The position numbers were made by a program, and so were the translations under genes. The notes beneath the pieces were generated by a model. The model worked only from the letters and a program-made list of their open reading frames with translations. It was not told the DNA's origin and made no database searches. This document shows positions 1 to 64,000 of a stretch of DNA of 64,000 nt, in pieces. How positions within the stretch are numbered: the stretch's first letter is position 1; each line of letters starts with the position of its first letter. The stretch is from Pseudomonadota bacterium (GTDB lineage Bacteria; Pseudomonadota; Gammaproteobacteria; Steroidobacterales; Woeseiaceae). Location of the stretch: positions 106,854 to 170,853 of the forward strand of contig JAQCGO010000003.1 of the NCBI GenBank assembly GCA_027618995.1, written 5' to 3'.

Positions 1-591
1 GGATTCCTCGAGGCCAGCAGCATGGTCGAGCGCGTCGACGCGACCGCGAATGTCGACCGGGCGAGTGGTGACATCCATCCGATGGGTAATCCGCATGTGC
101 AGACGAATCCGCACAACATCGCGGCGATTGCCATAGTACTGGCCGACCGCATGCGTGAGCTTGATGTGGCGAACGCTGCGATCTATGCCGCCGGGCTTGC
201 CGAATTTCAATCGCGTTGGGCGGCCGCTATTCTGCAACGGGAATCGCGGGCTTCCGGTCTGAAGGGCAAGCAGGTCATTACGCATCACAAATCGTGGGTC
301 TACCTGGAACGTTGGCTGGGTCTCGTCGAAGTCGCGAACCTCGAGGAAATTCCTGGCCTGCCGCCGACCGCGGGTCACCTGGGCAGACTCGTAGCGCGAT
401 TCGAGAATGGCGGTGCGGATGTCATTATCCGGTCGCCGTACCAGGATGATCGCGCGTCCGAGTGGCTGGCGGAGCGTACCGGGATCACGGCCATCGTATT
501 GCCGTTGACGGTGGGTGGAACAGACGAGGCGACCGACCTGTTCCAGTTGTTTGACGACATTATTGAACGATTACTGGGAGCAACGTTGTGA
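1..591 (+). CDS. Metal (Zn/Mn) ABC transporter substrate-binding protein, C-terminal part
   Basis: This is the 3' part of a periplasmic metal-binding lipoprotein or secreted protein of the ZnuA/TroA cluster A-I family. The reading frame is open from base 1, so the true start lies upstream of the window. His-rich metal-site segments are visible: 'HPMGNPHVQTNPHN' and 'VITHHKSWVYL'. The rest fits the C-terminal lobe of the family. It overlaps the permease gene by 4 nt, which suggests translational coupling. Which metal it binds cannot be told from sequence alone; no ATPase gene lies downstream, so it may lie upstream of the window. Confidence 0.87.
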   Translation, partial: GFLEASSMVERVDATANVDRASGDIHPMGNPHVQTNPHNIAAIAIVLADRMRELDVANAAIYAAGLAEFQSRWAAAILQRESRASGLKGKQVITHHKSWVYLERWLGLVEVANLEEIPGLPPTAGHLGRLVARFENGGADVIIRSPYQDDRASEWLAERTGITAIVLPLTVGGTDEATDLFQLFDDIIERLLGATL

Positions 592-1361
592 CCCTGGAGT
601 TGCTGGACTGGACCATCATCGGTCCTGCATTTGTGGCCGGCCTGATCGTACTCAGCACGCACGTACCATTAGGCCATGAAGTTCTGAAGCGCGGCATCAT
701 CTTCATCGATCTGGCGATCGCGCAGATCGCCGGGCTTGGTGTGATCGCGGCGCATAGCATGAACTGGGATCAGGACGGCATCGAGGTACAGATCGCGGCC
801 GTCAGCGCGGCGCTGATCGCGGCGGTTGGGCTGCACTGGACTGAAAAACGCTGGGCGAGCAACCAGGAGCCGCTGATCGGCATACTATTCATACTCGCGG
901 CCACGGGTGGAATCCTGCTGCTCGCCGGCAACCCGCATGGCAGCGAGCACCTGAAAGAGCTGCTGGTCGGGCAAATCCTCTGGTCGACCTGGACATCACT
1001 GCTGCCAATCGCAGCGCTATACGTCGGCCTGCTGGTAATCTGGTTTACGACGCGCGAACGGGGCGGTCCGCTGGCTTTCTACCTGATCTTCGCCGTCGCT
1101 GTTACGGCATCGGTACAAATTGTTGGCATCTACCTGGTTTTTGCGAGCCTGATAATTCCAGCCCTGGCCACGCAGCATCTGCAGCATGGCCGACGTCTGA
1201 CGGTTGGCTACGCCATCGGTGCGGTTTCGTACTTTGTTGGCATCGCGTTGTCAGCAATACTCGACTTCCCGACCGGTGCGATTATCGTCTGGACGATGGC
1301 GCTGGTGGCATTAGCGGCCGGTTTCCTCAAACCGGGTGCCGTGCCAAAGCGAGGCTCCTGA
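588..1361 (+). CDS. Metal ABC transporter permease (ABC-3 / ZnuB family)
   Basis: An integral membrane permease of about 257 residues that should form the inner-membrane channel for the preceding binding protein. The protein is almost entirely hydrophobic helices. It contains the family-like stretch 'VLSTHVPLGHEVLKRGIIF' near the N-terminus and 'GIYLVFASLIIPALAT' in the second half. The GTG start overlaps the upstream TGA (GTGA). Length is typical for ABC-3 permeases (about 250-290 residues). Metal specificity (zinc or manganese) is unresolved. Confidence 0.88.
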   Translation: MTLELLDWTIIGPAFVAGLIVLSTHVPLGHEVLKRGIIFIDLAIAQIAGLGVIAAHSMNWDQDGIEVQIAAVSAALIAAVGLHWTEKRWASNQEPLIGILFILAATGGILLLAGNPHGSEHLKELLVGQILWSTWTSLLPIAALYVGLLVIWFTTRERGGPLAFYLIFAVAVTASVQIVGIYLVFASLIIPALATQHLQHGRRLTVGYAIGAVSYFVGIALSAILDFPTGAIIVWTMALVALAAGFLKPGAVPKRGS

Positions 1362-1371
1362 CAGGGCTTGT

Positions 1372-2376
1372 TCAATCGGGTAGCTCGGTCTCAAGCTCGA
1401 ACATTTGGCCGAGGATGCGACGCCACTCGTCGTAGCGATCGGCCACCCAGCCCTTGAGTTCAAAGACGCGTGCCTCGATCGCGTTGATCGTTGGCGCCAT
1501 TTCGTTTTCAAACCCGGCGGCCCACTTTTCCTGCTCCTGTACGGCTTGCCGGTCCCACTTGTAATTTTCGTAGTGGCTGCTGATAGCTTCAAAGCTGCCA
1601 GGCGGCGCGGTGCTCTGCGCGTTGGCAATGCGCTCCGCTTCCTGCGCCTGATAGCGGGAAAATTTCTGGCGATATTCGCGCCACACTTTATAGACGACCT
1701 CGATGTCAGCGCTTAGCTCGCGAAATTTGGCATCGATGGCATCCGTAAATACGTATTCGACATCGCGAATGCGCTCGATTCGAGCCAGCATCGGGTCGCT
1801 TTTGGCCGGGAGCCGTCGAATGCGCAACGTGCCATCCGCTGTGCTTTCAAGGTAGCCGTCGAAGGCTGCGGGCGCCAGTTGCTGGCCGTAGCGCAGCAGG
1901 GAAACCTCGATGACAGTGTTAAGTGACGGCATATCGCGACTGCTGCGAGCCGCGATCAGACTGGCGCCGAACTCAGCAAACAAGTCCTGCTGTGGTCCGC
2001 TGAAAATTTCGTTGAGCCACACGGTTCCGCTGGCGTCAGTAACCTGCAGGCGCAGTTGCAGGGTTTCGCCGTCGGAATTCAGGATTGTGCCGGACACCAG
2101 CAGTTCAGCCGCCGGATCGGACTCGGGAATTACTCGCACTGCGCCCCCCACGCGCGCGCTGACCAGCATGTCGTGTAATACGAAAGGCAGATAAAGTGCT
2201 TCGATCTCGCGTACGCGAGGGAATACCTGCAGCTTGCGGTGCAAGGATCGATCCGCTGGAATGCCCGGGTCAAATATCGCGATCGAAATATTCAATCGCG
2301 TCGGATCGCGTCCGACATCGGCCAACACGTGTTGCCAGGCGGCCGATAACAGGACGATGCAGAGCGCTGCCTTCAT
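1372..2376 (-). CDS. Hypothetical secreted protein, paralogue of the 42128 lipoprotein
   Basis: A predicted periplasmic protein of 334 residues with an N-terminal signal peptide ('MKAALCIVLLSAAWQHVLA'). I do not recognise a named domain. The region 'ISIAIFDPGIP' onward and the C-terminus 'EWRRILGQMFELET' align by eye along their full length with the lipoprotein at 42128 ('LDIGIIPFAEG', 'SWRRILKEIYESET'), so the two are paralogues. The middle looks alpha-helical. ATG at 2376 is chosen because it overlaps the upstream stop as TGATG; the ORF track begins one codon earlier at a TTG. It forms a two-gene operon with the 225-residue lipoprotein gene. Confidence 0.75.
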   Translation of the reverse strand: MKAALCIVLLSAAWQHVLADVGRDPTRLNISIAIFDPGIPADRSLHRKLQVFPRVREIEALYLPFVLHDMLVSARVGGAVRVIPESDPAAELLVSGTILNSDGETLQLRLQVTDASGTVWLNEIFSGPQQDLFAEFGASLIAARSSRDMPSLNTVIEVSLLRYGQQLAPAAFDGYLESTADGTLRIRRLPAKSDPMLARIERIRDVEYVFTDAIDAKFRELSADIEVVYKVWREYRQKFSRYQAQEAERIANAQSTAPPGSFEAISSHYENYKWDRQAVQEQEKWAAGFENEMAPTINAIEARVFELKGWVADRYDEWRRILGQMFELETELPD

Positions 2377-3053
2377 CAAGGGAATATCTCACCCGTGCTG
2401 CAGACCCGTTTCATGCTCAGTGTTTCGACGCAATTAAAGTCGGTCTCTGGCAGGTCAAATTTCATGTAGATACGATTCAGCGTGAATGGCGTTCTGGTGG
2501 AGCCGGACGAAACCGTTGTCGAGACGTGCAGGTTCCGGCCATCCGACGAAATCGTGAAGCGGTGACTGATCAGCAGTCCATCGGGCAGAATCAGATGCGA
2601 TTCGAGGCGATTGCCGTTCCAGTTGCACACCTCGGTACCGTACTCACTTTGCGTTCGTTTGGCGTAGCCCTCGTAAAACTCACACAGCATGGAAAAGTCA
2701 TTTTTCCTGGACACACTGATTTCGTATTCGGATTGTTCAATCGTCAGGACGTCCGGGCGTGTAATCAGCTCGGCGAGTCGCGCCAGCGCGACGATCTTGG
2801 AGAAGTCCTGCGTCGGTTGCGGCGCATTACCGGGATAGCCGGAGTCCGGAAGGGGGCGACTGATGCGTCGCAGCATGCTGTTGAGAACTGCCTGCGCATC
2901 ATCCCCGCGTGAATAGTCGCGCTCCCAGGAACCACTCAGGTCGACCGGCATGCCGCCGGTGAAATTGCGCGTGCTGGTATCGGCGACCGGCTGGGTTGCG
3001 CAGCCTGCAAGCAGCAGGCACAGCGGGGCCGCGACGGTAACCGGTAATCGCAT
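2376..3053 (-). CDS. Hypothetical lipoprotein
   Basis: A 225-residue protein with a type II signal peptide; the lipobox is 'LLLAGC' with Cys at about residue 18. No known domain is recognised. The mature part contains 'PVDLSGSWERDYSRGDD', a beta-rich core ('LESHLILPDGLLISHRFTI') and a C-terminal Cys-containing tail ('CVETLSMKRVC'). The stop overlaps the start of the downstream paralogue-family gene by TGATG, so the pair is probably cotranslated and may act together at the envelope. Function unknown. Confidence 0.7.
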   Translation of the reverse strand: MRLPVTVAAPLCLLLAGCATQPVADTSTRNFTGGMPVDLSGSWERDYSRGDDAQAVLNSMLRRISRPLPDSGYPGNAPQPTQDFSKIVALARLAELITRPDVLTIEQSEYEISVSRKNDFSMLCEFYEGYAKRTQSEYGTEVCNWNGNRLESHLILPDGLLISHRFTISSDGRNLHVSTTVSSGSTRTPFTLNRIYMKFDLPETDFNCVETLSMKRVCSTGEIFP

Positions 3054-3066
3054 CGACTTCTACCAC

Positions 3067-4323
3067 CTAACCGGTGCGTCGCTTCCGGCGGGACTTCTGT
3101 GGTGGGCCCGCACGACGACTGCGCGGCTTCTTGTTCTGATTGCCTGACGAACGGTTGCCACGACCTTTCGTCAGGGGCTCTGCCTTGATGCGCTGGTCGG
3201 GCTCATAGCCGGGCAAAATCTTCTTCTCGATTGCACAACCGAGAAGTTTTTCAATGTCGGCGAGCAAGTGCTGCTCGTCAACACAAACCAGTGATACCGC
3301 ATGCCCGGACTGACCCGCGCGTGCCGTACGCCCGATGCGATGCACGTAGTCTTCCGCGACGAACGGCAGTTCATAGTTCACAACATGCGGCAGTTTGTCG
3401 ATATCGAGTCCGCGTGCGGCGATATCGGTCGCGACTAGAACCCGGACCTTGTTTGCCTTGAAGTCTGCCAGCGCGCGAGTTCGCGCACCTTGCGACTTGT
3501 TGCCGTGAATAGCGGCCGACGTAATGCCGTCGCCGGTCAATTGTTCCGCGAGACGGTTGGCGCCGTGCTTGGTGCGCGTAAACACGAGTACCTGGCGCCA
3601 GTTCTCGTTGCCGATGCGTTCCGAAAGCAGTTGCCGCTTGCGGAGCTTGTCGACCGGATGCACGACCTGCTTGACAAGATCGGCGGGCTTGTTGCGCTGC
3701 GCAGCTTCAATTTCCGTCGGCGAATTCAGCAGATCACTGGCAAGCCGCCGGATGTCATCGGAAAAAGTCGCGGAGAACAACAGGTTCTGGCGCTTGGCTG
3801 GCAGGGCCTTCAGGACCTTGCGGATATCGCGAATAAAACCCATATCGAGCATGCGATCGGCTTCATCCAGCACGAGGAACTCGACCTTGGACAGATCGAT
3901 CGTTCTTTGCTGCATATGGTCCAGCAGCCGACCAGGGGTGGCGACGACGATGTCGACACCTTTGCGCAACTTGTCGATTTGCGTGTTGATGCTCACGCCA
4001 CCGAAGATGACCGCAGTCCGGAATGGCAGGTGCGCACCATAGTCACGCACGCTTTCCGCGACCTGCGCCGCCAGTTCACGCGTCGGCGTCAGGATCAGGG
4101 CGCGAATGCTGCGCCGGTTGTCCGGCGAAAGCTGCAATCGCTGCAGCATGGGCAGAGTGAAGCCCGCTGTCTTGCCGGTACCCGTCTGGGCTCCGGCCAG
4201 CACATCGCGGCCTGCTAGAATAAGAGGAATGGCTTGCTGCTGGATCGGGGTAACTGTCTTGTATCCCTTTTCTTCGACCGCACGCAGCAATTCGGCCGTC
4301 AGGCCGAGCTGATTGAATAACAT
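3067..4323 (-). CDS. rhlE: DEAD-box ATP-dependent RNA helicase, RhlE type
   Basis: A 418-residue helicase that unwinds RNA duplexes, usually in ribosome biogenesis or RNA decay. Motifs appear in order: Q-motif ('TPIQQQAIP'), Walker A 'AQTGTGKT', 'PTRELAAQ', 'TPGRLLDH', '[13 protein letters not shown]', 'LFSATFS', 'ARGLDI' and '[10 protein letters not shown]'. A very basic C-terminal tail ('[19 protein letters not shown]') probably binds RNA. ATG 4323 is preferred to the ORF-track start at 4374, because family members begin with a short 'MLFNQLGL'-like segment and an SD-like GGAG precedes it. RhlE is the closest type by motifs and tail; the exact subfamily is inferred. Confidence 0.93.
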
Positions 4324-4589
4324 TGTTGTTTTGCTCCAGGCGCCTGACTCGAGGGCGGCTATAAAGCCACGCAAGATTCGGTCCAGGCTGGTGTTTCAAG
4401 TGGCTCCGGGGCCCGCAAAAGCGCGGTTCGGAGTAGCTGGCGCAGACCGAAGTGCGCCAAGACGCCGCGGACTATAACAGCTTGCGCGGCAAATGAAAGG
4501 ACCCACTGCCGGAATCGCAACGCAATCCAGTGCAGGTATACTGCGGCGACGGCCAAAATATCATCAATAGCATTACGCCTGGGGATTTA
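4324..4589 (+). other. Intergenic region, possible weak promoter
   Basis: These 266 bases lie between the divergent helicase gene and the sterol desaturase remnant. The only notable element is a TATACT box at 4537-4542, a possible sigma70 -10 on the plus strand. No convincing -35 is present at the right distance. No RNA gene or repeat was seen. Confidence 0.25.
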
Positions 4590-4931
4590 GTGAGACCAGA
4601 AACCATCGCCATCGCTGCAATATTCCTTGGCTTCGCACTGGCCGAGTTTGTCCGCACAAACCTGTTTCACAAGGTGCGGCAGCGGCGCAAGGATGGGGTA
4701 GTCGAGGTCATCAGTACAGCGACTCTGGTTATGCTCACCCAGCCATTGGTGCTGCTCGCCGGCGGCCTGCTCGCAGCAGCGATCGCACCGGACGCGCGCG
4801 ACAGCCTTGGTGGAATACCGCTCGTTGCCCAGGTGGCGCTGTTCCTCGTTCCGGACCGCGTCGGCGTCGAGAATCTTCCACCGGTCAGTGCTCAGCACCA
4901 GTTGCTGTGGCCGCTGGTTCGGGATCGCTAA
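4590..4931 (+). pseudogene. Truncated sterol desaturase / fatty acid hydroxylase family remnant
   Basis: The first 85-90 codons resemble the N-terminal membrane part of FA-hydroxylase (sterol desaturase) family proteins ('IAAIFLGFALAEFVRTNLFH', 'VALFLV'). The histidine-box domain that should follow, and which binds the di-iron centre, is missing. After 'LFLV' (about 4855) the frame runs into 25 unrelated residues and stops, where the family normally continues for about 200 more. GTG 4590, preceded by GGGGA, gives 'MRPETIAIAA' and fits better than the ORF-track start at 4530. Likely a deletion remnant upstream of the transporter gene. Family assignment rests on recognition of the N-terminal half only. 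Confidence 0.6.
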
Positions 4932-4937
4932 CCCGGC

Positions 4938-6266
4938 ATGTTCGAATTTCTAGCAGGCTACTACGCCAAGAGCGCCTTGGTTGATCCACGCGACCCGACA
5001 GACCCGGCCGTGCAGCGCGAGTTGCGGCGACGCAGATGGTCGGCTTTTCTTGCCATAACCTTTGGCTACGGCTTCTATTATGTTTGCCGCCTCAGTTTCA
5101 GTGTTGCCAAGAAGTCCATGGCGGACGCGGGTGTGTTTAACGCCGAGGAGCTGGGACTCATCGGGTCCGCTGTCTTTTTCGCCTATGGCATAGGCAAACT
5201 GGTAAACGGTCTGCTCGCAGATCGCGTTAACACGCGCAAATTCATGGCGACCGGCCTGTTGGTCTCCGCCGCCATCAATCTGACCCTTGGGTTTTCAACG
5301 GCATTCACCGTTTTCCTGGTGCTGTGGGCAGCCAATGGCTGGTTCCAGTCCTTCGGTGCCGGCTCCAGTGTTGTCACCATCACACATTGGTACGACGGCA
5401 AACAACGTGGCACGTTTTACGGTATCTGGGCCAGCAGCCATAACATCGGCGAAGCGATCACATTCATCGGTACGGCGGTGATCGTAAGCATGTTCGGCTG
5501 GATGTGGGGATTTCGAGTTGCCGGCATAGTTTGTATCGTCACCAGCCTGTTCATATGGCGATTCCTGTACGAGCGGCCGGAAGCTTATGGGCTGCCGAGC
5601 GCTATTCGGGAGTCGGATTCGACCAGTCACCACAGCGTGAGCCAGAAGCAGTTGGCGGTTTTCAAGAACCCTGCAGTCTGGATTCTCGGCCTCGCCAGTG
5701 CGAGTTTTTATGTGACACGCTACGCCATCAACAGCTGGGGCGTGTTCTTTCTTGAAGCCGAAAAAGGTTACAGCACAATTACGGCCGGACAAATCCTCGC
5801 AGCGAATGCGGTCGCCGGAATTTTCGCAACATTTTTTTCCGGAATATTGTCGGACAAGTATTTCAACGGCCAGCGTAATTGGCCCGCCCTGATGTTCGGG
5901 ATTATTTTTGCAGTTGGCACGGCATGGTTTGTGCTCGGTCCCGCCAATCTTTACGCCGACTACGCGGCGATGGTCCTGTTCGGACTTGGCGTTGGTGCGC
6001 TGATGGTTTACCTCGGTGGCCTGATGGCGGTGGATATCTGCTCCAAAGATGCTTCCGGCGCAGCGTTGGGCGCAATCGGCGTCGCGAGCTATATCGGGGC
6101 AGGTGTGCAGGACATCATCAGTGGCAGATTGATCAACGACGCCGCGATTGTTGTGGATGGAAAGACGGTGTATGACTTTGATGCAGCCGGCATGTTGTGG
6201 ATCGGCGCCACTGTTGTGTCGCTGATTCTCGCAACCTTTGTCTGGAACGCGAAGTCGCCGGATTAG
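4938..6266 (+). CDS. MFS transporter of the organophosphate:phosphate antiporter family (GlpT/UhpT/UhpC-like)
   Basis: A 442-residue inner-membrane major facilitator of the OPA family, which exchanges phosphate for glycerol-3-phosphate or sugar phosphates. OPA-like features include 'YGFYYVCRLSFSVAKKSM' in the first helix, 'ANGWFQSFGAGSSVVTITHW' and 'LGAIGVASYIGAGVQDIISG' near the C-terminus. About 12 hydrophobic segments are visible. The window also holds glpK and glpD at distant sites, so glycerol-3-phosphate is a plausible substrate, but hexose phosphate transport or a UhpC-like sensor role cannot be excluded. It is followed after 3 nt by a HAD hydrolase gene. Confidence 0.85.
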   Translation: MFEFLAGYYAKSALVDPRDPTDPAVQRELRRRRWSAFLAITFGYGFYYVCRLSFSVAKKSMADAGVFNAEELGLIGSAVFFAYGIGKLVNGLLADRVNTRKFMATGLLVSAAINLTLGFSTAFTVFLVLWAANGWFQSFGAGSSVVTITHWYDGKQRGTFYGIWASSHNIGEAITFIGTAVIVSMFGWMWGFRVAGIVCIVTSLFIWRFLYERPEAYGLPSAIRESDSTSHHSVSQKQLAVFKNPAVWILGLASASFYVTRYAINSWGVFFLEAEKGYSTITAGQILAANAVAGIFATFFSGILSDKYFNGQRNWPALMFGIIFAVGTAWFVLGPANLYADYAAMVLFGLGVGALMVYLGGLMAVDICSKDASGAALGAIGVASYIGAGVQDIISGRLINDAAIVVDGKTVYDFDAAGMLWIGATVVSLILATFVWNAKSPD

Positions 6267-6269
6267 CCG

Positions 6270-6857
6270 ATGCCAAAAACGATTCTCCTGCTCGATCTTG
6301 GTGGTGTGCTGGTCGATCTCGGCGACCCGGCCGGTGACATGAATCTTCCAATGAGCAACGAGCAGTTCTGGAAACTCTGGTTGTCCTCGCCGCTCGTGCA
6401 TCAGTTCGAAACGGGGCAGCTTGATAGCGATGATTTTTTCGCGAGCTTTGGTGCCGATGTCGGCATTCCGGATGCTACGGATTTCGGGCTCCGTCTGGAC
6501 CGATGGAGTTTGCCCCTGTTTGCGGGTGTTGAGCCGTTGCTTCGGTCGCTCGCCGGGACCAACGACATCGCATTGTTGTCGAACACCAATGAGATTCACT
6601 GGCAGCACGTGTTGTCGCAGACGGACGTTTTTTCGAGCTTTGCGCATTTGTTCCTGTCGTTCGAGACGGGTAACGCCAAACCTGCGGCCGCGGCTTTCCT
6701 CGATGTCGTACAGCACTTTGCCTGCACACCGGTAGACATCGTTTTTTTCGACGACAATGTGAGTAACGTAGCGGTGGCGAAAGCGAGTGGATTGCGCGCA
6801 AAGCAGGTCCACGGTTTCGCGGAGCTCAGGCAGGCTGTGGCTGAATACAGCGGCTAA
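6270..6857 (+). CDS. HAD-superfamily hydrolase (subfamily IA, YihX-like)
   Basis: A 195-residue haloacid dehalogenase-like phosphatase. Motif I is 'LLDLGGVLVDL', in which the usual second Asp of DxD is Gly, as in many HAD-IA proteins. Motif II is 'ALLSNTNEIH', the motif III Lys lies in 'GNAKPAAAAF', and motif IV is 'VFFDDNVSNV'. The protein probably acts on a small phosphorylated metabolite in the cytoplasm. Its start lies 3 nt after the OPA transporter stop, so a phosphorylated substrate imported by the transporter is an attractive but unproven link. It overlaps the convergent M50 gene by 4 nt. Confidence 0.85.
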   Translation: MPKTILLLDLGGVLVDLGDPAGDMNLPMSNEQFWKLWLSSPLVHQFETGQLDSDDFFASFGADVGIPDATDFGLRLDRWSLPLFAGVEPLLRSLAGTNDIALLSNTNEIHWQHVLSQTDVFSSFAHLFLSFETGNAKPAAAAFLDVVQHFACTPVDIVFFDDNVSNVAVAKASGLRAKQVHGFAELRQAVAEYSG

Positions 6858-8050
6858 TTCTTCAGGAGTTTTTCCACTCGCTGCGCCAGCCATCGGGATC
6901 GATTGACGGCGACGAAACTTGCGCGGAAATGATCGGCAGCAGCTCGGTCGCCCTTGCGATTCGCGGCGATGGTCAGGTAGGCCAGCATGTCAGCATCGCT
7001 GGCGCCGCCGTCGTTCTTCCGCCAGGCATCCGCCAGCAGATCGCCACCCTCATCATATCGCCCACGCATTACCAGCGCCGCACCTTTCAGAGCGAGCAGA
7101 CCCGCGGTTTTCCCTGTATCAGCCAGCGCTTTCTGCAGTGCGAGATCCAGGACCAGCCAGGACGGATCATCGGCATCAAGTTCGATCCGGGCTTGTGCCT
7201 GCAGCCATGCGCGGCGCTCCGCGAGCGCTAAATTCGGGTTGGCCAATTGCTCACGAACATAATTGCGCGCCGCATCCGTCTGCCGATTCGCCGCCAGAGC
7301 TGCGGCGTAGCCGAGCCGCAGGGCAGGGTTGCCGGGAAAGCGCTGCAAACATTGCACTCCTGAAGCCAGCGCCGCTTCACTGTCGCCTGAGTCGAGCAGC
7401 TTCTGCATGGCGCGCAATTCGAAACCCAGCAGACGTAGCTGGATGGACTCGTCCGTCATGAACGGGCTCGAGAGAATGCCAAGGCCGTCACTTACCGCAC
7501 CTTCAGTCTGGAACGGCAACAAATTGAAACCTGCGCCAAGCAGTATGGCGATAGCCAGGCTCTGCACGGCTATCTGGCCAGTACCGAGCGCGGTGCCAAA
7601 GACGTAGTTCCAGCCAAGGGCCAGCAGCAATGCCGCGAGTAGCAGCAGCTCGGCGCCCGGTCCGGCGGCGTAGATCAGCATGCTCTTCCGTCGCATCTGC
7701 CGCGCGTCCGAAGGCGTCGGGAGTATGTATCCTTCAAGCGGCACCAGCTTGATACGTACAAGCGTCGCACCGCTTTGCCAGCAGCATAATTCGCGGCCGA
7801 AACCGATGACGATCTCGCGTACCTGCCAGCCAAGCAGCCGTGCAGCCAGGGCGTGCCCCAGTTCGTGCAAAACCAGCAAGGGCGCCCAGAACAAAATGAT
7901 GAATGCGATGCTCAGGCGTTGTGCGGAATATTCCTCGAATGCCGCGGTGAGGATCATCAATGCGAACAGGGTGCCGAGGATCGTGGCAATACGGGCTTCC
8001 GCGGCTGCCAGCGGCCGTCGCCCGGCCGCAATTTTCAGGTCCGTGAACAT
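6854..8050 (-). CDS. Site-2-protease-like (M50) membrane metalloprotease with TPR-like tail
   Basis: About 398 residues. The N-terminal half carries the zinc-protease motif 'HELGHALAARLLG' in a membrane helix and a second ligand motif 'NLLPFQTEGAVSDG', matching the NPxDG-like element of M50 proteases. The C-terminal half is helical and Ala/Leu-rich with TPR-like spacing ('NPALRLGYAAALAANRQTDA', 'ALVMRGRYDEGGDLLADAW'). Intramembrane proteolysis of an unknown substrate is the likely role. ATG 8050 and ATG 8068 are both possible; the ORF track uses an upstream TTG. It may instead be a catalytically weak M50 homologue. Confidence 0.75.
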   Translation of the reverse strand: MFTDLKIAAGRRPLAAAEARIATILGTLFALMILTAAFEEYSAQRLSIAFIILFWAPLLVLHELGHALAARLLGWQVREIVIGFGRELCCWQSGATLVRIKLVPLEGYILPTPSDARQMRRKSMLIYAAGPGAELLLLAALLLALGWNYVFGTALGTGQIAVQSLAIAILLGAGFNLLPFQTEGAVSDGLGILSSPFMTDESIQLRLLGFELRAMQKLLDSGDSEAALASGVQCLQRFPGNPALRLGYAAALAANRQTDAARNYVREQLANPNLALAERRAWLQAQARIELDADDPSWLVLDLALQKALADTGKTAGLLALKGAALVMRGRYDEGGDLLADAWRKNDGGASDADMLAYLTIAANRKGDRAAADHFRASFVAVNRSRWLAQRVEKLLKN

Positions 8051-8134
8051 GGCCTGATTGTGCCCCATGCAAAAGGACAAGCGCAGCCCCGGAGCCGTTT
8101 TCTGCTAGTCTTTATGCAAGCACGCAAGGAAAAA

Positions 8135-8587
8135 ATGATGGATCCAGTATGGATAAAGGTGTTCATTCTGACTTTGAGCGACTGCGTCGCTCCGGCCGGA
8201 AAAACGGTTTGTCAGGAGCACGAAGTCGAGATGCAGTTTCTCGCGCAGGCCGAGTGTGAGGTTGCGTTGCAGCAGCTCATTGCGCTGAAGAACCAGTCGG
8301 CAACTACGATCGTCAACGGCCAGGAGTCCGGTTGTGCGCCATCAGCGCGTCAGGTGCAGGCATACGCAAGTTCGGACGCGGTGAAGGCTGCCAGCAATGC
8401 CGGACAGTGGCACGAGCCGGCCGCAGCTACCGAGGACGCTGCGTCGACGGTGTCCCACGCGGAGCGCCTCGCAAGCCTGAGTATCTGCGAGGAGTCTTTG
8501 GGAATCGCACCGTGCAGGCAGGGTGACATTATCGTGGAAGCAACGAGCAGCGGAATACCGGTAGAGATCTGGCGCCGCGACAACTGA
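8135..8587 (+). CDS. Hypothetical protein
   Basis: About 150 residues, no domain recognised. The N-terminus is weakly hydrophobic ('VWIKVFILTLSDCVAPAG') and six Cys are spread through the chain, which suggests a periplasmic, disulfide-containing protein. ATG 8135 (or 8138) is chosen because AAGGA sits 4-7 nt upstream; the long upstream extension in the ORF track overlaps the antisense protease gene and is unlikely. It converges with the 5-alpha-reductase-like gene, leaving only 4 nt between stops. Confidence 0.5.
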   Translation: MMDPVWIKVFILTLSDCVAPAGKTVCQEHEVEMQFLAQAECEVALQQLIALKNQSATTIVNGQESGCAPSARQVQAYASSDAVKAASNAGQWHEPAAATEDAASTVSHAERLASLSICEESLGIAPCRQGDIIVEATSSGIPVEIWRRDN

Positions 8588-8591
8588 GTTC

Positions 8592-9350
8592 CTATAAAAG
8601 GAACGGTATCAATGCCTTACGACTCTTTGGATAGTCGGCGAATTCCGCCCGATACCAGCGGTGATTGGCAACTGCGCGCGGTAGCAGGTTAGCGACCGTA
8701 AATACGGCGAAGGCCAGGCCCGCCGTAGACCAGGTGACAACGGCCCAGCCGATCCACTCGAGCATTTCGCCGAGGTAGTTCGGGCACGAGATCCAGCGGT
8801 ACAGCCCGCCATGCGGAACCCGGTAGCCCGATTCGTCCGCACCGCGCAATCGAAACAGGATCAGGTCAGCGTGCTGATTGATTACCCAGCCCGAAAAGAA
8901 TGTCGCCACGCCGAGTATGAATGCGGGACTTGCCAGCCAGGCATGGTCATAGTCAGCAAAATGCGAAATCCAGCGCGCATTGACATAGGCGTTGATGCCG
9001 TTGAAGGCTATCGCCATGCTCACGATTGACAGGGGCATGCGGTGTGTCGTTTTTCGCAGCCGGAACGGATAGATCAACGTTCGATAGACGTAGTGAAACT
9101 GCCACAGGCACAGCAACAGCAGCGGTACCAAATTGGTCGCGTTGTCGCCGGCGGCGTAAATCCAAATGAATAACACGACCGTTGGGCTTTCCATGACGAT
9201 CCAGCCCAAACGCGCGGGGATGGTCGGGCCCCAGCCGCTGCGCAAGTGCCTGCCGTAGGGCGCGGTGACAAAAAGCAACGCGATGAAGGTCAGACCGGCT
9301 GCCACGTAGACTGTAGCGACAAGCAGGTCGTGGAGTTCCGGTTCGGTCAT
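8592..9350 (-). CDS. Steroid 5-alpha-reductase-like / NnrU-methyltransferase superfamily membrane protein
   Basis: A 252-residue polytopic membrane protein. The C-terminal domain matches 3-oxo-5-alpha-steroid 4-dehydrogenase: 'YRWISCPNYLGEMLEWIGWA' and the ending 'RAEFADYPKSRKALIPFLL', close to eukaryotic SRD5A enzymes. The expected reaction is NADPH-dependent reduction of an enone, but bacterial members are poorly characterised and the substrate is unknown. It could act on a host- or diet-derived steroid or on an isoprenoid lipid. It stands alone, divergent from the interrupted DUF2235 gene. Confidence 0.82.
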   Translation of the reverse strand: MTEPELHDLLVATVYVAAGLTFIALLFVTAPYGRHLRSGWGPTIPARLGWIVMESPTVVLFIWIYAAGDNATNLVPLLLLCLWQFHYVYRTLIYPFRLRKTTHRMPLSIVSMAIAFNGINAYVNARWISHFADYDHAWLASPAFILGVATFFSGWVINQHADLILFRLRGADESGYRVPHGGLYRWISCPNYLGEMLEWIGWAVVTWSTAGLAFAVFTVANLLPRAVANHRWYRAEFADYPKSRKALIPFLL

Positions 9351-9408
9351 GTCCTGTTGCCCGTCGACGCAAGGTCTGAAGTCTAGTACGTTTGGCCGGA
9401 GGCTTCAG

Positions 9409-10425
9409 ATGAAACGAATCGCAATTTTTGCCGATGGCACCTGGAATTCGCCGAAAGACGGTGAGGCCACGAACGTGCTGCATATGGCACGCGCGGTAAG
9501 GCCCGATGTGGCCGGCACGAAGCAGGTCGCTTTCTATGACTGGGGTGTTGGCACCGACCGCTAAAAAATTAGCGGCGGCCTGACCGGTGCCGGTATCGAC
9601 AAGAACATCCTCGATTGCTACCGCTTCCTGGTACACAACTATGCCGTCGGCGACCATCTGTTTTTCTTCGGCTTCAGCCGTGGTGCTTATACGGTGCGTT
9701 CGCTCGCCGGGCTGATCCGGAATTGCGGGCTGCTAGGCCGCAAACACGTGCACAGAATTCCCGAGGCATTTCGCCTGTATCGCAAGCGCAGCAGCGCCAG
9801 CGGGCCGAATGAGTCAGTGGCGACGCAGTTCCGGAGCGACTTCGCTGTCGCCGATATTACGCCGATCGAATTCGTGGGCGCTTGGGACACGGTCGGTGCG
9901 CTTGGCATCCCGGTGCCGTTCTGGGGCACCCTCAACAAGCGCGAGTTTCTGTTTCACGACACCGAGCCGAGCAAGATCGTGCAGCATGCGCGACATGCGG
10001 TTGCGATTGATGAAAATCGGGAGGATTTCGCGCCGGTGCTCTGGAGCGACAAGCCAGGCGTTGATATTCAGCAGGTGTGGTTTGCTGGTGTGCACAGCGA
10101 TATTGGCGGTGGTTATCGCGAAAGCGGCCTGAGCAACTGCGCGAGTCAGTGGATGCTGAATGAGGCGAACAAGTTCGGTCTGCAGTTTGAAGCGCATTTC
10201 CTTGATGCGGTAAGACCGGATCCGGCGGCCAAACAACACAACCAGCGCAAGGGAATCTATCTCGCGCGCGACGAACTGGTGCGCACCATTCGCGGACCAG
10301 TGCATCGCAGCGTCAAACAGCGTTGGGATCTTAACGCGCAGAACTATCGCAAGAAAAGCAAAGCTCTCAGTCGCCTGCTCGACTCTGTCGATGGCGACTG
10401 GAGCAACATCGATATCGTCGACTGA
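9409..10425 (+). pseudogene. DUF2235 alpha/beta hydrolase interrupted by an in-frame TAA
   Basis: The frame encodes a DUF2235 (T6SS Tle1-like phospholipase) domain: start 'MKRIAIFADGTWNSPKDGEA', nucleophile elbow 'FFFGFSRGAYTVRSLAG', and 'FVGAWDTVGALGIPVP' with 'WFAGVHSDIGGGY'. Codon 52 (9562-9564) is TAA, directly after 'DWGVGTDR'; the same frame then continues with 'KISGGLTGAGIDKN'. The stop lies before the catalytic Ser, so the upstream fragment cannot be active. It is a single-base nonsense mutation or a sequencing error rather than a frameshift. No T6SS genes are nearby. An internal restart at 9694 would lack the first third of the fold. Confidence 0.8.
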
Positions 10426-10441
10426 GCAAAAGGCCAGATTT

Positions 10442-10885
10442 ATGAAAGCAATCGTGAGGTTCGGATTTTTCCTGCTGTTCCTGGCCGGCATAGCGCTGGT
10501 CATGTTGCAGGGGCGTGAGATGGCGCGGCAGAATCTACCGGGAGGTGGTGCCGACATGACCGGGCACGAATGGCGACCCATCGTGCTGGGTGCGGAAATT
10601 CTGCCAGCCGACAGTGGCATGCATGTGGTTTTTGCAGTGGATGGCAGCATCAATGGCAACGGCGGTTGCAATAACTTTTTCGGCGCCCTTGAAAAGACCG
10701 AGGGTGGCATAAAGGTCGGCGAGCTCGGCGCCACGCGTATGGCCTGCCCGGAGACAGTCATGGACCGGGAAGGTGCCTACTTGCAGGCCTTGCAGAGGAC
10801 GAGTCGATTCGAGCTCGGCGACCAGCGCTTACAGCTGCTTGATGCCAACAACCAGTTGCTGCTGGAGTTCGTGGCTGAGGATTAG
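10442..10885 (+). CDS. META domain-containing protein (HslJ-like), membrane-anchored
   Basis: A 147-residue protein with an N-terminal hydrophobic segment ('FFLLFLAGIALVMLQG') and a META domain, recognised from 'GNGGCNNFFGALE' and 'GATRMACPETVMDREGAYLQ'. META/HslJ proteins are small envelope proteins linked to heat-shock or novobiocin responses, with poorly known biochemistry. ATG 10442 is chosen over the ORF-track start, which lies inside the upstream gene. It overlaps the end of the convergent MetF-like gene by 4 nt. Confidence 0.82.
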   Translation: MKAIVRFGFFLLFLAGIALVMLQGREMARQNLPGGGADMTGHEWRPIVLGAEILPADSGMHVVFAVDGSINGNGGCNNFFGALEKTEGGIKVGELGATRMACPETVMDREGAYLQALQRTSRFELGDQRLQLLDANNQLLLEFVAED

Positions 10886-11787
10886 GCCACGGCTGCGGCG
10901 TCGATGACGTCAGCAATCCGCTGCGAGCTTTGTGCCGGCGCCATGATATGCACGCCGGAAACGCCGGCCATCTCTCGGTAAGTATTGATGAGTTCGACAC
11001 AGATCCGGTGACCTTCTGCAGCCTGGTTATCCGCAGCCTGCAGGCGTTGCATGACCGCATCTGGGATCGATACGCCGAACAGATGCTCGTTCATCCATTG
11101 TGCTGAACGCAGCGATGCGATCGGGCCGACCCCTATGATCAGCGCGACGCGATCCAGCAGACCGTGTTGCTGCAGCCGCGATACGTAGCGTGCTGTGACA
11201 GCGGGGTCGTAGCAAAACTGGGTCTGGATGAATTGCATGCCGACCGCAGCGCGTGCGGCGAGCTTGGTCGGGCGCCAATCGGCCGGCGGGTCGAACGGGG
11301 CGTCGACGCCACCAATGGCAAAGTTGGGGCGATGGGACAATTCACGACCCGAGCCGATCGTTCCTTGCTCGCTCATGCGTTTGGCGAGCGCCATGATCTC
11401 GCTCGCTTCGAAGTCGAACACACCCTTCGCGTCGGGCTCGTCGCCGGCGCCGGGATTATCGCCAGTCACAACGAGCACATTCTCAATGCCCAGCGCTGCG
11501 GCACCCAGCAGGTCTGCCGAAATAGCGATCCGGTTGCGGTCACGACAGTTCATTTGCAGGATCGGCTCAATGCCGTTGCGTTGCAAAAGGGCTGAGGCGG
11601 CAAGGCTCGACATCGTGACGCGTGCGCCCGCACCATCCGTTACGTTGACTGCGACGACCCGGTTGCGCAGCGGCTCTGCCTGTTGCAACAGCTCGTCCGC
11701 ATCGGTCGTCAGTTTTGGCGTGATCTCCGCTGTGATGAAGAATTTGCCGTCAGCAATAGCTGATTTGAGTTTGCCGCCTGGAGTCAT
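10882..11787 (-). CDS. Methylenetetrahydrofolate reductase family protein
   Basis: A 301-residue TIM-barrel flavoprotein resembling MetF, which reduces 5,10-methylene-THF to 5-methyl-THF. Supporting segments are 'FFITAEITPK' at the N-terminus, 'NVLVVTGDNPGAGDEP', 'FAIGGVDAPFDPP' and 'GMQFIQTQFCYD'. The sequence is closer to the MetF-like proteins of C1-carbon pathways than to canonical E. coli MetF, so the exact electron donor is uncertain. No methionine-pathway genes are adjacent. Confidence 0.8.
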   Translation of the reverse strand: MTPGGKLKSAIADGKFFITAEITPKLTTDADELLQQAEPLRNRVVAVNVTDGAGARVTMSSLAASALLQRNGIEPILQMNCRDRNRIAISADLLGAAALGIENVLVVTGDNPGAGDEPDAKGVFDFEASEIMALAKRMSEQGTIGSGRELSHRPNFAIGGVDAPFDPPADWRPTKLAARAAVGMQFIQTQFCYDPAVTARYVSRLQQHGLLDRVALIIGVGPIASLRSAQWMNEHLFGVSIPDAVMQRLQAADNQAAEGHRICVELINTYREMAGVSGVHIMAPAQSSQRIADVIDAAAVA

Positions 11788-12042
11788 CGCCGAGCCTGTT
11801 TCGCGAGTGAAAGTCAGCAGCGGAGCTTAGTGCATAGCCAACATGGATGTCCACGCGGCTTTTACGGAAGGAATCATGTTTTATTGGTGTACATCTTGCT
11901 CCCCCGAACAAAAAAAGAACTCGGCCCATTAAATGCCCACGGGACGCGGGCGTCAATTGCCGGGCAACCGAAACAGCCGATATTTGGGAATTCGGCCTGT
12001 GCTTGGTACCATGCACCGCTCTGGCCACTTCGTGAGACTTGC
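11788..12042 (+). other. Intergenic region, nothing identified
   Basis: These 255 bases separate the divergent MetF-like gene and the interrupted beta-lactamase-fold gene. An A-rich patch (about 11907-11918) is present, but I see no convincing promoter pair, terminator or RNA gene. Confidence 0.3.
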
Positions 12043-13233
12043 ATGCCCCACCTGCGCACAACGTGCAACGCCCTGTTGCTGCCGGCACTGAGCCTGTTGC
12101 TGGCAGTGGCCTGCGGCGACGCAGCCGGCACCGATCCGGACGACGACGCGGCCAATTTCGGCACGATCGACAACATCCTGTTCTGGAGCGTGCCGGAAAA
12201 AGTGGCGGGATTTCGCAACATGCCGAGTCTGACGCCGACCCGCTCGATCGCCGCCGGCGCAAACCCGTATCCGTTGCCACGCAAGGAATCGGATCTGTCC
12301 GGATTCACTTTCGTCTTCGACGACACTGAGTTGTCGATCGACGACTACATTCGGCGGTACAACGTTGCCGGCCTCCTGGTGATCAAGGATGGTTTCGTAG
12401 TCTACGAACGCTATGAACTCGGCAATACGGCAGACAGCCGCTGGATGTCGTGGTCCATTGCAAAGTCGGTGACTTCGTTGCTGGTCGGCGCCGCGATTCA
12501 GGATGGGTACATAAAGAGCGTTGACGAAAAGGTCAGCGATTATTTGCCGCGGCTGAAAGATTCTTCGTATGACGATTTGTCGATCCGGGCGCTATTACAA
12601 ATGGCATCCGGTGTTGCATGGAACGAGGACTACGCGGACCCGCAATCGGATATCAACACGATCAAGTGGGATACGTTGAGCGTCTATGAGTAGTTGCGGC
12701 ACAAGCCGAGGTTCGCTCCGGCCGGTGACGTTTTCAATTACAACACGGCGGAAACGAACCTGGTCGGTACGTTGCTGCGTTCGGCGATCGGCAACAACCT
12801 GTCGACCTACCTGAGCGAGAAAATCTGGCAACCCTTCGGCATGGAATTCTCAGCGAGCTGGAACCTGTCCGAGGCCGGTGGCGGCGAGTTCGGCGGCAGC
12901 AGTCTCAACGCCACTCTCAGGAACTACGCCCGGATCGGTCTGTTTGCGCTGAATAACGGCAAGCTTCGGGACGGAACTCAGGTCTCGCCCGAGGGATGGA
13001 TGGCCGAGTCCACCGCGCCGTCGCAGGGGCTCGCCAGTTATGGCTACCTCTGGTGGCTCATGGGCAATGGCAGCTACGCCGCGTCGGGCATTTTTGGCCA
13101 GGCAATACATATCGATCCTCTACACAACGTTGTGATCGCCCAGCACGGTGCGCGGGAGGCGGCGAGCCTGCCCGGCGACTGGGCTCTGCAAACGGCATTT
13201 TTCCACGTACTGGTGGCCGAGCTGTCGCGCTAA
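12043..13233 (+). pseudogene. Serine hydrolase (beta-lactamase/PBP fold) lipoprotein interrupted by in-frame TAG
   Basis: The frame starts with a lipoprotein signal ('LLPALSLLLAVACGD') and encodes a class C beta-lactamase-like serine hydrolase. The SxxK motif is 'SWSIAKSVTSLLVG'. After a TAG at 12691-12693, following 'WDTLSVYE', the same frame continues with 'LRHKPRFAPAGDVFNYNTAE', which carries the tyrosine motif. The nonsense codon therefore separates the two halves of the active site. Family members are about 390-430 residues, matching the summed length. This may be a true pseudogene or a sequencing error. The gene overlaps the convergent methyltransferase by 4 nt. Confidence 0.8.
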
Positions 13234-14009
13234 CCGAATGCGGGGCGAGTACCGCGCAGGTATCCCTGGCGCATCTCGCCCTGGTCGATGACCAGTACCA
13301 GTACGCGCCAGTTTTCGACGCGGTAGTCGGCGTCTGCCTGGCCGAGCAATTCGACCATGCGTGGGTAGAGATCACCTTGCATCAAAGCGTATTCGCGCCG
13401 TGCTTCGACGCGGTACCAGTCGGTGGCGTCTCTCGCGCTCACCTGCTCGAAGCCAGCGTCGCGAATATGCTGTGCGTATTCCTCGAGCGTCTCGAGTCCG
13501 TAGGTGATGCCTTCCAGCTCGAACCAGTACTGCATGTCGTCAGAATAGTCGCCAGCATTTTTCAACCAGTCATAGCAGCGCAGCTCACCGCCGGGGCGCA
13601 GGACCCGCAGGCTCTCGCCGAGAACGCCGATCTTGTCGGCAACTTGCGTAAAGGCTCCGGAGCTGACGACGACATCAAATGAGCCGTCGTCGAAGGGCAG
13701 CGGACCGATCTCCACGGTCTGAAAGCTGCAGCGGTTTTCCAGACCATGAACTTTCGCAGCGCGCTGTGCGCGCGCGATCAGCGGTGCTTCGAGGTCTATG
13801 CCAACCACTTCGGCACCATGCGTCCTGGCCATTTCGAATGCCGGTCCCCCGAGACCACAACCGATGTCGAGAATCCGTTTGCCATGCGTGTCGATGCTAT
13901 CCAGCAGGTTTGCGACGTTGCCGGGGCCACCGGGTGCCATGTAGCCGTCGCCCCAGATCAGTTCGAGGCACTTGATCAGGCTGTCGGGATATTCGTTCTC
14001 GTGACTCAC
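13230..14009 (-). CDS. SAM-dependent methyltransferase (phosphoethanolamine/glycine-sarcosine type)
   Basis: A 259-residue class I methyltransferase. The SAM-binding motif I is 'ILDIGCGLGGPAFEMA', followed by an acidic motif II 'VVGIDLEAPLIARA' and 'LPFDDGSFDVVVSSGAF'. The opening 'LELIWGDGYMAPGGPGNVA' resembles phosphoethanolamine or sarcosine/dimethylglycine N-methyltransferases, so an osmolyte or lipid head-group substrate is plausible but unproven. The GTG start overlaps the stop of the Lrp-type regulator (GTGA), so they form an operon. Confidence 0.82.
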   Translation of the reverse strand: MSHENEYPDSLIKCLELIWGDGYMAPGGPGNVANLLDSIDTHGKRILDIGCGLGGPAFEMARTHGAEVVGIDLEAPLIARAQRAAKVHGLENRCSFQTVEIGPLPFDDGSFDVVVSSGAFTQVADKIGVLGESLRVLRPGGELRCYDWLKNAGDYSDDMQYWFELEGITYGLETLEEYAQHIRDAGFEQVSARDATDWYRVEARREYALMQGDLYPRMVELLGQADADYRVENWRVLVLVIDQGEMRQGYLRGTRPAFG

Positions 14010-14482
14010 GTAATGTTCTCCGCTCGAAGATGATGCAACGGCAGCGCGGTAGTGTACTTGATGCGCTCCATACTGAAACTCGAAGAGACATCATACAGAT
14101 CCACTTTCTCAATCATTTCTTTGTACATCTTGTCGTAGCTTTTCATGTCCGGAACAACCGCGCGAATCAGGTAGTCGATGTCACCGCTTAGCCGGTGTAC
14201 TTCCATGACATTTTCCATGGCCGATACCATCTTGTGAAACTTCTGAAACCATTGCGCCGTATGTTCGTGTGTGCGAATAGCTGAAAAAACGGTGAGGTTC
14301 AATCCAAGTTTCTCCTGGTTCAGCAGGGTTACGCGCGCGCCGATGATGCCTTGCTCCTCGAGCAGCTGGATGCGCCGCCAGCAAGCGGACTTTGATAGTC
14401 CGACACGCTCGGATAATTCCGCGACGGTGAGCGTCGCGTCGTCTTGCAGTGCTTCGAGAACAGCCTTGTCGATACGATCCAT
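14006..14482 (-). CDS. Lrp/AsnC family transcriptional regulator
   Basis: A 158-residue regulator with an N-terminal winged helix-turn-helix ('LTVAELSERVGLSKSACWRR') and a C-terminal RAM/Lrp effector domain ('HRLSGDIDYLIRAVVPDM'). Lrp proteins sense amino acids or related small molecules and usually control neighbouring genes. It is cotranscribed with the methyltransferase and divergent from the NorC/NorB-like pair, so either may be its target. ATG 14482 is chosen; the ORF track's upstream extension is a read-through of the intergenic region. Confidence 0.9.
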   Translation of the reverse strand: MDRIDKAVLEALQDDATLTVAELSERVGLSKSACWRRIQLLEEQGIIGARVTLLNQEKLGLNLTVFSAIRTHEHTAQWFQKFHKMVSAMENVMEVHRLSGDIDYLIRAVVPDMKSYDKMYKEMIEKVDLYDVSSSFSMERIKYTTALPLHHLRAENIT

Positions 14483-14659
14483 CGCGAAGTCCTTTGATCG
14501 ATAGGAATGATGAAAAAAAGGAAAATATTTCAAAAGTATAAGTAAAATCGAGAAAAAATACGAATATAGGCTAAATGCCAGGGAAATACGAAACCCTGTT
14601 CCTTGGCCCTGCCGTACACTGGTAGCCCTTGTCAGTGCCGGCGGCACGGAGTTCTCGTC
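14483..14659. promoter_or_regulatory. AT-rich divergent promoter region between lrp-like and NorC-like genes
   Basis: This 177-nt spacer contains a conspicuous AT-rich block at about 14505-14580, unlike the surrounding GC-rich DNA, and lies between divergent genes. It is the natural site for both promoters and for Lrp binding. I cannot assign -35/-10 boxes with confidence. Confidence 0.45.
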
Positions 14660-15070
14660 ATGCGCCATCGCGCGATATTCTGTGGTCTCTTTGCTGCCTT
14701 TGCGGTCTACTCGAGCTATGTCTACACGGCGGGGACCGAAACCGGTCACATCGCTCCGATGAATGATGCCGAGCGCCGCGGCGCTGAAGTCTTTCAACAA
14801 TACAACTGCGTCGCCTGCCACCAGTTCTATGGTCTGGGTGGCTACATGGGTCCGGATCTTACCAACGTAATTTCCAATCGTGGTGCAGGCTATGCGCGCG
14901 CGTTTATCATGGCGGGGACTGCTGCCATGCCCAACCTGGGTTTGGCCACCGACGAAATCGATGCGGTCATCGCGTATCTGGCGTTTGTCGACAAGACGGG
15001 TCGCTACCCGGCAGAAAACTACGACGTGCAGTGGACCGGGTCGGTCGCCTATCAGGATGATCCGCAGTGA
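14660..15070 (+). CDS. NorC-like membrane-anchored cytochrome c
   Basis: A 136-residue cytochrome c with an N-terminal membrane anchor ('AIFCGLFAAFAVYSSYVYT') and one heme motif CVACH within 'NCVACHQFYGLGGYMGPDLT', closely matching the NorC consensus around CxxCH. The probable axial Met is in 'TAAMPNLGL'. It should pass electrons to the NorB-like subunit, whose GTG start overlaps its stop (GTGA). ATG 14660 is used, as the upstream extension lacks homology. Confidence 0.87.
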   Translation: MRHRAIFCGLFAAFAVYSSYVYTAGTETGHIAPMNDAERRGAEVFQQYNCVACHQFYGLGGYMGPDLTNVISNRGAGYARAFIMAGTAAMPNLGLATDEIDAVIAYLAFVDKTGRYPAENYDVQWTGSVAYQDDPQ

Positions 15071-16401
15071 CAAGCCAGGATCATTCCGTGGTTGGCCTGC
15101 GGTTCATGCGCCTCGGCATGCTCGCTTTGGCCGTCGGCATGTTGTTTGGCGTTATCGGCGGCTTCCAGTTCCTGTTCCCTGAATTCCTGCGCGAATTGCT
15201 GTTTACCAAAACGCGACCTTTGCACGTGTCGCTGGTTGTATCCTGGATTTTTCTCATCGCCATCGGTGGCATCTATTTCTATTTGCCGCGGCATTGTCAC
15301 TATAAATTATGGTCAGAGCGATTGGCCAATACGCATTTCTGGGTATTCGTCGTCACCGGTGCGGCGATACTCGCCTGTTACCTGTCCGGAAAGTTTGGTG
15401 GTCGCGAGTATTTTGAATTTCCGCCGATACTGAGTATCCCGATCTTCCTCACATGGATACTGTTTGGCATCAATTACTTCATGACGGTGCGCCAGGAGAA
15501 AGAACCGTGGCCCGTGTACTACTGGATGTGGGGCACCGGGATCCTGTTCTTCTTTATCACTTACACCGAAGCGCACTTGTGGCTGATCCCGTATTTTCGC
15601 GAGACTATGGTTCGCGAAATAATAGTGCAGTGGAAGTCCTATGGTGCGTTAACCGGCTCGTGGAACATGCTGGTCTACGGCACGGCTTTGTATCTCGCGA
15701 CCCGCATCAGTGGCAATGCCGAGTATGCGCGCTCGAAAATGGCGTTCGGGTTATACTTTCTCGGGCTCTTCAACCTGATGTTCGGCTGGGCGCACCATGC
15801 CTACCCGGTACCGTCGGCGACATGGATTCGAACATTTGCCTATTTCGTGAGCATGACCGAGTTGTTCATCTTCGGCAAAATCATCTGGGACTGGCGCGCC
15901 TCGCTCGAAGACTGGCAAAAAAATCGCTACTGCAATGCGTATCGCTTCCTGTTCGCGGCGGACATCTGGGTATTCGTCAATCTTGGACTGGCGCTGATCA
16001 TTTCGGTACCGGCGCTGAATTTGATTACGCACGGCACCCACATCACGGTTGCGCATGCGATGGGTAGCACGATAGGCATCAATTCCATGATCCTGTTGGC
16101 TTCGATATTTTTCGTAATTCGCGAAGAATTGCCGACGGAGCTGCATGCGAAGTATTCGTCGCAAGTTCAATCCGGTTTCTGGATTGTGAATATCTCGCTT
16201 GCCGTATTTTTTACGGCGTTGGTTCTGGCTGGTATCGGCAAGGGCCTGTCCACAGCAGCATCATTTCAGGAAATGATGTTTTCGATTCGCCCGTTTCTGA
16301 TCGTCTTCACGCTGTCGGGCGTTACCTTGATGCTCGGCATCTGGATCGTACTCTGGCACGCTTATCGTCTCATTGGCAAAGTGCAGCCCAACGCAGCCTG
16401 A
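15067..16401 (+). CDS. NorB-like heme-copper-family subunit with altered metal-site residues
   Basis: A 444-residue, 12-helix protein of the cytochrome bc nitric oxide reductase/heme-copper superfamily. By eye, conserved ligands relative to Pseudomonas NorB are H53 (low-spin heme b), H243-H244 (FeB) and H330 in 'THGTHITVAHAMG' (heme b3). The helix 'YGALTGSWNMLVYG' aligns 51 residues before H243-H244, where NorB has HLWVE; the FeB ligands His207 and Glu211 become Tyr192 and Thr196, and His349 becomes Met332. It is translationally coupled to the NorC-like gene. Whether it reduces NO, O2 or something else is uncertain. Confidence 0.8.
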   Translation: MTSQDHSVVGLRFMRLGMLALAVGMLFGVIGGFQFLFPEFLRELLFTKTRPLHVSLVVSWIFLIAIGGIYFYLPRHCHYKLWSERLANTHFWVFVVTGAAILACYLSGKFGGREYFEFPPILSIPIFLTWILFGINYFMTVRQEKEPWPVYYWMWGTGILFFFITYTEAHLWLIPYFRETMVREIIVQWKSYGALTGSWNMLVYGTALYLATRISGNAEYARSKMAFGLYFLGLFNLMFGWAHHAYPVPSATWIRTFAYFVSMTELFIFGKIIWDWRASLEDWQKNRYCNAYRFLFAADIWVFVNLGLALIISVPALNLITHGTHITVAHAMGSTIGINSMILLASIFFVIREELPTELHAKYSSQVQSGFWIVNISLAVFFTALVLAGIGKGLSTAASFQEMMFSIRPFLIVFTLSGVTLMLGIWIVLWHAYRLIGKVQPNAA

Positions 16402-16497
16402 GTCGGTAAACAGCGACAACAAAGAGCAGCACTGGGTCACCCTTATGTGTTATTGGATATGACACAAAGGTTGTCTGCCCGATCTTTGGAGTAGCTC

Positions 16498-17700
16498 ATG
16501 AAGCGATTTTTCGCCTGTGCCATTCTGATCATGCCAATTCTGTGCTTTGCGGACACCGTCGTGCCCGTCGACAGCGTAGAGACGCATGTCAATATTCGTC
16601 GCGCGTCGAACTCCGGTGCCGAAGTCGTCGGTCGCCTCGAGCAAGGTAAGGCATTGCCATTCGTCGCGAGTGCCGATGGCTGGAATGAAGTGCGACTTGC
16701 CGACGGTACTTCTGGTTTTATCAGCGCCGACTGGACGGTCGTCGTTGTCGACGCGCCGGTCGATGCGGAACCGGTCGCGGCGGAACCCAATGTAGTTGAG
16801 CCCGAGCTGCTGGCTGCGGAGCCTGTGACGATCGAGCCTGCGCCCGAGCCTGTCGTCGTCGAAGCCGAACCTGAGCTTGTTGCTATTGAGCCTGAGCCTG
16901 AGCCGGAGTCCCAGTCCCAGCCTGCCGGCGTGGCTATCGTTGCCGGCGTACCTGGCCCCATGGGACCGCCGGGTCCGAGCGGGCCACCAGGGCCAACCGG
17001 ACCGGCCGGGCCGCCCGGACCCGAGGGTGCGGCTGGCGGTGGCGGCACAGGATCGATCAAGGGTGATCCTGCCTACCTCGTCAAATTCAGGGACGAGACC
17101 ACGGGTTCGTCTTCGCAGATTTATGACAATGGCAATAAAGTCGGCATTGGTACGGCCGAACCAAAACAACGCCTGGAAGTTAACGGCAGCATTCAGATTC
17201 ATGATCGCAACAGCGGTGTAGCCGGCCTGATGATGACGCAGTCGTCCGGCGATACCGGCTATGTAATGCACAACCGTGCGAGTACGCTGACGATCGGGGC
17301 GGGGTCCATGGACCGGATAACCATTACGAGTGACGGCAATGTCGGTATCGGCGTATCTCGGCCCGCACATCCATTGGAGATGGCCAGCGGCGCGCACGTA
17401 ACGGCTGGTGGCGCATGGACGAACAGCTCGTCGCGAGCGTTGAAAGAAAATATCAGCGAGCTGACGGTCGACGAGGCATTGGCGGCGCTGGCGGCGCTTG
17501 AACCTGTGCATTTCAATTATTTGCAAGACAGCTCTGAAGCGCACGTTGGTTTCATTGCCGAAGATGTGCCGGACCTGGTGGCGAGCAACGATCGTCAGGG
17601 GCTCAGTACGATGGACATCGTAGCGGTGCTGGCGCGCGTTATTCAGGCTCAGCAAGAGCAAATTGAACGGCTGCAGGAGCGACTTGACGTACCCGACTGA
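16498..17700 (+). CDS. SH3b - collagen-like - S74 chaperone domain surface protein
   Basis: A 400-residue secreted protein with an unusual domain chain: signal peptide (1-18), bacterial SH3-like domain ('HVNIRRASNSGAEVVGRLEQ', about 25-83), a Glu/Pro/Val-rich linker, about ten Gly-x-y triplets (from 'GVPGPMGPPGPSGPPG', about 149-178), fibre-like repeats 'KVGIGTAEPKQRLEVNG' and 'GNVGIGVSRPAHPLEMASGA', and a C-terminal S74 intramolecular-chaperone domain ('SSRALKENISELTVDEALA') ending in a coiled coil. S74 domains trimerise and self-cleave through a Ser-Lys pair, both apparently present. Likely a trimeric fibre. ATG 16498 has GGAG upstream. Confidence 0.82.
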   Translation: MKRFFACAILIMPILCFADTVVPVDSVETHVNIRRASNSGAEVVGRLEQGKALPFVASADGWNEVRLADGTSGFISADWTVVVVDAPVDAEPVAAEPNVVEPELLAAEPVTIEPAPEPVVVEAEPELVAIEPEPEPESQSQPAGVAIVAGVPGPMGPPGPSGPPGPTGPAGPPGPEGAAGGGGTGSIKGDPAYLVKFRDETTGSSSQIYDNGNKVGIGTAEPKQRLEVNGSIQIHDRNSGVAGLMMTQSSGDTGYVMHNRASTLTIGAGSMDRITITSDGNVGIGVSRPAHPLEMASGAHVTAGGAWTNSSSRALKENISELTVDEALAALAALEPVHFNYLQDSSEAHVGFIAEDVPDLVASNDRQGLSTMDIVAVLARVIQAQQEQIERLQERLDVPD

Positions 17701-17719
17701 GTATCGGTTCTGTGACGCT

Positions 17720-17763
17720 AATCAAGGGAAACGGGGCCGCGAAAGCCCACAATTCCCCTGATT
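17720..17763 (+). promoter_or_regulatory. Two-tier stem-loop between collagen-like and DUF4124 genes
   Basis: AATCAAGGGAA (17720-17730) pairs with TTCCCCTGATT (17753-17763) with one mismatch. Inside, GGGC and GCCC form a second 4-bp stem around CGCGAAA. The structure ends one base before the GGAG ribosome-binding site of the downstream gene. It may be a terminator without a T-run or a leader that controls translation. Confidence 0.45.
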
Positions 17764-17772
17764 GGAGCCTGC

Positions 17773-18255
17773 ATGAAGAAACTACTTGTAATCGGTGTGT
17801 TGCTGGTTGGCCTCAGCCCGGCGGCGTGGGCTGATGTCTGGAAGTGGGTCGATGCGCTCGGTAATACTCACTTTGTTGACACCATGCGGCCGATCTATAC
17901 CTGGGTAGACGAAGAAGGCAAAGTGCATTACGCCGACCACCCGGAACACAGGAACGCGGTATCCGTACAGCTGGTCTGGGTTTCAAAGGACGCCCTGGAA
18001 GAAGTTTCAGATGGCGACCAAAAGGCCGATTCCGGCGGCTACGCCTACCCGGGAGAAACGGCCGAACAGCGCGCGGAGCGAGAGCGCGCCGAAGCTTATT
18101 ACTGTACCCGCGCCACCGAGATTTACGATTCCTATGTGAAGGCGCCGCAGCTGTACACGACCGATGCTCACGGTAAACGTGTATACCTTAGTGAGGCGGA
18201 CGCTGCGAAAACTATAGCCGAGACGCGTGTCAGGAAAGACGAGCTTTGCAAATAG
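17773..18255 (+). CDS. DUF4124 domain-containing periplasmic protein
   Basis: A 160-residue protein with a cleavable signal peptide ('MKKLLVIGVLLVGLSPAAWA') followed at once by two DUF4124-like units: 'DVWKWVDALGNTHFVD' and 'IYTWVDEEGKVHYADHP'. DUF4124 proteins are common in Gammaproteobacteria and of unknown function. The C-terminal half is charged and helical, with two Cys. A duplicated DUF4124 core is uncommon. It follows the collagen-like gene on the same strand and may be cotranscribed through the stem-loop. Confidence 0.85.
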   Translation: MKKLLVIGVLLVGLSPAAWADVWKWVDALGNTHFVDTMRPIYTWVDEEGKVHYADHPEHRNAVSVQLVWVSKDALEEVSDGDQKADSGGYAYPGETAEQRAERERAEAYYCTRATEIYDSYVKAPQLYTTDAHGKRVYLSEADAAKTIAETRVRKDELCK

Positions 18256-18268
18256 CGGAGCTCCGCTA
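18253..18268. terminator. 16-bp perfect palindrome containing both convergent stop codons
   Basis: TAGCGGAGCTCCGCTA spans the end of the DUF4124 gene and the end of the lipase gene. The TAG of each gene forms one end of the palindrome. It could act as a short bidirectional terminator hairpin, but there is no T-run on either side. Confidence 0.4.
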
Positions 18269-19042
18269 CTGGCTGCTTGCTCGCATCGTCGATTCCGCAA
18301 ATATCCCGTGCTTTAGGAAATAACTCGTGTTGTGGATCACTACATCACTTTCAGTGATGAAGTGATGCGAATTATCGACGATCAGGAAATCGGTCATGCC
18401 ATCAATGCGCGTGCTGGCAACAGACACCTTGCCATCGTTGGGTTCCGGCAACATAGCCGACATGAAAAAGTTAACTGAACCCGTGCCGGCGATGACGCCA
18501 AGCTCAAAGTCGATTGGACCCAGCTGCCGCGGGATGCTGTCCGGATCGGTGCCGAGTTGCAGGCCGGCTTCGCCGGCAAAAATCTCCGTCGTTGGCCAGT
18601 TGCGCGTGATGTCGATGACTTCGCTGCCCTGATTCGGCGGCGCCAACATCACGACCCTGCCAAGTTCCGGAATCGGTGACGCCTGATGCGCGTAGCGCAA
18701 CAAAATTCCGCCGATAGAATGGGTCACGAAATGAATACGATCGGCGCCGGCCTCACGACAGTCGGCAAGTCCCGTGTCGACCGCCATCGGTGCAAGGATC
18801 TCGATCGAGCCGGCCTGCGACGGGTAATCCACATTGACCGTCGAGAAGCCGGCCTCACGCAACGCTTCTGCCATGGGCTGCATGGCACGCCAACTTCGGT
18901 TCAAGCCATGTATCAGGACCACGCAGTCCGCGGCACCAGGTGCTTGGGCAAATGCCGTGCGCGGTGCGGTCACACAGGCTTCTAACGAAACCAGCAACAA
19001 TGCCGCGGCGGCAGTCGAACCTGTGATGTAACGAATCTGCAT
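18266..19042 (-). CDS. Alpha/beta hydrolase, lipase/esterase-like
   Basis: About 258 residues with an N-terminal signal; 'LLLVSLEACVTAP' is a plausible but non-canonical lipobox. The alpha/beta hydrolase fold is shown by 'VVLIHGLNRSWRAM' (oxyanion region) and the nucleophile elbow 'HFVTHSIGGILLRYAHQ' (S in THSIG). The ending 'VDNSHHFI' likely supplies the catalytic His. It resembles small secreted triacylglycerol lipases/esterases. ATG 19042 gives a proper signal peptide; the ORF track starts 12 codons earlier. Substrate unknown. Confidence 0.8.
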   Translation of the reverse strand: MQIRYITGSTAAAALLLVSLEACVTAPRTAFAQAPGAADCVVLIHGLNRSWRAMQPMAEALREAGFSTVNVDYPSQAGSIEILAPMAVDTGLADCREAGADRIHFVTHSIGGILLRYAHQASPIPELGRVVMLAPPNQGSEVIDITRNWPTTEIFAGEAGLQLGTDPDSIPRQLGPIDFELGVIAGTGSVNFFMSAMLPEPNDGKVSVASTRIDGMTDFLIVDNSHHFITESDVVIHNTSYFLKHGIFAESTMRASSQ

Positions 19043-19124
19043 GCTGCGTATTCTGCCAAAAATTATTTGCGGTCGCATGCTTAATTGGACAATTTAGGCG
19101 CCGAAAGTGCCGTTCCGCCGCAAA

Positions 19125-19497
19125 CTAGAAACTGCGTTTTGACTCAACCAGGAACTGGACGCTGTCAATTGACGAGTCACCGTCAAGCGGAAATGCGATA
19201 TCGACATGCACGATCTTGCCGAAGCCGCTCCGTGTCGGCGCAAATCGTAAGCCAAAGCCCACATCGCGCAACCATCCCTGATTGATCTCTCCGGCCGGGT
19301 TTTCACCCCAGACGCGGCCGATATCGGCAAAAACGGCGGCACCGACGCGGAACAGGCGAAATGGATACCAGTCCGAGAAATAGCGCTGCTCTATGGTAAA
19401 CAGCAGTTTCGAATCGCCACTTTGATAGCGCAGCGGGTAGCCACGCAAGCCCGTGTCTCCGCCCAGTTCTACAGATATTCCTTCCTGCCAGTGGCGT
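19125..19497 (-). pseudogene. C-terminal remnant of an outer-membrane beta-barrel protein (Omp85/TpsB type)
   Basis: About 120 codons matching the C-terminal barrel strands of surface-antigen/haemolysin-activator proteins: 'LGGDTGLRGYPLRYQSGDSK', 'RVGAAVFADIGRVWG' and a C-terminal aromatic residue ('FLVESKRSF'), as expected for barrel insertion. No signal peptide, POTRA domains or earlier strands are present. Homology ends near 19497, exactly where a different truncated gene begins on the opposite strand. This looks like one side of a deletion or rearrangement scar. Confidence 0.65.
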
Positions 19498-19498
19498 A

Positions 19499-19654
19499 TT
19501 TTTTGCGACCGGCCTGGGCTACTACGCATATACGTATTTTTCGTCAGGCCGATTCACCAACATGAGCATGCTGATGTTCACTGCTGCCATGATCATATTC
19601 CTGATCGGCCTTATCTCGGAGCAGATTACCGCGTTGACCTACAGCAAGTCCTGA
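19499..19654 (+). pseudogene. C-terminal remnant of a GT2-family (DPM1/DolP-mannose-like) glycosyltransferase
   Basis: The frame ending at TGA 19652-19654 reads 'SSGRFTNMSMLMFTAAMIIF' then 'LIGLISEQITALTYSKS'. This matches the C-terminal membrane helices of GT2 polyprenyl-phosphate glycosyltransferases. Only about 50 codons survive, there is no start codon and no catalytic domain. It abuts the outer-membrane remnant on the other strand, so both genes were cut at about 19497. It is too short for the ORF track to report. Confidence 0.55.
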
Positions 19655-19660
19655 GCGCTG

Positions 19661-21067
19661 TCAGCGTGCGTAATGATCCGCAATTACCTGTGCGACACAG
19701 GCAGTCAGACGCTTGCCGGTTTCTATGTGCAAAAACTCGTTCGGGCCGTGCGCGTTTGAACTGGGCCCAAGCAATCCCGTAACGAGGAATTGCGCGTCAG
19801 GAAATTTCTCGCCCAGCATGCCCATAAATGGAATCGTGCCGCCGGTACCCATGTACATGGATGGCTTGCCGAAAAATGCCTGTGACGCCTTGTGCATTGA
19901 AGCTTCGAGCCACTCGGCGACAGGCGGTGCATTCCAGCCCGCCATCGTTGATTGAACCTGAAACGCAACTTTGCTCATCGGCGGCGGGTCGCTCTCGAGC
20001 GTGTCCTTGATTGCTTTGGCCGCAACGTTTCCATCGCAGGTTGGTGGCAGTCGGAAGGACAGCTTCAACGTGTTGTAAGGCAACTGGACGTTACCGGCAT
20101 TGACCAGGGCAGGCAGGCCGTCCGCTCCGGTAACGCTCAGGGTCGGTCGCCAGGTGTTGTTCAAAAGCAATTCGTAGGGTGATTCACTGGGGGTCGGAGC
20201 ATCCACGGCCCAGGGATACTTCGTATAGACGGACTTACCCAGAGTTTCGGCCGCTTTCTTCGCCTGCTCCGTGCGTTGCTTCGGGATATCAACAAACAGG
20301 CCCACGGTTTTTATCTTGCCGGAGGATTCGTCCTCGACGCGGCTCAACAACTTTCGCAGCACCCGAAAACTCGAAGGCACAATGCCGCTCGCGCTGCCCG
20401 AATGTACGCCCTCGGTCAAAACCTCGGCGCGCAAAGTGCCGGTCAGGTTGCCGCGTAGTGACGTGGTGCACCAGAGCTGGTCGTAGTTACCGCACTCGGC
20501 ATCGAGGCAGACGACGAGATCCGGCGAGCCGATGCGATCCTGCAGCAGATCAATGTAGAAGGGGAGATCGAAGCTGCCGCTTTCTTCGCAGCCCTCAATC
20601 AGCACTACGCAATGCGCGTGGGGAACACCCTGCTCCTGTAATGCGCGTATGGCGGTCAATGAACCGAACGTCGCGTAGCCGTCGTCGGCACCACCGCGGC
20701 CATACAATTTGCCATTCTTGATGGCGGGCTGCCAGGGACCGAGGTCGTCGGCCCAGCCGGTCATTTCAGGTTGCTTGTCATAGTGGCCGTACAACAAGAC
20801 CACCTCGTCAGATGCGCCCGGAATATCGATAAACAAAACCGGTGTACGCCCCTTGATACTGACGACCTCCACCTGCATGCCCTTGATCGGTTGCTGGCGA
20901 ACCCAGGCTGCGAGCATCTGCACCGCGCGCTGCATGTGACCGTGCTGTTCCCAGTCGGGGTCGAAAGTCGGCGATTTGTTCGGTACTTTGATGTACTCGC
21001 AGAGCTGCGGAATGATCGAATCATCCCAAATCTTGCCAATAAAATCGGCGGCTTTCTTATTGTCCAT
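19661..21067 (-). CDS. M20 family metallopeptidase (dipeptidase-like)
   Basis: A 468-residue cytosolic zinc peptidase related to carnosinase/CNDP dipeptidases. Metal-site segments are 'VVLLYGHYDKQPEMTGWADD' (H and D ligands), 'YGRGGADDGYATFGS', 'VVLIEGCEESGSFDLPFY' (Glu-Glu pair) and 'VVCLDAECGNYDQLW'; a C-terminal His lies in 'NAHGPNEFLHIETG'. A lid/dimerisation domain is visible between ('LTEGVHSGSASGIVP'). It overlaps the end of the MBL gene by 11 nt and is probably cotranslated with it. Confidence 0.9.
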   Translation of the reverse strand: MDNKKAADFIGKIWDDSIIPQLCEYIKVPNKSPTFDPDWEQHGHMQRAVQMLAAWVRQQPIKGMQVEVVSIKGRTPVLFIDIPGASDEVVLLYGHYDKQPEMTGWADDLGPWQPAIKNGKLYGRGGADDGYATFGSLTAIRALQEQGVPHAHCVVLIEGCEESGSFDLPFYIDLLQDRIGSPDLVVCLDAECGNYDQLWCTTSLRGNLTGTLRAEVLTEGVHSGSASGIVPSSFRVLRKLLSRVEDESSGKIKTVGLFVDIPKQRTEQAKKAAETLGKSVYTKYPWAVDAPTPSESPYELLLNNTWRPTLSVTGADGLPALVNAGNVQLPYNTLKLSFRLPPTCDGNVAAKAIKDTLESDPPPMSKVAFQVQSTMAGWNAPPVAEWLEASMHKASQAFFGKPSMYMGTGGTIPFMGMLGEKFPDAQFLVTGLLGPSSNAHGPNEFLHIETGKRLTACVAQVIADHYAR

Positions 21068-21923
21068 CAGTCAGCGACCTGTAGAGAGTAATTGTCATTC
21101 GTTCAGTGGTGATAAAACCCCAGTTCCATTGCTCATGATAGTCGGCCAGCGGATTTGCTTCGAGCACCTGTGCCTGGCTCATTCCTTGAGCAACAAGTTT
21201 TTGCACGCGCGCTTCGCTATCCGTCAATACGTCCAGCGCTATCTGCAGGTCGGCCCTGGTGGCGAGCGGCCCGTGGCCCGGAATAATAATGGTGTCGGCA
21301 TCGGCCGTATCGATAATTCGTTGCTGGCCCGCCTTGAAACCGGCGACGGAACCACCGTTGTCAAGATCAATGAACGGGAACAGGTAGTTGAAGAACAGAT
21401 CGCCGGCGTGAATGACGTTGACGTCACGGAAATAAATAATTGCATCACCATCGGTGTGCGCAGCGGCGAGATGCACGACATTCGCTTCATGGCCGTTAAC
21501 GTGAAACGTCACAGCATCCGAAAACGTAATCGTCGGCAGGCCGCCCGGTCCGCCCGATAGTGACGTGTCGTCAAGCAGGCGTTTGCGAATATTGTCATGC
21601 GCGAAAATCAGTGTGCCGTCATCGGCGAGCGCTGCGTTGCCGCCGACATGATCGCCATGCAGATGCGTGTTGACGACATAGTCAATGGACCGTCCCACGA
21701 GTTTTTCCGCTAGCTGGATCAGCATTGAGCCGGCAGGTGGGATGCCATCGTCGATCAGGAATACATCTTCGCCGACCAGCATTGTGATATTGCCGCCGGC
21801 GAAGCCATCGGCGCCTTCGACCATGTACATGCCGTCAACGACATCCGTAGTCTTCAGTGCGGTCAATTCCTGGGCAGCGACGGGGAGCGCCAATAGCAGC
21901 GCCAGCGGGGCCAGTTTTTTCAT
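21057..21923 (-). CDS. Secreted MBL-fold metallo-hydrolase
   Basis: A 288-residue protein with a signal peptide ('MKKLAPLALLLALPVAAQE') and the metallo-beta-lactamase motif 'VNTHLHGDHVGGNAAL', plus 'HTDGDAIIYF' and 'IIPGHGPLATRADL' for later metal ligands. It resembles the periplasmic cyclase-like MBL proteins common in proteobacteria; the substrate cannot be inferred. It precedes and overlaps the M20 peptidase gene. Confidence 0.87.
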   Translation of the reverse strand: MKKLAPLALLLALPVAAQELTALKTTDVVDGMYMVEGADGFAGGNITMLVGEDVFLIDDGIPPAGSMLIQLAEKLVGRSIDYVVNTHLHGDHVGGNAALADDGTLIFAHDNIRKRLLDDTSLSGGPGGLPTITFSDAVTFHVNGHEANVVHLAAAHTDGDAIIYFRDVNVIHAGDLFFNYLFPFIDLDNGGSVAGFKAGQQRIIDTADADTIIIPGHGPLATRADLQIALDVLTDSEARVQKLVAQGMSQAQVLEANPLADYHEQWNWGFITTERMTITLYRSLTDGQ

Positions 21924-21945
21924 TGTTTCGCTCCTGTTTTTCTTC

Positions 21946-21975
21946 GGGGTCAGAGCCCGAATGGACTCTGGTCCC
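21946..21975. repeat. REP-like imperfect palindrome with GGGGTCAGAGC motif
   Basis: GGGGTCAGAGC at 21946-21956 faces CTCTGGTCCC at 21966-21975, forming an imperfect hairpin downstream of the mmsA-like gene. The 11-nt motif recurs in reverse complement at 52854-52864. The GGTCAGAG core resembles REP units mobilised by RAYT transposases. It may double as an mmsA terminator, although no T-run follows. Confidence 0.4.
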
Positions 21976-21980
21976 GACTA

Positions 21981-23510
21981 TTATTGATTACTTGGGAAGG
22001 AGAACTGTGCTTTGTCCCGGACGCCGCCTTTTGGCCAACGCTGTGTAATGGTCTTGCGGCGCGTGTAGAACCGTATGCTGTCCGGCCCATAGGCGAACAA
22101 ATCGCCAAACAGCGAGCGCTTCCAGCCGCCGAAACTGTGCATCGCAACCGGTACCGGCAACGGTACGTTGATGCCAACCATGCCTACCGCAATGTTGTCG
22201 GCGAAGTAGCGCGCTGCTTCACCGTCGCGCGTAAATATGCAGGTACCGTTGCCGTACTCGTGGTCGTTAATTAATTGCATCGCGTGTTCCTGCGAGTCGG
22301 CGCGTACCACGCACAGCACGGGTCCGAAGATCTCCTCACGATAGATTCGCATATCCGGAGTCACCTTGTCGAACAGGCAACCGCCGAGGAAGAATCCGGC
22401 TTCATAGCCCGCGACCTTGAGCGGTCGGCCGTCAACGACGAGTTCGGCACCTTCCTCGATGCCGAGATCCACATAGCTGCGCACCTTGTCGTGGTGTGCC
22501 TTCGTGATCAATGGGCCCATGTTGTTGCAGCTGTCGGTGCCGTTTCCAACTTTGAGCTTCTGCAATTCATTGCTGAGCTTGGCTACGATGGTGTCGGCAG
22601 TTTCATCGCCCACGCAGACCGCGACTGAAATTGCCATGCAGCGCTCGCCGCAAGAGCCGTAGGCAGCGCCCATTAGTGCGCTGACCGTGTTGTCGATGTC
22701 GGCATCGGGCATGACGATGGCATGATTTTTTGCGCCACCCAGTGCCTGTACTCGCTTGCCGTTCCTGGTGCCAGTCGTATAGATATACTCGGCGATCGGT
22801 GTCGAGCCAACGAAACTGATGGCTTGCACACGCTTGTCCTCGAGCAGCGTGTCGACCGCTTCCTTATCGCCATTGACGACGTTGTATACGCCGTCCGGCA
22901 AGCCGGCTTCCTTGAACAAGTGTGCGATAAGCATCGGTGCGCTCGGATCTTTCTCCGATGGCTTTAATACAAACGTGTTGCCGCAGGCAATGGCCATCGG
23001 GAACATCCACATCGGTACCATAGCCGGGAAATTGAATGGGGTAATACCGGCCACAACGCCGAGCGGCTGGAATTCCGACCAGCTGTCAATGTCCGGGCCT
23101 ACGTTTTTCGTATGTTCACCTTTGAGCAACTCGGCGATGCCACAGGCGTAGTCGACAACTTCGATGCCACGCTGAAGTTCGCCCATCGCATCGTCAAGTA
23201 CCTTGCCATGCTCGTTGGTTAGTGTCGCCACGATCTCATCGGCGTTCTCCTCGAGCAGCGCCTTGAAGCGAAACAGGATTTTCGCCCGCTTGGCGGGTGG
23301 CGTATTGCGCCAGCTCGGGAACGCATCTGCAGCGGCAGCAATCGCATCTTCAACGGTCGCGCGTGATGCCAACGCGACCTGCCGCGTGATTTCACCGGTC
23401 GCCGGATTGGTGATTGGCTGCGTGCGCGCGCTGTCAGCGACATCGCGACCATTGATAAAGTGGCCAACAATGGCTGCGGTGGCGATTTTCTCGGCGGGTC
23501 GTGCGTTCAT
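21981..23510 (-). CDS. mmsA: CoA-acylating methylmalonate-semialdehyde dehydrogenase
   Basis: A 509-residue aldehyde dehydrogenase. The nucleophile Cys lies in 'AAYGSCGERCMAISVAVCVG'; NAD-binding and MMSDH-type segments include 'GVVAGITPFNFPAMVPMWMF' and 'VQALGGAKNHAIVMPDADID'. It converts malonate or methylmalonate semialdehyde to acetyl- or propionyl-CoA in beta-alanine, valine or inositol breakdown. It lies 21 nt downstream of an omega-aminotransferase gene, which makes a beta-alanine (or beta-aminoisobutyrate) route the best reading. Confidence 0.93.
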   Translation of the reverse strand: MNARPAEKIATAAIVGHFINGRDVADSARTQPITNPATGEITRQVALASRATVEDAIAAAADAFPSWRNTPPAKRAKILFRFKALLEENADEIVATLTNEHGKVLDDAMGELQRGIEVVDYACGIAELLKGEHTKNVGPDIDSWSEFQPLGVVAGITPFNFPAMVPMWMFPMAIACGNTFVLKPSEKDPSAPMLIAHLFKEAGLPDGVYNVVNGDKEAVDTLLEDKRVQAISFVGSTPIAEYIYTTGTRNGKRVQALGGAKNHAIVMPDADIDNTVSALMGAAYGSCGERCMAISVAVCVGDETADTIVAKLSNELQKLKVGNGTDSCNNMGPLITKAHHDKVRSYVDLGIEEGAELVVDGRPLKVAGYEAGFFLGGCLFDKVTPDMRIYREEIFGPVLCVVRADSQEHAMQLINDHEYGNGTCIFTRDGEAARYFADNIAVGMVGINVPLPVPVAMHSFGGWKRSLFGDLFAYGPDSIRFYTRRKTITQRWPKGGVRDKAQFSFPSNQ

Positions 23511-23531
23511 ATTGCTCCTCCAGCAGTCGCC

Positions 23532-24854
23532 TCAGGCGACCGAATCGATGACGCGACGGACAGCTTCGAACGATTGCTGCATCTCGTCAACCGTGGAATT
23601 CAGGAATGGCGAAAACTGCAGCAGATCCATGCCGTTGCGAACCACCACCTTTTCCTCCCAGAAACATTTCTTGTGGATTTCGAGGCCACGAGCACCAGGA
23701 GCGCCGGGTCGCGGCGCGAGTTCGATAACACCCATCAGGCCGAAATTGCGCACGTCGATGACTTTCTTGTGACTGTCGAACGAGTGCAGTATGTCCGCGA
23801 ACGTGTCCTCGAGTGCGGCCGCCTGTTCAAAGGTGCCTTCCTCTTTGTACACGTTCAGCGTCGCCAGTCCTGCGGCGGCGGCGACCGGATGGCCCGAATA
23901 GGTGTAACCATGAAATAGCTCGATGGCGTGTTCCGGCCCCTGCATGAACGCTTCGTACACGTGGTCCCGGACCAGCACGGCGCCCATCGGAATTACGCCG
24001 TTCGTCAGTCCCTTGGCCATCGTGATCAGATCCGGGGTCACACCGAAGCGCTCCGCCGCGGTCCCTGTGCCAAGGCGGCCAAATGCCGTAATCACTTCGT
24101 CGAAAATCAACAGAATGTCGTGCCGGTCGCAAATCTCGCGCAGCTTTTCCAGGTAGCCCACGGGCGGCGGGATCACACCCGCGGATCCGACGACCGGTTC
24201 GACGATGACGGCGGCAATATTGCTGCCATCGTGCAGGGCGGCCAGTCGCTCGAGGTCGTTGGCTAACTCGGCACCATGTGCCGGCAGGCCGCGGCTGAAC
24301 GCATTGCGCTCCAGATCCAGCGTGTGCCGCATATGATCCACGCCAGGTATCAGATTGGCGCCGAAGACCTTGCGGTTCGCCAGCATGCCGCCGACCGACA
24401 TGCCGCCGAAATTCACACCGTGGTATCCCTTCTCGCGACCGATCAGGCGCGTACGATGTCCTTCACCCTTGGCGCGGTGGTAAGCCAGTGCGATCTTGAG
24501 CGCGCTGTCGACCGACTCGGAGCCGGAGTTAGTAAAAAAGCAGTTGCTGAATCCGGCGGGCGCCATTGCGACGACGCGCTCTGCGAGCTCAAAGGCTTTG
24601 TCATTGCTCATCTGAAAACCGATGCAGTAGTCGAGGGTCGCGACCTGCCGTTGCACGGCCTCGACGATTTTCGGATGGCAGTGGCCAAGACCCGAAGTCC
24701 AAAGGCCCGAAAACATGTCGTACAGACGCGTCCCGTCGGTCGAGGTGTAGTAGTGGCCGGAGGCACCCGAAATAATCCGCGGTCGTTTCTTAAAATCGCG
24801 GTTGGCCGTAAACGGCATCCAGTAGGCATCCACTTTCTTGGCACTCGAGCTCAT
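23532..24854 (-). CDS. Class III aminotransferase, beta-alanine:pyruvate type
   Basis: A 440-residue PLP-dependent omega-amino acid transaminase. The PLP Lys is in 'DLITMAKGLTNGVIPMGAVL' and the preceding 'LLIFDEVITAFGRLGTG' supplies the cofactor Asp. The start 'YWMPFTANRDFKKRPRI' is typical of omega-amino acid:pyruvate transaminases. The product, malonate semialdehyde, would be the substrate of the adjacent MmsA. Divergent from an XRE-cupin regulator that probably controls the pair. Confidence 0.92.
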   Translation of the reverse strand: MSSSAKKVDAYWMPFTANRDFKKRPRIISGASGHYYTSTDGTRLYDMFSGLWTSGLGHCHPKIVEAVQRQVATLDYCIGFQMSNDKAFELAERVVAMAPAGFSNCFFTNSGSESVDSALKIALAYHRAKGEGHRTRLIGREKGYHGVNFGGMSVGGMLANRKVFGANLIPGVDHMRHTLDLERNAFSRGLPAHGAELANDLERLAALHDGSNIAAVIVEPVVGSAGVIPPPVGYLEKLREICDRHDILLIFDEVITAFGRLGTGTAAERFGVTPDLITMAKGLTNGVIPMGAVLVRDHVYEAFMQGPEHAIELFHGYTYSGHPVAAAAGLATLNVYKEEGTFEQAAALEDTFADILHSFDSHKKVIDVRNFGLMGVIELAPRPGAPGARGLEIHKKCFWEEKVVVRNGMDLLQFSPFLNSTVDEMQQSFEAVRRVIDSVA

Positions 24855-25006
24855 GTTTTGCGATCCGGGTATAGGAATGGGCGCACAAGTGTATGTCGCA
24901 TAGCTATGTTAAACAATTAGTTATCTGGCAGTCTATAAGCCATTGATTTAATTAGAACGCTAAGCCAAAATGTTTAGCTTAATGAACACTCTCCAGGAAC
25001 TTTGCC
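24855..25006. promoter_or_regulatory. Divergent regulatory region with GCTAA-N10-TTAGC inverted repeat
   Basis: This AT-richer spacer separates the aminotransferase and XRE-cupin genes. GCTAA (24959-24963) and TTAGC (24974-24978) form a spaced inverted repeat that could be the regulator's operator. A TTGATTTAATT stretch lies just upstream of it. Binding is inferred from position only. Confidence 0.4.
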
Positions 25007-25555
25007 ATGGACCAGCAAATCGGCCAACGGCTGCAGGCGATTCGCACCCGGCTCGGCATGTCACAGCGTCAGCTTGCGCGCGTGTCCGGCGTTGCCAACG
25101 CGACTATCTCTCAGATCGAAGCGGGCAAGCTCAACCCGACGGTCAGCATGCTGAAAAAAGTGCTTGATGGCATTCCGATGAGCATGGGCGAGTTCTTCTC
25201 CGATCACGCCGAATCCGCCGAACGCATTTTTTTTCGCGCGACCGAACTGACCGAAATCGCCGACGGTGGCGTGTCCTTTCGCCAGGTAGGTGCCAATTTG
25301 CGCAACAAATCCATTCAGCTGTTGCAGGAGTCCTATCAGCCTGGTGCCGGCACCGGCCGGCATGCCATTACTCATGAAGGCGAGGAGTGCGGCATCGTGC
25401 TCAAAGGTCGACTTGAGGTCACCGTTGGCGATCGAGTTGCCGTCTTGACGGCGGGCGATGCGTATTATTTTCGCAGCGAGCAGCCGCACCATTTCCGGAA
25501 TTCGGGTAGTGAGATTTGCGAACTCATTACGGCCTGTACACCGCCGAGCTTTTGA
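25007..25555 (+). CDS. XRE family regulator with cupin domain (PuuR-like)
   Basis: A 182-residue transcription factor with an N-terminal XRE helix-turn-helix ('GMSQRQLARVSGVANATISQ') and a C-terminal cupin sensor ('HAITHEGEECGIVLKGRLEV', 'GDAYYFRSEQPHHFRNSG'). The architecture matches PuuR and related regulators of putrescine, GABA or beta-alanine catabolism. It is divergent from the aminotransferase-mmsA operon and probably regulates it in response to an amine or amino acid. ATG 25007 follows an AGGA-like SD. Confidence 0.9.
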   Translation: MDQQIGQRLQAIRTRLGMSQRQLARVSGVANATISQIEAGKLNPTVSMLKKVLDGIPMSMGEFFSDHAESAERIFFRATELTEIADGGVSFRQVGANLRNKSIQLLQESYQPGAGTGRHAITHEGEECGIVLKGRLEVTVGDRVAVLTAGDAYYFRSEQPHHFRNSGSEICELITACTPPSF

Positions 25556-25579
25556 TGCAAAGTGTCCGGCTCCATTTTT

Positions 25580-25591
25580 TAATCTAGATTA
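25580..25591. promoter_or_regulatory. 12-bp palindrome just upstream of the branched-chain aminotransferase start
   Basis: TAATCTAGATTA is a perfect palindrome 8 nt before the ATG at 25600, following a run of six T. It occupies the place where a Shine-Dalgarno sequence should be, and no strong SD is seen. It could be an operator or the 3' end signal of the upstream regulator gene. Confidence 0.3.
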
Positions 25592-25599
25592 GAATTTTC

Positions 25600-26589
25600 A
25601 TGGCTAAGTTCGGCACGGTATTTTGTGATGAATTCGTCAGCGTCGAGTACCGTGACGGCGCCTGGCAGCAACCGATCATGCGACCCACCGGGCCGATTCC
25701 GATGCACCCGGCCTCGCATGTTTTTCATTATGCGAGCACCTGCTTCGAGGGATTCAAGGCCTACCGCCGGGCCGACGGCCGGGCGCACCTATTTCGTCTC
25801 AACGACCACGTTGCCCGCATGCAGAGGAGCGCCGCGTCGCTGCGACTGCCGGTTCCGGATGCAGGCAAGCTCACGCAAATGGTCATCGATCTGGTCGCGA
25901 AACATGCGAGTGAGATTCCGCCGCCGCCAAGTTCGCTGTACCTGCGACCCACGCTGATTGGCACAGACAAAAATATTGGTGCCGCGGCGGCCCCGTCGCA
26001 GGAGGCATTGCTATTCGTTCTCGCATCGCCGGTTGGCGACTACTTCGCCGCGGGCGCGAAGACACTGAAGTTACTGGTTGATGACCAACGTGCCCGCACG
26101 ACCGAGCAGCTTGGCAGTACCAAGACCGGCGGCAATTATGCGGCTGCGCTTGGACCAACGCTTGACGCCAAGGCCGCTTACGGTGTCGACCAGGTGCTGT
26201 TTTGCCCGCATGGCGACGTACAGGAAACCGGTGCGGCGAATTTCCTCTTGCTTGGCGACAAGGAAGTGATTACCAAACCGCTGGATAGTTCGTTTTTGCA
26301 TGGCATTACACGCGATTCGATTCTTCGCCTAGCGGCCGACCTGGGTTATCGGATCAGCGAGCGCAACATTACCGTCACCGAATTGCTGCAACGGGTCGCA
26401 ACGCACGAAGCCGTGTTGTCCGGAACGGCGGCGACGTTGTCGCCCGTCGGATGCCTTGTGTACAACGGCAAGGAAATCAAGGTTCGCGATGGCAATCCGG
26501 GACCGCATGCCGAAAAACTGCGTGCGGCATTGCAAGCGGTGCAAACCGGCAATGCGCCGGACACGCACGGCTGGCTGACCGCCGTTTGA
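25600..26589 (+). CDS. ilvE: Branched-chain amino acid aminotransferase (class IV)
   Basis: A 329-residue PLP enzyme that transaminates branched-chain 2-oxo acids. Features are 'VFHYASTCFEGFKAYRRADG', the PLP Lys in 'EQLGSTKTGGNYAAALGPTL', and 'EVITKPLDSSFLHGITRDSI'. The length and the KTGGNY motif fit the type II (mammalian/Bacillus-like) BCAT group rather than E. coli IlvE. It stands alone, with acetolactate synthase genes 30 kb away. A palindrome sits directly upstream of its start. Confidence 0.9.
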   Translation: MAKFGTVFCDEFVSVEYRDGAWQQPIMRPTGPIPMHPASHVFHYASTCFEGFKAYRRADGRAHLFRLNDHVARMQRSAASLRLPVPDAGKLTQMVIDLVAKHASEIPPPPSSLYLRPTLIGTDKNIGAAAAPSQEALLFVLASPVGDYFAAGAKTLKLLVDDQRARTTEQLGSTKTGGNYAAALGPTLDAKAAYGVDQVLFCPHGDVQETGAANFLLLGDKEVITKPLDSSFLHGITRDSILRLAADLGYRISERNITVTELLQRVATHEAVLSGTAATLSPVGCLVYNGKEIKVRDGNPGPHAEKLRAALQAVQTGNAPDTHGWLTAV

Positions 26590-26598
26590 GTGCGACAG

Positions 26599-27993
26599 CT
26601 AGATAGCTTTCGAAAAACGCTCGCTGTTGCCGACGTCCGTGAGATGACGGTCGAAAACCATCGCGATACTGCGCAGTAGCAATCGTCCACGCGGTGTTAC
26701 GGTGATTTGCGAGGCGCAACGCCGCAAGAGACCGTCACGCTCGAGCCCGGCGAGGCGGTCAAGCTCGGCTTTGAAATAGCGAGCGAATTCGATGCCGTAG
26801 CGGCGATAAAATTCAGCAAATTCAATTGCGCCGAAGCACATCAGTGCTTGCATGACATCGGCGCGGACGAGGTCGTCGTCGATCGCCAGGCCTTTCCGTA
26901 TCGGTAATTGGCCACTATCAAGCAACGACTCGTAAGCCTCGGTTGTAGTCGCGTTCTGCGCGAAGCTGTTGCCCACGTGACTGATAGCACTGACGCCGAA
27001 GCCGATCAGATCGCAACGTTTGTGAGTTGCGTAGCCCTGAAAGTTTCTCTGCAACGTACCATTCAGCTGCGCCTTTACCAGGTCGTCATCCGGCAATGCG
27101 AAGTGATCCATGCCGATGTAGTGATAGTCGGCCGCGCACAGCTGCTCAATAGTTTGCTGCAGGATCTCCAGCTTGGTTTCCGGTAGCGGGATTTGCTGCG
27201 CCGGAATCATGCGTTGTCCCTTGAATCGCGCGGGCAGGTGGGCGTAGTTGTAAACGGCGAGGCGATCGGGCCGCATCTCGATGACTGAACGCAGGGTCCG
27301 GTCAAAGCTTGCCGCGGTTTGCAGCGGCAGGCCGTAGATCAGGTCGAATGAAATCGATTTGAATCCTGCAAAACGCGCCGCGTCGAGAAGAGCCTGAACC
27401 TCGGCTTCGTCTTGCCGGCGGTTCACCGCCTGTTGTACGGCCGGGTCAAAATCCTGGATGCCGAGACTCAGGCGATTAAAGCCGAGCGCCGCCAGAAAGC
27501 GAATGGCTTTGTCGTCGACTGTTCGGGGATCGACCTCGATGGAGAATTCACGTTCATCCGGCAATGCAAACGCGAAGGCCCGCTCGAGTTGTCCCATCAA
27601 TTCCGCCAACTGCGGCGCGGCAAGGTAGGTTGGAGAGCCTCCGCCGAAATGCAGTTGTTCGACGCGCCGCGTGGGTGAGAACAATTCGGCCTGCAGGCTG
27701 ATTTCGCGGTACAGGCGATCGAGGTAACGGCTGACACGATCCTGGTTGCGCGTGATGATCTTGTTGCAGCCACAGTAGTAGCAGAGTGACCGGCAAAACG
27801 GGATGTGTACATACAGGGACAGCGGACGATGCGTGGTATTGCTTTGCGTCGCGAACTGAAGAAAATCGTCGGCCGAGAATTGGTCCGTGAACTGTAGCGC
27901 GGTGGGGTAGGACGTGTAGCGCGGGCCACGGGCGTCGTAACGCGCAATCAGGCTTGCGTCAAATCGGACCTCGGCAGAATCGGCAGCATACAT
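26599..27993 (-). CDS. hemN: Oxygen-independent coproporphyrinogen III oxidase
   Basis: A 464-residue radical SAM enzyme that decarboxylates coproporphyrinogen III in heme synthesis under low oxygen. The Fe-S motif CxxxCxxC is in 'PFCRSLCYYCGCNK', with 'LHFGGGSPTYLAAPQ' and 'RLSLGIQDFDPAVQQAVNR' following. Full length (about 455-465) and the N-terminal 'ARGPRYTSYPTA' mark true HemN rather than the shorter HemW. It fits an organism with microaerobic or anaerobic respiration, as does the NorC/NorB-like pair. Confidence 0.95.
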   Translation of the reverse strand: MYAADSAEVRFDASLIARYDARGPRYTSYPTALQFTDQFSADDFLQFATQSNTTHRPLSLYVHIPFCRSLCYYCGCNKIITRNQDRVSRYLDRLYREISLQAELFSPTRRVEQLHFGGGSPTYLAAPQLAELMGQLERAFAFALPDEREFSIEVDPRTVDDKAIRFLAALGFNRLSLGIQDFDPAVQQAVNRRQDEAEVQALLDAARFAGFKSISFDLIYGLPLQTAASFDRTLRSVIEMRPDRLAVYNYAHLPARFKGQRMIPAQQIPLPETKLEILQQTIEQLCAADYHYIGMDHFALPDDDLVKAQLNGTLQRNFQGYATHKRCDLIGFGVSAISHVGNSFAQNATTTEAYESLLDSGQLPIRKGLAIDDDLVRADVMQALMCFGAIEFAEFYRRYGIEFARYFKAELDRLAGLERDGLLRRCASQITVTPRGRLLLRSIAMVFDRHLTDVGNSERFSKAI

Positions 27994-28024
27994 AAGCGGT
28001 ATCGTGACCGACTCCTGAAGCGCT

Positions 28025-29077
28025 TTACATGGGTACTTTCCGCAGGTCGTGCAACAAAATCAGTGCGACTGTAAACAGAAGCATGGCCACTGCCTGGTGT
28101 GTAACAGCAAGCATGGCAGGGACCTTCAGGACCAGGGTTGCGATACCGAGCGCGACCTGCAGGATAGCGGTGTGCAGCAGAGCGTTGCTCGCTCTTGCCG
28201 CGCGCGGGGGCAAATACGAGCTGCGCGCGCGCCACCAGTACAGCAAGACCACGATGAATGTCGAGATTGCGAGCAGTCGATGGTCAAACTGCACGGTTGT
28301 CACATTGTCGAAGAGGTTTCGCCAGGCAGGATCAAGTGCTGTGAGGCCAGGTGGAATCCAATAAGCGCCCATCATCGGGAACGTGTTGTAAATCAGGCCG
28401 GCCTTGAGGCCGGCGACGAAACCGCCGGACAGGATGGTGACGCCGACCAGCGTGGTCAATGCCAGCGTTCGCGAATACCAGGGATGACGCGACCCGGCCG
28501 AAACTGGCCTTAACAGCGATAGCGAGCGCCAGAACATCATGGCGTAGACGATGAATGCGGCCGCGAGGTGCAGAACCAGTCGATACTGGCTGACATGCGG
28601 CGCATCGACCTGGCCGCTGGCGACCATGACCTTACCGATCAGTCCTTGTGCGCCGCCGAGCGCAAGCATGAGCAGGTACCAGGGGATTTCGCGTGCGCTG
28701 ATAAATCGACGCGCCGCGAAGTACAGCATGGGAAGCAGAAATACCAAGCCCAGCAGTCGGCCCAGCAGGCGATGCAGGTATTCGAGCCAGAATATATTCT
28801 TGAAGCCATGCACATCCATGTCGAAATTTACTTTCATAAATTCCGGCGTCCTTTGATACAACTCGAAAACACGTTGCCACTCAATGTCGTTCAGCGGTGG
28901 CAGGATTCCCATCAACAGACGCCATTCGGTCATCGATAAACCGGAGCCCGTCAGACGGGTAACGCCGCCAAGTACGACCATGGCAAATACCAGGGCGCAA
29001 CAAATCAACAACCAATGAGCGATTGCGCGCTGCGCGGCTGTTGGGGCGACCGGAGAATTATCGAAGGCGTGGCTCAT
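28025..29077 (-). CDS. ctaA: Heme A synthase (COX15/CtaA family)
   Basis: A 350-residue, eight-helix membrane enzyme that oxidises heme O to heme A for aa3-type cytochrome oxidases. Family segments with candidate heme-ligand His are 'FWLEYLHRLLGRLLGLVF', 'LVLHLAAAFIVYAMMFW', 'VQFDHRLLAISTFIVVLLYW' and 'LAVTHQAVAMLLFTVALIL'. 'GGVTRLTGSGLSMTEW' is a clear CtaA signature. No oxidase operon is present in the window. It is upstream of hemN on the same strand (31 nt gap). Confidence 0.95.
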   Translation of the reverse strand: MSHAFDNSPVAPTAAQRAIAHWLLICCALVFAMVVLGGVTRLTGSGLSMTEWRLLMGILPPLNDIEWQRVFELYQRTPEFMKVNFDMDVHGFKNIFWLEYLHRLLGRLLGLVFLLPMLYFAARRFISAREIPWYLLMLALGGAQGLIGKVMVASGQVDAPHVSQYRLVLHLAAAFIVYAMMFWRSLSLLRPVSAGSRHPWYSRTLALTTLVGVTILSGGFVAGLKAGLIYNTFPMMGAYWIPPGLTALDPAWRNLFDNVTTVQFDHRLLAISTFIVVLLYWWRARSSYLPPRAARASNALLHTAILQVALGIATLVLKVPAMLAVTHQAVAMLLFTVALILLHDLRKVPM

Positions 29078-29133
29078 TGGGCGGCAATCATATCAGCCCA
29101 GGGAGGAAAAGCAGTACGTAATATCCTCAGCCG

Positions 29134-30291
29134 ATGCGTGTCAGCAAGTGCAATAACCTCATGGATTTTCGGTGTCTCGCGCGCCGACGGTTGCCAGCGC
29201 CGGTATTCCACTATATGGATGGCGGCGCCGACGACGAAATTACCTTGCGGCGCAATGTTGCAGCATTCAATGACTATGAACTGTTGCCATCGCAATTGAC
29301 CGACGTCAGTCGAATCGACCTGCGCACGACTTTGTTTGGCAGGGACGTCGACTGGCCGGTCATGATCTCGCCGACCGGCGCATCAAAATTATTTCATGCA
29401 GAGGGTGAGCCGGCGGTAGCGCGGGCCGCGGCAAAATTTGGCATGGTTTACAGCCTCTCTACGCTCGGCACGTCCAGCATTGAGGATATTGCGAGTGCCA
29501 GCAACGGCCCGAAGCTGTATCAGCTCTATATTTTCAAAGACCGCGGTCTTACCGAGGAATGGATCACTCGCTGCAAGGCCAGTGGTTATGCAGCACTGGC
29601 CTTAACCGTAGATCTGCCGGTACCAGGCAACCGCGAACGTGATCTGGTACAGGGTTTTGCCATGCCGCCGCGCTCGCGAGTTCGACAGGTCTTCAGTTTC
29701 GCGCGCCACCCGGGCTGGCTGTATCGGGCTGTTATCAAAAAAGATCTCGACATGGTCAACATTACGTCGAGCGAGCAGGCAGCCCGCGCGGTTGCCGCTG
29801 GTGTGCGCAACTTCATCGACGACGAACTCGAACGCTCGTTGACCTGGCGTGACGTTGAGTGGCTTGCCGAGCGCTGGGGTGGCCCGCTCGTTATCAAAGG
29901 CGTGCAGACTGTTGCCGATTGTCGCAAGGCCGTCGATGCCGGTGCGACCGCGGTTATGATTTCCAATCACGGCGGCAGGCAGCTCGATTCGGCGCCAGCG
30001 CCGATCGACTGTATCGCTGCCATTGCAGATGCACTGCGCGACCGACTGGAAATAATTTGTGACGGCGGAATCCGGCGTGGCAATCACGTGGTGAAAGCGC
30101 TGGCCCTCGGTGCGAACGCTTGCAGCATTGGTCGCGGCTATTTGTACGCGCTTGCTGCAGACGGTCAAAACGGCGTTGAGCGAGCGCTCGGCCTGCTGCG
30201 CGCCGAACTTGAGCGAACGATGGCTTTGGTTGGCTGTAATGCGACACAGGAACTCAGCACGCAGTTCGTGCGGCATCACGCCCCGCGTTAA
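29134..30291 (+). CDS. FMN-dependent alpha-hydroxy-acid dehydrogenase (LldD-like)
   Basis: A 385-residue TIM-barrel flavoprotein of the L-lactate dehydrogenase/glycolate oxidase family. Motifs are 'VFHYMDGGADDEITLRRN' (substrate and FMN region), 'MISPTGASKLFHAEGE', 'YQLYIFKDRGL', 'LVIKGVQTVADCRKAVDAG' and the active-site 'ISNHGGRQLDSAPAP'. It would oxidise L-lactate or a related 2-hydroxy acid and feed quinones at the membrane. Substrate not resolved. Starts 56 nt from the divergent ctaA. Confidence 0.9.
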   Translation: MRVSKCNNLMDFRCLARRRLPAPVFHYMDGGADDEITLRRNVAAFNDYELLPSQLTDVSRIDLRTTLFGRDVDWPVMISPTGASKLFHAEGEPAVARAAAKFGMVYSLSTLGTSSIEDIASASNGPKLYQLYIFKDRGLTEEWITRCKASGYAALALTVDLPVPGNRERDLVQGFAMPPRSRVRQVFSFARHPGWLYRAVIKKDLDMVNITSSEQAARAVAAGVRNFIDDELERSLTWRDVEWLAERWGGPLVIKGVQTVADCRKAVDAGATAVMISNHGGRQLDSAPAPIDCIAAIADALRDRLEIICDGGIRRGNHVVKALALGANACSIGRGYLYALAADGQNGVERALGLLRAELERTMALVGCNATQELSTQFVRHHAPR

Positions 30292-30404
30292 TTCAAGTCT
30301 AAGCTATCGCCCTGCGACTGATTTCCGAGTAGTATGTGCACAGCTTTGCCCTGTCGGGCGAGCGGCCAAGCGCCTTAGGGCGATGTAATTGTTACGAGGT
30401 AATT

Positions 30405-30617
30405 ATGGCAGGTGAAAGAGTTTCGGGGACCGTAAAATGGTTCAACGACGACAAGGGATTTGGTTTTATCGCACGTGAAGGTGGTCAGGACGTATTTGTG
30501 CACCACAGTGCAATCCAGATGGAAGGTTTCAAGACTCTTAAAGAGGGTCAGGCCGTCACGATGGAAGTGACCCAGGGTCAGAAGGGCCCACAAGCCGAAA
30601 ATGTAACGACCGCTTAG
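30405..30617 (+). CDS. Cold shock domain protein (CspA family)
   Basis: A 70-residue single-domain RNA chaperone. RNP1 is 'KGFGFI' and RNP2 'VFVHHSAI'. GAGG precedes the ATG at a good distance. The roughly 110-nt upstream region contains complementary blocks (GCCCT near 30348 and AGGGC near 30377) that could fold in a structured leader, as is common for cold-shock mRNAs. Cold induction itself cannot be seen. Confidence 0.96.
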
Positions 30618-30642
30618 GTTTTGCAGCTTCGGTCGCGGATCC

Positions 30643-32973
30643 TTGGGTGGCCGATTCGGTTTGTTCTTTTGTTCACCGCCTGCGCTGCAGGCGGTCATAA
30701 TACGCCTTAGTTTCCGGTGCCTGGTTGTGAGCGGTGCGCTCGCACTGCTGGCTTGTGCGGAAAAACCGGCACCACCACCATCAACACTCCCGACCGCCGC
30801 GCAATTCGCAGGCAACTCGACCTGCGTTGACTGTCACTCGTCGCAGTATTCCGCCTGGACTGGTTCGCACCACGATCTCGCGATGCAGCCTGCCGACGAC
30901 GCAACGGTGCTTGGAGATTTCGAGCAGGCGACATTCAATTATTTTGGCAGCGAGACTTTTTTCTACCGGGATAGCGGCCGTTTCCTCGTTCGTACCGCCA
31001 ACGCCAGCGGACAAACTGAAGATTTCCACGTAACCCATACGTTCGGCGTAAGTCCGTTGCAACAGTATCTGGTTGAATTCCCGAACGGTCGCCTGCAGGC
31101 GCTCCCATTTGCCTGGGATACGCGGCCCGAAGCGGCGGGCGGCCAGCGCTGGTTCCACCTGTATCCGGACGAAAACATCGCGCCGGGCGATGAATTGCAC
31201 TGGACCGGTCGGCAACATAACTGGAATTACATGTGTGCGGAGTGTCATTCGACCAATCTGCAAACCAATTATGATGTCGACACCGACACGTTTGACACGA
31301 CCTGGTCCGAGATAGACGTCAGTTGTGAGGCGTGTCACGGGCCCGCTTCCGTGCACGTGGCCGAGGCTCGCAACGACAAATTCTCGGCAAACAAAGGTCT
31401 GCAGCTGAACCTCGATGATCACGGCCGCGCCATCTGGCAGATGAACATGCAGACCGGCATCGCCGAGCGCAGTGAGCTCGCGTTGCAACAGACGCGGCAG
31501 CCTGAAGCCTGTGGTCGCTGCCATTCTCGGCGTGGCGTTATCAGCGGCCACTATGAGTACGGCAAGCCGCTGGCCGATACGCACCGCGTGGCGTTACTCG
31601 AGCCCTCGCTCTACTTTGATGATGGCCAGATTCATGACGAGGTGTATGAATATGGCTCATTCGTACAGAGTCGGATGTATCGCGCTGGCATAAGCTGCAG
31701 CGACTGCCACGATCCGCACTCGTTGCAATTGCTATCGGGGCCTGAATCAGAGCCGAGCGATGTTTGCGCGCGCTGCCATCTGCCGGAAAAATTTGCGGTC
31801 ACCGAACATCACCATCACGAACCGGCCGCAGTTGCGTGCGTGGATTGTCACATGCCGGCTCGCGACTATATGGTTGTCGATCCACGGCGTGATCACAGTT
31901 TTCGCGTGCCGCGGCCGGACTTAAGTCTTGTGAGCAATGCGCCGAATGCGTGTAACAGCTGCCACACGAGTCGCGACGCGACATGGGCTGCCACGGCGGC
32001 GACTGAATGGTGGGATGCGGGCGGTGCGCATTTTGCAACGGTTTTCGCGGCGGCTCGTCAGGGCGCAGCAAATCCGCCTTTGCATGCAGTGGCCGGTGAT
32101 ACCGGCCTGCCCGGCATAGTGCGGGCGGCGGCCCTGACGCGCCTGTCCGAACCTTTCGCGCAGGCCGACGCGGCGGCAATCCAGAATGGCCTGAACGACC
32201 CGGATCCAATATTGCGCGTGGCCGCTTTGCGTGCCGCTCGCCACCTGCCGCCGGATGCGCAATTGCAACTCGCATCGCCGCTGCTGCGCGATGTGGTACG
32301 CAGCGTGCGCATTGAAGCCGCGTTGTTGTTGGCCGCGGTGCGTGAATACCTGTCCGGCAATTCCGGATTCGCCGCCGCAGCGAACGAGTATCGCGCAGCG
32401 CAACAGGCCGTGGCGAGCCGACCCGAGGCACATATCGCGCTGGGCGATTTTGAAGCGGCAATGGGCAACCCGGATCAGGCGGTGCAACATTTCGCAAGGG
32501 CGCTCGCGATGGATCCTGGGTTCGTCGCCTCACGGCTGAATTACGCGGACGCGTTGCGGCGATTTGGTGACGAGTCGGGCGCTGAGAAACTGCTGCAGGA
32601 TGGGCTTGCGCTGGATCCGACGAGTGCGGAAATGCACCATTTACTGGGCCTTTTGCTGGTGCGCACCGAGCGACTGGCGGATGGTCTGGTGGCGTTGCAG
32701 AAAGCAGCCGAACTTGCGCCCGATGATCCCCGTTTCGCGTTTGTCGTCGGGGTCGCGTTGCATTCTCTGGGTCAGGCCGACGCGGCACTGCGCGCGTTGC
32801 ACGAGGCGCGGCAACGCTTTCCGCAGGACTTCGACATCGCATGGGCGCTGGCGACGATGTCCCGCGACAGCGGTGATCTCGCAGCGGCCCGGGAAATCGC
32901 TGACGAACTGGCGCGGCAATGGCCCACTGACCCGAACGTCCAGGCATTGCGTGATTCTCTCGTTACTCGTTAG
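30643..32973 (+). CDS. Eight-heme cytochrome c lipoprotein with HEAT/TPR tail
   Basis: Up to 776 residues. The N-terminus is a lipoprotein signal ('CLVVSGALALLACAEK'). Eight CxxCH motifs follow: CVDCH, CAECH, CEACH, CGRCH, CSDCH, CARCH, CVDCH and CNSCH, in a cytochrome c554/NrfA-like arrangement. From about residue 470 come HEAT-like repeats and then at least four TPRs ('PEAHIALGDFEAAMGNPDQA'). Likely an outer- or inner-membrane-anchored electron carrier or multiheme oxidoreductase. The start is unsure: TTG 30643, TTG 30661 and GTG 30727 are all possible, and none has a good SD. Confidence 0.82.
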   Translation: MGGRFGLFFCSPPALQAVIIRLSFRCLVVSGALALLACAEKPAPPPSTLPTAAQFAGNSTCVDCHSSQYSAWTGSHHDLAMQPADDATVLGDFEQATFNYFGSETFFYRDSGRFLVRTANASGQTEDFHVTHTFGVSPLQQYLVEFPNGRLQALPFAWDTRPEAAGGQRWFHLYPDENIAPGDELHWTGRQHNWNYMCAECHSTNLQTNYDVDTDTFDTTWSEIDVSCEACHGPASVHVAEARNDKFSANKGLQLNLDDHGRAIWQMNMQTGIAERSELALQQTRQPEACGRCHSRRGVISGHYEYGKPLADTHRVALLEPSLYFDDGQIHDEVYEYGSFVQSRMYRAGISCSDCHDPHSLQLLSGPESEPSDVCARCHLPEKFAVTEHHHHEPAAVACVDCHMPARDYMVVDPRRDHSFRVPRPDLSLVSNAPNACNSCHTSRDATWAATAATEWWDAGGAHFATVFAAARQGAANPPLHAVAGDTGLPGIVRAAALTRLSEPFAQADAAAIQNGLNDPDPILRVAALRAARHLPPDAQLQLASPLLRDVVRSVRIEAALLLAAVREYLSGNSGFAAAANEYRAAQQAVASRPEAHIALGDFEAAMGNPDQAVQHFARALAMDPGFVASRLNYADALRRFGDESGAEKLLQDGLALDPTSAEMHHLLGLLLVRTERLADGLVALQKAAELAPDDPRFAFVVGVALHSLGQADAALRALHEARQRFPQDFDIAWALATMSRDSGDLAAAREIADELARQWPTDPNVQALRDSLVTR
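30675..30695. terminator. Perfect 9-bp stem hairpin between cold-shock and cytochrome genes
   Basis: ACCGCCTGC-GCT-GCAGGCGGT is a strong GC hairpin 58 nt after the cold-shock stop. It lacks a clear T-run (TCATAAT follows), so it is either a weak terminator or an mRNA-stabilising structure. It lies within the extended ORF of the cytochrome gene, which argues that the cytochrome may start downstream of it. Confidence 0.5.
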
Positions 32974-33565
32974 GTATAGCTCAGGATGCCGTCGACGATC
33001 AGTTTCGTGCCGACGAGCAGCAACAGCGCGTAAATCAGGGCAAAGAAAATACGGTCGCTTACGCGCTTATGCAGCCAGGCACCCGACAGGACTCCAATCG
33101 GCGCAAGTACGACCAGAGCCGCGGAGGTCGCGAGGTTATCGGCACCGACCCGGCCATCCAGCCTAGGGACTGTGGGCAATCTTGCGGCGCTGCATCGCGG
33201 GTACGTCGCGTGCTGGTCCAGTGGTGGAGGGTAAAGGCGACGGCAACTGTGCCGACGATCAGTTTGACGATCGCCGCGCTCATGTAACCGAATAACAGGG
33301 TGCCGACGACGATTCCAAGCAATGACGCCGGCACCAGTATCCGCAGTTCCGGCCATTCCCACTTGCCGCGAAACTTCCACACGGCGACGATGTCCATGAC
33401 GCACAAAATCGGCAGCAGAATTGCCGCGACCTGTACTGGCGAGATGACCAGCGGCATCAGAGGCACGGCCGCGACTCCAAGACCGCCGCCGAAGCCGCCC
33501 TTGGCGATGCCAAACAGCAGAACTGCCGGAATAGCGGCCGCGTAAAACCAGGGGTCTGTTATCAA
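32970..33565 (-). pseudogene. TSUP (TauE/SafE) permease with internal deletion and frame change
   Basis: The 5' part in one frame gives 'LLFGIAKGGFGGGLGVAAVP' and 'GTLLFGYMSAAIVKLIVGTV', typical of TSUP anion permeases. The 3' part in another frame gives 'NLATSAALVVLAPIGVLSGA' and 'ISYALLLLVGTKLIVDG'-like helices. Around 33130-33165 the two frames meet, and about 50 residues normally found between them are missing. TSUP proteins are about 250 residues; here only about 198 codons span both ends. A deletion that also shifted the frame explains this. The stop overlaps the cytochrome gene stop by 4 nt. Confidence 0.7.
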
Positions 33566-33671
33566 GAATCGTCCTCAATTTGCCGTCAGTGTACTGAAGC
33601 TTGTTGTGCAAATCTTACTGCGCTCTGGCTTTCGTGATTTAATGTGCGCAATCTGAACAATCCAAAATTCC

Positions 33672-34061
33672 GTGAAACTAAGAATACGTGATAACTCAGT
33701 ACGCCTGCGTTTGGAGCGCGGTGAAGTCGATATCCTGCGCGACAACGGGATCGTGTCGTCACGCACCGGTTTTCCGGGTGGCCGCGAATTTCGTTACGCG
33801 GTCGAAAGCAGCCCGGCGATCGTCAACCCGGCAGCCTTTTTTTCGGACGTTACCCTGACCGTGCGCCTGCCCGAAACGATGGCCCTCGGCTGGGCCAATT
33901 CGGCGCAGGTGTCTATTGTTGGTGAACAACGACTCGATGACGGTACCGTGCTCGGAATTCTCGTGGAAAAAGACTTCGCCTGCCTCGCTCCGCGCGAAGG
34001 TGAGGATGACACTGACATGTTCCCGCATCCGGACGCAGCATCGGGTGAGGTCAGCTGTTGA
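33672..34061 (+). CDS. Small conserved protein, DUF7009-like
   Basis: A 129-residue, beta-rich protein starting 'MKLRIRDNSVRLRLERGEVD' at a GTG. This opening resembles the small DUF7009 family; I have not verified it. Function unknown. The C-terminus is acidic ('APREGEDDTDMFPHPDA'), and the stop overlaps the DUF2461 start (ATGA), so the two genes are translationally coupled. Confidence 0.7.
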   Translation: MKLRIRDNSVRLRLERGEVDILRDNGIVSSRTGFPGGREFRYAVESSPAIVNPAAFFSDVTLTVRLPETMALGWANSAQVSIVGEQRLDDGTVLGILVEKDFACLAPREGEDDTDMFPHPDAASGEVSC

Positions 34062-34756
34062 TGACCACAGCCCGCTTCCCGGGGTTCCAGTCGACGACAC
34101 TGGCCTTTCTCAATGAACTTGCCAGGAACAATAACCGGGCATGGTTTCAGGCCAACAAAAGCCGCTACGAGGAATCCGTGCTGGATGTCGCTTTGCGTTT
34201 TATTCAGGCGATGCAGGAGCCAATGGCCAACATTGCGCCGCATTTTGTCGCGCAGGCGACGCGCGTTGGCGGCTCGCTCATGCGTGTCTACCGCGATACG
34301 CGATTTTCAAATACCAAGACGCCGTACAAGACCAACATCGGCATTCAGTTTCGCCATGAGCAGGCCAAAGACGTGCATTCACCCGGCTATTACGTGCACA
34401 TTGATCCGGAGCAAGTGTTTCTGGGTGTCGGCATGTGGCGCCCGGATGCAGAGCCGTTGCGCGCCATTCGCGATCGTATCGCCGCGCGCCCGGCAGAGTG
34501 GAAACGGACCATCGACGATCCGAAATTCAAACGTCAGTTCGCTCTTGGCGGTGAAGTTTTGGCCCGGCCGCCACGTGGTTTCGACAAAGAGCATCCGTAC
34601 ATTGCAGATATCAAACGCAAGAGCTTCATTGCGGTTAAGGATATTGATGTGGACGACTGCCTTGGCCCGCAGTTTCAACGCAAGGTTGAAACGGCGTTCC
34701 GTGCCGGTTCGCCCTATATGCAGTTTCTTTGCAAGGCAGTTGGCGTGCCGTTTTAG
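34058..34756 (+). CDS. DUF2461 / TIGR02453 family protein
   Basis: A 232-residue protein with the DUF2461 signature 'FLNELARNNNRAWFQANKSR' and 'MRVYRDTRFSNTKTPYKTNI', then 'GYYVHIDPEQVFLGVGMWRP'. The family is widespread in bacteria and fungi with no assigned activity. It is coupled by a 4-nt overlap to the preceding small gene and lies 8 nt before the acetoacetyl-CoA synthetase gene. Confidence 0.92.
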   Translation: MMTTARFPGFQSTTLAFLNELARNNNRAWFQANKSRYEESVLDVALRFIQAMQEPMANIAPHFVAQATRVGGSLMRVYRDTRFSNTKTPYKTNIGIQFRHEQAKDVHSPGYYVHIDPEQVFLGVGMWRPDAEPLRAIRDRIAARPAEWKRTIDDPKFKRQFALGGEVLARPPRGFDKEHPYIADIKRKSFIAVKDIDVDDCLGPQFQRKVETAFRAGSPYMQFLCKAVGVPF

Positions 34757-34764
34757 GGTCGACG

Positions 34765-36699
34765 ATGAGTGAGAACCCGATTATCTGGCGGCCCGGTAAC
34801 GATCGTGTGCGGGCCTCTGCCATGTATCGCTTCATGCGACAACAGGGCTTCGATGACTATACGGATTTGTACCAGTGGTCCATCACCGACCTGGCTGGCT
34901 TCTGGCGTGCGGTCTGCCGGTTCTTCGAACTGCGACTTTCCGCGGGCAGTGATCAGGTCTTGGCCCGGCCCGACAACATCATGGATGCCGGCTGGTATGC
35001 CGGCAGCCAACTGAATTTTGCGCAACACCTGTTGCGCTGCCAGGGTGATCAGGCCGCGATTGTGTTTTGCGGCGAAGAAGGGGCGCGGCGTGAACTGAGC
35101 CGAGATGAGTTGCGCCGCGCGGTCGCTGCATGCGCGACCGGGCTTCGGCGCGCCGGCGTGGTGCAGGGTGACCGGGTCGCAGCCTTCTTGCCGAACTGTC
35201 CCGAGGCGATGGTTGCGATGCTCGCGGCGACGAGCATTGGCGCAGTATGGTCTTCGTGCTCACCCGATTTTGGTGTTAGTGGCGTCGTCGATCGATTCGG
35301 CCAGATCGAACCAAAGGTCTTTATTGCGACCAACGGATACCACTACAACGGCAAGCGCATTGATTGTCTGCCCGTCGTGCAGAATATCGTTGCAAGGATC
35401 GCCAGCATCAGGACAACGGTCATCGTTGAATTTCTTGACGACCATGCGGCACCCGAAGGCGACGACCTCGTAAGCTGGAACGAATTCCTCGTGCATGGAG
35501 ATGAGCTCACATTTACGCCAGTCGACTTCGCTCACCCGCTGTACATCATGTTTTCGTCAGGCACGACCGGCGTCCCCAAATGCATAGTGCATGGCCATGG
35601 CGGTACGCTGCTCAAACACGCGAGCGAATTGTTGCTACACACGGACATCAGAGCCGATGACCGCGTTTTCTATTTCACGACCTGTGGCTGGATGATGTGG
35701 AACTGGCTGGCCAGCGGGTTGCTTGGCGGTGCCACGCTCGTGCTGTTCGATGGCGCACCGTTCGCAGGCGCCGGGCGTGATTTGTGGTCAATGGTAGAGC
35801 GCGAAAAAATTACGATTTTCGGCACCAGTGCGAAGTACCTGTCTGCGCTCGAGAAATCCGGGCTACGGCCGCGCGAAGAATTTGATATTGCAAGCGTGCG
35901 CACGATTCTGTCGACCGGGTCGCCGCTGGCGCCGGAGAGTTTTGATTTCGTCTACGCAGCCATCAAAGAGGATGTGTTGCTTGGTTCGATCGCCGGTGGT
36001 ACCGATCTGCTGGGATGTTTCGCGGCCGCCAATCCGTTGTTGCCAGTGCGGCGTGGCGAGTTGCAGTGCCGTGGCCTGGGCATGGCGGTGGAGATTTTCG
36101 ACGAGAATGGCAACGCGCTCGTCGAAGAAAAAGGTGAATTGGTTTGCAGCAAGCCGTTCCCGTCTACGCCGGTATGCTTCTGGAATGATCCGGACGGTGC
36201 GCGTTATCGCGCTGCATACTTCGAGCGCTTCCCGGGAATCTGGGCCCATGGTGATTTTGCCGAACTGAAAAAATCCGGCGGCATGGTCATCCACGGCCGG
36301 TCGGATGCGGTCCTGAATCCGGGTGGAGTACGTATCGGTACTGCCGAAATATACCGCCAGGTCGAGAAGCTCGACGAGATCGTCGAAAGTATTGCTATTG
36401 GTCAGCAATGGCAGGACGACATCAGAGTCGTATTGTTCGTTGTGTTGCGATCGGGTATTGCACTGGATGATGAACTGCGTAACCGCATTCGCAAAGTTAT
36501 ACGCGAAGGAGCAACGCCGCGTCATGTACCGGGAAAAATCATTGCCGTCAGCGATATTCCGCGCACCAAGAGCGGCAAACTCGTCGAGCTTGCTGTGCGC
36601 TCGGTAGTGCATGGCGAGACCATTCGTAACACTGAAGCGTTGGCGAATCCGGAAGCCTTGGCGCATTTTCGGAATATTGCAGAACTGAGCGAGAACTAG
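34765..36699 (+). CDS. aacS: Acetoacetate--CoA ligase
   Basis: A 644-residue ANL-superfamily enzyme that activates acetoacetate with ATP and CoA. Motifs are 'YIMFSSGTTGVPKCIVHGHG' (P-loop), 'GGTDLLGCF' and 'GRSDAVLNPGGVRIGTAEIY', with the C-terminal Lys in 'SDIPRTKSGKLVELAVR'. The N-terminal ACAS-like cap ('WSITDLAGFWRAVCRFFEL') fits AacS. It sits in a tight run with a thioesterase and glycerol kinase. ATG 34765 is used rather than the ORF-track start 12 codons earlier. Confidence 0.95.
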   Translation: MSENPIIWRPGNDRVRASAMYRFMRQQGFDDYTDLYQWSITDLAGFWRAVCRFFELRLSAGSDQVLARPDNIMDAGWYAGSQLNFAQHLLRCQGDQAAIVFCGEEGARRELSRDELRRAVAACATGLRRAGVVQGDRVAAFLPNCPEAMVAMLAATSIGAVWSSCSPDFGVSGVVDRFGQIEPKVFIATNGYHYNGKRIDCLPVVQNIVARIASIRTTVIVEFLDDHAAPEGDDLVSWNEFLVHGDELTFTPVDFAHPLYIMFSSGTTGVPKCIVHGHGGTLLKHASELLLHTDIRADDRVFYFTTCGWMMWNWLASGLLGGATLVLFDGAPFAGAGRDLWSMVEREKITIFGTSAKYLSALEKSGLRPREEFDIASVRTILSTGSPLAPESFDFVYAAIKEDVLLGSIAGGTDLLGCFAAANPLLPVRRGELQCRGLGMAVEIFDENGNALVEEKGELVCSKPFPSTPVCFWNDPDGARYRAAYFERFPGIWAHGDFAELKKSGGMVIHGRSDAVLNPGGVRIGTAEIYRQVEKLDEIVESIAIGQQWQDDIRVVLFVVLRSGIALDDELRNRIRKVIREGATPRHVPGKIIAVSDIPRTKSGKLVELAVRSVVHGETIRNTEALANPEALAHFRNIAELSEN

Positions 36700-36702
36700 C
36701 GC

Positions 36703-37218
36703 ATGCTGGCCGATGCGGAAATGTTGGGAGTCGAAATCAGTCGCGGCAAAGTGCTGCCGGCGTGGATCGATATTAATGGCCATATGAATGTTGCCTACTA
36801 TGTCCTCGCATTTGATCTCGCCGTTGACACCTTGTGGTTCGATTTCGGCCTCAGCAACGAACACATCCGGGCGAACAACAGTTCGACCTTTGCGGTCGAG
36901 TCGCATGTCATTTATCGGCGGGAGTTGTTGCTGGACGATTCGTTTGTCGTGACATCGCAGATCCTCGCGTTTGATCAGAAACGCATTCACCAGTTTCAAC
37001 GCATGTATCACGCCACCGAGGGTTACCTGGCGGCGTCGGCGGAATGGTTGAATCTGCACGTGGACATGACAACACGCCATGTGTCGCCGTGGCCTGGCGA
37101 AATTCTGCAGGCCATCGAACGCGTCTCAGTTGCGCAAGGTTCGTGGCCATACCCTGAAGACGCCGGCCGCACGATGCGTATAGTGAAGCCGTTGTTCAGC
37201 GCGGCGGGCTCAGACTGA
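36703..37218 (+). CDS. Acyl-CoA thioesterase (4HBT/hot-dog fold)
   Basis: A 171-residue single hot-dog protein. 'WIDINGHMNVAYYVLAFDLA' carries the family's Asp/His-containing helix start, and 'VESHVIYRRELLLDDSFVVT' follows. It likely hydrolyses a short-chain or beta-keto acyl-CoA and may balance the acetoacetyl-CoA pool formed by the preceding ligase. Its TGA overlaps the glpK ATG by one base. Confidence 0.85.
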   Translation: MLADAEMLGVEISRGKVLPAWIDINGHMNVAYYVLAFDLAVDTLWFDFGLSNEHIRANNSSTFAVESHVIYRRELLLDDSFVVTSQILAFDQKRIHQFQRMYHATEGYLAASAEWLNLHVDMTTRHVSPWPGEILQAIERVSVAQGSWPYPEDAGRTMRIVKPLFSAAGSD

Positions 37219-38705
37219 TGCGAGGCCGGTTCCTGCTTGCAATCGATGCGGGTACCAGCAGTACGCGCACGGTTATTTACGACCACCAGGCTCGCGTCGT
37301 ATCGAGCGCGCAACAGGAGTTCGCGCAGCACTATCCGCAGCCGGGCTGGGTCGAGCATGATCCCGAAGAAATCTGGACGGCCGTACAGGCAGTAACGGCG
37401 GAGGCGATGCAGTCGGCGGCGGCCGCCGCGAGCGACATTACGGGCATCGGCATCACTAACCAGCGCGAGACAACGGTGCTTTGGGAACGGGCCTCGGGGC
37501 GCTGCATTTACAATGCAATTGTCTGGCAGGACCGCAGGACTGCCAGTGCCTGCGACGCCATGAAGGCGGACGGCGCGGAGGCAATGATTACAGCCAGGAC
37601 CGGGCTGCGTTTGGACCCGTATTTTTCAGCCAGCAAGATTTCCTGGTTGCTGGACAACGTACCCGGTGCACGCGAGCGCGCGGCCGCGGGCGAGCTTGCG
37701 TTTGGCACGATCGACAGCTTCATACTCTGGCGCCTGAGCAAGGGTCGCGTGCATGCGACGGATGCGAGCAACGCGTCACGCACGATGTTATTCAATATCC
37801 ATACGCAGGAGTGGGACGAAGAACTGCTCGCGTTGTTTGCTGTGCCGAGAAATCTGCTGCCCGAGGTGCACGATTGCGCACACAGATTCGGTGATGCTGA
37901 CTGTGCTGCGCTCGGCGGTACCGTCCCGGTGCTCGGCATTGCCGGTGATCAGCAGGCCGCGCTGATCGGGCAGGCCGGATTTTGGCGGGGCATGACCAAG
38001 AGCACCTACGGCACGGGATGTTTCGTCCTGGCGAATTCGGCCGGCGAAGCCCTGCAATCGAATAATCAGTTGCTGACGACCGTTGCATCACGACTGGACG
38101 GCAAGGTTTGTTACGGTCTGGAGGGCAGTGTTTTCGTCGCCGGTTCAGCCCTGCAGTGGCTGCGCGACGAACTTGGCCTGATCAGGTCGGCGGCCGAGTC
38201 GGAAGCAATTGCGCGCAAAACCGGCGTTGTCAGCGATGTCTGCGTGGTGCCCGCATTCACCGGGCTCGGCGCTCCGTACTGGGATCCGTATGCGCGCGGT
38301 GCGATATTGGGTCTGACACGAGGTTCGGGCCGCGAGCAGATTGTTACGGCGACCTTGCAGGCAATTGCATTGCAGACTTCAGATCTAATCGAAGCGATGA
38401 CGGATGACGGTTTTGCCCCTGAAGTGATTCGGGTCGATGGCGGCATGGTGCAAAATAACTGGTTCCTGCAATTTCTAGCCGATATTCTCAAGCTGCCCGT
38501 CGAGCGCCCGGCGAATGTCGAGTCGACGGCGCTGGGCGCAGCCTGCCTGGCTGGATTGTGTGCAGGGGTATATGGATCAACGGACGTGATTGCGTCAATG
38601 TGGCAAAGTGAGAGGGTGTTCACGCCGGCAATGGGTGATGATCAGCGTGGCGCGTTGCTGGCCGCCTGGAAGACAGCGGTGCAGCGGGTGAGAAGCAGTG
38701 CTTAA
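37218..38705 (+). CDS. glpK: Glycerol kinase
   Basis: A 495-residue FGGY-family kinase that makes glycerol-3-phosphate. Signatures are 'LLAIDAGTSSTRTVIYDHQA', 'TNQRETTVLWERASGR', 'GTIDSFILWRLSKGRVHATD', 'KSTYGTGCFVLANSAG' and 'LRVDGGMVQNNWFLQFLAD'-like 'VIRVDGGMVQNNWFLQFLA'. Full length. Its last 8 nt overlap the start of the Ser/Thr kinase gene, which physically ties a metabolic run to the signalling cluster. GlpD is 21 kb away on the same strand. Confidence 0.97.
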   Translation: MRGRFLLAIDAGTSSTRTVIYDHQARVVSSAQQEFAQHYPQPGWVEHDPEEIWTAVQAVTAEAMQSAAAAASDITGIGITNQRETTVLWERASGRCIYNAIVWQDRRTASACDAMKADGAEAMITARTGLRLDPYFSASKISWLLDNVPGARERAAAGELAFGTIDSFILWRLSKGRVHATDASNASRTMLFNIHTQEWDEELLALFAVPRNLLPEVHDCAHRFGDADCAALGGTVPVLGIAGDQQAALIGQAGFWRGMTKSTYGTGCFVLANSAGEALQSNNQLLTTVASRLDGKVCYGLEGSVFVAGSALQWLRDELGLIRSAAESEAIARKTGVVSDVCVVPAFTGLGAPYWDPYARGAILGLTRGSGREQIVTATLQAIALQTSDLIEAMTDDGFAPEVIRVDGGMVQNNWFLQFLADILKLPVERPANVESTALGAACLAGLCAGVYGSTDVIASMWQSERVFTPAMGDDQRGALLAAWKTAVQRVRSSA

Positions 38706-39984
38706 AGCGCGGCAGAAAATTGGCAAGTACAGGATACTCGGGCGTATCGCATCCAGTTCGCTGGCGGATGTCTATCGCGCCTTCGACACTATCCAGAACA
38801 CGCGCGTAGCACTGAAGATTCCCAAGCGCGCACATAACATCGGCGAGAACGAGTTTCTGCACGAGGTGCAGGTCGCGACCCGGTTGCAGCACCCGAATAT
38901 CCTGTCCGTGATGAATGCGAGCTATGTCGAGGACCGCTTTGTCATCGCCATGGAGCTGGGAACCGAATCGCTGGCAGGTCGGATCGAACGCAGGCTGTCG
39001 ACGGCGCTGGCCATGGACCTGGCAGGTCAGGCGATCGCTGCACTGGCGTATGCACACGCGCACAAATTCATTCATTGCGACATCAAGCCCGAGAACTACA
39101 TCGTATTCCCGGGCAATCAACTCAAGCTGACGGATTTTGGATTTGCGAAACTCAGCTTGCGTACTTTGAAGGCGTCCGGATCCGGAACGGTTGAATACAT
39201 TGCGCCCGAACAGGCGATGGGTCGACCGAAATTTCAGTCCGATGTATTTTCTCTCGGTCTCGTCCTGTACCGCATGTTTTCGGGTCGCCTGCCGGAATGG
39301 CCATTCACCTGGCCGCTCGCAGGCCATGATCGACTTAGCGCGCGCGTACCGCCCGGCATGGTTGCGATGTTGCAAAAGGCGATTCAGCTCGACCCGAACA
39401 AGCGATATTCCAGTGCGGTTCAAATGCAGACGGATTTCAAGCGCTTGCAAAAACCGGCGCGCAAGGCAAAACGAGCCAAGGTGAAAAAAGCGGTGGGTAG
39501 CAGCGATTCCTGGCGAGGTCTGAAATGGCGCGAGTTCCAGCGACAGTTTCGCAGCAAGTTTGATACCCGGCATCAGTGTCGCAAGTGTTCGGGGCCGGTT
39601 GCCGAGTCGATGCTCGCCTGTCCGTGGTGCCACACCGACAATCCGACCCGCGGGTCGGACTCGCCGATGTCATCGAGTTGCCCGCGTTGCGAGCGTGGCG
39701 TGAAAAACGATTGGGACTATTGTGCGTGGTGCTATGAGCCCGGCTTTGAAGAAGAGACGACGCGCGTTTATTCGGACAAGCGCTATACGTCGCGTTGCAG
39801 TAATGCCCGATGCAAGGGACTGCTTATGCCGTTCATGCGTTACTGTCCATGGTGCCATAGCAAGGTGCGCAAGCCGTGGAAGATAGCCGGGCACAAAGAC
39901 AACTGCACATCGTGTCACTGGAGCATCGCGAAAGAATTCTGGAACTATTGTGCCTGGTGCAAGAAGGCGATCCGGCGTGCCTGA
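38698..39984 (+). CDS. Serine/threonine protein kinase with four C-terminal zinc ribbons
   Basis: A 428-residue Hanks-type kinase. The glycine loop is degenerate ('GRIASSSLADVYRAFD'), K40 is in 'VALKIPK', the catalytic loop is 'HCDIKPEN' (non-RD, Cys for Arg), DFG is 'DFGFAK' and 'YIAPEQ' follows. After a basic linker ('KPARKAKRAKVKK') the tail has four CxxC...CxWC pairs, from 'CRKCSGP...CPWCH' to 'CTSCHWSI...CAWCK', predicted as zinc ribbons. The GTG start overlaps glpK and the stop overlaps the PP2C gene. Kinase plus PP2C recalls YegI-YegK of the TerY-P triad; that link is inference. Confidence 0.88.
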   Translation: MLKARQKIGKYRILGRIASSSLADVYRAFDTIQNTRVALKIPKRAHNIGENEFLHEVQVATRLQHPNILSVMNASYVEDRFVIAMELGTESLAGRIERRLSTALAMDLAGQAIAALAYAHAHKFIHCDIKPENYIVFPGNQLKLTDFGFAKLSLRTLKASGSGTVEYIAPEQAMGRPKFQSDVFSLGLVLYRMFSGRLPEWPFTWPLAGHDRLSARVPPGMVAMLQKAIQLDPNKRYSSAVQMQTDFKRLQKPARKAKRAKVKKAVGSSDSWRGLKWREFQRQFRSKFDTRHQCRKCSGPVAESMLACPWCHTDNPTRGSDSPMSSSCPRCERGVKNDWDYCAWCYEPGFEEETTRVYSDKRYTSRCSNARCKGLLMPFMRYCPWCHSKVRKPWKIAGHKDNCTSCHWSIAKEFWNYCAWCKKAIRRA

Positions 39985-40804
39985 AGCGCAAATCATCGAT
40001 CCGTTGCTGCTGGACGGGGCGACTGCGCCGGATCGGCATCACGTGCTCGTTGGCGGCGGTGAATTGCTCGCCTATTGCGCGCCAACGCCCGATGCAGATA
40101 CGGAAAACCAGGACGCGGCTGCAGTGATTCCGTACGGCCCGCAGGCCGCGGTCTTCGTTGTTGCAGATGGTGCGGGTGGACTACCGGCAGGGCGACTCGC
40201 CTCGCAAACGGCGGTCAGGGCGCTGATCGCCGAGCTCGAATCGGCCAGCGAAAAGACCATCATATTGCGCACGTCTATTCTTGATGGCATAGAGGCCGCC
40301 AATGCGGCGGTTCTGGGTCTCGGCAACGGTTCGGCGACGACGTTTACCGTGATCACGATTGAAGGATTGACGGCCCGTGCCTACCAAGTCGGCGATTCCG
40401 AGGCGATCATCGTTGGCCAGCGCGGCATTATTCGTCTGCAAACTCTCTCGCATTCGCCAACCGGGCACGCCGTAGAGGCCGGGTTCCTGGATCAGCGTGA
40501 AGCTCTTCACCACCACGATCGCCACCTGGTATCGAATTTCCTGGGCAGTGCGAACATGCGCATTGATATGGGAGCCGAAATCGGACTGCGACCGCGCGAC
40601 ACGGTGATCCTCGCCAGCGACGGCTTACTGGACAACGTGCATACCGCCGAGATCATTGAGCGTGCCCGCAAAGGCCCGCTACTCAAGGCCGCGGACGCCA
40701 TTATCGCTCTTGCACGCCGGCGCATGAACGGCACTGCCGTGGAGCAGCCGAGCAAACCTGACGACCTGTCGTTGATCCTGTTTCGCAAGCCCGGCCGACC
40801 CTGA
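39977..40804 (+). CDS. PP2C-family serine/threonine phosphatase
   Basis: A 275-residue metal-dependent phosphatase. Motifs in order are 'DTENQDAAAV', 'VVADGAGGLPAGRLASQ', 'RAYQVGDSEAII', 'VILASDGLLDNVH' and 'KPDDLSLILF', giving the Asp ligands of the two-metal centre. GTG 39977 is chosen as the overlapping start inside the kinase's last codons. It should reverse phosphorylation by the adjacent kinase or by the second kinase at 43376. A gap of 189 nt follows before the next gene. Confidence 0.92.
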   Translation: MPEAQIIDPLLLDGATAPDRHHVLVGGGELLAYCAPTPDADTENQDAAAVIPYGPQAAVFVVADGAGGLPAGRLASQTAVRALIAELESASEKTIILRTSILDGIEAANAAVLGLGNGSATTFTVITIEGLTARAYQVGDSEAIIVGQRGIIRLQTLSHSPTGHAVEAGFLDQREALHHHDRHLVSNFLGSANMRIDMGAEIGLRPRDTVILASDGLLDNVHTAEIIERARKGPLLKAADAIIALARRRMNGTAVEQPSKPDDLSLILFRKPGRP

Positions 40805-40993
40805 ATTCAAGATTGCAAAATTATGTCAACGTGGCGCGTAGAATCCGTTTTCTGCAGCATTCGGGGGGTGTTGATCGCATGCCGTGCGCGTATTATTGTC
40901 CCCGATGGAACTCAGACACGCATTTTTAGCTCAAACCCATATATTGCGGCGGTTCCGTGACGCCACTACATATCGGTTCAAGAGGGCAGGACG
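40805..40993 (+). promoter_or_regulatory. Spacer likely carrying a promoter for the downstream cluster
   Basis: This 189-nt gap is the only sizeable break in the signalling cluster, so a promoter for the lipoprotein-to-vWA genes is expected here. A TTGCAA (40813) and TAGAAT (40839) are seen, but their 20-nt spacing is too long for a standard sigma70 site. SD-like AGGACG lies before the ATG. Confidence 0.3.
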
Positions 40994-42118
40994 ATGAAGC
41001 ACAGCCAAAACATTACGTCGGTACTCCGCTGGATCAAGCCGCTCTTGCTGGCTGCAGTGGCCACGCTGCTAATCGGTGCCTGCAAGTCTGAGACCAGCTC
41101 GAGCGGTGGCGCACCACCTCCGCCGGGTGGTATGCCAGGTGGCGGCATGCCGCCCCCGCCGCCTGGCGGCGGTTCTTCCGGTGGTGGCACGCCCCCGCCG
41201 TCTGGCGGCGGTTCTTCCGGTGGTGGCACGCCCCCGCCATCTGGCGGCGGTATGCCCGGGGGCGGTATGCCCATGCCCGATGGTGGCTCGTCCGGGGGCG
41301 ATGGCACTACAGGTAGTTCGGATGGCGGTGATCAAGGTTCGGGCGGCGTCGGCGCATTCCCCCCGGATGAGGGCGTTCCGCCTCCGCCCAGTGAGAGTGG
41401 CGCTGGCGGCGCTGGCGGCGAAACGAGCGACGGCGAAAGCGCCGATGGTGCCGAGGGCGACAGCTCCGGTGAGGCCGGTGGTGAGGCCGGTGCCGAATGC
41501 AGTGACACCGGGGCATTGCCCGGCGGCATCGGCGGTATGGGTGAGGCCGGGGAGTGCATAGGCGGCGGATCATCCTCAGCGGATAATGAAAACGCTGCCA
41601 GCGAGGGCAATGCCGGTTCAGCCGGTGGCGGCGCTTCAGGCGAAGCCGGTGCAGCAAACGGCGGCATGGCAGGCACCGGTGGTGCCGGCAGCGCTGGAGA
41701 GTTTCCGGAAGAAAGTGCCGAGGAACGTGCTGAGCGTCTCGGCAAGGAGCTCGAGGAATCCATCGGCGGATTCGACGAGGTCCTGATGGAAGAGCAACAG
41801 GAAATGGCTGCAGTGGGTCGCAACACAGAGGGCTTTGGCGAAGGTGCGGGCGACGGTAGCGGCGGAGGCATCAGTCTTGGTGAGCAGGCAGCCGGGTCCG
41901 GCGGCGGTATTACGATCGCCAATACCGGCCGAGCGCGAACCTCACCCACCGCGGGCATGAGTGACGAAGAAATCAGCAGTCGAACCCCGGACGATGTCGC
42001 CACCATGGTCGACGACGACATCATTGCGAGACAGTTGCGTGAATCCGCGCTGGCAGAAGAAGATCCTGCGCTTCGTGAACGTCTATGGGAGGAGTATCGC
42101 AAGTACAAGGGGATGTAG
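40994..42118 (+). CDS. Gly/Pro/Ser-rich low-complexity lipoprotein
   Basis: A 374-residue lipoprotein; the signal ends in the lipobox 'LLIGAC'. The first third of the mature chain is Gly/Pro/Ser-rich with 'GGMPGGGMPPPPPGGG' and two exact copies of GGGSSGGGTPPPS. The middle is Gly/Ala/Ser/Glu-rich ('GEAGGEAGAECSDTG'). The last 100 residues look folded and helical ('ARQLRESALAEEDPALRERL'). No domain recognised. Likely an extended envelope linker or anchor for the machine encoded downstream. Confidence 0.75.
   Translation: MKHSQNITSVLRWIKPLLLAAVATLLIGACKSETSSSGGAPPPPGGMPGGGMPPPPPGGGSSGGGTPPPSGGGSSGGGTPPPSGGGMPGGGMPMPDGGSSGGDGTTGSSDGGDQGSGGVGAFPPDEGVPPPPSESGAGGAGGETSDGESADGAEGDSSGEAGGEAGAECSDTGALPGGIGGMGEAGECIGGGSSSADNENAASEGNAGSAGGGASGEAGAANGGMAGTGGAGSAGEFPEESAEERAERLGKELEESIGGFDEVLMEEQQEMAAVGRNTEGFGEGAGDGSGGGISLGEQAAGSGGGITIANTGRARTSPTAGMSDEEISSRTPDDVATMVDDDIIARQLRESALAEEDPALRERLWEEYRKYKGM
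41165..41242 (+). repeat. Two-copy 39-bp tandem repeat in the Gly/Pro-rich lipoprotein gene
   Basis: Two adjacent 39-bp units (41165-41203 and 41204-41242) differ by one base and encode GGGSSGGGTPPPS twice. Related but degenerate units flank them. Such repeats can change copy number by slippage, which would vary the linker length. Confidence 0.85.
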
Positions 42119-42127
42119 GGAGTTACT

Positions 42128-43366
42128 TTGCAAAGTATCAATCGAACGGCGCTTACGTTTGCGGCATGTTTCCTGTTGCCTGGTTGCGCCGTCAATGAAG
42201 TTATAACAGCAGAAGAAACAGAGCTGGTCGTCGCGGAAGCTGCGCCGGCCGAGGAGCTGTTGCTGGATATTGGCATTATTCCGTTTGCCGAGGGTATCGC
42301 GAAAGACAACGACCCGGCGGACAGCGGCGTGTATGAAGAAATTCGCTCGGCCGAGTCGCGCTATCTCGCGTATCACCTGAAGACCACCCTGCAGGGGTCA
42401 GGTCATTGGGGTGCCGTACGGGTCGTTCCTTCGAGCAGTGCGTTTACCGATGTGATCATCAACGGCCGGATCGAAGAGTCGGACGGAGAGTTTATTACGC
42501 TTGATGTCAGCGTCAGCGATGCGCGTGGGCAGGCCTGGTACCGCAAATCCTACGCGACTCAAACCGGTGTTTCGTCCTATTCGATCAATCGGGATCGACG
42601 CATGGATCCGTATCAAAAAGTGTTTAACGATATTGCGAACGACCTGCGTGCTTACGTCGCGCAATTGCCGCCGCAATCGGTTACGGCCATACAGCAGGTG
42701 TCGGAGTTACAGTTTTTTGCCGACATGTCGCCACAGGCTTACGGCGAGCACCTGGCAACAGACGAGACCGGCATCGTCAAGGCCGTACGTCTGCCAGCGG
42801 AGAATGATCCTGCCGTGGATCGCCTGCGGCAAATTCGCGAACGTGACCGACTTGTCGTTGACACACTCAACGAACACTACGCGAATTTCTACTATGGAAT
42901 TGCGATCCCGTACAGCGCCTGGCGCAAGACCTCACGTGAGGAGTCGATCAACTATCGGCAAGTCAAGCGTTCAGCTGCATTGCAAACGCTGATGGGGGCC
43001 GTCATTCTCGCCGGGTCATTGGCAGTGGATACTGATTCCGGTGGCCGGAGCTCGCAGCAGGTCAACAGAGACTTGCAGGCAATCGGCATTCAACAGGGAT
43101 TCGAAGCGATGATGGGTGGGTTCACACGCCGCTCGGAAGCGAGCATGCATCTCGAGTCTATTGCCGAGCTGTCGGAATCATTCGGTGCCGAGGCGGCGCC
43201 AATGGCCGTGACCGTGGAAGGCCAGTCGCGGCGGCTTACCGGCACCGCGGCCGCACAGTACGAAAGCTGGCGCCGGATTCTGAAAGAAATCTACGAATCA
43301 GAGACCGGGTTTGTTGAGGTCGCCGAAGATAGTGCTCCGGAGCGTATCCCCGAACCCACGGGATAA
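42128..43366 (+). CDS. Hypothetical lipoprotein, paralogue of the 1372 gene
   Basis: A 412-residue lipoprotein with lipobox 'LLPGC' and a TTG start 9 nt after the previous stop. It aligns by eye with the 334-residue protein at 1372: 'GAVRVVPSSSAFTDVIINGR' against 'GAVRVIPESDPAAELLVSGT', and both end in a 'WRRI' motif. Relative to the paralogue it has a glycine/alanine-rich hydrophobic insertion ('LQTLMGAVILAGSLAVDTDS'). The N-terminal part resembles an anticodon/TolB-like 'IIPFAEG' beta unit, but no named domain is certain. Probably an envelope component of the cluster. Confidence 0.78.
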   Translation: MQSINRTALTFAACFLLPGCAVNEVITAEETELVVAEAAPAEELLLDIGIIPFAEGIAKDNDPADSGVYEEIRSAESRYLAYHLKTTLQGSGHWGAVRVVPSSSAFTDVIINGRIEESDGEFITLDVSVSDARGQAWYRKSYATQTGVSSYSINRDRRMDPYQKVFNDIANDLRAYVAQLPPQSVTAIQQVSELQFFADMSPQAYGEHLATDETGIVKAVRLPAENDPAVDRLRQIRERDRLVVDTLNEHYANFYYGIAIPYSAWRKTSREESINYRQVKRSAALQTLMGAVILAGSLAVDTDSGGRSSQQVNRDLQAIGIQQGFEAMMGGFTRRSEASMHLESIAELSESFGAEAAPMAVTVEGQSRRLTGTAAAQYESWRRILKEIYESETGFVEVAEDSAPERIPEPTG

Positions 43367-43375
43367 GCGATCGGA

Positions 43376-45718
43376 GTGATACCAGACCTGCAAAAAGGCA
43401 CCGAGCTCGCCGGCCGGTATACGCTGCTGCGAACGCTTGGGACAGGTGCGGACACGCAAACCTGGCTGGCTACCGATCGCATGACGCGCGCATCAGTTGC
43501 TCTAAAGATTCGCCGCGGCGAGCGTATTTCACCCGAAGTATTGCGTAAGGAATGGCAAACCAGCCTGCGTCTTATGCATTCGCATATTGTGCGCGTGTTT
43601 GAATTCCACGATGAGCCGGGCTGCACGTTTTACAGCTTGCAGTTCATCGATGGCGCTGATATCAGCGCACTCAGCGGCGCGCCGTTGGCCGACGTTTTGC
43701 CGTCATTGGCCCTGCTGGCTGACGCGCTGCGATATGTGCATCGCAAAGGCCTCGTACATCGCGATATCAAAGCCAGCAATGTCCTGCTGGATCGAAACGG
43801 TGCGCCGTATCTGAGTGATTTTGGCGCAGCGATTTTTGCGGAGACGTCGGCGGCGGGTGGCTCGCTGATTGCGGCCAGCCCGCAGAGCATCGATGGCGCT
43901 GCGGCCAGCCCGGCGGACGACATTTTTGCGCTGGGCGGGCTGATCTACGAACTGGTCGCGGGCCGTTCGCCGTATTCGTCAGCAAATACGGCCGACGATA
44001 TTCGGCACGTGACTCCGCCAACCTTGATCGCGGCCTCGGGCGAGCCGATAAGCCCGGATCTGCAGGCATTGCTGCAGAGCATGCTGGCCATGGACGCTGC
44101 AGTCCGTCCGGATGCCGCCACTGTGGTGCAACAACTATCACTGGCCGGGTACCCGGGCGCCCCGGCGCCCGCGAAATACGTCGGCGGTGCGCCGACCGCG
44201 GGCCCGGAAATTATCGCGGCGCAAACACAGGCACGTTCAAAACCGACGCTCACTGTGAAGAGCGGCGCTGCGGCAACGACGCAGCGCTCATCCGGTATCA
44301 GTGCGCGTACTCTCGGCATCAGCCTGGCCGTCCTTTTGGTGATTCTGCTGGGCGTTGTTTTCATATTGCCGAACACGGTGCCGGACGATTCGGTTCCCGG
44401 GCAAGGCGAAGATGCCGTCGCAGGCACGACGGAAGTCGAACCGCAGGCAATAGAGGCTGCGCCGCCTGCCACGCCCGGGCGCGACGAGCGCGTGGTTTCC
44501 CGCGGTTCGACCGAAGCTATCCTGGGCCAGCTGCTGTCAATGATGGCAACACTTGAGAGCCGCGCCGTGCAGCGCTGGGGCGGGCTGCGTTACAAGCAGG
44601 CACAGGAAATCTATGCGGCGGGCGATGCCGCTTATCTGCTGCGCGACTACGCAACCGCCAGCGACCACTATCGCGAAGCGATCGCTGTGGTCGAGCCTCT
44701 GCTCGACGAGGTGGATGCGATATTCGCAAGTACTTATGCGGCAGCCGGACAGGCGCTCGAAAATGCAAATACGGCTGATGCGTTGCGCCTGTTTGAGTTG
44801 GCCGCCGCAATCAGTTCGGGCCATGCGGGTGCGCAGGCAGGTCTCGTGCGCGCCAGGAACCTCGACACTGTGCTGTCTTTGACTGAGCAGGGCCTCGCTT
44901 TCGAGAGAAATCTGGAGTTATCCGCGGCGCGGCAAAACTTCGAACGCGCGGTGACCATCGATCCTGAGTGGCAGCCTGCGCAGGATGCCCTTGCGCGCGT
45001 CACCGAGACCCTGCGGCAAATGGAATTCGACCTGCGCATGACCGAGGGATTGAATGCCATTGCGGATGCTCAGTTCGAGGTGGCGCGCGCCGCATTCCGC
45101 ATGGCGCAGGCACTCGATCCGGCGTCGCCTGAACCGGCTGACGGATTGATGCAGGTGGACCAGGAGATCCACCTCGATCGAATCCGGGTGCTGGAGCAGC
45201 AGGCACAAACGGAAGAGCAGAACGAACAATGGGAGACCGCTGTCGAAACCTACGAGAGCATTCTCGAGATTGATACCAACCTGGTTTTCGCACAGCAGGG
45301 GCTGGTTCGGGCGCAGCAAATGCTGGCGCTGCATAATCAACTCGAAACATACATCGCGGACCCGGACGGCCTGAGTGCGCCGGCAACCATGCGCAGGGCG
45401 ACCACGCTGGTCGTCGACATCACGCGCATGCCGGTCGTCGGTGCGCGCCTGGCCGACCAGCGCGATGAATTGTCGCGATTGCTGAAACGCGCCGCGACGC
45501 CCTTGCGCGTGGAGCTTGTGTCCGACAACGCCACCGATGTCTCGGTCTACAAAGTTGCTAAACTCGGCCACTTTGCTGCGCATGCGCTGGAGCTGCGGCC
45601 CGGCAAGTACGTCGTGGTTGGCAGCCGGCCAGGATTTCGCGATGTGCGCATCGAATTCAGTGTCGGGCCGGAAATTGAGGCAAAGCCAATAGTCGTTCGC
45701 TGTGAGGAAGCGATTTGA
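43376..45718 (+). CDS. Membrane Ser/Thr protein kinase with periplasmic TPR and PEGA-like domain
   Basis: A 780-residue PknB-type transmembrane kinase. The kinase domain (about 14-265) has 'LGTGADTQTW', K44, the RD-type catalytic loop 'LVHRDIKASN' and 'LSDFGAA'. A single TM helix ('LGISLAVLLVILLGVVFIL') lies near residue 315-332. The extracytoplasmic part has repeated helical TPR-like units ('AQEIYAAGDAAYLLRDYATA') and ends in a PEGA-like beta domain ('ALELRPGKYVVVGSRPGFRD'). Its GTG start is 9 nt after the lipoprotein gene and its stop overlaps the next gene. It should sense an envelope signal. Confidence 0.9.
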   Translation: MIPDLQKGTELAGRYTLLRTLGTGADTQTWLATDRMTRASVALKIRRGERISPEVLRKEWQTSLRLMHSHIVRVFEFHDEPGCTFYSLQFIDGADISALSGAPLADVLPSLALLADALRYVHRKGLVHRDIKASNVLLDRNGAPYLSDFGAAIFAETSAAGGSLIAASPQSIDGAAASPADDIFALGGLIYELVAGRSPYSSANTADDIRHVTPPTLIAASGEPISPDLQALLQSMLAMDAAVRPDAATVVQQLSLAGYPGAPAPAKYVGGAPTAGPEIIAAQTQARSKPTLTVKSGAAATTQRSSGISARTLGISLAVLLVILLGVVFILPNTVPDDSVPGQGEDAVAGTTEVEPQAIEAAPPATPGRDERVVSRGSTEAILGQLLSMMATLESRAVQRWGGLRYKQAQEIYAAGDAAYLLRDYATASDHYREAIAVVEPLLDEVDAIFASTYAAAGQALENANTADALRLFELAAAISSGHAGAQAGLVRARNLDTVLSLTEQGLAFERNLELSAARQNFERAVTIDPEWQPAQDALARVTETLRQMEFDLRMTEGLNAIADAQFEVARAAFRMAQALDPASPEPADGLMQVDQEIHLDRIRVLEQQAQTEEQNEQWETAVETYESILEIDTNLVFAQQGLVRAQQMLALHNQLETYIADPDGLSAPATMRRATTLVVDITRMPVVGARLADQRDELSRLLKRAATPLRVELVSDNATDVSVYKVAKLGHFAAHALELRPGKYVVVGSRPGFRDVRIEFSVGPEIEAKPIVVRCEEAI

Positions 45719-48141
45719 GATTCGATCACCTGATTATCAAGGACGTCAGCGGCGAACGACGCGTAGCTGCCGCCAGCCTGCCGTTGCGAGTCGGCACGGG
45801 CAGTGACTGTGAATTGCGCTTGCCAGGGCCTGGCGGTGGACCGATCGTACTGCTCGACTTGCTGGATGGTGCGCCATTTGTGCAGCCTGTTGGTCGAGAC
45901 TCCAGCCTGCAGCTTAATGGCGAGCCGTTGTTGTCGAGCCGCCGGCTCGAAAATGCCGATCAGCTTGAGTTTTTCGGCAGTCGAATTCGTGTGCTTGCAA
46001 CGGACGGGCGGCTGGTACTCGAGGTGCGCCTTGAGGACAGTGCCTACGTTACGCGTCCGCCAGAACTGGCCGATGCGGAGACAACGACCACCGAGGAGAC
46101 GATCGCGCCGACCGCTTTTCAGCGCGCCAGCAAAACGCAGGCAAGCATTGTCGTTGCACGCCACAGCCCCCTGAAAACCATCGTCGGTGGAGGTTTCGCC
46201 GTGTTATTGATCGCGTCCTATCTGCTCTTTAGTGCGCGGTCGATTCAGTTCGATGTTGACCCCGAGAGCCCCGACGATATTGATATCGCGGGCGGCTGGT
46301 TCCGTTTGCCGCTGGGTGATCGGGTGTTGTTGCGCCGTGGTGAGTACACGGCCAATGTCCGGAAGCAGGGCTACTATGACGTCAGTCAGGCATTCACGGT
46401 CGGCGACGAGCCGAGTATGCGCATTGTGCTAAGCATGCGTCGTTTGCCAGGCCGCCTCGCCGTTACCACGGAACCCTTCGTCGATGCTGCCGTGTCGATA
46501 GACAATGGACCCATCGGCAAGGTGCCCTATGGACCGACCGAACTGCAGCCCGGCCAGCACAGCATCAGCGTGCAGGCCGATCGCTTTTTGCCGTTTAATG
46601 ATGTCATCGAGATTGCCGGGCTGGACCGGGAAGAGCTGCTGACCGTGCAACTGGTACCGCGCTGGTCGGAGGTATCTCTGACCTCCGATCCCGCCGGCGC
46701 CTCGATATATGTTGGCGATGCCGAGCTGGGCGTAACCCCGGCTACGATCCAGTTGCTCGAAGGTACGCATCAAATCAGTGTCCTGCTGGCTGGTTTCGCC
46801 GCCTGGGATGGCGTCGTCACGGCAATCCCGAACGTCGCACAGACGTTGCCACCCATTGCCCTGCAGCCGGCCAATGCCAGGTTGCAGGTCACGACAATTC
46901 CGCGCGCTGCCAACGTGACCGTCGACGGTCGATACCGCGGTCAGTCGCCAATTACCCTGGCTTTGTCGCCCGGCGTCGACTACGTGATCGGTCTGTCCAA
47001 GGCGGGCTACGGTTCGGCGAGTCGCAAGGTACGCCTCGCGGCGGCGGCAAGCGACTCGATCACCGTGGATTTGTCGGCGCGTACGGGCAGGGTTACCGTC
47101 AACGTGTCGCCCGCCGATGCGGTGATCTACGTTGATGGCGCGGCGCGCAGCCAGGGTTCGGTCACGCTCGACCTGAGTTCGGCGCCGCACACGATTGTTG
47201 TGAAGAAAGACGGTCATGAAAGCTGGTCGCGCTCGGTGACGCCGCGACCCGGTTACCCGCAGACGCTGACCGCACATTTGCGCTCGCTGCAGGAAATCGA
47301 GCGCGCGAAAATTCAACTGACACAAAAGACGGCGTCGGAGCAGATTCTGCGACGCATCGAACCGGGCACTTTCACCATGGGCTCATCGCGTGCCGACCCG
47401 GGGCGTCGCGCCAACGAGGTACTGGTGCCGGTCACTATTTCACGGCCTTACCTGATCAGCGTGCGCGAGGTCAGTAACAAGGAGTTTTCGCAGTTCCGTG
47501 CCAATCACGATTCGGGCAGCGACATTCACGCGGCCATGTCCGGCGATGCGAACCCGGTTGCACAAGTGACCTGGGCCGATGCCGCTGAATATTGTAACTG
47601 GCTGAGCGCAATCGAAGGTCTGCAGCCCTCGTACGAGCAAAAGTTCGGTCAGTGGGCGGCGATTCGACCGCTGACCAATGGCTACCGGCTGCCGACTGAA
47701 GCCGAATGGGTCTGGGCCATTCGTTACTCCGGTACCGTAACAGCCCCCAGGTTTGCCTGGGGTCCGTCCATGCCGCCTAAAAACAGCTCCGGCAATTTTG
47801 CCGATCGTTCGGCCTCCGATCTCGTGCCAACCATCATCCCGCGATTCGATGACGGATTCGCCGCAACGGCGCCGACCGGCCTGTTCACGGCCAGCCCCAT
47901 CGGCATTTATGACGGTAGCGGCAACGTTGCTGAATGGGTCAATGACTTCTACAGTGTGCCGACACCGGGCCTGAAGACGCCGCTGCGGGATCCACTGGGT
48001 CCGGAACAGGGCCAAACCTACGTTATCCGTGGTTCATCGTGGCGGCACGCCGGCGAAACCGAGTTGCGGCTCAGTTACCGCGACTACGGTAACGAGGCAC
48101 GCAGCGACGTGGGTTTTCGCATAGCCCGGAACCTGGATTGA
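45715..48141 (+). CDS. FHA-like - TM - PEGA repeats - formylglycine-generating-enzyme-like protein
   Basis: An 808-residue protein with a TTG start inside the previous stop (TTGA). Residues about 1-110 look like a divergent FHA domain ('LPLRVGTGSDCELRLPGPGG'). One TM helix follows ('IVGGGFAVLLIASYLLFSA', about 160-178), then about five PEGA repeats (e.g. 'SDPAGASIYVGDAELGVTPA', 'VSPADAVIYVDGAARSQGSV'), then a SUMF1/FGE-sulfatase domain ('PGTFTMGSSRADPGRRANEV', 'GYRLPTEAEWVWAIRY', 'GIYDGSGNVAEWVNDFY'). FGE folds also serve as binding domains, so enzyme activity is not assured. A partner for the adjacent kinase is likely. Confidence 0.85.
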   Translation: MRFDHLIIKDVSGERRVAAASLPLRVGTGSDCELRLPGPGGGPIVLLDLLDGAPFVQPVGRDSSLQLNGEPLLSSRRLENADQLEFFGSRIRVLATDGRLVLEVRLEDSAYVTRPPELADAETTTTEETIAPTAFQRASKTQASIVVARHSPLKTIVGGGFAVLLIASYLLFSARSIQFDVDPESPDDIDIAGGWFRLPLGDRVLLRRGEYTANVRKQGYYDVSQAFTVGDEPSMRIVLSMRRLPGRLAVTTEPFVDAAVSIDNGPIGKVPYGPTELQPGQHSISVQADRFLPFNDVIEIAGLDREELLTVQLVPRWSEVSLTSDPAGASIYVGDAELGVTPATIQLLEGTHQISVLLAGFAAWDGVVTAIPNVAQTLPPIALQPANARLQVTTIPRAANVTVDGRYRGQSPITLALSPGVDYVIGLSKAGYGSASRKVRLAAAASDSITVDLSARTGRVTVNVSPADAVIYVDGAARSQGSVTLDLSSAPHTIVVKKDGHESWSRSVTPRPGYPQTLTAHLRSLQEIERAKIQLTQKTASEQILRRIEPGTFTMGSSRADPGRRANEVLVPVTISRPYLISVREVSNKEFSQFRANHDSGSDIHAAMSGDANPVAQVTWADAAEYCNWLSAIEGLQPSYEQKFGQWAAIRPLTNGYRLPTEAEWVWAIRYSGTVTAPRFAWGPSMPPKNSSGNFADRSASDLVPTIIPRFDDGFAATAPTGLFTASPIGIYDGSGNVAEWVNDFYSVPTPGLKTPLRDPLGPEQGQTYVIRGSSWRHAGETELRLSYRDYGNEARSDVGFRIARNLD

Positions 48142-48210
48142 AATTTCGTGCGACAATCGGCGTCGCTGACGGTCTATGGGTTATAGCGTGAATTACGAGG
48201 AGGGATCCGC

Positions 48211-48459
48211 ATGCGTTCGATGTTGCTGCTGATGTCTGTTGCATTGCTCGGTCTGCCGGCCTGGGCTCAGGAAGACGGTGTATCGGAGACGACGGCAACT
48301 GAGGATGCGACCGTCGAAACGGAGCCCGCTGTCGAGCCGGAGACAACGGAAGAGCCAGTCGTTGACGATGTGTTCTACCAGGATGTCGACGACAAGGACT
48401 TTCGTCCCAGCGAAGACATCCCGGCCGACCAATCCATTACCTTTCCCAGCGATATCTAG
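48211..48459 (+). CDS. Small secreted acidic protein
   Basis: An 82-residue protein with a signal peptide ('MRSMLLLMSVALLGLPAWAQ') and a mature part rich in Glu, Asp, Thr and Val ('ATVETEPAVEPETTEEPVV'). A strong SD (GAGGAGGG) precedes the ATG. No domain recognised. It sits 15 nt upstream of the MotA/TolQ-like gene and could be a periplasmic accessory or plug of that channel; this is inference from position. Confidence 0.65.
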   Translation: MRSMLLLMSVALLGLPAWAQEDGVSETTATEDATVETEPAVEPETTEEPVVDDVFYQDVDDKDFRPSEDIPADQSITFPSDI

Positions 48460-48474
48460 CGCAAACTGACACCT

Positions 48475-49275
48475 ATGAAAAAGAAGACAATACCGTTCGA
48501 ATTCGTTTACCAGCTTTTTGCGCTGATCATCGCGATTATTGTGGTGCATGCATATTATGTGTCGGTTGTGCTTCCGAATGCCAAACAAGCCATCGAAGAG
48601 CAGAACCTTGCAGCCAAGGCGGACCCGGACTACGTCCGTGAACGAGTGGTCTCGGTGCTCATCAAAGACCCTGAGCAGGAGTCGTGTTTCATTCTCGGCA
48701 TCTGGGCGTTCGCGATCATGGGATACAAGGGACTCCTGACGGTTCGCGAACGCCGCCTGCTGGATGTCGACCTCGTACCGGTGGCCGACGGTATGCGCAT
48801 ACTGCCGGAGGACACACGCGAATTCGCACGCCAGGTCGAGCAATTACCCGAAGATCGCCAGGATCTGCTGTTGCCACGCGCGCTGCTTGGCGCGCTGCGG
48901 CGCTTCAGTTCGACACGGAACATTCAGGACGTATCGAGTACCACGCACACAATTTGTGAAAATGAAGCGGAGCGACTTGAGTCCGAGTTATCCATGATTC
49001 GCTACATTTCGTGGGCAATTCCTTCCATCGGTTTTATCGGTACCGTGCGTGGTATCGGCGAGGCGCTCGCGCAAGCCGACAAAGCCATGCTGGGGGATAT
49101 CGCCGGTGTAACGCAGAGCCTGGGTGTGGCGTTCAACTCAACGTTCATCGCGTTGTTAATCAGTATTGTTCTGATGTTCCTTGTCCACCAGCTGCAGTTG
49201 TTGCAGGAGCGGCTGGTGTTTGACAGCGAAAATTACGTGAATGACAAGTTGATCCGCCACATGAAGGCGGACTAG
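48475..49275 (+). CDS. MotA/TolQ/ExbB-like proton channel subunit
   Basis: A 266-residue membrane protein with four predicted helices: about 14-33 ('FALIIAIIVVHAYYVSVVL'), 71-88 ('CFILGIWAFAIMGYKGLL'), 176-198 and 214-240. The last two contain the MotA_ExbB core 'SWAIPSIGFIGTVRGIGEAL' and 'SLGVAFNSTFIALLISIVLM', with the conserved Pro, GTV-GI and Thr positions. The cytoplasmic segment between helices 2 and 3 is large and charged. It is the only channel gene here and precedes two vWA proteins whose single TM helices look like MotB/ExbD stator helices. Confidence 0.85.
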   Translation: MKKKTIPFEFVYQLFALIIAIIVVHAYYVSVVLPNAKQAIEEQNLAAKADPDYVRERVVSVLIKDPEQESCFILGIWAFAIMGYKGLLTVRERRLLDVDLVPVADGMRILPEDTREFARQVEQLPEDRQDLLLPRALLGALRRFSSTRNIQDVSSTTHTICENEAERLESELSMIRYISWAIPSIGFIGTVRGIGEALAQADKAMLGDIAGVTQSLGVAFNSTFIALLISIVLMFLVHQLQLLQERLVFDSENYVNDKLIRHMKAD

Positions 49276-49287
49276 CGGCAACTCACA

Positions 49288-50655
49288 TTGAGCCTGCTAG
49301 CCGCACATTTTAACGATGCCGGGATTTCAGTTCTCGACAGTGAACGAATTCTGTATCGGGAACCCGGCTTCGCGTTGTTGGACGACGATGGGCTGAAGAC
49401 GGGACATGCGGCTTTCGCGAATGCCAGAATCAAGCCGCGGTGCATTCAAAACAGATTCTGGTCTGACCTGCAAACCACGCCCCTCGGCGATCGACGCTTC
49501 CACCACCTGAGTTCCGCTGATCTCGTGAGTCGGCAGCTTGAGCAGGTCTGGGCAGCAGTGGCACATCGTGGTGACCGACTGGTCGTGGCGGTACCCGCCT
49601 ATATGGGCAGCAATCAGCTCGCGCTCCTTCTTGGCATCGCTGCCGAGCTTGGAGTGCCGGTTGTTGCCATGGTCGATGCGGCGGTGGCGGCAACCCGGCG
49701 CGAATATCGAGACGCGGTGCCGGTGCACGTTGACCTCAGCCTGCATGCAACCATGCTCACCAGGATTGCGCAGCCAGGGCAGGCACAGGCAGAGCGCACC
49801 GAGATCGTGGAGGAAAGCGGGCTGCTGGCCTTGAACGACAGCTGGCTGCGGGCTATTGCGGAGGCTTTCGTGCAGCAGTCACGCTTCGATCCGCTGCACA
49901 CGGCAGAAACAGAACAGGTACTGCAGAACCAGTTGGCGTCCTGGATTTTCGCCGCGTCGGCCAACGATAGCGTCGAGATGGAAATCAACTATCACGGAAT
50001 TGTGCATACGGCGGTTATTGAGTCGCTGGCGTTGCTGGCCGCGGCGGCACCCGTCTATCAAAGCATCATCAGCAGGTTGCGTGCTCTGTATCGCGCCGAC
50101 GAGACGCCAGCGATACAGCTGAGCGATCGGGCGGCGCGAATGCCCGGCCTCGCCGACATGCTCGTGGCGCGCGTCGGTGGCCAGGTTTTTCTGCTCGAGG
50201 CCGGTGCGACGGCTCGTGGTCTGATCACCCGGTGTCGCGACATGACGTCAGCCGCGGGCGGCGTCAGCTTGTTGCGCACATTGCCCTGGGATCAGTCCGC
50301 GATCAGTGTGCAAAAAGTGCGGCGCGCCGAACAGGGCGGACGGCCGACGCACGTGTTATTCGAGCACGTTGCCTACGAGATCGACGACCAGCCGATCAAC
50401 ATGGGGTCGCAGCCGGAAAACGATGCACGCTGGATTGATTTCAGGACCAGCATGCCGGGCGTATCGCGCCGGCACTGCACATTGCAGCGCGAGAATGGCC
50501 AATGCGTCGTGCGGGATTTCAGCCGTTATGGCACGTTCCTTAATGGTCACGCCATCGATGGGTCTGCCGTATTGCAGGTCGGTGATCTCATCCGGCTTGG
50601 CGCACCGGGATTCGAATTGCGCCTGATCACGACGGAAGAGGCGCATGGCTCGTAA
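49288..50655 (+). CDS. Actin/Hsp70-like (ASKHA-type) protein with C-terminal FHA domain
   Basis: A 455-residue cytoplasmic protein with a TTG start. The first 340 residues resemble the ASKHA fold of Hsp70/actin-like proteins: N-terminal 'FNDAGISVLDSERILYREPG', then 'DRLVVAVPAYMGSNQLALLL' and 'VPVVAMVDAAVAATRREY' and a phosphate-2-like 'VHVDLSLHATMLTRI'. The C-terminal FHA domain is clear: 'GVSRRHCTLQRENGQCVVRD' and 'SRYGTFLNGHAIDGSAVLQV'. FHA domains bind phosphothreonine, linking this protein to the cluster kinases. The ASKHA call is moderate, the FHA call strong. Confidence 0.75.
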   Translation: MSLLAAHFNDAGISVLDSERILYREPGFALLDDDGLKTGHAAFANARIKPRCIQNRFWSDLQTTPLGDRRFHHLSSADLVSRQLEQVWAAVAHRGDRLVVAVPAYMGSNQLALLLGIAAELGVPVVAMVDAAVAATRREYRDAVPVHVDLSLHATMLTRIAQPGQAQAERTEIVEESGLLALNDSWLRAIAEAFVQQSRFDPLHTAETEQVLQNQLASWIFAASANDSVEMEINYHGIVHTAVIESLALLAAAAPVYQSIISRLRALYRADETPAIQLSDRAARMPGLADMLVARVGGQVFLLEAGATARGLITRCRDMTSAAGGVSLLRTLPWDQSAISVQKVRRAEQGGRPTHVLFEHVAYEIDDQPINMGSQPENDARWIDFRTSMPGVSRRHCTLQRENGQCVVRDFSRYGTFLNGHAIDGSAVLQVGDLIRLGAPGFELRLITTEEAHGS

Positions 50656-51742
50656 GCGGCGCCCATTCGAAGTATTCAGCATGTCGTTTCTCGACTGCAT
50701 GAGCTGCGGCTTTGGTGCGGTGATTCTGCTTTTCATGATCATCAATGCGCAAGTCAAGCAGACCACGGAAGACGACCCGAGCAATTTGATGGCCGAGACC
50801 AGGAAACTGGAGATCGAGATTCTCGACGGACGCAAGGATCTCGTGCTCGCAAAAAATACCGTGGAGCAGCTCGACACCGAGCGCGACACCGCGGAAGGAA
50901 AAATCGCGCAGATCATTGCGTTGATCCAAAAACTGCAGGCCGAACTTGCGCAGTACGACGACGATACTCTGGCCAAGGTCGAGCGCGTCGAACAGCTGGA
51001 AAGCGATATTGAATCGTTGCAGGAAGAGGTCAAGCGTCTGCTTGCCATGGCGGCCGAGCAACAGGCGGACGGCAACAAACTGCGCGAATTCCAGGGCGAC
51101 GGTGACCGCCAGTACCTGACGGGCCTCAGGCTGCGTGGACGGCATACCCTCATTCTTGTCGACCGATCTGCCAGCATGCTCGACGATACGATTGTCAACA
51201 TCATTCGACGGCGCAACATGAGCCTCAAGGACAAGCTGGCGGCCGTCAAATGGCGTCAGGTGGTCGCCAGCGTCGATTGGCTGACGACGCAGTTCGAGCC
51301 AGGTAGCGCCTTCCAGATATACATGTTTAATAACGAGGCTGTGCCGGTTATCAAAGGCACAGAAGGCGTATGGCTGAAGGCCGATGATGCAACGCAAATC
51401 AACGAGGCCATCCGTGTTTTGCGCCTCACGCCGCCCGAGAAAGGTACCAACATGAAGGCGGCCTACGAGATTGCGGCGCAGCTGTCACCGCGTCCCGATA
51501 ACATCATTCTGTTTGTTGACGGCCTGCCGACCATGGACGGGCCGACGGCTGATCGGAGTACGGTCAGCGGGCAGGAACGTTTTAATCTGCATTTTCGGGC
51601 GATACGTGAGCTGCCATCCGGTATCCCGGTCAATGTTTTCCTGTATCCGATGGAAGGGGACTACGATGCGCCGATTCTTTACTGGCAGCTGGCGTTTCAA
51701 ACCAGCGGCGCGATGATAAGTGTCAGTCGTGACTGGCCGTAG
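50645..51742 (+). CDS. vWA protein with MotB/ExbD-like N-terminal helix and coiled coil (first copy)
   Basis: A 365-residue protein. A basic N-terminus is followed by one TM helix, 'FSMSFLDCMSCGFGAVILLF', with Asp17 at its start, in a context like the proton-carrying Asp of MotB or ExbD. Residues about 45-140 are a coiled coil ('KVERVEQLESDIESLQEEVK'). A vWA domain follows with a MIDAS motif 'LILVDRSASM' (D173, S175, S177) and 'EKGTNMKAAYEIAAQ' for the MIDAS Thr. The vWA should lie in the periplasm and bind a metal-dependent ligand. The start overlaps the FHA gene by 11 nt. Confidence 0.85.
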   Translation: MARKRRPFEVFSMSFLDCMSCGFGAVILLFMIINAQVKQTTEDDPSNLMAETRKLEIEILDGRKDLVLAKNTVEQLDTERDTAEGKIAQIIALIQKLQAELAQYDDDTLAKVERVEQLESDIESLQEEVKRLLAMAAEQQADGNKLREFQGDGDRQYLTGLRLRGRHTLILVDRSASMLDDTIVNIIRRRNMSLKDKLAAVKWRQVVASVDWLTTQFEPGSAFQIYMFNNEAVPVIKGTEGVWLKADDATQINEAIRVLRLTPPEKGTNMKAAYEIAAQLSPRPDNIILFVDGLPTMDGPTADRSTVSGQERFNLHFRAIRELPSGIPVNVFLYPMEGDYDAPILYWQLAFQTSGAMISVSRDWP

Positions 51743-51760
51743 GATGATGGAGCGCCATAA

Positions 51761-52756
51761 GTGAGACGTCGCCGCAATATTGAAGCATTCAGCCTGTCGT
51801 TCCTCGACTGCATCTGTTGCGGCTTTGGCGCAATCATTCTGTTGCTTGTGCTGAGCAAAATCTACGAGCCAGTTATCATCGAAAAAACCCAGGATGATCT
51901 GGAATCACTGATTGCCTTGTTGCAGCAGCAGCTGTTCGACATTCGCGGCCAGACCACGGTACTGAATCGCGATCTCGAGGATGTACGCATGCAGACCTCC
52001 GACAGCAAGCTGCAACTCGCACGGCTACAGGGCGAGCTCAGTACGGTGCGCGGTCAATATAAGGCAACCATCCGTGAATCCGAAGCAGAGATCGACGAGG
52101 GCGCGCTGCGAGTAACGAAGCAGCGGCTGACCGAAGAGATGCGCAGGCTCGCGCCTTATTATCGGCGAGCCTCGGATGATGCGGTAGCCGGTATCCCGGT
52201 AGACAGTGAGTACGTCATATTCATCGTCGATACGTCAGGCAGCATGCAGCAGTACAACTGGGAACGGGCGATACAAAAGCTCAACGAGACACTGGATGTC
52301 TATCCGCAGGTCAAGGGCATTCAGATCATGAATGACAACGGCAGCTTCATGTTTCAGCAGTACGCCGGCAAGTGGATCCCGGACACGCCGGGACGTCGCG
52401 AGGCCATTATCAACACCATGCGTAACTGGCGGCCGTTCAGCGACAGTAACCCGGTCGACGGCATCATTTATGCGATCAGTACATTCTGGTCGGCCGATAA
52501 GAAGATCAGTGTTTACGTATTCGGCGATGAATTCAGCGGCGGATCGGTAGAAAATGTCGTGCGCCAGATTGATTCGGTGAACCGAGCCGATGCCGCAGGA
52601 AATCGGATGGTGCGCATTCATGCTGTGGGCTTCCCGTACTTTTTCGAGGGTGGTCGCGAAATTCCCGAAACGGCGCGCCGCTTCGCGCAACTGATGCGCA
52701 TTCTTTGCGATCGTAATGGCGGCACTTTCGTCGCGTTGTCTGATCCCCGCAGCTAA
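51761..52756 (+). CDS. vWA protein with MotB/ExbD-like N-terminal helix and coiled coil (second copy)
   Basis: A 331-residue protein with a GTG start 18 nt after the first vWA gene. It has the same plan: basic N-terminus, TM helix 'FSLSFLDCICCGFGAIILLL' with Asp16, coiled coil (about 43-130) and a vWA domain with the canonical MIDAS 'VIFIVDTSGSM' (D157, S159, S161). Outside the TM signature the two vWA proteins are quite divergent, suggesting distinct, possibly heteromeric roles. It ends the cluster. Confidence 0.87.
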   Translation: MRRRRNIEAFSLSFLDCICCGFGAIILLLVLSKIYEPVIIEKTQDDLESLIALLQQQLFDIRGQTTVLNRDLEDVRMQTSDSKLQLARLQGELSTVRGQYKATIRESEAEIDEGALRVTKQRLTEEMRRLAPYYRRASDDAVAGIPVDSEYVIFIVDTSGSMQQYNWERAIQKLNETLDVYPQVKGIQIMNDNGSFMFQQYAGKWIPDTPGRREAIINTMRNWRPFSDSNPVDGIIYAISTFWSADKKISVYVFGDEFSGGSVENVVRQIDSVNRADAAGNRMVRIHAVGFPYFFEGGREIPETARRFAQLMRILCDRNGGTFVALSDPRS

Positions 52757-52831
52757 ACGGCCACAATTCATCACGATTGATCGCTGACCTGGCACGATGC
52801 TGGCGCATCGCGTGAGGAGAACATTGGCGTC

Positions 52832-52864
52832 GGCTCTGACTCCCTCATAAAATGCTCTGACCCC
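52832..52864. repeat. REP-like paired GCTCTGAC motifs
   Basis: GGCTCTGAC (52832-52840) and GCTCTGACCCC (52854-52864) are direct copies of a core whose reverse complement, GGGGTCAGAGC, also occurs at 21946-21956. The layout resembles degenerate REP units of the RAYT type. No transposase gene is nearby. Confidence 0.4.
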
Positions 52865-52874
52865 TTTCGCTGCA

Positions 52875-52938
52875 GGAGGCCGCCATGCGGGGGAAATTGA
52901 TGTCTTTGCCAGTGGGAGGCCGCCATGCGGGCGAAATT
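52875..52938 (+). repeat. 24-bp direct repeat carrying SD and ATG, two copies
   Basis: GGAGGCCGCCATGCGGGSGAAATT occurs at 52875-52898 and 52915-52938 with one mismatch, 40 nt apart. Each copy holds a GGAGG Shine-Dalgarno and an ATG 5 nt later. The first ATG (52885) is in frame with the pterin dehydratase, the second is not. Confidence 0.85.
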
Positions 52939-52956
52939 CAGGTTATATTCCTGCTC

Positions 52957-53304
52957 ATGAAATGCGATCTCGCAGACAAGCATTGCAATCCGTGCGAGGG
53001 CGGTGTGGACCCTTTGTCGTCGAGCGATGCGCAGGCCTTACTCGACACATTGCATGCCGACTGGCGCCTGGTGGAGGAAGGCCGCACCATCAGTCGCGAA
53101 TTTACCTTTCCCGCCTACAGCCGCTCGCTGGGTTTTGCCAATGCGGTGGCGTGGATAGCGATCACGGAAGGGCATCACCCCGACATGCTGGTCAGCTACA
53201 GTCGCTGTGTGGTCAATTACACGACGCATGCGATCGGCGGACTTTCGGGCAACGACTTCATTTGCGCCGCGAAAGTCGATCGATTGCTCGCAGACGACCG
53301 GTAG
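52957..53304 (+). CDS. phhB: Pterin-4a-carbinolamine dehydratase
   Basis: A 115-residue enzyme that dehydrates 4a-hydroxytetrahydrobiopterin during pterin recycling. The active-site motif is 'ITEGHHPDMLVSYSRCVVNY', followed by 'THAIGGLSGNDFICAAKVD'. ATG 52957 gives the usual N-terminus, but it has no SD. The in-frame ATG 52885, 24 codons upstream, has a perfect GGAGG within the direct repeat and may be the real start. No phenylalanine hydroxylase gene is adjacent. Confidence 0.9.
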   Translation: MKCDLADKHCNPCEGGVDPLSSSDAQALLDTLHADWRLVEEGRTISREFTFPAYSRSLGFANAVAWIAITEGHHPDMLVSYSRCVVNYTTHAIGGLSGNDFICAAKVDRLLADDR

Positions 53305-53306
53305 TC

Positions 53307-54281
53307 ATGACGACGATTGCCGATATCGAAGCCGCCGCGACGCGGCTGGCAGGCGTCGCGGTGCTGACGCCGCTGCTACAAAGTGCGGCGCTCGACGATC
53401 TTTTGGGTGGCAGGGTGCTGTTGAAAGCCGAATGCCTGCAGCGCACCGGTTCGTTCAAGATTCGCGGCGCGTACAATCTGCTGCAGCAACTATCGCCAGA
53501 GCAGGCAAGGCGTGGCGCGGTTGCCTGGTCGTCAGGAAATCATGCACAGGGTGTTGCTGCTGCGGGCACGATGCTCGGCATTCACACCGCCATCGTCATG
53601 CCTGCGGATGCGCCACGCTCCAAGCTGGAAAACACACGGCGGCTTGGTGGTGAGGTCATAACTTACGACCATTACAGCGGCGATCGTGAGGCGATTGCCC
53701 GCGACCTCGCAGCCGAACGGGGTGCTGAGCTCGTACCGTCCTACGAACATGCGGGGATCATTTCCGGGCAGGGAACAGTCGGGCTGGAGATCGCCGCACA
53801 GTCGGCTGCGCTGGGTTGTCCGGCCGACCAGGTCGTGATTCCTTGTGGCGGTGGCGGTCTGACCGCTGGCAGTGCTGTTGCGCTCAAAGCTCGCCTGCCC
53901 GAAGTGCAGGTCTATACGGCGGAACCGGAACATTATGACGACACGCTGCAATCGCTCCGGAGCGGCAAGCGCGTCAGCGTACCGACCAACGTGCCGTCAC
54001 TTTGTGACGCACTGCTGACCGGCTCGCCGGGACAGCTTACGTTCGACATCATGCGAACCCTGGTGAGCGGTGGTCTTGTGGTGACCGAGGATGATGTCCG
54101 GTCCGCGATGCGATTTGCGTTTCGGGAGTTAAAGATTGTGGTGGAACCCGGTGGCGCAGTGGCACTCGCGGCTTTGCTCGCGGGCAAGATCGACGCGCGC
54201 GATCGCACCACGGTGGTTGTATTGTCAGGGGGTAATGTCGATGCGGAACTGTTCGCGTCGATTCAGCTCGTACCGGTTTGA
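53307..54281 (+). CDS. Threonine/serine dehydratase (PLP fold type II)
   Basis: A 324-residue enzyme that deaminates threonine or serine. PLP Lys lies in 'QRTGSFKIRGAYNLL', with 'VAWSSGNHAQGVAAAGTMLG', 'MPADAPRSKLENTRRLGGEV' and the phosphate loop 'VIPCGGGGLTAGSA'. No ACT regulatory domain is present, so it is a short catabolic type, possibly a serine racemase or threo-hydroxyaspartate ammonia-lyase relative. ATG 53307 follows the phhB stop by 2 nt. It overlaps the end of the antisense ParA remnant. Confidence 0.88.
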   Translation: MTTIADIEAAATRLAGVAVLTPLLQSAALDDLLGGRVLLKAECLQRTGSFKIRGAYNLLQQLSPEQARRGAVAWSSGNHAQGVAAAGTMLGIHTAIVMPADAPRSKLENTRRLGGEVITYDHYSGDREAIARDLAAERGAELVPSYEHAGIISGQGTVGLEIAAQSAALGCPADQVVIPCGGGGLTAGSAVALKARLPEVQVYTAEPEHYDDTLQSLRSGKRVSVPTNVPSLCDALLTGSPGQLTFDIMRTLVSGGLVVTEDDVRSAMRFAFRELKIVVEPGGAVALAALLAGKIDARDRTTVVVLSGGNVDAELFASIQLVPV

Positions 54282-55033
54282 GGCTTGTGCAGGAATGAGA
54301 TTTTTGAAAACGGTCCACGCCGTGCCCCGGTCTCGTCGCTGGCATTGCGCCGTCGCTCCGGCCAGCTGTCAAGCCACTGCATCACCTTGTTGACCTGCTC
54401 TACATCCGGCAGCGCGCGCGAACGTTGCATTTCAAGGATTCCAAGACCTTTTTCGGCGGCATAGACGAAATTCTGGCTGTCGCGCAAGACCGCGATAATC
54501 GGAATCCCAAGCGAATCAAGGAAGCGCATGAGCTTGGTGAAGCTCTTGGTATTTTTGCGGGTTCGATTGGCAATAACTGCCAGCTTGCGATCGCGTCGGT
54601 CGACCTTGGCGACCAGCAACAGGTCGGCGATACAACGCGCGGCCGCGTGAATGTCCATCGGCGACGGCAATACCGGCACCAGGATGCTGGTCGCATCACG
54701 CGTGATTTCGCGCAAATCGTCATGGTGCAGACCGGTCGGCGAGTCAATAACCAGGTTCACCGTCTCGCTAGGCACGCGCAGCTACCAGCTGCGTGTCGCC
54801 TGCATCGATTTCTTGAACGCGGCGATACCGTGAATGGGTGGCAGGTTGCTCGGGCGTCGCTCCAGCCAGGCGAGCGTCGATCCTTGCGGGTCAAAGTCCA
54901 TGATGGCGGGCACGCTGCTCTGGCCGGCGTAGCAGGCCGCAATATTGGTGGCGATCGTGGACTTGCCACAACCCCCTTTCGGATTGAGGACCACGATTCG
55001 GTTCAAGTTGTCGCGTGACGGCGTTATTAACAT
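54263..55033 (-). pseudogene. ParA/MinD-family ATPase interrupted by an in-frame TAG
   Basis: The 5' part encodes 'RIVVLNPKGGCGKSTIATNI' (deviant Walker A) and 'AIMDFDPQGSTLAWLE', typical of ParA. At 54782-54784 (minus strand) the frame meets TAG right after 'SMQATRSW'; the same frame continues as 'LRVPSETVNLVIDSPTG', the Walker B region. TAG is one transition from CAG (Gln). The total of about 256 codons is full-length for ParA, so a single nonsense change, or a sequencing error, is the likely cause. ATG 55033 is preferred to the TTG in the ORF track. Confidence 0.8.
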
Positions 55034-55117
55034 GGTACTGATCAATGTCCCGTATTACGGCCGGACAGTCCTTGCACCAGTTCACATAATACCAGCTTGA
55101 AGAACGTTGCGTGCGGG

Positions 55118-56968
55118 CTAGAACATCTCGCTGGGGCCGGGCATGACGTCGGTAGGTTTCTCGCGACTCTTGATGTAGTCGCCCGTGATCATTTTCGAAT
55201 AGCTCAGGCCCGGCCCGACCATTGGATAGACACCCGCATCGGGATCGATGATGACCTCGAGGAAAGCAGGTCCTGCAAACTCCATGAATGCGCGAATGGT
55301 CGATTGCAGTTCTTCTATGCGATCCAATCGCTGTGCGAATTTGAAGCCATCGGCTTCCGCCGCCTTGACGAAATCCTTGCTATGCAGCGATTTGTCGCTG
55401 CCCGACATGCGGCTGTTATAATACAGTTTTTGCCACTGCCGCACCATACCGTCGCCAAAATTGTTCAGCACGACGACCTTGATCGGCAACTTGTAGGTCG
55501 TCGCCGTTTCCAGTTCGCCGATATTCATGCGTATGCTCGCGTCGCCGTCGATATCGATGACGATACGCCCGGGTGCCGCGAATTGTGCGCCGATTGCGGC
55601 GGGCAGTCCGAAACCCATCGTGCCCATGCTGCCCGAGGTGAGCCAAAGACGGGGTTCGCGATAATCGAAGAACTGTGCTGCCCACATCTGATGCTGTCCA
55701 ACGCCGGTCGATATGATCGCTTCGCCCTTGCTATAGCGATTGATCTCCTCGATAACGGCATACGGTTGGATCAGCTTGCTGTTGCGATCGTAATTCAGGC
55801 CGTGCTCTTTCTTCAGCGTTGCGATTTCCCCATGCCAGGTGGCGAAGCTCCTGGTGAATTCAATGCGTCTGCCGTAGGCGAGCAGATCGGTGAGGTCACG
55901 AGCGAGCACACCGACCTGATGCCAGTTGACCTGCTTTACCTTGCCCACTTCGGCAATATCAACATCGAACTGGGCTATGTTCTTCGCTTTCGGCGCAAAG
56001 TTCGCCGGGTCACCGGCAACACGATCATCGAAACGTGCGCCGACGGTGATCAGGAAGTCGCAATCCTCGACCGCGTAGTTGGCGGACGCGAGACCGTGCA
56101 TGCCGAGCATATGCAGGGCCAGTGGGTGCGTTGTGTCACTGGCGCCAAGTGCAAGCAGCGTCGTGGTCACCGGAATGCCATACTCGGCCGCCCATCGGCG
56201 CATTGGCTTGGTTGCATTACCGTTGATGACGCCGCCACCGGCATAGATCAGCGGCCGTTCCGATTGTGCCAGCATCGTGTAAAAGCGCTGGCAATGCGCG
56301 TCGCTCAATTTGTTGCCGAGTACGGACGCCAGGCGTCTGCGATAACCCGGCAACGGCAGCCCGCCGTGGCCTTTGAATTCGCCTTCCCAGTTCTGCACGT
56401 TCTTCGGTATGTCGACGACGACCGGGCCTGGTCTGCCCGTGCGCGCCAGCTCGAAGGCGCTGCGAATCGTGTCTTCCAGTTTTGCCGGATCGGTCGCCAG
56501 GAATATGTGCTTGGCGACGGAACCCATGATCGCCGACACCGGCGCTTCCTGAAAAGCGTCGGTACCAATTGCGGCGCTCGGCACCTGGCCGCAAATCACG
56601 ACGATCGGCACGGAGTCGGCCATGCAATCGCGCACAGGTGTGACCGTATTGGTCGCTCCCGGACCGGACGTGACCATGACAACGCCGACTCTGCCACTCG
56701 CACGCGCGTAGCCGGCGGCCATGAAGCCGGCACCCTGTTCATTGGCAGGAACGATCAGCGGCATTGCAGCCGTGCCGTCAGCGCGCTTGTGTGTGGCGTT
56801 GTAACGAAACACGGCGTCGTAGGTCGGCAGGATTGCCCCGCCGCTATAACCGAAAATTGTATCGACACCTTCGTCGGCGAGCACTTGCACAACGATATCG
56901 GCACCACTCATCCGTGCGCCCGCGAGCGGGTGCTGTGTGTTGCCTGCGGGTTTGGCCTGATCGCTCAC
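55118..56968 (-). CDS. ilvI: Acetolactate synthase large subunit
   Basis: A 616-residue ThDP enzyme that condenses pyruvate (or pyruvate and 2-oxobutyrate) in branched-chain amino acid synthesis. Features are 'GVDTIFGYSGGAILPTYDAV' with the catalytic Glu region downstream, 'GRVGVVMVTSGPGATNTVTP', and the ThDP motif 'IVIDIDGDASIRMNIGELET'. It starts with GTG and is transcribed away from the small-subunit gene, which is unusual because the two are normally in one operon. Could equally be named ilvB. Confidence 0.95.
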   Translation of the reverse strand: MSDQAKPAGNTQHPLAGARMSGADIVVQVLADEGVDTIFGYSGGAILPTYDAVFRYNATHKRADGTAAMPLIVPANEQGAGFMAAGYARASGRVGVVMVTSGPGATNTVTPVRDCMADSVPIVVICGQVPSAAIGTDAFQEAPVSAIMGSVAKHIFLATDPAKLEDTIRSAFELARTGRPGPVVVDIPKNVQNWEGEFKGHGGLPLPGYRRRLASVLGNKLSDAHCQRFYTMLAQSERPLIYAGGGVINGNATKPMRRWAAEYGIPVTTTLLALGASDTTHPLALHMLGMHGLASANYAVEDCDFLITVGARFDDRVAGDPANFAPKAKNIAQFDVDIAEVGKVKQVNWHQVGVLARDLTDLLAYGRRIEFTRSFATWHGEIATLKKEHGLNYDRNSKLIQPYAVIEEINRYSKGEAIISTGVGQHQMWAAQFFDYREPRLWLTSGSMGTMGFGLPAAIGAQFAAPGRIVIDIDGDASIRMNIGELETATTYKLPIKVVVLNNFGDGMVRQWQKLYYNSRMSGSDKSLHSKDFVKAAEADGFKFAQRLDRIEELQSTIRAFMEFAGPAFLEVIIDPDAGVYPMVGPGLSYSKMITGDYIKSREKPTDVMPGPSEMF

Positions 56969-57122
56969 TCTGCTGCCGTAATGTTGCGTAAGTACCGGAT
57001 TTTCAGCGAGTGTTTACTAATCTACCGGGCATTGCAATACTCGCTCCGCGGCGTCAACGAACGTCGCGCGAACGATTATTTAGTTTCAATTGCATGTATC
57101 AGGCAGCTCAGGAAGCACTTTC
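56969..57122. promoter_or_regulatory. Divergent promoter region between acetolactate synthase subunits
   Basis: This 154-nt region must contain both ilv promoters. It is AT-richer than its flanks, and AGGAAG lies before the small-subunit ATG. No leader peptide with a run of Leu, Ile or Val codons was identified, so attenuation is not supported. Confidence 0.4.
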
Positions 57123-57644
57123 ATGCGGCACGTAATATCAGTTCTACTGCAGAATGAGGTCGGCGCGCTGACCCGGATGACGGGCATGTTCTCGTCCCGC
57201 GGCTACAATATCGACACGCTGAATGTCGCGCCGACGGACGACCCTACCGTGTCTCGAGTAACCGTTGTAACCACGGTTTCAGATGCCGCTATAGCGCAAC
57301 TGAATGCACAACTCGCGAAGTTGATAGATGTCGTCAACATTCATGACATGACGCTTGGCGAGCACTTCGAGCAGGAACTCGTCATTGTCAAACTCAAATT
57401 GGGCATTGGTGGCTTTGCCAAGGCGTTGCTGCTGGCGAAGAAATACGGCGCGACAATTCTCGATGAGGAGGCGGTCAGTTGCACGATACAACTGACCGGG
57501 TGGGTGGCAGAGATCGATGAGTTTGTCGCTGCTGCCGGCGCTATCGGCAAGCTGTCTGCCGTCGCTCGCAGTGGCAGTGTCGCTGTATCTAAGGGAGAGG
57601 TGATCCTGTCGTCTTTCGACGCCCACCATCAGCTCTCTGCCTGA
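57123..57644 (+). CDS. ilvH: Acetolactate synthase small (regulatory) subunit
   Basis: A 173-residue regulatory subunit with an N-terminal ACT domain ('VISVLLQNEVGALTRMTGMF', 'GYNIDTLNVAPTDDPTVSRV') that confers valine feedback sensitivity on the large subunit. ATG 57123 with AGGAAG upstream is preferred to the ORF-track start. It is followed after 3 nt by proB, so it appears to be cotranscribed with proline biosynthesis genes rather than with its own large subunit. Confidence 0.95.
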   Translation: MRHVISVLLQNEVGALTRMTGMFSSRGYNIDTLNVAPTDDPTVSRVTVVTTVSDAAIAQLNAQLAKLIDVVNIHDMTLGEHFEQELVIVKLKLGIGGFAKALLLAKKYGATILDEEAVSCTIQLTGWVAEIDEFVAAAGAIGKLSAVARSGSVAVSKGEVILSSFDAHHQLSA

Positions 57645-57647
57645 TCC

Positions 57648-58775
57648 ATGTCCGATTTCAGTTTTGAGAAATATCGCCGCCTGGTTATCAAGGTTGGGTC
57701 TTCGCTGCTGATCGGTGACGATGGCCATGTGCATCGTCGCTGGCTCGAAGGACTCGCCGATGATGTCGCGACGCTGCACGGCCAGGGGCATGAGTTGTTG
57801 ATCGTGACGTCGGGTGCAATAGCCATTGGCAGCACGATACTGGGGATCAACAAGCGGCGCGTGAGGCTCGAGGATCTGCAGGCGGCCGCGGCCGCAGGGC
57901 AGGTGCAACTGGTGCACGCCTATCAGGAAGTGCTCGGCGAGCACAATATTATTGCGGCGCAGGTGTTGCTGACGCCCGGTGATACCGAAAATCGTCGGCG
58001 TTTCCTGAACGCGCGCAGCACTTTGTCTCGCCTGCTGGAACGATTTGTTGTGCCCGTCATCAATGAGAACGACACGGTCGCGACGGAAGAAATTCGATAT
58101 GGCGACAACGATCGGCTGGCGGCCAGGGTCGCACAGCTGGTCATGGCGGACCTGTTGATCCTGTTGTCCGATGTGGATGGCTTGTACAGCGCGGATCCGA
58201 GGCAGAACAAGGATGCGGTGCACATTGCCGAGGTACGCCAGATCAGCGATGAAATCCTGGCGATTGCCGGCGAGACGCGATCGGATGTTGGCAGTGGGGG
58301 TATGGCGACCAAAGTACAGGCGGCGCGTATTGCCACACATGCCGGTTGCTCGACCATTGTTACGAGCGGTGCGATCGACAGACCGTTGTCCGCGCTCGCC
58401 GCTGGTGCCCGGTGCACGATATTCCGGGCCGAGGGAACGCCCGCGTCGGCACGCAAGCAGTGGCTGGCCGGCGCACTGGAGGTGCGCGGTGAGCTGCACC
58501 TGGATGCCGGCGCGACGCGCGCATTGCGTGCCGGCGGCAGCTTGTTGCCGGTTGGGGTCGTGGCGGTGAGCGGAAACTTTCGGCGCGGCGATGTGGTCTC
58601 CGTGCTCGACACCAACGGTACGGAATTTGGCCGCGGCCTGGCAGAATATTCGAGCGATGAAGCGACTTTGATCGCAGGCTGCCAGTCCGATCAAATCGAA
58701 GTCCGGCTTGGCTACCGCGGTCGGTCGGTCATGCTGCATCACGATGAACTGGTATTGTTCGGCAATGAGCGCTGA
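57648..58775 (+). CDS. proB: Glutamate 5-kinase
   Basis: A 375-residue enzyme that phosphorylates glutamate in the first step of proline synthesis. The amino-acid kinase domain shows '[20 protein letters not shown]', '[18 protein letters not shown]', '[20 protein letters not shown]' and '[19 protein letters not shown]'. The C-terminal PUA domain is present ('[20 protein letters not shown]'). It overlaps proA by 8 nt. Confidence 0.97.
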
Positions 58776-60048
58776 TTCAAATACCGCAGCGACCGTGGCA
58801 GATCTCATGGATGGCCTTGGCCGGGCAGCGCGCCACGCGGCTGCGGCATTGGCGCTGAGTTCGGGCGAAGATCGCAACCGCGGCCTCAGGTCAATTGCGG
58901 CGAAAATCCGCGTTGCTGCGGAACGGATCCTTGCCGCGAATCAGGCAGACCTGGATGCCGGGCGGCAGCAGGATCTTGGCGCTGCAATGCTTGATCGGCT
59001 GACACTGGATGCGAAGGGAATCGAAGCAATGGCGGCAGGCGTTGAGGCGATTGCCGCGATGCCCGATCCGATCGGTCGGGTCAGCAGTGAGTGGCAGCGG
59101 CCCAACGGCCTGTCGATTCAGCGCGTATCGGTACCGCTCGGTGTGATCGGCATAATTTACGAGAGTCGACCGAATGTTACTGTCGACGCCGCGGCGTTGT
59201 GTCTGAAATCGGGCAATGCCGTGATCCTGCGCGGTGGTTCCGAGAGTTTTCGATCCAATACGGCGTTGTACGAGTGTGTGCGGGAAGGTCTCAGCGAGGT
59301 CGGCGTCGCTGCGGATGCCGTGCAGTTCGTCCCGACCACCGATCGCGCCGCCGTTGGCTATCTGTTGTCGTCGATGAGTCGCTGGCTTGACGTCGTCGTG
59401 CCGCGTGGCGGCAAGGGGCTGATCCGGCGCGTGCAGGAGGATGCGCGGGTGCCGGTCATTGGCCATCTCGAGGGCATTTGTCATGTCTATTTGCATGCGG
59501 CGGCCGCTCTCGACATGGCGCGTGCGATCACGCTCAACGCCAAGATGCGGCGCACCGGAATCTGCGGTGCCGCGGAGACACTGCTGGTTGATCGGGCCAA
59601 TGCGTCAAACGTACTGCCACCAGTTGCCAACGCACTGATCGAAGCCGGTTGCGAGCTGCGCGGGGACGCGGCTGTCTGCGCGATGATTGCCGAGGCGACC
59701 CCCGCGACTGAGGCCGACTGGTCGACCGAATATCTTGATGCGATCATTTCGATTCGCATCGTCGACGGCATTGAGCACGCGATGCAGCACATCAGGCAAT
59801 ATGGTTCGGCACATACCGAATGCATCGTCACGGATGACGCGGCGGCGGCGGCCCGTTTCTGCCGCGAGGTGGACAGCGCCATCGTATTGCACAATGCGTC
59901 GACGCAATTTGCCGATGGCGGCGAATTTGGCATGGGTGCCGAAATAGGCATTGCGACGGGGCGTGTACATGCACGCGGCCCGGTTGGTGCCGAGCAGTTG
60001 ACGAGCTACAAATACGTGGTGCGTGGCAGCGGACAGGTGCGGGCCTGA
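58768..60048 (+). CDS. proA: Gamma-glutamyl phosphate reductase
   Basis: A 426-residue NADPH-dependent reductase that makes glutamate-5-semialdehyde. Signatures are '[20 protein letters not shown]', '[20 protein letters not shown]' and the catalytic Cys in '[20 protein letters not shown]'. ATG 58768 overlaps proB; the ORF track starts 20 codons too early. Its TGA overlaps the glpD ATG by one base, an unusual proBA-glpD junction. Confidence 0.96.
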
Positions 60049-61640
60049 TGCAGAACGAGCCTTTCGATGTCGCCATCATCGGTGCCGGCATCAACGGTGC
60101 CGGCATTGCCCGCGATGCCGCATTGCGTGGACTGCGCGTCGTCGTCATCGAGCAGGACGATCTGTGCAGCGGTACCTCAGCGGTGTCGAGTCGCCTGATT
60201 CACGGCGGATTACGCTATCTTGAATTCGGTGAATTTCCGCTGGTATTCGAGTCGTTGCGCGAACGCATCGTGCTGCGGAGGATCGCGCCACACTTGGTCA
60301 AACCGCTGCGCATTACCATTCCGATCTATGCCTCGGGGCGGCGCAGCAAGTGCCTGATTCGTCTCGGCATGATCGCTTACGATTTGCTGTCCATCGGAAA
60401 ATCCGTCGCGGGCCATGACATGCTGGACCGGGCGGAAATTCTGGCCGCAGAGCCCGGACTGGCGCACGACGGGCTGCTGGGCGCTGCACGCTACTTTGAT
60501 GCGCAAGTCGCATTTGCCGAGCGACTGGTGCTCGAGAATCTGCTCGCCGCGCGTGCGGCTGGCGCCGAGATTCTGACCTACCATCGCGTCACGCGTATCA
60601 ATATTGACGCGGGCCAGGTCAGCTCGCTCGATTGCATCGATTTCATGTCGCAGCAATCGCGGCGAGTTGCGGCGCGAAGCATCGTTAATGCCGCGGGCCC
60701 CTGGGTTGACTCAGTTCTGGCCGTTGCTCGTGACGATGTGCGGCGCCAGATCGGGGGCACCAAGGGCAGCCATGTCGTGGTAGGGAAATTTGCCGGTGCG
60801 CCGAGTGATGCTTTCTACGTTGAAGCGGCGGCAGATGGCCGGCCATTCTTCATTATCCCCTGGAACGAGCAATACCTTATCGGTACTACCGATATTCGTT
60901 TTGATGGCGATCTCGCCGCCATACGTGCCTCGCGGGACGAGGTCGACTATTTGCTGGCGGAAACGAATCGCGTGTTTCCCGCCGCGCACTTGAGCGTCGC
61001 CGACGTTCATTACAGTTACGCGGGTGTGCGGCCATTGCCGCGACAGGATCGTGGGCCTGAGTCGTCCATTACGCGACGGCATATCATTCGCAAGCACCGA
61101 AAATTCGCACGCGGTCTGCTGTCGATTATCGGTGGCAAGTTAACGACCTATCGAAATCTGGCTGAGCAAACGGTAAACCGGCTCGCGAAGGAGCTGGGTC
61201 GAAAATTGCCCAAAGCCCGGACGCGCGAAACACTATTGCCCGGTGCCTATCGAATCGACGCGGCGCGTGCCAGGCTGGAGTCGCTGACTATCACGCCATC
61301 GCTGTCAACGGCCGGCGTTGAGCGGCTACTCAATATCTACGGCGGGCGGGCGCTGGAACTCATGGAGTTCGCCGCTGGCGAGCCGGATCTGTTGCGCTGC
61401 ATCGATGCTGACAACACGGTGCTGGCCGTCGAAGCCGTGTTCGCGCTGCGCGTGGAAATGGCGTGCACGCTGGTCGACATTGTCTATCGCCGGCTGATGC
61501 TGGGGCTGCGCGCAGATCAGGGTCGGCCAACGTATGCGGCGATCGCCGCCCTTGCCGCGGCCGAAGGTCTGTGGGATGCCGCTCGGCAGGCGCGGGAACT
61601 CGCGGCACTCGGTGCCTATGGCAATTCTTTGCGCCTGTAG
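60048..61640 (+). CDS. glpD: Aerobic glycerol-3-phosphate dehydrogenase
   Basis: A 530-residue FAD flavoprotein at the inner membrane that oxidises glycerol-3-phosphate to DHAP and reduces quinone. 'VAIIGAGINGAGIARDAALR' is the FAD-binding Rossmann motif, with 'GTSAVSSRLIHGGLRYLEFG', 'GTKGSHVVVGKFAG' and 'LIGTTDIRFDGD' downstream. It works with glycerol kinase, encoded 21 kb upstream. Starts within the proA stop codon (TGATG). Confidence 0.96.
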   Translation: MQNEPFDVAIIGAGINGAGIARDAALRGLRVVVIEQDDLCSGTSAVSSRLIHGGLRYLEFGEFPLVFESLRERIVLRRIAPHLVKPLRITIPIYASGRRSKCLIRLGMIAYDLLSIGKSVAGHDMLDRAEILAAEPGLAHDGLLGAARYFDAQVAFAERLVLENLLAARAAGAEILTYHRVTRINIDAGQVSSLDCIDFMSQQSRRVAARSIVNAAGPWVDSVLAVARDDVRRQIGGTKGSHVVVGKFAGAPSDAFYVEAAADGRPFFIIPWNEQYLIGTTDIRFDGDLAAIRASRDEVDYLLAETNRVFPAAHLSVADVHYSYAGVRPLPRQDRGPESSITRRHIIRKHRKFARGLLSIIGGKLTTYRNLAEQTVNRLAKELGRKLPKARTRETLLPGAYRIDAARARLESLTITPSLSTAGVERLLNIYGGRALELMEFAAGEPDLLRCIDADNTVLAVEAVFALRVEMACTLVDIVYRRLMLGLRADQGRPTYAAIAALAAAEGLWDAARQARELAALGAYGNSLRL

Positions 61641-61694
61641 CAGCGGCGGGTCATTATAATTCGACCCATCTGAGCACCAACCAACAAAGAGTCG

Positions 61695-63935
61695 ATGATG
61701 TCGAATTGTCTGAATGTACGCGGGCTGTCAGTACTGCTCGCGCTGGCGATTGTCGTTGCGAGCACAACCACACAAGCCGAAGTCGCAAATCAATCCAAAA
61801 ACAGCGATCGCCCGCGTGTCGGCCTTGTACTCGGTGGTGGTGGCGCGCGCGGGGCCGCACATATCGGTGTATTGCAGGAGCTGGAACGCCTGCGTGTACC
61901 AATCGACGCAATCGCGGGAACCAGCATGGGTGCCATTGTCGGCGGCCTGTATGCCTCGGGAATGAGCGCCGACGAACTGGAGCAGCTCGTCAATTCACTC
62001 GATTGGGCCAGGGTGCTGTCGGACACGCCGGAGCGAAGCAACCTCAATTTCAGGCGCAAGCAGGATGACGTGCAATACCCGGTCGAACTGGAGCTCGGAT
62101 TACGAGACGGCACCCTGGTTCTGCCTATGGGTTTAGTGCAAGGTCAAAACCTGGGGTTGCTGCTGCACGACCTGACGGCTGGCGTCGCGCACATCGAAAA
62201 CTACGACAACTTGCCCATCCCGTTTCGGGCGGTGGCTTCGAATATTGAAACCGGTGATGTGCATGTCATGGCCAGCGGTGATCTTGCGGAATCGATTCGC
62301 GCCAGTATGTCGGTTCCTGGAATGATCGCTCCCATCAGACTCGATGGAAAATTGCTGGTAGACGGCGGGATCGTGGCCAACCTGCCCATCGATGTCATGC
62401 GCAGCATGGATGTCGACATCATTATCGCCGTGGACGTCGAGTTTCCGTTGTACTCGCCGCAAGAGTTGCAGTCGGCAACCGCAATCACTGAACAGATGCT
62501 CACGATTCTGACGCGCAAGGAGACGCTTAGGCAGATTGCGACCCTGCAACCCAGTGATGTTCTTATAAGGCCGCAGCTGGGCACACTCTCGTCCAGTGAT
62601 TTTTCCGCTTCGGCCGACGCAATCTCGAAAGGCATTGCCGCCGCAATTCAAGCCGAAGGTCGTTTACAGGAACTGGCTGTCGATGAACAGGCCTTTGTTG
62701 TGTACAGCGCCGGCCGCAAGCCGGCTGCTAGGGCTTTGGAGTCGCTCGCATTCGTACGCATTGAGCACGACGACCCGATAGCGACTTCGCTGTTACGGTC
62801 GCGACTGGGTGTGTTCGTGGGTGACGCTATCGATGAACAGGCGTTGGCCGCCGGCGCAGGTCGCGTGTACGCCCTCGATTTGTATCAGCGAGTCGGCTAT
62901 CAGTTGGTCGAGGAAGACGGTGAAGTCGGGGTCATATATACCGCTGTCGCGAAGAGCTGGGGACCCGACTTCGTCAACATAGGTGTCTCAGTAGAGGACG
63001 ATTCCGACGGCTCCACAGGCTTCAATGTACTGGGCCGCCTGACTCGCACAGGCCTGAACAGCAGGGGAGCCGAGTGGCGCACTGACTTTCAACTTGGTAC
63101 GGATTTGTCGCTATTCTCGGAGTATTACCAGCTGTTTGGTGCGCGCCTCAATTACTTTGTCGCGCCGTATGTTGATCTGCAACAGCGTAACCAGAACATA
63201 TTCGTCGACGACCAGGCGACCGCGCAGTTGCGTGTAATCAGCGACGAATTCGGTCTCGATTTTGGCATGGAACTCGGAGCTACTGGTGAGCTTCGTTCGG
63301 GTGTCTACAGTGGCAGCGGCGAGTCGCGCATAAAGATCGGTGATCCGAGGATGCCGAAAAATGAATACGATACAGGCGGCGTATTTGCCGAGCTGCAGTT
63401 GGATACGTTTGACGACTCACGCTTTCCGCGTAGCGGTAGCAGGGCAACGCTTCACTGGGACATGTCGCGGCAATCGCTGGGTGCTGATCGAAATTTCGAA
63501 ACACTTGAGGCCGACTACTTGTCGGCATGGAGCCGGGGCAAGAGCACGTTGCAACTGGGTCTGAGTTATGCCACGACGTTCGACGCGGACGATCTGCCGC
63601 AGGAGTACTTCCCGATGGGCGGTTTTCTGCGCTTGTCCGGCCTCGAGCGCGGGCGAATCAGCGGCCCGCACGCGGCGCTCGGACGCCTGATTTATTATCG
63701 GCTGGTCAGCGATTACACCGGAGGCCTGTTCGATGTTCCCGTCTATCTCGGTGGCTCCCTCGAAGCGGGTGGCGTCTGGCAGTCGCGTTCCGATATGAGT
63801 TTTGATTCGTCGGTGACGAGCGGCAGCCTGTTTGCCGCATTCGATGCCTATTTTGGTGCGATTTATTTTGCGGCCGGATTTGCCGAGGGTGGCGAACGGA
63901 CGTACTACCTGCTGATTGGATCGCCGGCGCGCTAG
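61695..63935 (+). CDS. Patatin-like phospholipase with outer-membrane barrel (PlpD / type Vd autotransporter)
   Basis: A 746-residue protein with a signal peptide ('LSVLLALAIVVASTTTQAE'), a patatin domain with oxyanion loop 'LVLGGGGARGAAHIGVLQEL', nucleophile 'GTSMGAIVGG' and catalytic Asp in 'LLVDGGIVANLPIDVM', a POTRA-like segment (about 340-400) and a C-terminal Omp85-type barrel. The plan matches Pseudomonas PlpD, in which the patatin domain is secreted through its own barrel. ATG 61695 and 61698 are equivalent choices. Substrate probably phospholipid. Confidence 0.92.
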   Translation: MMSNCLNVRGLSVLLALAIVVASTTTQAEVANQSKNSDRPRVGLVLGGGGARGAAHIGVLQELERLRVPIDAIAGTSMGAIVGGLYASGMSADELEQLVNSLDWARVLSDTPERSNLNFRRKQDDVQYPVELELGLRDGTLVLPMGLVQGQNLGLLLHDLTAGVAHIENYDNLPIPFRAVASNIETGDVHVMASGDLAESIRASMSVPGMIAPIRLDGKLLVDGGIVANLPIDVMRSMDVDIIIAVDVEFPLYSPQELQSATAITEQMLTILTRKETLRQIATLQPSDVLIRPQLGTLSSSDFSASADAISKGIAAAIQAEGRLQELAVDEQAFVVYSAGRKPAARALESLAFVRIEHDDPIATSLLRSRLGVFVGDAIDEQALAAGAGRVYALDLYQRVGYQLVEEDGEVGVIYTAVAKSWGPDFVNIGVSVEDDSDGSTGFNVLGRLTRTGLNSRGAEWRTDFQLGTDLSLFSEYYQLFGARLNYFVAPYVDLQQRNQNIFVDDQATAQLRVISDEFGLDFGMELGATGELRSGVYSGSGESRIKIGDPRMPKNEYDTGGVFAELQLDTFDDSRFPRSGSRATLHWDMSRQSLGADRNFETLEADYLSAWSRGKSTLQLGLSYATTFDADDLPQEYFPMGGFLRLSGLERGRISGPHAALGRLIYYRLVSDYTGGLFDVPVYLGGSLEAGGVWQSRSDMSFDSSVTSGSLFAAFDAYFGAIYFAAGFAEGGERTYYLLIGSPAR

Positions 63936-64000
63936 TGTCCCGTTTGATTAGTTCGTTTACTTTCACGCGTCGGCATGCTGTTTAGCGCGGTTGGTCGCAG
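63936..64000. other. Window end, nothing identified
   Basis: The last 65 bases follow the patatin stop. I see no gene start, terminator or repeat here. Confidence 0.4.

Follow-up and report, generated by a model that had tools for sequence, protein, structure and literature searches.

A tandem pair of vWA proteins beside an orphan MotA/TolQ/ExbB-like gene as the predicted axle of a 5:2-type proton motor

Introduction

5:2 proton motors power flagella, nutrient import, gliding, and phage defence. In the 64,000-nucleotide stretch of a Woeseiaceae genome analysed here (the window), a gene for a MotA/TolQ/ExbB-like channel subunit at 48475 lies close to two consecutive genes for vWA proteins, here called vWA1 and vWA2, and the question raised by the locus is whether those two proteins fill the pore of the channel, as the B-subunit of a stator does, or do something else at the membrane. 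A reading of the sequence alone had proposed them as heteromeric stator B-subunits for that channel. Here we present a comparative analysis of the locus and its relatives, from which we conclude that vWA1 and vWA2 are very probably the ion-carrying axle of a proton motor of the 5:2 type, with the 48475 protein as its ring.

The central idea is not new, since it was already predicted in PMC12204202 (Mol Biol Evol 2025). That paper describes TPH-vWA proteins from Proteobacteria and Verrucomicrobia, encoded beside tolQ homologues without tolR or exbD and “predominantly found in heterologous pairs”, and predicts from AF3 models that the pairs are the dimeric partner of TolQ-like pentamers. In those models a conserved transpore-helix Asp is encircled by a ring of TolQ-like Thr residues, and the Asp/Thr ion-path signature is stated there for the TPH-vWA kind; a separate family of SHLS-type vWA transducers is described as binding from the side, like TolA and TonB. 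What is added here is a conservation test of Asp versus Cys, a bookkeeping of orphan genes, and the operon.

Results

The genes between 43376 and 52756 all lie on one strand (Table 1), and because the gaps between them are only 12-70 bases and two junctions overlap, the cluster reads as a single operon. The kinase has a TM segment, an extracytoplasmic TPR region, and intact HRD and DFG motifs, while its neighbor combines one TM segment, four PEGA repeats, and an FGE-sulfatase-like domain with an N-terminus that looks FHA-like by eye. The FHA domain of the 49288 protein carries the SxxH and N motifs. The fold of its N-terminal domain is uncertain; an Hsp70/actin-like identity, suggested by eye only, was set aside, as it had no Pfam support and the PDB profile matches were to FHA, with Hsp70 only at E 0.11.

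Table 1. Features of the operon and its downstream border in window coordinates
Feature	Position	Strand	Evidence
Ser/Thr protein kinase	43376..45718	+	PF00069 104 bits, TPR
PEGA-FGE membrane protein	45715..48141	+	PF08308 135 bits, PF03781 124 bits
Small secreted protein, 82 aa, signal peptide	48211..48459	+	conserved tail in FGE-MotA gaps
MotA/TolQ/ExbB-like channel subunit	48475..49275	+	PF01618 51.9 bits, AF2, Foldseek, conserved Thr
Cytoplasmic protein, C-terminal FHA domain	49288..50655	+	PF00498 49.8 bits
vWA1, 365 aa	50645..51742	+	ORF, alignment, AF2, Foldseek
vWA1 Asp helix	50681-50767	+	AF2, alignment
vWA1 D17 codon	50693-50695	+	AF2, alignment
vWA1 stalk helix	50777-51067	+	AF2, Foldseek
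vWA1 vWA/MIDAS domain	51143-51739	+	AF2, Foldseek
vWA2, 331 aa, architecture as vWA1	51761..52756	+	ORF, alignment, profile-profile
vWA2 D16 codon	51806-51808	+	ORF, alignment, profile-profile
Scar of lost glycine-zipper/OmpA-domain gene, 'ASREENIGVGS'	52805..52836	+	comparison with sister locus L071

The N-termini of the two vWA proteins are MARKRRPFEVFSMSFLDCMSCGFGAVILLFMIIN (vWA1) and MRRRRNIEAFSLSFLDCICCGFGAIILLLVLSK (vWA2). The common motif that the sequence-only reading had picked out in them, FSxSFLDCxxCGFGAxILL, is present in both ORF translations, and in both an Asp opens the single N-terminal helix (D17 in vWA1, D16 in vWA2). Given that tandem motif pairs recur in most of 60 relatives, with vWA1 matched in 56 of the 60, the sharing is far beyond chance. 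Wherever a locus holds both genes, vWA1 precedes vWA2 on the same strand (160/160). The same reading had called the two copies divergent outside the helix, which needs correcting in one respect: they are paralogues along their whole length (profile-profile 99.8%, E 7e-30, 19% identity).

Two residues of this helix could be the functional one, the Asp or the Cys that follows it at D+4. Across distinct homologues, distant members included, the Asp is found in 143/143 vWA1 sequences, some of which came from a search whose pattern included FLDx[MI][ST]C, and in 152/152 vWA2 sequences, which were never pattern-selected; an order-wide sample gave 41/41 and 40/40. The Cys is kept in 135/143 vWA1 and 138/152 vWA2 sequences, and the remainder, a divergent clade retrieved by pattern-free search, has Ser. 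Because the Asp is invariant and the Cys gives way to Ser in divergent homologues, and also in the sister family described below, we reject the Cys as the functional residue and take the Asp as the key one, as first read.

Several members of the L182-L194 clade replace the D+4 Cys and, in vWA2, also the D+7 Gly (SFLDIISSAFAAVVLL), and such replacements help to tell essential from incidental helix residues.

The ring candidate, the 48475 product, scores above the PF01618 cut-off and gives an AF2 model of pLDDT 89 whose fold is matched best in the PDB by ExbB and TolQ and less well by MotA and ZorA. Its residues T190 (49042-49044) and T223 (49141-49143) are invariant in 126/126 sequences and share columns with the conserved Thr of the genome's own ExbB/TolQ paralogues; we take them to be the pore Thr residues known from the family. 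In MotAB, ExbBD, and TolQR alike, an Asp/Thr pair is the conserved signature of the ion path. A signalling or gating assembly that conducts nothing, in which the ring binds the vWA helices and Asp and Thr are merely structural, would suit the kinase, FHA, and MIDAS partners, which resemble signalling parts, and the near-invariant Cys, which suggests roles besides proton transfer; we nevertheless hold it to be improbable, since neither half of the ion-path signature varies here.

If vWA1 and vWA2 are the axle, the channel gene should have no other, and the gene counts bear on this point. Counting the one at 48475, there are five MotA/ExbB genes in the genome, and its four ExbD genes all adjoin the other four; profile searches found no ExbD or MotB gene beside the 48475 gene and no MotB_plug gene in the genome. 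An ExbD ORF is likewise absent from all 179 fetched loci, in which MotB-profile matches are confined to OmpA domains. A downstream 'MotB-like' gene was considered as a rival axle and rejected: it matches in the OmpA domain only, its product consisting of signal peptide, glycine zipper, and OmpA domain without the Asp helix. These counts also weigh on a second alternative, in which the vWA proteins are force transducers bound to the outer edge of the ring like TolA and TonB, and an ExbD encoded elsewhere is the axle. There are indeed ExbD genes elsewhere in the genome, and the SHLS-type transducers of PMC12204202 are a vWA family of such a kind. However, the SHLS motif and the TM-helix His, features of TolA/TonB-like transducers, occur in 0/145 vWA1 and 0/154 vWA2 sequences, the Asp does not vary, each ExbD gene of the genome adjoins an ExbB/TolQ gene of its own, and no ExbD lies in any of the 179 loci, so that we regard side-binding as very unlikely.

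The helix had been likened to those of both MotB and ExbD, and profile-profile comparison (hhalign) gives a modest similarity to MotB, with the Asp in register, and none above chance to ExbD. Against MotB, the helices of vWA1 and vWA2 align ungapped, Asp on Asp, at a probability of 22-44% (with broad profiles 43% for vWA1 and 22% for vWA2), and 3-4 of 200 shuffled MotB profiles score as high (4/200 each for the broad profiles; about 2%), the null model being 200 column shuffles that preserve the TM block. The positive control, ExbD against MotB, reached 70% with 0/200 shuffles as good, and the remaining TM helices of the operon gave lower MotB scores than the Asp helices. Against ExbD the Asps align, yet the scores fall within the shuffle range (26/200 and 15/200). 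Since the MotB alignment is in register but ExbD stays at the level of the shuffles, homology to the MotB helix is suggested, not proven, by these profiles; they offer modest support, and the weight of the argument rests on the invariance of the Asp and on gene context. The vWA proteins have no Pfam match to ExbD (PF02472) or to MotB_plug, and they carry the vWA domain where MotB has its C-terminal OmpA-like domain. That a short TM segment with modest profile scores merely converged on a MotB-like helix, in proteins that are no more than membrane-anchored vWA chaperone or adhesion factors, is hardly credible given how strictly they accompany a MotA-like gene that has no ExbD of its own, and given that it is exactly the Asp that is invariant.

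Behind the helix follow a long helical stalk, read as a coiled coil from the sequence alone, and a MIDAS-bearing vWA domain. The AF2 model of vWA1 has helices at residues 13-41 and 45-141, and its vWA fold begins near residue 167; confidence is low at residues 1-13 and in the hinge at 136-158. A rise of 1.5 Å per residue would give the stalk a length of about 145 Å. Foldseek matches of the head are vWA/integrin-I domains, and the MIDAS DxSxS is invariant in both proteins, vWA1 also retaining T268 and D292. These were fold searches; when the vWA and MotA-like profiles were run against PDB sequences, they had found coiled-coil matches or none. Because the N-terminus is basic, the positive-inside rule suggests that it stays inside (N-in), which would place the head in the periplasm.

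Across an order, genomes share the kinase, PEGA-FGE, ring, and both vWA genes, and the same set is found in 80 named loci. Among these are the isolate Povalibacter uvarum DSM 26723 (L150) and MAGs labelled Acidobacteriota, Desulfobacterales, and Myxococcales, with the caveats that a MAG may be mislabelled and that in several cases the contig breaks off within the operon. Divergent loci lack the FHA gene. Profile matches at E<=0.001, some of them weak and unrelated, were found for vWA1 in 30/274 class-level genomes and for vWA2 in 17/299 phylum-level genomes. We found no description in the literature of this operon, with its kinase, PEGA-FGE, FPxDI, and FHA proteins and a lineage-specific OmpA protein.

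The FPxDI protein is the 82-aa one, which has a signal peptide, an acidic spacer, and the C-terminal tail FRPSEDIPADQSITFPSDI (tail codons 48400-48456). Each of the 110 FGE-MotA gaps examined contains an ORF that ends in P-x-[D/N]-I at the stop, an ending required by the search; a first scan gave 102 of these ORFs, and a wider scan gave the remaining 8. Among the 102, conservation extends to tail positions that the search left free: F/Y at -5 (99), I/V at -13 (91), F at -19 (89), and P at -17 (85). Only 121 of the 20,462 ORFs of at least 45 aa in these loci end in this way, and presumably most of these are the small-secreted-protein genes themselves. The tail consensus, PSExIxADxxIxFPx[D/N]I-COOH, is nearly invariant, whereas the upstream part is hypervariable and acidic. 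In divergent clades (e.g. L167, L273, and L274) the protein shrinks to a hydrophobic segment and about 15 residues; the mature form in such clades may be about 16 residues only. Our literature searches returned no description of a small secreted protein with an FPx[D/N]I tail, and for its partner one can only guess at the vWA MIDAS or the pore mouth. That a kinase-regulated proton motor acts on it, with the MIDAS heads or the pore mouth engaging the tail ...D-S-x-[I/V/A]-x-F-P-x-[D/N]-I-COOH, is a tentative idea that we consider possible rather than likely; if true, the small secreted protein would add a new kind of substrate or plug to such motors.

Downstream of vWA2, 50 of the 117 loci with room for it hold a gene for a protein with signal peptide, glycine zipper, and OmpA domain. 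The window keeps only a 32-base scar, while the gene is intact from about 10230 in L071, whose vWA1 is 91% identical to that of the window. A search of the rest of the genome gave no full copy, only one OmpA-domain match of 36% identity. The gene thus appears lineage-specific and deleted in this genome, with an assembly artefact possible.

Discussion

The proposal of vWA1 and vWA2 as stator B-subunits for the 48475 channel is thus supported, as a prediction, by the invariance of Asp and Thr, an orphan ring gene, and the obligate pairing of the two proteins, this last being the reason to call the axle heteromeric. Its observed basis is the gene content, the invariant Asp, Thr, and MIDAS residues, the channel gene with no ExbD or MotB beside it, and the single-chain folds. 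Two observations count against it: the near-invariant Cys at D+4, which it leaves out of account, and the profile similarity, which for MotB is modest and for ExbD does not exceed chance.

In the model that we infer for complex formation, stoichiometry, and proton flow, the 48475 protein would form a pentameric ring and vWA1 and vWA2 the ion-carrying axle of a 5:2-type motor, a heterodimer with one helix of each within the pentamer pore. The pore Thr ring would hand protons on to the Asp of the helix as ring and axle rotate relative to each other, and the stalk of ~97 residues would transmit the rotation to the periplasmic MIDAS heads. The heads would then grip a partner, perhaps the cell wall, the outer membrane, the PEGA-FGE protein, or the FPxDI-tailed peptide, and the kinase and FHA-bearing partners would probably gate the motor through phosphorylation.

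Several known systems share parts of this design. By description, vWA1 and vWA2 can be likened to TPH-vWA proteins, whose reference proteins are from Idiomarina: here and in PMC12204202 (Fig. 4c,d) there are a heterologous vWA pair, an adjacent tolQ-like gene with no tolR or exbD, a conserved Asp in the transpore helix, and a conserved Thr in the ring. The main text of that paper mentions no kinase, Hsp70, or sulfatase, and has 'FHA' only within FhaC. The flagellar stators MotAB and PomAB have a like ring fold and, in MotB, an Asp that aligns with the Asp at the start of the vWA helix, but in place of a plug and OmpA domain there is here a long stalk and vWA head, the OmpA domain being encoded by a separate, lineage-specific gene. 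ExbBD and TolQR are structurally closest in the ring, with the pore Thr conserved, whereas the vWA proteins lack the ExbD/TolR C-terminal domain and their helix resembles that of ExbD only at chance level. ZorAB of Zorya defence is also a 5:2 motor with an unusual periplasmic part, and its ZorA is a weak match of the 48475 ring, but here kinase, FHA, and PEGA-FGE partners stand in place of the Zorya effectors. A label of anti-phage defence was rejected: the kinase matches PADLOC PD-T4-6/MAD6 only as kinases in general do, the similarity to ZorA is weak, and our searches found no plasmid homologues of vWA1 and no phage homologues of the ring. In the Bacteroidota T9SS/gliding machinery, GldLM is likewise a 5:2 motor encoded with an FGE-fold envelope protein, GldK, which the PEGA-FGE protein recalls; yet the 45715..48141 product scores 87 bits against a GldK cut-off of 350, below the 124 bits of the generic FGE domain, and the similarity appears to be that of a generic FGE only.

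A sister system (L270:5516-8816 and L272:1395-10949) combines a MotA-like gene with a PP2C phosphatase, trypsin-like protein(s), and a single Asp-helix protein with a vWA-like head, in which SALDLFASAMGAF retains the Asp and has Ser at the place of the Cys. The L272 copy also holds a Ser/Thr kinase. Since phosphatase or kinase genes accompany the motor genes here too, phospho-signalling coupled to a 5:2 motor is suggested as a recurring theme.

The locus lends comparative support of an independent kind, from Gammaproteobacteria as well as other groups, to the prediction already in print. The parts now named (kinase, FHA partner, PEGA-FGE protein, and FPxDI peptide) are needed to learn what the motor is for. 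New output heads of this kind would show further uses of 5:2 proton motors.
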